A stretch of DNA of 24,245 nucleotides from a virus, in IMG/VR virus record IMGVR_UViG_3300025133_003253, positions 1 through 24,245 of that record. One strand, 5' to 3'. Both the position numbers and the translations under genes were made by a program. Every line of letters starts with the position of its first letter. The first letter of the stretch is position 1. Shown here one piece after another: positions 1 to 24,245 of the stretch. The notes beneath the pieces were generated by a model that was not told the DNA's origin, made no database searches, and saw only the letters and a list, made by a program, of their open reading frames with translations.

Positions 1-50
1 GCTTGTCTGCCAGTTCCTTTTCTTTCACTTGGGGGAAATCTTGGACTCAT
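1..50 (-). CDS. Start of an unidentified gene, cut by the window edge
   Basis: An ATG at 50-48 on the minus strand opens a reading frame that stays open to the window edge (MSPRFPPSERKGTGRQA). A GAGG Shine-Dalgarno sequence lies 9 bases upstream, at 63-60. Only 16 codons are visible and no family can be named; the visible part is basic and proline-rich. It lies about 65 bases after the ribonucleotide reductase stop and is read in the same direction. It could be the next gene of the operon or the first of a new unit. Evidence is the start context and the open frame only. Confidence 0.45.
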   Translation of the reverse strand, partial: MSPRFPPSERKGTGRQ

Positions 51-62
51 AGTATAAAACCT

Positions 63-88
63 CTTACTTTATTTAGTTGGAAAGTAAG
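63..88 (-). terminator. Hairpin between ribonucleotide reductase and the next gene
   Basis: CTTACTTT (63-70) and AAAGTAAG (81-88) form a perfect 8-bp stem with a 10-base loop. On the minus strand it is followed by AGGTTTTATAC, a short and interrupted T run, so it would be a weak intrinsic terminator at best. It also directly abuts the Shine-Dalgarno sequence of the next gene and could instead be a leader structure. Confidence 0.3.
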
Positions 89-104
89 CGGTATGAGTAT
101 TATA

Positions 105-112
105 TATTTATT
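105..112 (-). promoter_or_regulatory. Possible late-type promoter box (AATAAATA)
   Basis: On the minus strand AATAAATA matches the T4 late motif TATAAATA at 7 of 8 positions, just after the reductase stop and about 55 bases before the ATG of the edge gene. The surroundings are very AT-rich, so a chance match is quite possible. Inference only. Confidence 0.2.
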
Positions 113-115
113 AAT

Positions 116-2026
116 TTACGCTCCGCAGGAGCCTCCAATCAAACTACAAGCATCTCCAACACCTACCCCTGTCTCCTCCTGAGAGCCCATATAACGAGAG
201 ATATTCTCGGGGGTATTCGGTATCGCTACAAGGGGCTCATTCTCCTTAGACGCTGCCCTGTAGACTGTCATGCCCTTCAAATACGGCATGTAAACAAACG
301 CTGTATCCATCACCTCTTTAGCTTCCATTGTACTGGGCAGATTGATAGTCTTGCTAATACAAGAATCAATATATCTTTGAATAGTAGCCTGAACTGCTAG
401 ATGCTCATCTCCATTAATATCATAAGCTCCAATGAATTTAGAAATATCCTTACCTTCGTTATGATACTCCTCGAAAAGAGGATCAACCACTAGCTTTTCT
501 TTCCACACACTACCTTGTCTATACCTACGGAGATACATAGCTGAAAAAATAGGCTCAATCCCACTGCTAACACCCATGAGCATAGATATAGTACCACAAG
601 GAGGGATAGTAAGCATGACAGCATTACGAATTCCATACCGTTTAATAAGCATTCTAATCCTTGCTGGAAGTGTCTTCGCAAATTCTTCATTTAAGTACTG
701 TTCTCTATCGAAGGCAGCAAAAGGAGCTTTGTCTCTCGACAGATACACCGACTGCTTATACGCCTCATCTCTAATGGTAGCAAACAATCTTTCTAAGAAC
801 TCCAAGCACTTCTCACTTCCATACCTAAGACCTAACTTAATAAGCATGTAATGTAATCCAGTTACGCCCAGACCAACCCTTCTAGATCTCTCTGCCACTT
901 CTTTACAATCATCAACAGGAAACTTGTTAATAGACAGTACATTATCTAGGAACCTAATGCCACCCCTAACAGATTTTGCTAACCGTTTCCAGTCTACATC
1001 AGATCCATCATCGAGGACCATATTAGATAAGTTAACATTGCCAAGGCAGCAATTACCGTAGCTTGGTAGAGATATCTCTCCGCATGGATTTGTGGAGTCC
1101 AGGGATTCAAAATAAGAGACATTAGTGAAGCTATTGGCAAGATCAATATTGTAAACACCAGGGTCTCCAGACTCGACAGCATTTTCCCAAATAGTCTTCC
1201 AAAGATCCCTTGCTTTGATTTGTCCTTCTCCCACATATTCAAACTCATCCTTCCAATGTTTCTGATAGAAGTTATTAGCTCTGGTAATAGCATCTTCTTT
1301 ATTGAGACCATTAACCATGACCTCTTCATACACTTCTGGTTGCTCAATATTAACTCTAGCTAACACATAAGGATGATACTTCTTATTATTAAAAGTAAAG
1401 TACCAGTCCTCATCTAACTCTATAGCCTCAAGAAATCTATTAGTGATAGCAACTGAAATGTTAAAGTTATTTAGTTCACCTTTGTCCAGTTTCACATGAA
1501 GAAAATCCATTAAATCAGGATGTGTTACATTAAGTATACCCATGAGTGCAGTTCGACGGTTCTTACCTGCTCTAACATGGTCTCCAATCTCATTGATCAT
1601 TTTAAGCACAGACACAGACCCTGGGGCAGAGTTAGCAACATTACCAATGTCATCCCCCTTAGGTCTAATCTTAGAGACATTAAATCCAATGCCCCCTCCA
1701 GCACAAGAGATCTGGTACATATCATCTACGGTCTTACCAATACTTTGTACAGTATCTTCAGGTACAATGACATAGCAGTTGAGCATATTGTAACTACCAC
1801 TATTCCTACCTGCCCCATAGATAATTCTACCCCCAGGAATGAAGTCACCACTACCTACGATATCATAAAATAATTTCTCTATCTTCTCCTTATCCGCATC
1901 CTTCTCAGCAGTAGCTACAGACCTAGCAATAACTTTAGCTCTCTCAGCCCACTTGGTTTCTCCTGGGTATGCGTATCTCGTATCAAAGATCTCTTGCCCC
2001 AGTTCGGATAATTTTACTTGTGCCAT
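116..2026 (-). CDS. nrdJ: Class II (B12-dependent) ribonucleotide reductase
   Basis: It would reduce ribonucleotides to deoxyribonucleotides for phage DNA synthesis. The 636-residue chain has the ribonucleotide reductase 10-stranded barrel signature. The active-site NPCGE motif gives N313, thiyl-radical C315 and E317. The redox pair would be C84 and C326, 11 residues after C315 as in NrdJ enzymes. A C-terminal cysteine pair (C627, C634) could pass on reducing power. No small radical subunit gene is visible, which together with the motifs favours the adenosylcobalamin class. One oddity is IPPCGT at 474-479, where the family usually has PTGT, so a Thr has become C477. It is the last full gene of the replication operon; its start overlaps the end of sbcC by 13 bases, with AAAGG upstream. 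The class II call is firm to fairly firm; diphosphate versus triphosphate substrate cannot be decided. Confidence 0.9.
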   Translation of the reverse strand: MAQVKLSELGQEIFDTRYAYPGETKWAERAKVIARSVATAEKDADKEKIEKLFYDIVGSGDFIPGGRIIYGAGRNSGSYNMLNCYVIVPEDTVQSIGKTVDDMYQISCAGGGIGFNVSKIRPKGDDIGNVANSAPGSVSVLKMINEIGDHVRAGKNRRTALMGILNVTHPDLMDFLHVKLDKGELNNFNISVAITNRFLEAIELDEDWYFTFNNKKYHPYVLARVNIEQPEVYEEVMVNGLNKEDAITRANNFYQKHWKDEFEYVGEGQIKARDLWKTIWENAVESGDPGVYNIDLANSFTNVSYFESLDSTNPCGEISLPSYGNCCLGNVNLSNMVLDDGSDVDWKRLAKSVRGGIRFLDNVLSINKFPVDDCKEVAERSRRVGLGVTGLHYMLIKLGLRYGSEKCLEFLERLFATIRDEAYKQSVYLSRDKAPFAAFDREQYLNEEFAKTLPARIRMLIKRYGIRNAVMLTIPPCGTISMLMGVSSGIEPIFSAMYLRRYRQGSVWKEKLVVDPLFEEYHNEGKDISKFIGAYDINGDEHLAVQATIQRYIDSCISKTINLPSTMEAKEVMDTAFVYMPYLKGMTVYRAASKENEPLVAIPNTPENISRYMGSQEETGVGVGDACSLIGGSCGA

Positions 2027-3546
2027 ATTTTAGATATACCTTTCTTTTTCTCTACGGTTAACCTCTTGGACGAGTCTAATAATGTCTTAAGGTGTTTGTT
2101 GTGTGTGATAACGAATATTTGTCTTGTCTTCTTCAACTCCAGCAATAGATTATAGAGTCCCTGTATACCATCCTCATCTATATTCTCAGCTACTTCATCG
2201 AAAAATAGTAGATTAGAGTGGTTTGTGTCTGTGAGTAGTAAAAGGTCTTTAAGAGCCATCATGATGGCAAGGTTTAGTTTTCTCTTTTCGCCTCCAGACA
2301 ATGATATATAGTGTATTTCTTGGTCCCCAATTTTTATGTACTCGGATAATTCTTCATCAAATTCTAAAGAAAAGTTAGGATCTGTTAAATATGATAAGTA
2401 ATAGTTAGTACGGTCATTAAAATACTCCAAAACATTACGAATAATATACTTAATAATTCCTTTCTCTGATAATGCTCTCTCCCAGAACCTCATTACCTGA
2501 GATCCTGTGTGGGAAATAGCTTTCCTATCCTCTAACTCCTTAATCTTCTCTTCCTTCTCCTTCCTTAGACCATCTAACACTTCAGCATTACCCTGAGCCA
2601 GTCTAGCATACTCTACTGTGTATAGTGGGGCAGCATGACACACTGGATATTCCATGCTCTCCATTCTATCACGCACTCCATCCAATTCAAACTGTTTTTC
2701 TGCCATTTTCTCAACAAAATCATCTTTGGGGACAGTCTGCCCACAAGTAAGGCATTTAGGGTGCTTGTCTGCCATCTTATTTTTATAATGTGATATAGCA
2801 TACTCTAAAGACTCCTCTTCCCTCTCAAGCTTCTCCCATAGGCGAGTATTCTTATTGTAAATATCCCACTTCTTCTCTAGCTCATTCAGATCTATATTAA
2901 TATCTGTCTGAATATTTGATATCTTTCTATCCAAGTCTTCCACATCTAACTTAATGGTATGTATAACTGCGTCTGCTACCTTAATCCTCTGTGAGTACTC
3001 AGACTTATACTCTCTAATATGCTCACGCATATCAAAGATCTCATCAAGGTTAAGGAAGTTTCTGATAATGTCTCTCTTAACAGCAGGGGTACAGTCTAAG
3101 AAGTTTACATCATTAGCCTGACCGAAGAACATAGATGCTAATAGAACCTTATGGTTTGTACCAAGTAACTCGTCAATGATAGCTTGAGAATCATTAGCAT
3201 GTTTAGCTGTAATATCCTCACCATCTAAAGTAAGTGTCATCTTAGTTGGCTTCTTACACCTTTCAATGCTTAAGATCTTAGTGTTATCAAGCGATATGTT
3301 ACAGCTAACCACAAGTCCTTTACCTGCCTGGGAATTAACAAGAGAAGCTTCAGTACTTTTGCGTAGAGTCTTACCAGTTAGAGCAAAGTAAATAGCTTCT
3401 ACGATAGAGCTTTTACCTGACCCATTACTTCCACCTGTGTCTAAGTTCTTCCCCTTAATAATGGTTAGCCCATCAAACTTCTTCAAGTTTATACGGGCTT
3501 TCTTAATGGACAAGAAGTTTTGTATTGTTATATCTCTAATCTTCAT
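2014..3546 (-). CDS. SbcC/gp46-like SMC ATPase of the recombination nuclease
   Basis: Large subunit of a Mre11-Rad50-type nuclease. It would bind and open DNA ends using ATP and pass them to the SbcD-like partner encoded just upstream. Visible parts are Walker A GSNGSGKSS (39-47), a charged coiled-coil arm, a zinc hook CLTC (C265, C268), a second coiled-coil arm, the ABC signature LSGGE (416-420), Walker B LLFFDE (446-451) and an H-loop His482. At 510 residues it is close to T4 gp46 and far shorter than bacterial SbcC, so the arms are short. The start overlaps the end of the SbcD-like gene by 11 bases, with GGAG about 12 bases ahead of the ATG. All catalytic motifs look intact. Confidence 0.93.
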   Translation of the reverse strand: MKIRDITIQNFLSIKKARINLKKFDGLTIIKGKNLDTGGSNGSGKSSIVEAIYFALTGKTLRKSTEASLVNSQAGKGLVVSCNISLDNTKILSIERCKKPTKMTLTLDGEDITAKHANDSQAIIDELLGTNHKVLLASMFFGQANDVNFLDCTPAVKRDIIRNFLNLDEIFDMREHIREYKSEYSQRIKVADAVIHTIKLDVEDLDRKISNIQTDINIDLNELEKKWDIYNKNTRLWEKLEREEESLEYAISHYKNKMADKHPKCLTCGQTVPKDDFVEKMAEKQFELDGVRDRMESMEYPVCHAAPLYTVEYARLAQGNAEVLDGLRKEKEEKIKELEDRKAISHTGSQVMRFWERALSEKGIIKYIIRNVLEYFNDRTNYYLSYLTDPNFSLEFDEELSEYIKIGDQEIHYISLSGGEKRKLNLAIMMALKDLLLLTDTNHSNLLFFDEVAENIDEDGIQGLYNLLLELKKTRQIFVITHNKHLKTLLDSSKRLTVEKKKGISKIWHK

Positions 3547-4546
3547 CTGGTAGTGGGTCTCCTTTCTTTAGCAGAGAGTATCCTTCCATTAAATTTTCTT
3601 TAGTTAAGGTAGGAGATACATCGCAGTTCTCGACATAATCAGTAATAATCTGCTCGTTAATCGTAAACAGATCTCTATTAGGTTTATACTTAGATATTTC
3701 ATCATCATCTCCAAACGCAGGAGCTACTTTAATATCTAATTCCTCCACACGCAAGTTCTCAGATAGTTCAGAGGCAGACTCATCTGATCGTAATGCTACT
3801 CGTAACATAGTATACCAACTAGCGTCACTTAATTCCTTAGCACGATCATTAGCATCCTCTAAAGAAGTTACCACATGTCTGGGTCCGAATCGTATTTCTT
3901 TGAATTCTTCTCTGACAGGTCCGAGGACTTCTTCATGAAGGACAAGATAATATCCTTGGGCTCCTGCTTCACCATAGTTTGTGCTGTACGGAGTACCAAG
4001 AATTGTAACCAATCCATTTTGTTTAAAGTTATGAATATGTCCAAGGTAAGTTTTACACTTAAAGTCAGAGATGCTAAGAGTAGAATCGGCATCACCAACA
4101 GAATTGAGACTACCGAGATAACCAAAGTGCCCAAAAGCTTGAGCGTTTTGAGGGCACCGTGACAGATACGCTCTAATAGTGTCCTCATTTTCGTAATGTG
4201 GGATGAAATATTTATCATTATAAACTCCAAATCGGTTCCAAACATGGACATACTGAGATCTATACACTTCTAATGCTGTCAGACCATTATCTGATTTATC
4301 AGCAGAATCGTGATTGCCTCTCAAAAGGTGTACAGTTATACTAGCATCTGTCCAAATGTCTAGCAACTCTTTAAACCCAACCAATACTTTTGGAGTGGGA
4401 TTTCTATGCATGAATATGTCCCCTAGAAAAATAATCTCTCCAGGATTCTCTTCAGCAATAATAGATTCTATAGTAGCTAGTTGAGCATTAAGATGCCCCC
4501 TACTTTTACTATCTAAATGAATGTCTCCTATAACTACAGTTCTCAT
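3536..4546 (-). CDS. SbcD/gp47-like Mre11-family nuclease
   Basis: Calcineurin-like phosphoesterase subunit that would cut DNA together with the SbcC-like ATPase, in end resection for recombination-dependent replication. Metal-binding motifs are in the usual order: GDIH (7-10), GD (42-43), GNHD (77-80), GH (138-139) and GHIH (168-171). The 336-residue length fits T4 gp47 (about 340). The remaining C-terminal part would be the DNA-binding cap and the partner-binding segment. The ATG overlaps the polymerase stop as ATGA and has GGAG upstream, so translation is probably coupled. Nothing appears broken. Confidence 0.93.
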   Translation of the reverse strand: MRTVVIGDIHLDSKSRGHLNAQLATIESIIAEENPGEIIFLGDIFMHRNPTPKVLVGFKELLDIWTDASITVHLLRGNHDSADKSDNGLTALEVYRSQYVHVWNRFGVYNDKYFIPHYENEDTIRAYLSRCPQNAQAFGHFGYLGSLNSVGDADSTLSISDFKCKTYLGHIHNFKQNGLVTILGTPYSTNYGEAGAQGYYLVLHEEVLGPVREEFKEIRFGPRHVVTSLEDANDRAKELSDASWYTMLRVALRSDESASELSENLRVEELDIKVAPAFGDDDEISKYKPNRDLFTINEQIITDYVENCDVSPTLTKENLMEGYSLLKKGDPLPDED

Positions 4547-5616
4547 AGAACAGGTCTCCCATCTTTAAACTCTACCTCTTTACCATCCCCAAAGGAAGTG
4601 CCTACTTCAGCATCAATCTTTAAAGGAAGGTTAAACTGAATACCGAAGTCCTTCTTAACTGTCTTATAGTTTACCATCTCATCGTACACAATCTCTAGCA
4701 CCTCCTCCACCTCATCGTGAGGAGCGATAATCTCTACAGAGTCATGTACGGTTGCTACGATACGGGCATTGAGTCCCTTAAACGATTGCGTGATACCTTT
4801 GATCGCACAGAGCAGTATGTCAGACGCTGCGCTTTGGATTGTAAAGTTGAGTCCTTGTCGGAGCGCACCTTTAGAAACTTGATTATCGCGTGAAGTAACA
4901 TCAGGGAGATGCCTACGCCTCCCAAATATAGTATATGCATATTGGTTTTGCCTAATAAAATCATGGACGAAATCCATGTAGCGGAAAATGCCAGGATAAA
5001 CTTCTGCGTACTTTTCAATTATCTTTTCTGCTCTTCTTTGTGAGATGCCTGTAGTTTCCGAAAGACGGTACGCCCCACCTCCATAAGCAATAAGGAACGA
5101 TACCGCTTTAGCAATCTGCCGTTCCTGCTTCTTAATCTTCTCTTCTTTCTTTTGGAACAACAAACTTGCCGTATAAGTATGTAGATCTACTCCAGCAGTA
5201 AATGCCTCCTGCATCTTAGTTTCTTTAGCAATGTGTGCTAGAACCCTCAACTCCATCGCAGCATAGTCTACAGTAATAAAAGAGTATCCTTCGGGAGCAG
5301 TGAACATACTTCTTATATTGTGCTTGTCCTCTCTGGGGAGTGTGTGGAACGATACACCCATATTACTATAAGAAGCACAACTAAGACGACCAGTTAGAGT
5401 CCCGTCCATTCGGTAATCTACATACACCTTATTAACATCATTAATATCTACTGCTCTCTTAATACCATTCACATAAGTATTATACAGCTTTTGTACTTTG
5501 CGTAGCTCTAATAAGGAATCTAACCAACCCTTAGCTTCGCGCAAATCTTCTGTAGACTTCTTGCTAATATAGTCTGCGCTGATCTGCTTGTCTAGGTTTT
5601 TATTTCTTCTTGCCAC
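4543..5616 (-). CDS. Family A DNA polymerase, polymerase-domain piece
   Basis: Palm, fingers and thumb of a PolA-type replicase, encoded without an exonuclease domain. The 357 residues carry the thumb motif KLYNTYV (43-49), TGRLS (75-79), motif A as DYAAMELR (117-124, usually DYSQIELR), motif B as R166...K170...F174...Y178 (the O-helix, usually R...K...NFG..YG) and motif C as VHDS (290-293, usually VHDE). Both metal-binding aspartates, D117 and D292, are present; Ser replaces the Glu after D292, with a Glu two residues later (E295). Phe at 174 is the usual natural residue of the O-helix. The GTG start at 5616 lies inside the preceding gene (17-base overlap, +1 frame) and has GGAG 10 bases upstream. 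The remainder of the enzyme is encoded by the two upstream genes. Confidence 0.92.
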   Translation of the reverse strand: MARRNKNLDKQISADYISKKSTEDLREAKGWLDSLLELRKVQKLYNTYVNGIKRAVDINDVNKVYVDYRMDGTLTGRLSCASYSNMGVSFHTLPREDKHNIRSMFTAPEGYSFITVDYAAMELRVLAHIAKETKMQEAFTAGVDLHTYTASLLFQKKEEKIKKQERQIAKAVSFLIAYGGGAYRLSETTGISQRRAEKIIEKYAEVYPGIFRYMDFVHDFIRQNQYAYTIFGRRRHLPDVTSRDNQVSKGALRQGLNFTIQSAASDILLCAIKGITQSFKGLNARIVATVHDSVEIIAPHDEVEEVLEIVYDEMVNYKTVKKDFGIQFNLPLKIDAEVGTSFGDGKEVEFKDGRPVL

Positions 5617-6085
5617 GCTTTTCTAACTCCGCTTCAATTTGGGTTAAAAGTGTATCTAGGGATTGTTTGTTAGTAGAAGGATTTCCTTTACTTGTCATTA
5701 CAGGGGGGTAAAAACCAAACCCCGAATCAGAGTAGAGAATATCAATAAGATTTTTTGTAGACAACAAGTTTGCAGTCTTCGCTACCTTGTCTGACACATA
5801 CAATCCATCTTCAATATCCATCAACAACTGATTCAGGGTTTGGCCCACCACACCCAACTCGTCTAAGCTAACATCCAATCCTTTATACTCAATGTCTGCG
5901 AATACAGGGAAAAGAGGAGAAAGAAGTTTGTCTAGCACAGGTAATGTCCCGTTCGCCACCAGTTTGTCCCTTAGTTCATCATATATCCTCAAAGTATATG
6001 AGGCATCTAAGGCATTACCCGTTGCACACTCTTCCAGGGTAAGTGCGGCCCAATCAAACTTCTTTCCCTCTTTTACTGTAAGCAC
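5600..6085 (-). CDS. Family A DNA polymerase, middle piece (Exo III segment and linker)
   Basis: A 161-residue protein corresponding to the end of the PolA 3'-5' exonuclease domain and the start of the thumb region. GKKFDWAALTLEECATGNALD (7-27) aligns with the Exo III helix of PolA proteins: D27 is the expected metal-binding Asp, but the usual Tyr four residues before it is Gly23. Residues 105-155 match the PolA segment before the thumb, which usually reads like NLNSPKQLAEILY. The GTG start at 6085 overlaps the upstream stop as TAGTG, with GGAG 8 bases ahead. Alone it could not fold as an exonuclease, so it presumably assembles with the flanking pieces. A frameshift product or an assembly error is the alternative. 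Confidence 0.85.
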   Translation of the reverse strand: MLTVKEGKKFDWAALTLEECATGNALDASYTLRIYDELRDKLVANGTLPVLDKLLSPLFPVFADIEYKGLDVSLDELGVVGQTLNQLLMDIEDGLYVSDKVAKTANLLSTKNLIDILYSDSGFGFYPPVMTSKGNPSTNKQSLDTLLTQIEAELEKRGKKK

Positions 6086-7095
6086 TAGAAGTTCTCCAAT
6101 TCTTCAGGGAAGAAGAGTTTCACTAGATCCATGAGACTCTTAGGGAGGACTTCGTTATACAGGTGTGCCATGATTTTTGTATCGTATACATTCACAGGAG
6201 AAATGCCATACTTGAGGAGGAACTTAATATCAAACTTACAGTTCTGGAGGATCTTCTTATTGGATTGATTCTCCAGTACCCACTTCACATGAGTACCCAG
6301 TATACTAGCACCCTCATCCTCAGTAAAAGGACTTTCTCTATGAAATATCGGGATAACCCAATTTCCTTTAGACGTACTAAAGGCTATGGTCATAATGGTG
6401 TCTGTTAAAAAGTTAAGCCCCGTTGTCTCAATGTCACACGCTAGGTCATCGCTAGTTTGGGATAATTCATCACAGACCTTCTCAACATCCTCCATAGTAG
6501 AGAGGAGAGTGTAATCAAAGTCTGCCTTGGTTGTATTCCCAAACACATACTTGTCAACAGAGTTCTTAATGTCCCTCTCAAAGAGAAACTTATTCTTAGG
6601 TTCAACCACTACCTGATAGGGGTGATACAAAGGAACCACATTATACTCTTCGTACTTGTACAGGGAGCCCCTCTTATTAGTAATCCCAGACTTTTTAATA
6701 AGCATCTTCATGGCTAGGTTACCACAAACGAACACTAGCTTAGGTTTGTAGCTATCTATAGTACGAAACAAATGCTCTCTACAAATCTCCCTATCTGATG
6801 GGGTCATGTCAGCATCTTTGACGCTAGGACACTTTACAGATGGAGAGAATGCATAAGAAACTTTAAGTGGGACTATAATATCTTCGATGAGGTCTTTTGC
6901 TTGCTTAGGTAAGGGGATACACTTCCCATTATTTTTACAGGCATAGGACTCAGTAACGAACAATACATCTACGGGCTTAACACTCTCATAATCAACAATA
7001 CAATGTTCAGACTTGTTGATCTTAAGAATGGAGCAACCCTCACATAGAGGATTGATACCCACTCCGCTCTCAGCATATAAATTATTAAGGTTCAT
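6085..7095 (-). CDS. UDG-like domain fused to PolA exonuclease (Exo I and Exo II), N-terminal replicase piece
   Basis: The 336 residues show two domains. Residues 1-185 resemble family 4 uracil-DNA glycosylases. C18, C21, C89 and C105 have the spacing I recall for the iron-sulfur ligands of the Thermus enzyme, and VPLYHPY (154-160) matches the motif with the catalytic-loop His. The usual GE.PG motif is TESYA (48-52), so glycosylase activity is doubtful. Residues 192-336 begin a DnaQ-type exonuclease with Exo I DIETTG (D221, E223) and Exo II NCKFDIKF (N285, D289). The chain then stops, before Exo III, which lies in the next gene. SPO1-type phage polymerases have a similar UDG-like N-terminus, from general knowledge. 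The ATG at 7095 has no Shine-Dalgarno sequence and overlaps the start codon of the divergent sigma gene. Confidence 0.88.
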   Translation of the reverse strand: MNLNNLYAESGVGINPLCEGCSILKINKSEHCIVDYESVKPVDVLFVTESYACKNNGKCIPLPKQAKDLIEDIIVPLKVSYAFSPSVKCPSVKDADMTPSDREICREHLFRTIDSYKPKLVFVCGNLAMKMLIKKSGITNKRGSLYKYEEYNVVPLYHPYQVVVEPKNKFLFERDIKNSVDKYVFGNTTKADFDYTLLSTMEDVEKVCDELSQTSDDLACDIETTGLNFLTDTIMTIAFSTSKGNWVIPIFHRESPFTEDEGASILGTHVKWVLENQSNKKILQNCKFDIKFLLKYGISPVNVYDTKIMAHLYNEVLPKSLMDLVKLFFPEELENF

Positions 7096-7435
7096 GGCGA
7101 AACACTACATAGACAACAAAAGGTTTGAGGAACTGATCTTATTATACCAAGAAGATCCAAGAAAACATGAGGAAGAGCTATTTTCTATGTTTGATCTGCT
7201 AATCCATAACATTGTTAATTCTTACGGATTCACAGTAGATCTAGATGATGCCAAACAAGAATGCTTTGTACTTATTCTTAAGACCATAGGAAAGTTCAAA
7301 CCAGAAAATGGAAAAGCTTTTAATTACTTCACTACAATTATAATGAATAATCTCAGGCTAATCTACACAAAGAATAAGAAATATAAAGAGAAGCTGGATG
7401 CTTACGAAGAACTGATGAAGAATAAGTCTAGCTAA
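7094..7435 (+). CDS. gp55-like late sigma factor
   Basis: A 113-residue protein resembling sigma-70 region 2 and T4-type gp55, which directs host RNA polymerase to late promoters through the -10 box alone. Visible signatures are DDAKQECF (51-58, the DxxQE-type helix) and KFKPENGKAFNYFTTIIMNN (67-86), the FdpekgkaFnYf-type segment of region 2. Region 4 is absent, as in gp55. A longer frame reaches back to 7013, but those extra residues mirror the polymerase gene and look non-native, and YIDNKRFEELI near residue 6 looks like a normal gp55 beginning. The ATG shares two bases with the divergent polymerase ATG. AAGG lies only 3 bases before the start, which is a poor spacing. The 3' end overlaps the converging 99-residue gene by 4 bases. 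Confidence 0.75.
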   Translation: MAKHYIDNKRFEELILLYQEDPRKHEEELFSMFDLLIHNIVNSYGFTVDLDDAKQECFVLILKTIGKFKPENGKAFNYFTTIIMNNLRLIYTKNKKYKEKLDAYEELMKNKSS

Positions 7436-7731
7436 CCGTATCTTCGCATAGCTAACAACGCATACCCAACTATATCTTGATAAGGGTTCTCATCAAATGC
7501 GTCTGGGTCATTAGCTATGCGAAATAGCTTATCCAGTATCCTGGCAATTGTAAGGAGGTCCCCATACTGGTCTACCTCGATACCATTAGGAAACATTTCC
7601 TTCAAGCACCTACCACTCCTACCAAAAGAATCCCCATAAGCCTTCTGCTTATCCTCAACAAGCTTCCCCACCATAGACCCTATATCTGAGTAGGTTCTTT
7701 CAGAAGCCTTCTTCGTATACTCTCCTTCCAT
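7432..7731 (-). CDS. Small MazG/DUF1599-like protein
   Basis: A 99-residue protein with the pattern KxxYGDSF (29-36) followed by RILDKLFRIAND and DENPYQDIVGYALLA towards the C-terminus. This resembles the all-helical DUF1599 (Nmad1) proteins, relatives of MazG-type nucleotide pyrophosphohydrolases often found in phages. A role in nucleotide pool control or base modification is inferred from family association only; no biochemical function is established from what can be seen. It starts at a TAATG overlap with the preceding gene, and its stop overlaps the converging sigma gene. Confidence 0.55.
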   Translation of the reverse strand: MEGEYTKKASERTYSDIGSMVGKLVEDKQKAYGDSFGRSGRCLKEMFPNGIEVDQYGDLLTIARILDKLFRIANDPDAFDENPYQDIVGYALLAMRRYG

Positions 7732-8045
7732 TATTTCTCCAAGCGTAGTCGTCTATAGATGTCAGTTACATGGTCAGTGACGGTTAATCTCTTCTCCCTG
7801 CCTCTGCCCTCTAATACTACCAAGCACGGTGTCTTTTTCACACCCCAAATCACAAAACTATGTGGGGTGTCGAAGGAATTGATAACTGATAGAGAAACTT
7901 TAGGTGGTTTGTTTTTAATAGCTTCCAATACATTATCGGAAACTGTGTCCCACAGAGAGGTAAAGAGAATAAACTCCCTGTTACCTCGCGCTCTCTGATC
8001 TTTAATTAATTTATTTAGCTCGTTCTCTTTTAATAAAGTTCTCAA
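7731..8045 (-). CDS. Thioredoxin-fold-like protein lacking the CxxC
   Basis: A 104-residue protein whose strand-helix-strand layout suggests a thioredoxin fold: FILFTS (25-30), a helix, SLSVIN (51-56), WGVKKTPCLVVL (67-78) with a probable cis-proline at P73, then a terminal helix. Where thioredoxins have CxxC this one reads SLWD (30-33), so it is unlikely to be a normal disulfide reductase. The only plausible start is TTG at 8045; no ATG occurs before the fold, and no strong ribosome site is seen. It is a small gene in a run with its two neighbours. The fold call is pattern-based and tentative; otherwise hypothetical. Confidence 0.5.
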   Translation of the reverse strand: MRTLLKENELNKLIKDQRARGNREFILFTSLWDTVSDNVLEAIKNKPPKVSLSVINSFDTPHSFVIWGVKKTPCLVVLEGRGREKRLTVTDHVTDIYRRLRLEK

Positions 8046-8050
8046 TCTAG

Positions 8051-8386
8051 TTACTCTTCAGTAGGAGTTTCTTCGGATTCTTCGTCAGGGAAAATAATAT
8101 CTTCATCTTCAACATGTTTAGCCATTTCTTCCGCTATCTTATGCTTAAGATTAGTTTCTAAGGTAGTTAACCCTAGAAAGAAGATAGATTTAACAAACTT
8201 ATCTTCTGAAATCTCATCAGGTCTAGTCTGATTTTGGAAACTCTGGAAGGCTTCTGCCTCATCCTTACTTAACTTAAATGTAATTTTCATTCTATCTTTT
8301 GTCCTATTTAAAACTTTAACACTCCACTCAGAAACATCAAATGAATCTGCGACCACATCCAAAGCATCTGATACACTCTTGTTCAT
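8051..8386 (-). CDS. Hypothetical protein, possible ribbon-helix-helix core and acidic tail
   Basis: I do not recognise this 111-residue protein. MKITFKLSKDEAEAFQSF followed by a helix around SEDKFVKSIFFLGLTTLE has the strand-helix-helix rhythm of small DNA-binding proteins. The last 20 residues are strongly acidic (DEDIIFPDEESEE), which would fit a protein-protein tail or a DNA mimic. The ATG at 8386 is 29 bases from the divergent nuclease gene and has no visible Shine-Dalgarno sequence; TATTATA lies just upstream. It is probably the first gene of a three-gene minus-strand run ending at 7432. Confidence 0.6.
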   Translation of the reverse strand: MNKSVSDALDVVADSFDVSEWSVKVLNRTKDRMKITFKLSKDEAEAFQSFQNQTRPDEISEDKFVKSIFFLGLTTLETNLKHKIAEEMAKHVEDEDIIFPDEESEETPTEE

Positions 8387-8390
8387 GATC

Positions 8391-8396
8391 TATAAT
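8391..8396 (+). promoter_or_regulatory. Possible -10 box for the nuclease gene (TATAAT)
   Basis: A perfect TATAAT sits in the 29-base gap between two divergent genes, 19 bases before the nuclease ATG and just before its AAGGAG ribosome site. On the opposite strand the same bases read ATTATA, so either direction could be served. No convincing -35 hexamer is seen, so this may be an extended or phage-type promoter, or chance. Confidence 0.3.
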
Positions 8397-8415
8397 AGTA
8401 CAGAAGGAGACAAAC

Positions 8416-8940
8416 ATGGAAGATTTATACAATTTAGATAACATGCGTAAGAAACCCAAGCGTAAGAATAGTAAGGCTAAGGGGTCAGCATTTGAAAGGA
8501 AGGTAGCAAAGCTTCTTAATGAACACTTTGAAACTACAGACTTCCAAAGAACCCCTGGGTCAGGAGCATTTGCTACCACGCATAAGCTACCAGACCACCT
8601 AAAGATCCATGGGGATTTGATAACTCCTAAGAATTTCATCTATACCATCGAATGTAAGAAGGGTTACAACGATCTGGACCTATACTCCCTACTCAATCCA
8701 AAATCTAAGATCTATGAGTTCATCAAACAGACAGAAAAAGATGCTGAAGAAGCAAATAAATCAGGATTAGTGTTGATGGCTCAGGATCGTCGTGATATTA
8801 TAGTTTTAATTAAGCAAGATAGCCATATATGTAATCAACTAAAGCTTAACAATAAAAGAGTGATATACATACTGAAGGACTATGCCTTAACAGCATTTAA
8901 AGATCTACTAAGTATAGATAGGTCTTTATTCTTTAATTAA
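8416..8940 (+). CDS. PD-(D/E)XK nuclease, Holliday-junction-resolvase-like
   Basis: A 174-residue protein with the layout of archaeal Hjc and phage resolvase-type nucleases. It has a basic N-terminus with SKAKGSAFERKVAKLL (19-34, conserved E27), RTPGSGAF (45-52), the GD motif at D67, and ECK with E79 and K81 completing the metal site. It would cleave branched DNA left by recombination and replication, a job done in T4 by endonuclease VII, before packaging. It has a strong AAGGAG Shine-Dalgarno sequence 7 bases before the ATG. It is one of only two plus-strand genes, and its end overlaps the converging 943-residue gene by 15 bases. The nuclease fold is well supported; substrate preference is inferred. 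Confidence 0.78.
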   Translation: MEDLYNLDNMRKKPKRKNSKAKGSAFERKVAKLLNEHFETTDFQRTPGSGAFATTHKLPDHLKIHGDLITPKNFIYTIECKKGYNDLDLYSLLNPKSKIYEFIKQTEKDAEEANKSGLVLMAQDRRDIIVLIKQDSHICNQLKLNNKRVIYILKDYALTAFKDLLSIDRSLFFN

Positions 8941-11757
8941 GTGACTAAACATTAACTCTTGAACTTCTAACAACTTATGCATGAGTTCTGTAGATGAATA
9001 TTCTATACCTTCTTTAAAAGGTATTAAGTTACCTTCTTTGTGTACTGGTGCAGTACACTTTAAATAAGTTCTCCCACTTGTCTTACTTGTATTAAAGGAT
9101 GAAGTATATCCTCCTATACTCATACTCCTTCCACTGGCCCTAAACCCTTCACCAGTATCTATATAAGAGTTTAACCCATCCATTAGGTAGGGATTACCTT
9201 GATACCTATAAGAATCACCGCTCTTATAATTTTGTACCACCATTTCAGAGTCAGTAGTATCGTAACACCCTCTCATAGTATAAAGAGCAGCTACTTGTCT
9301 CCAGGACCTAGCTACTCCTCCTTCTGCTGGAACTCTTTCTCCCTTCTTATTTAGTGTAGTACTTCCTTGCTGTATTCTACCAGTCACCATAGCATACTCT
9401 ATTCTACCTTTAAAATCGTTCATAAAAGAACTACCTAAAGGAACATCCTGATTATCATGCTCTCGCAACTCCTGCTTAAAACTTTCCATAGCTTGGGGAG
9501 ATATTCCTAGTTGAGTAAGTGTATCATCATCAAAAGAATCACCCAGCATTTTAAGAGTCTGTGATGGGGACAGATTAGTACTACTATCTTCCCCTGCAAA
9601 TATCCTATTTAAACCCTTAATATCGTCCTGCATAGTTTTAAAGTTTTCTCTTACCTGCTGCCTAGATTCTGCATCTTGTGCTTGCGCCTCTTTAGCTTTG
9701 CTTTTACTCATCCCTTGTATGTCTGTAGGAGGTAATAAAGTATCCACTAAACCCTCATGGTAATCCCTATCTTGTTCTTCTTCTGGGGTAAGTACTTCAC
9801 CAGACTGGCTACCATGAAAAGCTTTAGACATATTCAAAACAGATCCAGTAGACCCTATATTAGTTCTACCAGAATCATTAGTCCATTTTAAAGAATCATT
9901 AATGTAATGAACTTCTTGGTCTGGGTCAACACCGAATCTTTGTACAGAAAGTTTAAGTTCATCTTCATCTAATATATCTCTTAGAACACCCGATCTAACA
10001 GGAGATCTAACTTCCCCTCTTTTTGCTGCGTCATTAGCAGACTCTTTAGTATTATAAAATAATCTTTGATCAACTTTAGCTCCACCGACCCCAGCGACAG
10101 AAGAACCAACCCTCGCAACAAAATCAGGTTTCATTCTGTCCATATCTCTCTTTCGCCACTTCATCATTTTCCGCATATAAACTTTGAATAATTCTCTAAC
10201 AGGAATTCTTTCCCCATCCACATCAGATGCCATTATCTCTTGAATTTCTTCGTCCTTATCCAGAATTATACTCATTACATCTGAAACAGACTCCTCTAAA
10301 GATTCTGTTTGCTTCGTACCAACTAATTCACCTTCACTAACACCCTTTACAATTTGTAATGCTGTTAATAAGCTATTTCCAAACTTTTCATAAAGGTCTG
10401 CAAACATTTTAGTAGCTTCTGCGGTAGCGTGTAAAGAACCTGAACCCCCTGCGGCAGATATGGTCATTAAAGTTACGATAGTATCTAAATCTTCAGAGAC
10501 ATCTGTTATAACCTTAGTAGGAGTAGCTTCCCCCCCTTGATATTTAATCTTATCCCTATCAACTAATTTTAATTTAGCTCTCTCATCTCTATCTACCCCC
10601 CATGCATCTAAAGCCTTCTGAGTTTCTTTAAAGAATGTTTGAAATGCTGTTCTATTGTCTGAAAATCCTGAAGACTTCCCATCTTTTGTCCTTTTCCTTA
10701 AGTCCCAATCAAAACATAATCCTAAATCATCTAGATCATTAGATTTAATGAATACTCTAAACTTACTAGCTCCTTTTTGTCTCCACTCTACGCCAGTTAT
10801 GTTTCTTTGTAACTCTTCAAAATCTATTTCTGTAAAATCACCAGACTCACCCCTTAATTTATTTGCTAATTCCACAGTACCTCGTAGATTCTGTACGGAC
10901 CCTAAAATATCTGCCAAGCTAGGTCGAACATAGGCTGCTCCGTCTTCCTCCCCAAGCACAGCTTCCTCTTCCGTCCTAGTCCTTACACCTTCTCCCTCAA
11001 CACTAGCATGTATTTTACTAAACAGGGAAGAGCTTTTAGATCCATTCCATACCTTTAGCTCTGTTCCGTACTGTTTCTTAAGAGCCTCATTTCTCCTATG
11101 TGCATCTATTCGCGCCTTACCACTTAACCCCTCTATACTTTCGTACTCAGGCTCTTGAGGACGAGGCATCATTACCATCGCTTCTAAACCGTTCTCTTGA
11201 GCTACCCCATAAAGATCAGTTATAGATGCGGCAAGTTCAGGACCTATGTGTTCTTCTCCAGGCTCATCAGAGGTCATTGTTAGTATATCTAAAAATTCCT
11301 GATGTTGCATTAGCTCCTGGGTTATAGGATCAGATGCTGGAACTGTAGCTCCTATCCCATCTTCCGCAGAACCATCTTCATATCGAGTGTTTAGCTCTGT
11401 AGGATACATGGTTTGAGCTAACTCATTTCTATACCTCTCCCAAACCGAAGTTGCCCGACCACCAGCCCCAGGACAAAACTCTAGAGGTTCTCCACCTATG
11501 GGAGACTGAATCGTAATACAACTAGTACTTTTATCTTCAACACCCCCATGTGCAAGAGGATCAAAACCCTCATAGCTTTGGCCCACCTGACCATCCACTT
11601 GAGAGATAACACTTGCGGCTACGCTATCGCCAGCCTCTGCTGCGGTAACAAGATCAGAGTAGCCTTTCTCCCTAGCATCAGCCTCCTCCAAGCGTACACG
11701 AAACTTCCTCTTCTTAAGAAGAGCATAGCTACTTAGTAATTGATTGAAAAAATCCAT
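8926..11757 (-). CDS. Large protein of unknown function (943 residues)
   Basis: I do not recognise this protein, the largest in the window. It is highly charged, with many Asp/Glu/Lys/Arg runs. It has no signal peptide, no clear membrane segment and no motif I can assign. The C-terminal 170 residues look like a compact, aromatic-rich domain (SWRQVAALYTMRGCYD, YRYQGNPYLMDGL). The middle is largely helical and hydrophilic, with low-complexity stretches such as SKSKAKEAQAQDAESRQQ. It lies directly after the tail tube gene but behind a terminator, so it is probably transcribed separately. The ATG lacks a Shine-Dalgarno sequence. A virion-associated or ejected protein is possible from its size and position, but this is inference. 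Its end overlaps the converging nuclease gene. Confidence 0.8.
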   Translation of the reverse strand: MDFFNQLLSSYALLKKRKFRVRLEEADAREKGYSDLVTAAEAGDSVAASVISQVDGQVGQSYEGFDPLAHGGVEDKSTSCITIQSPIGGEPLEFCPGAGGRATSVWERYRNELAQTMYPTELNTRYEDGSAEDGIGATVPASDPITQELMQHQEFLDILTMTSDEPGEEHIGPELAASITDLYGVAQENGLEAMVMMPRPQEPEYESIEGLSGKARIDAHRRNEALKKQYGTELKVWNGSKSSSLFSKIHASVEGEGVRTRTEEEAVLGEEDGAAYVRPSLADILGSVQNLRGTVELANKLRGESGDFTEIDFEELQRNITGVEWRQKGASKFRVFIKSNDLDDLGLCFDWDLRKRTKDGKSSGFSDNRTAFQTFFKETQKALDAWGVDRDERAKLKLVDRDKIKYQGGEATPTKVITDVSEDLDTIVTLMTISAAGGSGSLHATAEATKMFADLYEKFGNSLLTALQIVKGVSEGELVGTKQTESLEESVSDVMSIILDKDEEIQEIMASDVDGERIPVRELFKVYMRKMMKWRKRDMDRMKPDFVARVGSSVAGVGGAKVDQRLFYNTKESANDAAKRGEVRSPVRSGVLRDILDEDELKLSVQRFGVDPDQEVHYINDSLKWTNDSGRTNIGSTGSVLNMSKAFHGSQSGEVLTPEEEQDRDYHEGLVDTLLPPTDIQGMSKSKAKEAQAQDAESRQQVRENFKTMQDDIKGLNRIFAGEDSSTNLSPSQTLKMLGDSFDDDTLTQLGISPQAMESFKQELREHDNQDVPLGSSFMNDFKGRIEYAMVTGRIQQGSTTLNKKGERVPAEGGVARSWRQVAALYTMRGCYDTTDSEMVVQNYKSGDSYRYQGNPYLMDGLNSYIDTGEGFRASGRSMSIGGYTSSFNTSKTSGRTYLKCTAPVHKEGNLIPFKEGIEYSSTELMHKLLEVQELMFSHLIKE

Positions 11758-11768
11758 GATTAAATTAA

Positions 11769-11809
11769 AAAACCCAACCCAACCAAAGACACAGGCTGAG
11801 TTGGGTTTT
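11769..11809 (-). terminator. Intrinsic terminator after the tail tube gene
   Basis: AAAACCCAAC (11769-11778) pairs perfectly with GTTGGGTTTT (11800-11809), giving a 10-bp stem with a 21-base loop. On the minus strand the stem ends in a run of T followed by TTAATTTAA. It sits 22 bases after the tube stop codon, and the next start codon comes 12 bases later. CCCAACCC in the loop region allows alternative pairings. Confidence 0.7.
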
Positions 11810-11830
11810 CAGTTTATATATTATAGTGTA

Positions 11831-12421
11831 CTAGCCTATCGTATCTCCCATCTGGAATAAGAAATCGTAACGGAAAGTAACTGAGACAGTGTCAAACTCG
11901 TTAGTGGAATAGTTCTTTTCAGCTTTGTTAAAAGCTTTCGGGTAAAGACCAACTAATTTAACCAAAGAAACAGGCTCCATCTGACCATTAAGTTCCAGCA
12001 CTTCAGCGGTAGTCTTAAAGTTTCCTGGAGAGTTAAGGAATGTAGAAGTAAACTCACCTGTAGCGGGATCATATACAGACTGGAAGTACTTATAAAGTTG
12101 CCAGCCCGTCTTAGTCTTTAGCAGGTTATCGAAGGTCACTTCAAGCTCACCCATAGAAGGGCGACCAGGATAATAAGTAACATCATTCACCCTATTAACA
12201 GGAATATCCTCAACTGATACCGTCATACCATTAACTTGTTTAGCAGCTAAGGTAAGAGGCTTGGAAAATCCTAACGGAATCTCTACTTCAGCAGGAGGGA
12301 AGAATGTAATCTCCCATTGATACGCTCTGATAGAGTCTAAGTCCTGTGAGATTACAGGTAACCCTTCACTGTCGTTTAGGTTTCTCTGTAAGTTATTTGC
12401 GTAATAAGAATTTCTTGCCAT
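11831..12421 (-). CDS. Tail tube protein (gp19-like)
   Basis: The subunit that would stack into the rigid inner tube of the contractile tail, through which DNA passes. At 196 residues it is slightly longer than T4 gp19 (163). Typical tube features are a beta-rich core with YQWEITFFPP (34-43), an MTVSVEDIPVNRVNDVTYYPGRPSMGE-type loop in the first half, and the conserved VTFRYDFLF near the C-terminus. It follows the sheath gene by 19 bases, the usual order in contractile-tailed phages, and has AAGGA 7 bases before the ATG. It is the last gene before the terminator at 11769-11809. Confidence 0.9.
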   Translation of the reverse strand: MARNSYYANNLQRNLNDSEGLPVISQDLDSIRAYQWEITFFPPAEVEIPLGFSKPLTLAAKQVNGMTVSVEDIPVNRVNDVTYYPGRPSMGELEVTFDNLLKTKTGWQLYKYFQSVYDPATGEFTSTFLNSPGNFKTTAEVLELNGQMEPVSLVKLVGLYPKAFNKAEKNYSTNEFDTVSVTFRYDFLFQMGDTIG

Positions 12422-12440
12422 AATTTAATCCTTTAAAGGT

Positions 12441-14525
12441 TTAGGTATTTGTTCCTGTTAATGATGCTGCTTGATTAGTGAGGTTAAGTTCGAAAACAAT
12501 TATCTCAGCAGTTTTCGTGGGCTTCATAAGAACTTTGCACCACAGTTCATTTCTATCTACTCTTACAGCGGTATTGGTAGTTTCATCGCAGACAACTTTG
12601 AAATCTACAAGACCCCTTCTTCTACGAATATCATCTAACATAGGATTAACAACATTAGTAATCTTTTCCCAAGTAGTAGAGTCGTTAGGCTCAAACACAA
12701 ATCGTCTAGTAGAGGCAAGTAGTATCTTTCTTACTTGAATCATAAGCCTTCTAACATTAACTCTATCCAGAGCAGTAGGAGTTCTTTGGGCAGTTCTCTG
12801 TCCAAATATAATAATACCATTTTGTGGGAAGTTAACAATTGGGTTCACAACATTCCCCCCACTGTACATTGAGTCCCTATCCCCTTGGTTAACGCTAACC
12901 TCAACATTGGTTGGCTTGGTAAGTCTGCCCCTAACAACGCCAGCAGGGGCAAACCAGGGGTCGCCTACCTCGTCCGTGTAAGCCATCTGACGGACTGCAT
13001 AGATAGCAGGGTCATAATACCTATCCCTAGCCGCAAAAGTGTCGTAGGTCTGCACCCAGGGCCAGTAGATGGCAGCATAATTGCTAGTGATAGCCCCAGT
13101 CCTCTCATCGGACTGCCCATTGGTCCAATCAATAGCCTGTTGAACAGTATTTAACCCTTCAGGTGGGGACACTACAGCAAGGAAGCCCTGAGTATTCTCA
13201 GCTAAGGTTATAAGATTATTTTGAACATTTTGGTCATTATTCCCAGGAACAATACCTAGAGAAATATTAAGAGTGTCATCATCCAAAGCATAAATACCAG
13301 TTTTCTCTGCCACATTTCCTATTACAGCAGTGTCGTCCTGAGTACCGTTTGTTCCACCAGCTAAAGCATAAGTACCCTCTATAGGCTTAACAAATCTTGG
13401 GTTAACTGGGATTAGAGCCCCCCCTGATGGAGTTCCATCGAATTCGTTAGCTGTAAATGATGTATTTAAAGTACTTATAAAATCAGTAAGGGCTGTGACC
13501 CCAACATCAGCATCTTCAGCTACAAAATATCCTTTAATATATTGTGATTTAAGATCAGTAGACCCAGTGTTAATAACATCTTCAGCAAAAGCACCAGAAG
13601 CTAAGAGAGAAATTTTAAACGATTCGGTAGCAGCCCCATCTTTACTAATCTGAAAATTAACATTCTCTCCCCCTGTTCTAAGAACTTGTGCAGAGTACCC
13701 ACTAGTAGTTCCATCAGACTTAGATCCTTCGTTATACCCTCTTCCAGGGTAAAGACTTTGCACAGAATAAGCTAGACTAGAAGTACCAGTTTGAAGAATA
13801 CTTACACCAGTAACCGATACGGTAGCACCAGACCCTTGTACCTCCCCACTTGCCCCAATAGGCTGAAGAATCTGCCATGGAGCCGTCCTATCAGGATCTG
13901 ACCATGCAGAAGCAGTAAGAACCACACTAGATCCCGCAAATCCCGCAGTAATATAACCGCTATTTAAACTAGTGGCATTAAAGTAAGCTCCAACATTAGC
14001 CCCATCCAAAGAGCCCCCTATAATCTTTTTAAGGGCTGCGCCTTGAGCATTATTAGACCCAGTCCCAGCAACAGTACCACTAGGAATGTCAAATTGTTTT
14101 GGAGTATTAAACAAATTAACCCCATCAATAGCTACCTGAAGAGAAATATATATTGAAGACCCTGTAACCGCATCGTCAAGAGTAACACCACCGTTAACGG
14201 CAGAGACTAAGAATGAGGGACATCCACCAAGCTGTACAGTAGCAGAAGCCTCCTTAGCTCCTGAACCAGCAGCCCGAACAAAGTAAAGGGAGTTAGTGGT
14301 TTCCAACATTTCCAAGGAACCTTCCAAGCCTTGTCCTGGGATATCCTCAACGGGGTTTCCAAAAGTTTGTACTAATTGTTCTTGAGAAGTAATTAAAGTA
14401 GCATTATTGGTAGGGCCTTGATCAGCAAACCCAACCACACCTACAACAGACGGATTAATAGAAGTGGAATAATCACTCATATCCTTTTCTATAACATATA
14501 CACCTGGACTGACGAAATTAGCCAT
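12441..14525 (-). CDS. Tail sheath protein (gp18-like)
   Basis: The contractile outer layer of the tail. At 694 residues it is close to T4 gp18 (659). The N-terminus FVSPGVYVIEKD is the classic start of sheath proteins and forms the arm that links neighbouring subunits. The last 230 residues are the most conserved: ALYWPW-type motif as AAIYWPWVQTYD, then DPWFAPAGVVRG, a NPIVNFPQNGIIIFGQRT stretch and VRRLMIQVRKILLASTRRFVFEPND. The centre is a variable, Gly/Ser/Thr-rich insertion region that would face outward. AAAGG lies ahead of the ATG. It is flanked by the 58-residue ORF upstream and the tube gene downstream. Confidence 0.94.
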   Translation of the reverse strand: MANFVSPGVYVIEKDMSDYSTSINPSVVGVVGFADQGPTNNATLITSQEQLVQTFGNPVEDIPGQGLEGSLEMLETTNSLYFVRAAGSGAKEASATVQLGGCPSFLVSAVNGGVTLDDAVTGSSIYISLQVAIDGVNLFNTPKQFDIPSGTVAGTGSNNAQGAALKKIIGGSLDGANVGAYFNATSLNSGYITAGFAGSSVVLTASAWSDPDRTAPWQILQPIGASGEVQGSGATVSVTGVSILQTGTSSLAYSVQSLYPGRGYNEGSKSDGTTSGYSAQVLRTGGENVNFQISKDGAATESFKISLLASGAFAEDVINTGSTDLKSQYIKGYFVAEDADVGVTALTDFISTLNTSFTANEFDGTPSGGALIPVNPRFVKPIEGTYALAGGTNGTQDDTAVIGNVAEKTGIYALDDDTLNISLGIVPGNNDQNVQNNLITLAENTQGFLAVVSPPEGLNTVQQAIDWTNGQSDERTGAITSNYAAIYWPWVQTYDTFAARDRYYDPAIYAVRQMAYTDEVGDPWFAPAGVVRGRLTKPTNVEVSVNQGDRDSMYSGGNVVNPIVNFPQNGIIIFGQRTAQRTPTALDRVNVRRLMIQVRKILLASTRRFVFEPNDSTTWEKITNVVNPMLDDIRRRRGLVDFKVVCDETTNTAVRVDRNELWCKVLMKPTKTAEIIVFELNLTNQAASLTGTNT

Positions 14526-14536
14526 TTTTAATACCT

Positions 14537-14713
14537 TTATGCGTTAGTAATTTTTAAAACTCTTCTTTTTGCTAAGTTTTTAATAGTGTTGGTTATTGCT
14601 GCCTCTGGAACAGCGATAAATTCTCTTGGTGCTAACCACCTAGATTGAGGACCCTTGGGTGTGGACAGTATAATTTGCCTACCGATATAAGAATCATTTT
14701 TTATTACTTTCAT
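14537..14713 (-). CDS. Small 58-residue basic protein ahead of the sheath gene
   Basis: A complete short frame from ATG 14713-14711 to TAA 14539-14537, preceded by AGGAG at an ideal distance of about 7 bases. The protein begins MKVIKNDSYIGRQIILSTPK and continues with SRWLAPREFIAVPE, ending in a basic helix (KNLAKRRVLKITNA). I do not recognise it. It fills the gap between the gp15-like and sheath genes, where T4 carries its terminase genes. The good ribosome site, the fit to the gap and spacing of 11 bases to the sheath ATG make it credible as a gene. It might be a small tail-assembly factor, but that is only positional. Confidence 0.65.
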   Translation of the reverse strand: MKVIKNDSYIGRQIILSTPKGPQSRWLAPREFIAVPEAAITNTIKNLAKRRVLKITNA

Positions 14714-14729
14714 AAATCTCTCCTATACT

Positions 14730-14737
14730 TATTTATC
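14730..14737 (-). promoter_or_regulatory. Possible late promoter box (GATAAATA) for sheath operon
   Basis: On the minus strand GATAAATA matches the T4 late motif TATAAATA at 7 of 8 positions. It lies 16 bases before the ATG of the 58-residue ORF, inside the 53-base gap after the gp15-like gene. Inference supported by the gp55-like gene in the same window. Confidence 0.35.
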
Positions 14738-14766
14738 TTTGTTGGCCCCACAACCTAGTTTATTTT

Positions 14767-15522
14767 TTACGAAACCCATAAATCAGACACAATCTTTTCC
14801 ACTCTTCCAGTAGAGGTGACGGTAAATTTAGGGCTTGGAATAAACAATTCTGTAGAAATCGTGAACGATTTTCTAATCAATCTCATCTCCCTATCCCCTG
14901 CGTCTATAGCGGTGTTATTAGTCTCATCCTCTAGGAAAACCTTTAAACTGTCCGTAAATTCAGTCTTTAGATTTAAGCTAGGATTGAATCTCAATCTAAT
15001 ACTTTGAGATATTTGGTCTAGATCTTCCATATACCTAGTCCATAGATTTACTGAAAAGCTAATTGTTACGGGTACATCTGCCAAACCTATCACCCTCTCT
15101 GCTCTCTGTTTATCCTCATCCCATACACTGTTTTGAATTAGTATATTATCATACCTTCTTTTAGTTTCGTCACTTTTAGCAGTGAGTTGATGTATAGTAA
15201 TGATGGGGAGGATTATATTATTCTCTTGGAACTTTTTAGCTACTGCTCTCTCCCCCGCTGCATGCATAGACTTTATTCTAGTTAGCTTATTATCTCCTGT
15301 TACATAGTGTACATTTCCAAAAGCCACTATTAAAGATCTTAAAACTTCCTTATACACAAAAGGGGAAACTGTAGAGTTATTAATTGCATTTAATATAAAT
15401 GCCCTCCATGTAGCAGAAGAAGTTCTACCTACAGCACTAGTAGAAGTACCATCATATTCTGTAGTAGCTTCTATAATCTCTGGGATGGTCTTCCCTAGAT
15501 ATACATTCTCTCTAGTTTTCAA
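14767..15522 (-). CDS. Tail terminator / sheath-stabiliser protein (gp15-like)
   Basis: In T4, gp15 caps the tail and joins it to the neck. This 251-residue protein is close in length to T4 gp15 (272) and holds its expected place after the gp14-like gene and before the sheath. A recognisable section is the beta-rich VPVTISFSVNLWTRYMEDLD (150-169), a segment typical of tail-terminator folds, followed by a conserved pattern RLRFNPSL. The only plausible start is TTG at 15522; no ATG lies upstream of the conserved part. It overlaps the gp14-like gene by 11 bases, so coupled translation is likely. Identity rests on both sequence pattern and gene order. Confidence 0.72.
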   Translation of the reverse strand: MKTRENVYLGKTIPEIIEATTEYDGTSTSAVGRTSSATWRAFILNAINNSTVSPFVYKEVLRSLIVAFGNVHYVTGDNKLTRIKSMHAAGERAVAKKFQENNIILPIITIHQLTAKSDETKRRYDNILIQNSVWDEDKQRAERVIGLADVPVTISFSVNLWTRYMEDLDQISQSIRLRFNPSLNLKTEFTDSLKVFLEDETNNTAIDAGDREMRLIRKSFTISTELFIPSPKFTVTSTGRVEKIVSDLWVS

Positions 15523-16087
15523 GGTTCAGATACCCCCCAAGATCGTCAGTTCTTTCATCCAAGTCCTCATCCAAGACAGCTTCAGTATCACGAAGGAGTT
15601 TAGCAGAGCAAGCCATATGGTAAACACCATATATCTCAAAGCTATCTTCCTGAACCTCATAGATTTCATATTTTTGGTTCTGGAATCTAGGTTTAATTAC
15701 ATCCCCTGCTTTGGGCTCTTCATGTAGTTTTTGTTCTATATAAGATTTGTTAAATATAAATATCTGCTCGTTTTCAATCTCCAACCCAAACTCAGACAAA
15801 GTTTCTTCCAAAAGAGTAGGGTTGTAATGACCATACACAAGCATAGGTTTTGAATCCAATACCTTACTTCTAGCTTCTAAGTAAGTCTGATCGTAATCCT
15901 CATCCCCCATTCTAAACTTATAGTAAAGTAATTCAGAACCCCCTAATCTAATGATCTCATCATCAACTAAGTTAAATAAATTAATATCGTTATTAGTCTG
16001 ATCAAATAGACTAAGTTCGGTTCCCCCCAAAAGCTCAGGGAGTGGGGGCATGGGTGTGGTTACCCTATATTTTTTCTTATTAGCCAT
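15512..16087 (-). CDS. Neck / head-completion protein (gp14-like)
   Basis: A 191-residue protein in the gp14 position. T4 gp14 (256 residues) forms with gp13 the collar that seals the filled head before tail joining. The stretch ELSLFDQTNNDINLFNLVDD and the central LVYGHYNPTLLEETLSEFGL, with IFIFNKSYIEQKL beyond, fit the family as I know it from T4-like phages. An internal part suggests a small beta barrel (VIKPRFQNQKYEIYEVQEDS). The ATG at 16087 overlaps the previous stop as TAATG and shows no own ribosome site, suggesting reinitiation. It is somewhat shorter than T4 gp14. Confidence 0.68.
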   Translation of the reverse strand: MANKKKYRVTTPMPPLPELLGGTELSLFDQTNNDINLFNLVDDEIIRLGGSELLYYKFRMGDEDYDQTYLEARSKVLDSKPMLVYGHYNPTLLEETLSEFGLEIENEQIFIFNKSYIEQKLHEEPKAGDVIKPRFQNQKYEIYEVQEDSFEIYGVYHMACSAKLLRDTEAVLDEDLDERTDDLGGYLNLEN

Positions 16088-16959
16088 TAGTAAGTAGAGA
16101 ATCTAGGTGGCTGTTCAATCTCAGACACCAATTCTTGTTGAAGTTTTTCTTTGTCTTGATTGCCCTCTTGTATAAGGGCTGCCCCATTCATCTGTGCGCC
16201 TCCTGCTGGACCAGGAATTACCGCATACTTACTTCTGATCTCTCCAAGTACCACCTTAGCACAAGCCAAAGCATATTTTTGAAGCCAATTTCTCCACGCA
16301 GGAGCTATAACATTAGTATCTATAGCCCTATACTGTACTACAACAGGTTCTGGGGTAGTTGTTGGGGGTGGATATAGCTGTAAATACTGACCATTAATTA
16401 TATCCCAAGTACCATCCTGCCCAAGAATCTTCCTAGTCATCTCCATAGTAGATTGTAGGAGATAGTAATCACCTATACTAAAGTTATTAAACAGATAATT
16501 ATCCTGGAAATACTTAAGGAAAAAGTCAAATTCTAAGGTTCCTGCCTGAGCCTGAATACTTAATAAAGATTTTTTATAAACTACATTCTCTAAATTATGT
16601 ACAACCCAAGTGGGAAGAGCATAAAGATTAACCCCCGCAGAAGCATCAAATACAGCCATCTGTGTAGCCCATTTGGGTGCATGATAATCTAGCTTGGTAA
16701 CTGCCTCATCTATACAAGTCTTTATTTGGTAGGGTGTAAGTTCTACTCGTACAATAGGATGACCCATCCTAGCTAACACAAAACTATTGATAGTCTCTTC
16801 GAAAGCATTAAACTCTACTAAAGATGCTTCAGTAGCTGTATTAAGAGTGTCTGGATTTATATATCCTAGAGGCTCATTCTCTAGCATATTATTAGAAATA
16901 GGAACTCTAGCTCCTGAATCTCCCCACCCCCGCATTATTGGATTACCTATCGTAGCCAT
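16087..16959 (-). CDS. Neck protein (gp13-like)
   Basis: At 290 residues it is close to T4 gp13 (309), the neck protein thought to bind the portal after packaging. Conserved features are VELTPYQIKTCIDEAVTKLD (56-75), a helix followed by the YHAPKW motif, the LYALPTWVVHNLENVVY strand region, and a helical C-terminus RNWLQKYALACAKVVLGEIR near 222-241. It begins the ordered gp13-gp14-gp15-gp18-gp19 series, which strengthens the call. The start has AAGGA 8 bases before the ATG and overlaps the small upstream gene by 17 bases. Confidence 0.78.
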   Translation of the reverse strand: MATIGNPIMRGWGDSGARVPISNNMLENEPLGYINPDTLNTATEASLVEFNAFEETINSFVLARMGHPIVRVELTPYQIKTCIDEAVTKLDYHAPKWATQMAVFDASAGVNLYALPTWVVHNLENVVYKKSLLSIQAQAGTLEFDFFLKYFQDNYLFNNFSIGDYYLLQSTMEMTRKILGQDGTWDIINGQYLQLYPPPTTTPEPVVVQYRAIDTNVIAPAWRNWLQKYALACAKVVLGEIRSKYAVIPGPAGGAQMNGAALIQEGNQDKEKLQQELVSEIEQPPRFSTY

Positions 16960-17155
16960 TGTCTATATCCTTTTTTGGTTTAGGTTTTGAAGTTACTTTA
17001 GCCTTCTTTACTTTTTTTACCTTTGGAATTAATTTAAGATAGCTATTATTTAATTCCACCTTGGAAGAAATAATCTCTTGAGGTCTAACTTCAATTATTT
17101 CTGATCCAGAGTAGACGAGCATCTTAAATCTACAGGTACTTTTATACTTATACAT
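16943..17155 (-). CDS. Small basic protein, function unknown
   Basis: A 70-residue protein I do not recognise. Its first 45 residues could form beta strands (RFKMLVYSGSEIIEVRPQEI), and the last 25 are lysine-rich (KVKKVKKAKVTSKPKPKK), a tail suited to nucleic acid or acidic-protein contact. It lies directly after the capsid terminator as first gene of the neck/tail unit, and overlaps the gp13-like gene by 17 bases, in a different frame. The ribosome site is weak (GAAG 5 bases before ATG). The TATAAAATA box lies only 8 bases before the ATG, so its transcript may be almost leaderless. Confidence 0.6.
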   Translation of the reverse strand: MYKYKSTCRFKMLVYSGSEIIEVRPQEIISSKVELNNSYLKLIPKVKKVKKAKVTSKPKPKKDIDNGYDR

Positions 17156-17163
17156 AATACTTC

Positions 17164-17172
17164 TATTTTATA
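17164..17172 (-). promoter_or_regulatory. Possible late promoter box (TATAAAATA) for the neck/tail operon
   Basis: On the minus strand TATAAAATA sits between the capsid terminator and the first neck/tail gene, where a new promoter is needed. The same nine bases recur at 21700-21708 before the head operon. It differs from the T4 late motif TATAAATA by one extra A. No -35 element is apparent. Confidence 0.45.
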
Positions 17173-17188
17173 TAGCCCTAAAACAAAA

Positions 17189-17220
17189 ATAGAGCGGAGA
17201 GTTTTTCATCTCCGCTCTAT
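17189..17220 (-). terminator. Strong intrinsic terminator after the major capsid gene
   Basis: ATAGAGCGGAGA (17189-17200) and TCTCCGCTCTAT (17209-17220) pair over 12 bp without mismatch around an 8-base loop. On the minus strand a TTTTTGTTTT run follows. It lies 23 bases after the capsid stop, so it ends the head operon transcript and may also protect the abundant capsid mRNA from 3' decay. Confidence 0.9.
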
Positions 17221-17243
17221 TGTTACTATAAATTAGTATCTAA

Positions 17244-18752
17244 TTAAGCAGTAGCACCACTATTAGAACTAGCAGTCTTAGTCCATCCACCAAGCAGACC
17301 CGAAGGACCAGCAAAACGAATAACGCGATAGAATCTAGATGACGGGGTAATAGCAGCTTTGCCATAACGAGTGATCAGACCCTTACGAGGTTGGAAAGTG
17401 TTGGGATCAACGACTTTCGGCAGACCCTGGAGAGGAATGTACGGAGCGTACACATAACCAGCGTCCATAGGACTAGAACCTTTGTAACCCATGAGGATTT
17501 CGTCCTCAGGATACAGAGGATCAACATACATGTCGTAACGACCCATGAACTTACCAACATAAGAAACACCGTTCTTACTCATGTTAGTAGGAGCGTCTGC
17601 ACGATCAATGCCACCTTGAAGCTTGGCCGAAGACTCAAGCATAGAAGCAACAACAGGAGCGCAAAGAATCCAGTTACCAGGACCACGCTGAGTACTCTTG
17701 TAAATGCTTTGAGAAGCAATGTTTAAAAGAGCAAGCAAGTTAGCATAAGTATCGCCAACATGACGAGGAGCAAAGTTCAGAGCAGAGCTACCCCAATCCA
17801 TAAGGAAGATATTCTCCGTAGAATTTCCAGCAGGGTTACCAGTAGCAGTGAACCCACTTTGGAAATCGCCAAAGTTAGAGTCGTTAGTACCAGCAGTCTG
17901 ACCAGCAAAGTTGTTGCTGTTGCCCCAATCAAGGTTAGTTCTGTTAAAAGGAGTGTTATTAGCCCCAGTCACATCGTAAGCAAGCATACGAAGATCTTCA
18001 ATGAGTTCACGGTCGATCTCAAGACGAAGCTCAGAGCTAAGAAGCTCAGTAAGCTCACGCTCAAGGTCCATGTTGTGATAAGCCTTAAGGTCTTGAGAAG
18101 CCTCAAGAGTCCAAAGGGCTCTCATCTTACGAGTACGAGCAACAACAGGCTGTTGCTCGATGTGGAAGGTCATGTCGGGAATACCAGTTCCAGTCAGGAC
18201 CTCACCAGCACTCATCGTGAATCCCCAAGTGCTACCAGAGGCAGCAGGGGGGAAGTTAGCTATCTGACCACCATAGGTGCTAGAAGGACCACCAGCCCCA
18301 CTACCAGCCAGACTCATATTAGAAAGGTCATAAGTATTCTCATCAATAGTATCTGCCAGACCACCAATAGCGGAGGTTTGCATACCACCCCAAGTCAGGT
18401 CGTACTTACTGTAAATATTTCTAGTAGTTCCAGCACCAGTTCTATCAGAACCAAGGTAGAAAATTTGTGAGACGGGGCCGCTCATGGGTTGAACGCCACA
18501 TATCTTATTAGCAATCAGTTCAGGGAAGACTCTACGGACGAGAGGGAATGCGAACTTCTGGAAAGTACCAAGATCCTGAGTACCTGTTTGGGCCTCATCG
18601 AGCTTTTCAGACACGATAGCTTTAGCTTGGTTCTCAAGAAGTTGAGCAGTCACTCTCTGAGTGTAGGAATCCTCGATGCCTTCAAGAACGGGAGCCCACT
18701 TTGCCAGCGTGGCACTATCAGCCCCAGGTTCCATAATTTCAGTATCAATCAT
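17244..18752 (-). CDS. Major capsid protein (gp23-like)
   Basis: The HK97-fold shell protein. At 502 residues it matches T4 gp23 (521). Nearly diagnostic is the stretch FPLVRRVFPELIANKICGVQ (69-88) and the following PMSGPVSQIFYLG. The conserved palm region KMRALWTLEASQDLKAYHNM leads to a DLERELTELLSSELRLEIDRE helix near 227-250. T4 gp23 is cut by gp21 after a Glu in an (L/I)xE site; here LDE at 51-53 is a plausible site, which would remove about 53 residues (inference). The start follows the scaffold stop by 14 bases, with AAGGA inside a 12-bp palindrome. Codons look more GC-rich than in the neighbours, suggesting high expression. A strong terminator follows. Confidence 0.96.
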   Translation of the reverse strand: MIDTEIMEPGADSATLAKWAPVLEGIEDSYTQRVTAQLLENQAKAIVSEKLDEAQTGTQDLGTFQKFAFPLVRRVFPELIANKICGVQPMSGPVSQIFYLGSDRTGAGTTRNIYSKYDLTWGGMQTSAIGGLADTIDENTYDLSNMSLAGSGAGGPSSTYGGQIANFPPAASGSTWGFTMSAGEVLTGTGIPDMTFHIEQQPVVARTRKMRALWTLEASQDLKAYHNMDLERELTELLSSELRLEIDRELIEDLRMLAYDVTGANNTPFNRTNLDWGNSNNFAGQTAGTNDSNFGDFQSGFTATGNPAGNSTENIFLMDWGSSALNFAPRHVGDTYANLLALLNIASQSIYKSTQRGPGNWILCAPVVASMLESSAKLQGGIDRADAPTNMSKNGVSYVGKFMGRYDMYVDPLYPEDEILMGYKGSSPMDAGYVYAPYIPLQGLPKVVDPNTFQPRKGLITRYGKAAITPSSRFYRVIRFAGPSGLLGGWTKTASSNSGATA

Positions 18753-18764
18753 AGGAATATTCCT
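18753..18764. repeat. 12-bp palindrome over the capsid ribosome site
   Basis: AGGAATATTCCT is a perfect palindrome ending directly at the capsid ATG, and it includes most of the Shine-Dalgarno AAGGA. A hairpin would have only a 3-bp stem with a 6-base loop, so structural control of the mRNA is doubtful; a protein-binding site or chance is as likely. Confidence 0.4.
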
Positions 18765-18766
18765 TA

Positions 18767-19399
18767 TCAGTTTTTAGTGTCAGGCATATAAGCCATAACA
18801 TCTTCAGTTAAGAACGGATTCCCTAAAGTTAAGTTGGGCTGGTCGTCCTCCACAGGTGCGTCCACATTTTCGGAAATAACAATAGCTTTCTCGGTGGACT
18901 CGAAATCACTATTTAACTCTTCCTCAAGAGCCTCGTTGGACTCTTGAAGTTGTACAACTCCTTCGTTTAAAGTCACTACTTTATCTTCAAGATTAGTAAT
19001 AACTCTTTCTAAACGAGAATTTTCTTTGATAGAGGAGGCTAATTCTTGAACAAGAACTTCATTATCGCTCTCCACTTTTTGGACATCTTCATTAACTTTG
19101 TTAACTATAGGATCAAGATCATCTCTTTCGATTTCATACGAAAGAACAGTCTTAATATCCTTAAGGGCTTGAGCGTCACGATAAATCTCATGGGACTCAG
19201 AAAGCTCATCAAGAGCAGCCTCTTGGATAGTATCCATTTGATGACGAAGGAAACCATGAACTTTAGTAGAAAGAACATTCATCTCTTCATCAATCCTTTC
19301 GGAAATAACATCCTGCATAACCTTTGCAACCTCTGAAATAAGCTCTTGGCTCATCCCTTCGGGAAGTAAGTCTGCAATATCTTTTACTTTGTCTGACAT
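18767..19399 (-). CDS. Prohead core scaffold (gp22-like)
   Basis: A 210-residue, largely helical and acidic protein placed between the prohead protease and the capsid gene, the position of T4 gp22. Scaffold of this kind fills the prohead and is then digested by the protease. The N-terminus MSDKVKDIADLLPEG and the region from about residue 95 to 165 (NEDVQKVESDNEVLVQEL... LEEELNSDF) predict long coiled coil. The C-terminus NPFLTEDVMAYMPDTKN looks like a capsid-contact tail. I chose ATG 19399 because AGGAG lies 8 bases before it; the frame extends 11 codons further back, without a ribosome site. Identity rests on position and composition more than on motif. Confidence 0.78.
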   Translation of the reverse strand: MSDKVKDIADLLPEGMSQELISEVAKVMQDVISERIDEEMNVLSTKVHGFLRHQMDTIQEAALDELSESHEIYRDAQALKDIKTVLSYEIERDDLDPIVNKVNEDVQKVESDNEVLVQELASSIKENSRLERVITNLEDKVVTLNEGVVQLQESNEALEEELNSDFESTEKAIVISENVDAPVEDDQPNLTLGNPFLTEDVMAYMPDTKN

Positions 19400-19415
19400 A
19401 ATTAAGTCTCCTATC

Positions 19416-19423
19416 TGTTTATA
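19416..19423 (-). promoter_or_regulatory. Possible late promoter box (TATAAACA) for scaffold and capsid
   Basis: On the minus strand TATAAACA matches the T4 late motif at 7 of 8 positions, 16 bases before the scaffold ATG in a 58-base gap. A dedicated promoter here would lift scaffold and capsid synthesis above the upstream core genes. Weak evidence by itself. Confidence 0.3.
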
Positions 19424-19457
19424 TGTATGCACCCTATATTACTAGAGGTGTTTTTTA

Positions 19458-20348
19458 TTATTTTTTGTTTCCCTGTCCTGCTTTATTTGGGCCTAGTTTA
19501 AATTTTACTGGCTCTCCTGATTCTTTCGCTTTCTCGATAGCTGTACTAAATGCTGGTGCATTCTCTGGGGTTATTTGTGTTCCCTGAGGAGTAGTCGGAG
19601 GAGTAGTCGGAGGAGTAGTCGGAGAAGTCCTCCTCTTGTGGGGTCTCCGCTGATGTGGATTTCTCTTCTCCATCAAGCTATCTCTGATACTTTTAAGTAT
19701 TTCAGCAGAAGGACGGAAATTATTTTTCTTCTCAATAATCAAATCTTTTTTTTTACCACTAAGCTCCTCCTTAAGAAGAGTAGTAAAGTTCTTAACTTTT
19801 TGGGCTTCTGGGTAGACTCTATCAATAATCTCTTGGATCTGGGTAGACTCTGTAAGTCCAGGGTAAGCTCCCCTAGTTGAGGGATCAGCAACCAAGTCCC
19901 AAGTGATTAATCTAAAGTCTTCATTGACATGTCTGCTTCCATCTAAATCTTCACTCACGGTGCCCATACCTCTAGAGGAGATACCAACCTTAACACCCCC
20001 CTCAATAAGAGCTTGAGCAACTTTACCAGAAGGAGTATTAAGGATCTCAGCCTCACCTATAACCTCTTTACCTTTCATCTTGAGACCAGTAATAAGGTGA
20101 GATACATTAGAAAGCTTAACTGAGTCATGTTGAGGGTGATCTAATTCTCCCATCAATCTTCTCTCTTGGATGGACTCTACAAGCTTATTGATCTCTCTTT
20201 CTAACAAGGGCTTGCTGTAAATTCTCTTATTATTGTTAGCTTCATCTGCTCTTTGAAAGCATCCCCTAATCCTCATAGGACCAGAACCTGCGCCCTCGTT
20301 TATAACTTGTAGGTTCTCAATAATAAATGTGTCTTCTAATAGTTGCAT
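19458..20348 (-). CDS. Prohead maturation protease (gp21-like)
   Basis: A serine protease that trims scaffold and capsid proteins during head maturation. The 296 residues have the gp21 pattern: RMRGCFQRADEANNNKRIY-like N-terminus, GELDHP with catalytic H71, the VKLSNVSHLI strand, TPSGKVAQALIEGG, GISSRG with the Ser at 124 or 125, and WDLVADPSTRGAYPG (150-164). T4 gp21 is about 212 residues; the extra length is a C-terminal extension from about 215, made of a basic patch (KRNPHQRRPHKRR), TTPP repeats and a lysine-rich end. This tail may bind scaffold or be removed on self-cleavage (inference). AAAGGA precedes the ATG by 6 bases. Confidence 0.9.
   Translation of the reverse strand: MQLLEDTFIIENLQVINEGAGSGPMRIRGCFQRADEANNNKRIYSKPLLEREINKLVESIQERRLMGELDHPQHDSVKLSNVSHLITGLKMKGKEVIGEAEILNTPSGKVAQALIEGGVKVGISSRGMGTVSEDLDGSRHVNEDFRLITWDLVADPSTRGAYPGLTESTQIQEIIDRVYPEAQKVKNFTTLLKEELSGKKKDLIIEKKNNFRPSAEILKSIRDSLMEKRNPHQRRPHKRRTSPTTPPTTPPTTPQGTQITPENAPAFSTAIEKAKESGEPVKFKLGPNKAGQGNKK
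19585..19620 (-). repeat. 12-bp tandem repeat in the protease gene
   Basis: Three consecutive copies of a 12-base unit (GGAGGAGTAGTC on the plus strand, first copy with T for the first G), followed by a degenerate partial copy. On the coding strand they give TTPP repeats in the C-terminal extension of the protease. Units of this kind can expand or contract by slippage, and would change only linker length. Confidence 0.85.
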
Positions 20349-20351
20349 AGT

Positions 20352-20795
20352 TTATCCTTTAGTTTTTCTACGATATTTCTTACCTTTCTTAGCTAATTTC
20401 TCTCTTCTAGCTTTGGCAGAAAGCTTCTTAGCCTTTCTACCAGTGTACTTATGACCAACCCTTGCAGCGTGGTCTTTTACTGAACCCCATTCAGCACTAG
20501 GAGTTGCACTTCCTGGGGTAAATCCTTTTGCTATCCTTCCACTTACTACCGACTCTGAATCTGTCCCACCATGAGTTCTTTTTGAAATAACATAAAGTCT
20601 TCTAGATCCTTTAGTGGAGAAAATATGCCCTGGGCCATGAGATTTTAAAGCAGCTTTTATAGTAGGGTATATCTTAACTCTAGATTTAATAGCTAGATTA
20701 CCCCCCTTCTTCTTAGTTTTGTACTTACCCCTACCAGAGGGGTAACGGCTACTTTTTTTCTCATTAAGTAGTTTAAGAAGGTTTTCCATATCCAT
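20352..20795 (-). CDS. Very basic prohead-associated protein, function unknown
   Basis: A 147-residue protein dominated by Lys and Arg, especially at both ends (GRGKYKTKKKGG near 21-32; the last 25 residues include KARREKLAKKGKKYRRKTKG). The middle has GHIFSTKGSRRLYVISKRT (56-74), probably beta strands. I do not recognise it. It stands just before the protease, where T4 has the small prohead core proteins gp67 and gp68, and it may be a core or DNA-condensing internal protein (inference). The ATG lies 2 bases after the previous stop, with no strong ribosome site; ATG two codons in is an alternative. Confidence 0.7.
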   Translation of the reverse strand: MDMENLLKLLNEKKSSRYPSGRGKYKTKKKGGNLAIKSRVKIYPTIKAALKSHGPGHIFSTKGSRRLYVISKRTHGGTDSESVVSGRIAKGFTPGSATPSAEWGSVKDHAARVGHKYTGRKAKKLSAKARREKLAKKGKKYRRKTKG

Positions 20796-20797
20796 TT

Positions 20798-21226
20798 TTA
20801 TTTCGTTCTTTTCTTTCTTTTAATTCTCTTAGGGGGTTCCATACTAACACTTAGACTAGTAACTCCCGTATAATTCTCTACCATTTTAGCAGCCTCAGAA
20901 ACCAAGGATGTTAACTTATTAATAGTCTCGACTAATTCAGACTTCAGACTACTAATTTTTTCTTGAAGAAGTTCTTGTTCGGTTAGTAAGGGCTCCCTAA
21001 CGGTTTCCCGTTTAGGAGCCTCATTACTCATACCAAACGATTCTTGGAGAACTTGTTCAACCATCGAGCCAGGAATAGCAACATCAGATATATCGACATC
21101 TGTGGCAGGTAATTCTTTAGGACGAGCTACTTCAGAAGTAGTGCCCTTTTTTGATACCTGTCCAGAGTCTATTAGAGACATAGCAAAGTCCCCAATACTC
21201 ATTCCCGACTCTTCTAACATACCCAT
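20798..21226 (-). CDS. Coiled-coil protein of the head operon, function unknown
   Basis: A 142-residue protein I do not recognise. It has a variable N-terminal half (MSIGDFAMSLIDSGQVSKKG), a predicted coiled coil (LTEQELLQEKISSLKSELVE, about 81-100, continuing to 118) and a basic end (PPKRIKRKKRTK). Between the acidic and basic proteins of the head operon it could be another core component. The start codon overlaps the previous stop as TAATG; the ATG two codons later is an alternative. Evidence is the clean frame, compact spacing and operon position. Confidence 0.68.
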   Translation of the reverse strand: MGMLEESGMSIGDFAMSLIDSGQVSKKGTTSEVARPKELPATDVDISDVAIPGSMVEQVLQESFGMSNEAPKRETVREPLLTEQELLQEKISSLKSELVETINKLTSLVSEAAKMVENYTGVTSLSVSMEPPKRIKRKKRTK

Positions 21227-21624
21227 TACTCGTCGTCTTCGTCAACAGCCTCGACAATAAGACCAGCCTCAGAAAGAACACTAAGAATTTCTTCAGCGTT
21301 CTCAATAATAAAAGACTCTTCAACTTGCTCATTAATGAGACCATTCTCTTTGAAAGTTTGCATCATAGCGGCAGTATGCTCTTCAAGAGCCTCATTTGAT
21401 ATAGCTTCCTCTAAAGAAGTTTCACAAAGGGGACAAACATGCTCCTCAGTGATACCTTTAGGGTCGTTTTTATCATTGTCGTAAGCACTCTTACCGACTT
21501 CCTTAGCACCTTCCACTTCAGGACCAGTACCTTTCACTTTCTCATTAATAGTAATACCAGCCTTGTCCCAACCATTGGACTCAAGTAACTGGCTTACAAA
21601 ATCATCAGTAACTATTTTATTCAT
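21226..21624 (-). CDS. Acidic protein with CxxC, first gene of the head operon
   Basis: A 132-residue acidic protein I do not recognise. VCPLCETSLEEA with a His 16 residues after the second Cys (CxxC...H) resembles half of a zinc finger. The rest is helical, ending in VEAVDEDDE. An NNGLINEQVEESFIIENAEE-type segment recalls the FIIENLQVINEG start of the protease downstream. I chose ATG 21624 because GGAG lies 6 bases before it; the longer frame would need TTG four codons earlier, overlapping that site. It could be a gp67-like core protein by position and charge, but this is inference. Confidence 0.68.
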   Translation of the reverse strand: MNKIVTDDFVSQLLESNGWDKAGITINEKVKGTGPEVEGAKEVGKSAYDNDKNDPKGITEEHVCPLCETSLEEAISNEALEEHTAAMMQTFKENGLINEQVEESFIIENAEEILSVLSEAGLIVEAVDEDDE

Positions 21625-21680
21625 TTTTTTCTCCAAAAAAAAGTATGCGGGGAGATACCCGTCTGTTAATATGTAGACCT

Positions 21681-21694
21681 CATTAAATTTAATG
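21681..21694. repeat. 14-bp perfect palindrome in the head operon leader
   Basis: CATTAAATTTAATG is self-complementary and sits 5 bases downstream of the TATAAAATA box, about 57 bases before the first start codon of the head operon. It would overlap the expected transcription start region, which suits an operator, though AT-rich palindromes arise by chance. Confidence 0.5.
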
Positions 21695-21699
21695 GGGTA

Positions 21700-21708
21700 T
21701 ATTTTATA
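21700..21708 (-). promoter_or_regulatory. Possible late promoter box (TATAAAATA) for the head operon
   Basis: On the minus strand TATAAAATA lies in the 92-base gap between the PAAR gene and the first head gene, with a leader of roughly 70 bases. It is identical to the box at 17164-17172 before the neck/tail operon. No -35 element is apparent. Confidence 0.45.
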
Positions 21709-21716
21709 AAAAATTC

Positions 21717-22049
21717 CTAGTTCATAGTAACTGTTCTAATAGTAGGACCTAAGATAGTTGTTGCCCCACATCCTCTAAGGTCCCCAACTCCATGCACTGG
21801 TACACCCCTAACGAGAACATTCAAAGACCCTGCAACGGGTCCAGACATCCCCGCTGGGTCCGAAGAATACGAACAATGTGCATCTGGAGAGTCAGGATCA
21901 CAATCGGCATCACTATCTGCCCCAGAGCCCAACCCAGTATTAATAGCTATGGGTAACCCATTAACCGTTACAGAAGGAACGCCACCAACAGCAGTTATAC
22001 TTCCGTTTCCGTGACTAGACATATCTCCTACTACAGCTACTAATTTCAT
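21717..22049 (-). CDS. PAAR-domain spike-tip protein
   Basis: PAAR proteins form a sharp metal-bound cone at the tip of the central spike in contractile tails (T4 gp5.4). The 110 residues begin with GDMSSHGNGSITAVGGVPSV (8-27) and VNGLPIAINTG, the typical repeating beta layout. Candidate metal ligands are H13, H58, H86 and C94, with C50 and C59 nearby. An acidic, Ser-rich loop at 41-64 (GSGADSDADCDPDSPDAHCS) is longer than in minimal PAAR proteins. The start overlaps the upstream gene as ATGA, so the two are translated together and probably meet in the baseplate. Confidence 0.87.
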   Translation of the reverse strand: MKLVAVVGDMSSHGNGSITAVGGVPSVTVNGLPIAINTGLGSGADSDADCDPDSPDAHCSYSSDPAGMSGPVAGSLNVLVRGVPVHGVGDLRGCGATTILGPTIRTVTMN

Positions 22050-24245
22050 GGTAATGGCTCGGGTTCGGGTATTTGGTCTATAAGGGGCTTTTGCTCAAGG
22101 ACTGTGTGAGTCTTAAAGAAATTATCGGTAATAGGAAGCCCATCACTCTTAACATCTCTTACTCTAGGATAGTTAGCATTTACTGTATCATCTGATGAGA
22201 TTTTCCCCATTAAGAATAGAGATTTTTGATTTTCCCAGTTTACACATTCTGTAAATAAGAATTTCATTTTACTTCTATCCATCTTATCATAGACATCATA
22301 CCACATTACATCTCTATTATTACGAAGAACCCAATTGTCCTTAAACTCCTTTAAAGTTTTAAGTATTTGTCTCATCCCAAACATTGGACGCTCTCCTGTG
22401 GGCTGAACATTATCATTTTGATAACGCAGAGAATCCTTCACTTGCTTAGGTGCCATAGAATAATCTAAAGCAAAGAAATCATTCTTCTTAGTTACCTCAA
22501 CCCCTGGATTAGGCCAAGATCTTGATTCCTTTAAATATACTGGCTCCCAGGTGTCGTTCTTTTTAGGATCAGGATTAATATTAAAAGTAATTTCTCGTAC
22601 TCCATAAGAGGACTGCTTAGAAATACTGGGGTATGTTAAATTACCTACCTTATTAGTAGGAATGATAGCAACTGTAAAGGGTATTCTCCTGGGGAATTGT
22701 ACTAACTCCTCATTATCAAACATATCAAATACAAAATCTTTAGAAGTTATTTTAATAGTACCTCCATTAATTATGTAGCTGATAATAGGGTCTGCCCAAT
22801 CAACATAAAATACCATATAAGGCCAAGGCTTAAACTTCACCCAATCCCTTCTAGCGTCTACAGAGTCCATATAGGTATACTCAACTTCTGTCTTAGCTAC
22901 AAAAGCATTCTTTCTGGGTAAGTCGGTTACACCGCTAACCTCTGCTTTGAGGAGGTAGAAATTTTTTCTTGCGTCTGCTACCCCATACCTCTCATCCACT
23001 CTTAAAGTAGGATCAGTAGTAACTTCCATTTTAAAATCATACCTCTCGCCCAAAATAAACATTATTTTTTGTAGGTCTTCTATTTGTATAATTTTTGCTC
23101 TATCATAATCTCCCTGCACGGGAATCTCTTTTACACCATTACCAACAGTAATCTTAACTAACTCCCCATCACTCATAGTAAGAGTACCACTACCATCTAA
23201 TACAATAGTATCATCAGTAGCGAAGTAGAAAGGTGTTACCTCCCCATTAGATCCTCTAACAGGAAGATACTTATTAAGATCGGGAGCTAAAGTTTTCCAC
23301 AACTTAAGACGCTGTTTTGCTAGTTCACCATAACTATCATCCCTAAGATAGTACGAATTTTCTGTGGCTAATCTGAGAGCTTTTGCTTCGGAGGCATGTG
23401 TCCCCCTCACAGTAACTACTGTTCCTCTAGTGTCTGGGTAATTATCTTGCTGATCTAAAATACTTTGTAAAGACTCCACCAACTCATCTCCATCTATAAC
23501 ATCTACTCTATCAGATATGATAAGTCCTCGTATAGTATTTAAGATATGAGGTTTAATAGATTCCCCTGTAGCTAACTTAATCTTATCTAATAGAGGAGGT
23601 AAGTCCTTCCGTAAACTTCTCTCTATATTAGAATTAGACATATTACTATAGGGAAAATCACTAAACTCTTCTAAGTACCTCTTATTAATGTCATGAGTAG
23701 CTCTAATACCCATATGAATATTATCTCTGAATAGAGTCTTGTTGATGAAAGTACTATTAACTATTGGGGTAAAAGTAGATTTTACTCCATACTTTTGATT
23801 GCTATAGTTTCTTTGGAATACAGTATCAATAATATCAGGACGATAAACTTTATTTAATGCCACATCAGTAAAGAAAGGGAAGGGGTATTCTGGTTGCTCT
23901 ATAGAACAGTTCTCAAGAGCTTCCGCTAAAGTATCATACCTACCCTTCTCTGAACAAGGAGTAGAGCAAGGTATACTAATTGTCTTAGCAGTATTAAAAG
24001 TATCACACTTATAGCAATCATGCATACAAGTTTCTTTACAAGACTGCTCGGTGGGCCAACTTCCTTTAGGGCATATTAAAGTCCCTCCATTACTTCTTTT
24101 CCCCCTCGCAGTTTGAGAGCAGCAAGCATCGGTAGACGGAGAACACTCCCAGCAGTTATCGCCAAACCCTTTCCCAGACCCTTGACCACATGGAGTATTC
24201 TCATCATTTGGACACTTATTAGCTTTTACCCAAATACAACCAAGT
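22046..24245 (-). CDS. Large structural protein with Cys-rich segment, 5' end outside the window
   Basis: An ATG at 24025 would give 659 residues, but the same frame stays open for a further 73 codons to the window edge with no stop, no ATG and no good ribosome site at 24025. The gene therefore most likely begins outside. The visible 732 residues start with a Cys-rich segment: 15 Cys in the first 113 residues, with pairs such as CWEC, CC and CYKC. The remaining 620 have only one Cys (FLFTECVNW). The rest looks like mixed alpha/beta with aromatic-rich strands (KFKPWPYMVFYVDWADPIIS) and ends in a proline/acid tail. I do not recognise the family. ATGA overlap with the PAAR gene suggests a baseplate, hub or spike protein. 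Confidence 0.8.
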   Translation of the reverse strand, partial: LGCIWVKANKCPNDENTPCGQGSGKGFGDNCWECSPSTDACCSQTARGKRSNGGTLICPKGSWPTEQSCKETCMHDCYKCDTFNTAKTISIPCSTPCSEKGRYDTLAEALENCSIEQPEYPFPFFTDVALNKVYRPDIIDTVFQRNYSNQKYGVKSTFTPIVNSTFINKTLFRDNIHMGIRATHDINKRYLEEFSDFPYSNMSNSNIERSLRKDLPPLLDKIKLATGESIKPHILNTIRGLIISDRVDVIDGDELVESLQSILDQQDNYPDTRGTVVTVRGTHASEAKALRLATENSYYLRDDSYGELAKQRLKLWKTLAPDLNKYLPVRGSNGEVTPFYFATDDTIVLDGSGTLTMSDGELVKITVGNGVKEIPVQGDYDRAKIIQIEDLQKIMFILGERYDFKMEVTTDPTLRVDERYGVADARKNFYLLKAEVSGVTDLPRKNAFVAKTEVEYTYMDSVDARRDWVKFKPWPYMVFYVDWADPIISYIINGGTIKITSKDFVFDMFDNEELVQFPRRIPFTVAIIPTNKVGNLTYPSISKQSSYGVREITFNINPDPKKNDTWEPVYLKESRSWPNPGVEVTKKNDFFALDYSMAPKQVKDSLRYQNDNVQPTGERPMFGMRQILKTLKEFKDNWVLRNNRDVMWYDVYDKMDRSKMKFLFTECVNWENQKSLFLMGKISSDDTVNANYPRVRDVKSDGLPITDNFFKTHTVLEQKPLIDQIPEPEPLP

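Follow-up and report, generated by a model that had tools for sequence, protein, structure and literature searches.

A cysteine-rich domain array in a baseplate-region protein of uncultivated T4-type phages

The locus and the complete gene

The window analysed here is an entire viral contig of 24,245 bp. Judging from its gene content, the locus is a T4-type structural operon comprising wedge, sheath, tube, protease and Gp23 genes. Upstream of the cysteine-rich gene lie gp53-, gp25- and gp6-like wedge proteins together with a protein containing a Tail_P2_I domain, followed, towards the array gene, by fibre-like ORFs and by an unnamed protein whose N-terminal half is conserved; downstream come a PAAR protein, an S77 protease and the Gp23 capsid protein, and then sheath and tube. 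These surroundings bear out an earlier note on this DNA, which had assigned the cysteine-rich part to a protein of the baseplate region. The closest isolates by capsid are T4-like cyanophages (~31% identity), and from this similarity the phage is probably of marine origin.

Several other features of these contigs deserve mention. The unnamed baseplate-type gene upstream (L003:1960-3906 in the focal phage) has a counterpart in two relatives, L070 and L087, in which its 3' part (L070:2927-3493) forms another stretch, in addition to the one described below, over which blastn finds no similarity between the two, embedded in DNA that is otherwise 82-90% identical. On contig L005, the Tail_P2_I protein (L005:9711-14612; 1,633 residues) has a smaller group of cysteines around residue 1401, with six Cys within 80 residues. 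Within the window, three overlapping minus-strand ORFs (4543-7095) resemble one split family-A DNA polymerase, the first of them with a Cys-rich N-terminal part (3.3% Cys), and a short ORF on the opposite, plus strand (7013-7435) looks sigma-factor-like by eye. The features on which the following analysis is based are, in window coordinates:

22046..24245, minus strand: window part of the 1,429-residue protein, residues 698-1429; the gene runs on to the ATG at L003:3910
23906..24244, minus strand: end of the Cys-rich array, residues 698-810, with 15 Cys
24026..24154, minus strand: module B, residues 728-770, CWxC..CC..CP.G..C...C; also present close to the body in relatives
23906..24016, minus strand: module C, residues 774-810, CYKC...C...C...C, adjoining the body
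22046..23905, minus strand: conserved Cys-poor body, residues 811-1429, plus stop; common to all family members
21717..22049, minus strand: PAAR-motif protein, overlapping the body stop by four bases (Pfam PF05488, E=3.9e-6)
17244..18752, minus strand: Gp23-type major capsid protein (Pfam PF07068, E=2.7e-80)

The minus-strand ORF runs uninterrupted from the edge of the window to its stop at 22046, and no stop codon separates the edge (24244) from the first in-window ATG at 24025. By scanning viral contigs, we found a 49,208-bp record, IMGVR_UViG_3300008050_000068 (L003), which reaches past the window edge and, over the 6,349 bp that it shares with the window, differs from it only by a silent TGC/TGT change in a Cys codon at window 24119. 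On L003, the frame extends for 697 codons past the edge to an ATG at L003:3910, right behind the stop of the upstream gene. The suspicion that the first in-window ATG is not the start was therefore correct: given that the extension consists of coding repeats (units U1 and U4, described below, share 8/8 Cys and 53% of their other residues), a start at 24025 is rejected. An assembly artefact is rejected as well, since the two contigs are in agreement and many others show this architecture.

The complete protein has 1,429 residues and 81 Cys, 80 of which fall into residues 1-810 (9.9%) and one into the 619-residue body (residues 811-1429). The contrast first noticed at the window edge, 15 Cys in 113 residues (23906-24244) against one in the following 619, is thus real, as is the position directly upstream of the PAAR gene. 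The interval originally given for it (23680-24245) was drawn too wide: 23906-24244 is Cys-rich, whereas 23680-23905 already belongs to the Cys-poor body. Similarly, what had been described as a small module is indeed Cys-rich but is really the last seventh of an 810-residue array. The enrichment is not a matter of chance, since every other ORF examined in the window and its extension contains at most 3.3% Cys, and ten further relatives are equally enriched.

Architecture of the array and its family

Four related eight-Cys units, U1-U4, are located at residues 4-69, 206-270, 279-349 and 353-421, together with a degenerate unit of this type at residues 114-182. All eight Cys columns are kept in U1, U2 and U4, with 21-53% identity elsewhere, and some units are separated by Gly/Pro/Asp-rich linkers. 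Modules B and C (residues 728-810) adjoin the body, and the B motif CWxC..CC..CP is also present near the body in L016, L019, L070, L087 and L088. A tag of the type W/F-I-x-C-x-L-x-x-P-G-x-x-P-P-G opens most of the related proteins; it is internal in the focal one, where it lies behind U1 at ~residues 77-92. Given this position, and since none of the common start codons is listed in frame from residue 23 to the tag, U1 seems to have been added at the N-terminus of the focal protein. A profile seeded with the focal units gave no match beyond the five focal units; what links the units of different phages is therefore their position and the spacing of their cysteines, and not a profile that could be detected.

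Capsid- (Gp23) and body-based scans of viral contigs added about seventeen distinct proteins with a related body to the focal one, ~fifteen of them full length. In eleven proteins, including the focal one, the N-terminal parts contain 9.5-12.9% Cys (31-80 Cys) and the bodies 0-2 Cys. The arrays of L082 and L101 are sparser (~7% Cys), the N-terminal parts of L044, L029 and L103 are Pro/Gly-rich with few Cys, and L063 and L056 show sub-threshold FN3 matches in this position. Further variants include repeats of the GCTNPAAxNYNPEAxxDDGGC type ahead of a related body in L030:3-2252, and the close relatives L105 and L106, whose N-terminal parts differ in the number of GPGDPGGPD-type linker repeats. 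With the focal array and body and with L044, L063 and L101 as queries, tblastn detected no relatives in isolated phages, and none were found in plasmids or the bacterial and archaeal genome collection. Searches of Pfam, PHROGs, NCBIfam and PDB returned no family match; isolated PHROGs matches were obtained for single members of the body alignment, none of them common to two members.

Structure prediction with AF2 for the window ORF (12 sequences; pLDDT 67.5) yielded a mixed alpha/beta body, much of it at 70-90, and modules B and C at ~65-74 pLDDT, predicted as strands and short helices. A Foldseek search of this model against PDB and BFVD returned nothing significant. Assignment of the body to a known wedge or baseplate protein was likewise rejected, with no family, PDB or Foldseek match; as the body lacks a recognisable relative or fold, its placement in the baseplate rests on gene order. 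For unit U4, a hand-assembled alignment of 12 units led to a confident prediction (pLDDT 88.7, pTM 0.77) of a compact fold, with strands at 4-9 and 20-24, a short helix, strands at 48-50 and 56-58, and a final helix at 63-70. The model thus combines a conserved Cys framework with a compact unit, as would be expected of a small disulfide-rich domain. Comparison with PDB gave no match (best E 1.3; weak E-values are expected for domains so small), and membership in the Kunitz or knottin families, suggested by the hairpin and the CxxxC helix, was discarded for want of a sequence, profile or fold match.

Module exchange, cysteine spacing and alternative explanations

The closest pair of relatives, L070 and L087, have bodies that are 94% identical and a tag and first unit that are 95% identical, and their modules B and C are 37% identical in protein and 53% in DNA, with ~325 bp lacking blastn similarity. 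In this stretch, 12/12 Cys columns are kept, compared with 29% of the other positions. The synonymous divergence (dS) of the pair is about 1.1-1.3 in modules B and C versus 0.15-0.26 in the body, and dN/dS above 1 was not found. Such a localised jump in dS points to replacement of the two modules by recombination, rather than to point-by-point positive selection. A second comparison involves L101, which carries four tandem copies of an 8-Cys unit versus one in L082; the bodies of the two are 84% identical, and adjacent copies in L101 share 74-84% of their DNA. Together, these differences indicate that phages of this family exchange and multiply modules but retain the Cys framework and the body, and the array therefore presents itself as a hypervariable, exchangeable domain on a conserved anchor, as is characteristic of receptor-binding or adhesion modules.

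Changes in unit copy number could also occur in a passive spacer or decoration, that is, a flexible and stable coat with no specific ligand, whose length and sequence drift freely. The Gly/Pro linkers, the low-complexity Pro/Gly stretches that replace the array in some relatives and the lack of dN/dS values above 1 agree with this explanation. However, drift would hardly retain every cysteine of the exchanged stretch beside a body as conserved as that of L070 and L087, and the jump in dS marks a localised replacement instead, which makes a mere spacer unlikely.

We consider it less probable again that the cysteines act as a disulfide clamp, cross-linking neighbouring baseplate or fibre subunits and thereby locking the tail until it is reduced at the host surface. 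Phage Milano, whose tail and baseplate contain an extensive inter-subunit disulfide network (PMC10811340), offers a precedent, and one Cys of the N-terminal tag, which is conserved in nearly all members, could be inter-chain. Yet the Milano cysteines are spread over many structural proteins, whereas here nearly all of them reside in one. In addition, the fixed eight-Cys spacing of the repeats points to closed units, and L044, L056, L063, L029 and L103 have almost no Cys despite their similar bodies.

Cysteine spacing was pooled over the eleven Cys-rich N-terminal parts and compared with the expectation from shuffling. CxxC shows no enrichment (47 against 62 expected), CxC and CC occur less often than expected (12 and 21, respectively, against about 61), and C-x6-C occurs more often (85 against 61); Trp is 3.3-fold enriched at position -2 of Cys, and His residues are few. 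By these counts, the pattern fits small disulfide domains and is unlike those of zinc, iron-sulfur or metallothionein-type proteins. The earlier note had read pairs such as CxxC, CC and CxxxC as a sign of metal-binding or disulfide-rich domains and had proposed, as one possibility, a zinc or iron-sulfur stabilised tip; the spacing does not favour this idea, and nothing places the array at the tip of the spike. Its other suggestion, a receptor-binding knot-like module, is the better of the two in view of the fixed Cys framework, the very variable other residues, the module exchange and the predicted compact fold, although no match to knot families was found. Phage spike and tail-tip proteins with bound metal are known, and the high Cys content and the PAAR gene that directly follows would suit a zinc, iron-sulfur or metallothionein-like array for stability or metal capture, but the Cys spacing, the scarcity of His and a predicted hairpin-and-helix unit typical of small disulfide domains leave this as the least probable explanation.

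Proposed function and comparison with known systems

We therefore favour, at a probability just above one half, a baseplate-anchored body bearing an exposed array of internally disulfide-held modules for host recognition or adhesion. The location of the gene and the conservation of the C-terminal body make it probable that this body is incorporated into the baseplate of an uncultivated T4-type phage. The N-terminal 810 residues form a string of small Cys-rich modules, which probably project from the particle. Internal disulfides most likely provide the core around which each module folds; they may be closed during assembly, or post-lysis in oxygenated water, and would hold variable loops binding the host-cell surface. 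Related phages add, lose and recombine modules on a body that does not change with them. In marine myophages, hypervariable regions for host recognition are known to lie among the structural genes (PMC7029224, PMC3909814), and disulfides do occur in a contractile-tail baseplate (PMC10811340).

Two points count against internally disulfide-held modules: the Cys counts of the N-terminal parts are not always even, and the bacterial cytoplasm, where the protein is made, is normally reducing. A phage thioredoxin was considered as an oxidation partner and rejected; a search of 16 related records gave none that reached the family cut-off, and the one match below it is on the L055 contig, where no relative of the body was found. 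Extended to the whole lineage, the proposal becomes more tentative: arrays of Cys-scaffolded domains with a new fold might serve as evolvable recognition modules of the baseplate, and each chain would then form as many as ~40 disulfides without passing through a secretory pathway.

As recognition modules, phages usually employ beta-rich fibres, or lectin-like or Ig-like domains. Up to 80 Cys in a protein from a normally reducing cytoplasm are unexpected, and when and how disulfides form is a testable question. If the modules bind hosts, they would amount to a natural collection of small, stable scaffolds carrying variable loops. The family also marks a T4-type phage lineage without a close cultured relative and offers a way to approach its host recognition. 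The array is real, recurs in the lineage and, within the reach of these tools, has not been described before; the literature search, which was confined to open-access papers, turned up no account of Cys arrays of this kind in phage baseplates.

Similar to knottins, Kunitz and other small disulfide-rich domains, the units keep their Cys framework while other residues vary, and they share hairpins and a terminal CxxxC helix; given that there is no sequence or fold match, this likeness is an analogy only. The host-recognition cluster of pelagimyophages and cyanomyophages is likewise a hypervariable region within marine T4-type structural genes (PMC7029224). The main text of that study does not mention cysteine, however, and the variability described here lies inside one gene with a fixed body. 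Agrobacterium phage Milano resembles the focal phage in its contractile tail and abundant Cys, baseplate included, and its tail has been proposed to be locked by disulfides until reduction at the host surface (PMC10811340). In contrast to Milano, where the bonds link subunits of many proteins with ~2% Cys, the focal case concerns one protein with ~10% Cys in repeated units. Finally, Ig-like and fibronectin-III accessory domains are also exchangeable surface domains on a conserved virion protein, and the sub-threshold FN3 matches of L063 and L056 occupy the same position as the array. The focal modules differ from these domains in being Cys-rich, in forming long arrays and in matching neither Ig nor FN3 by sequence or fold. 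That phage structural proteins carry exchangeable accessory domains is already known, and what is unusual here is the cysteine content.
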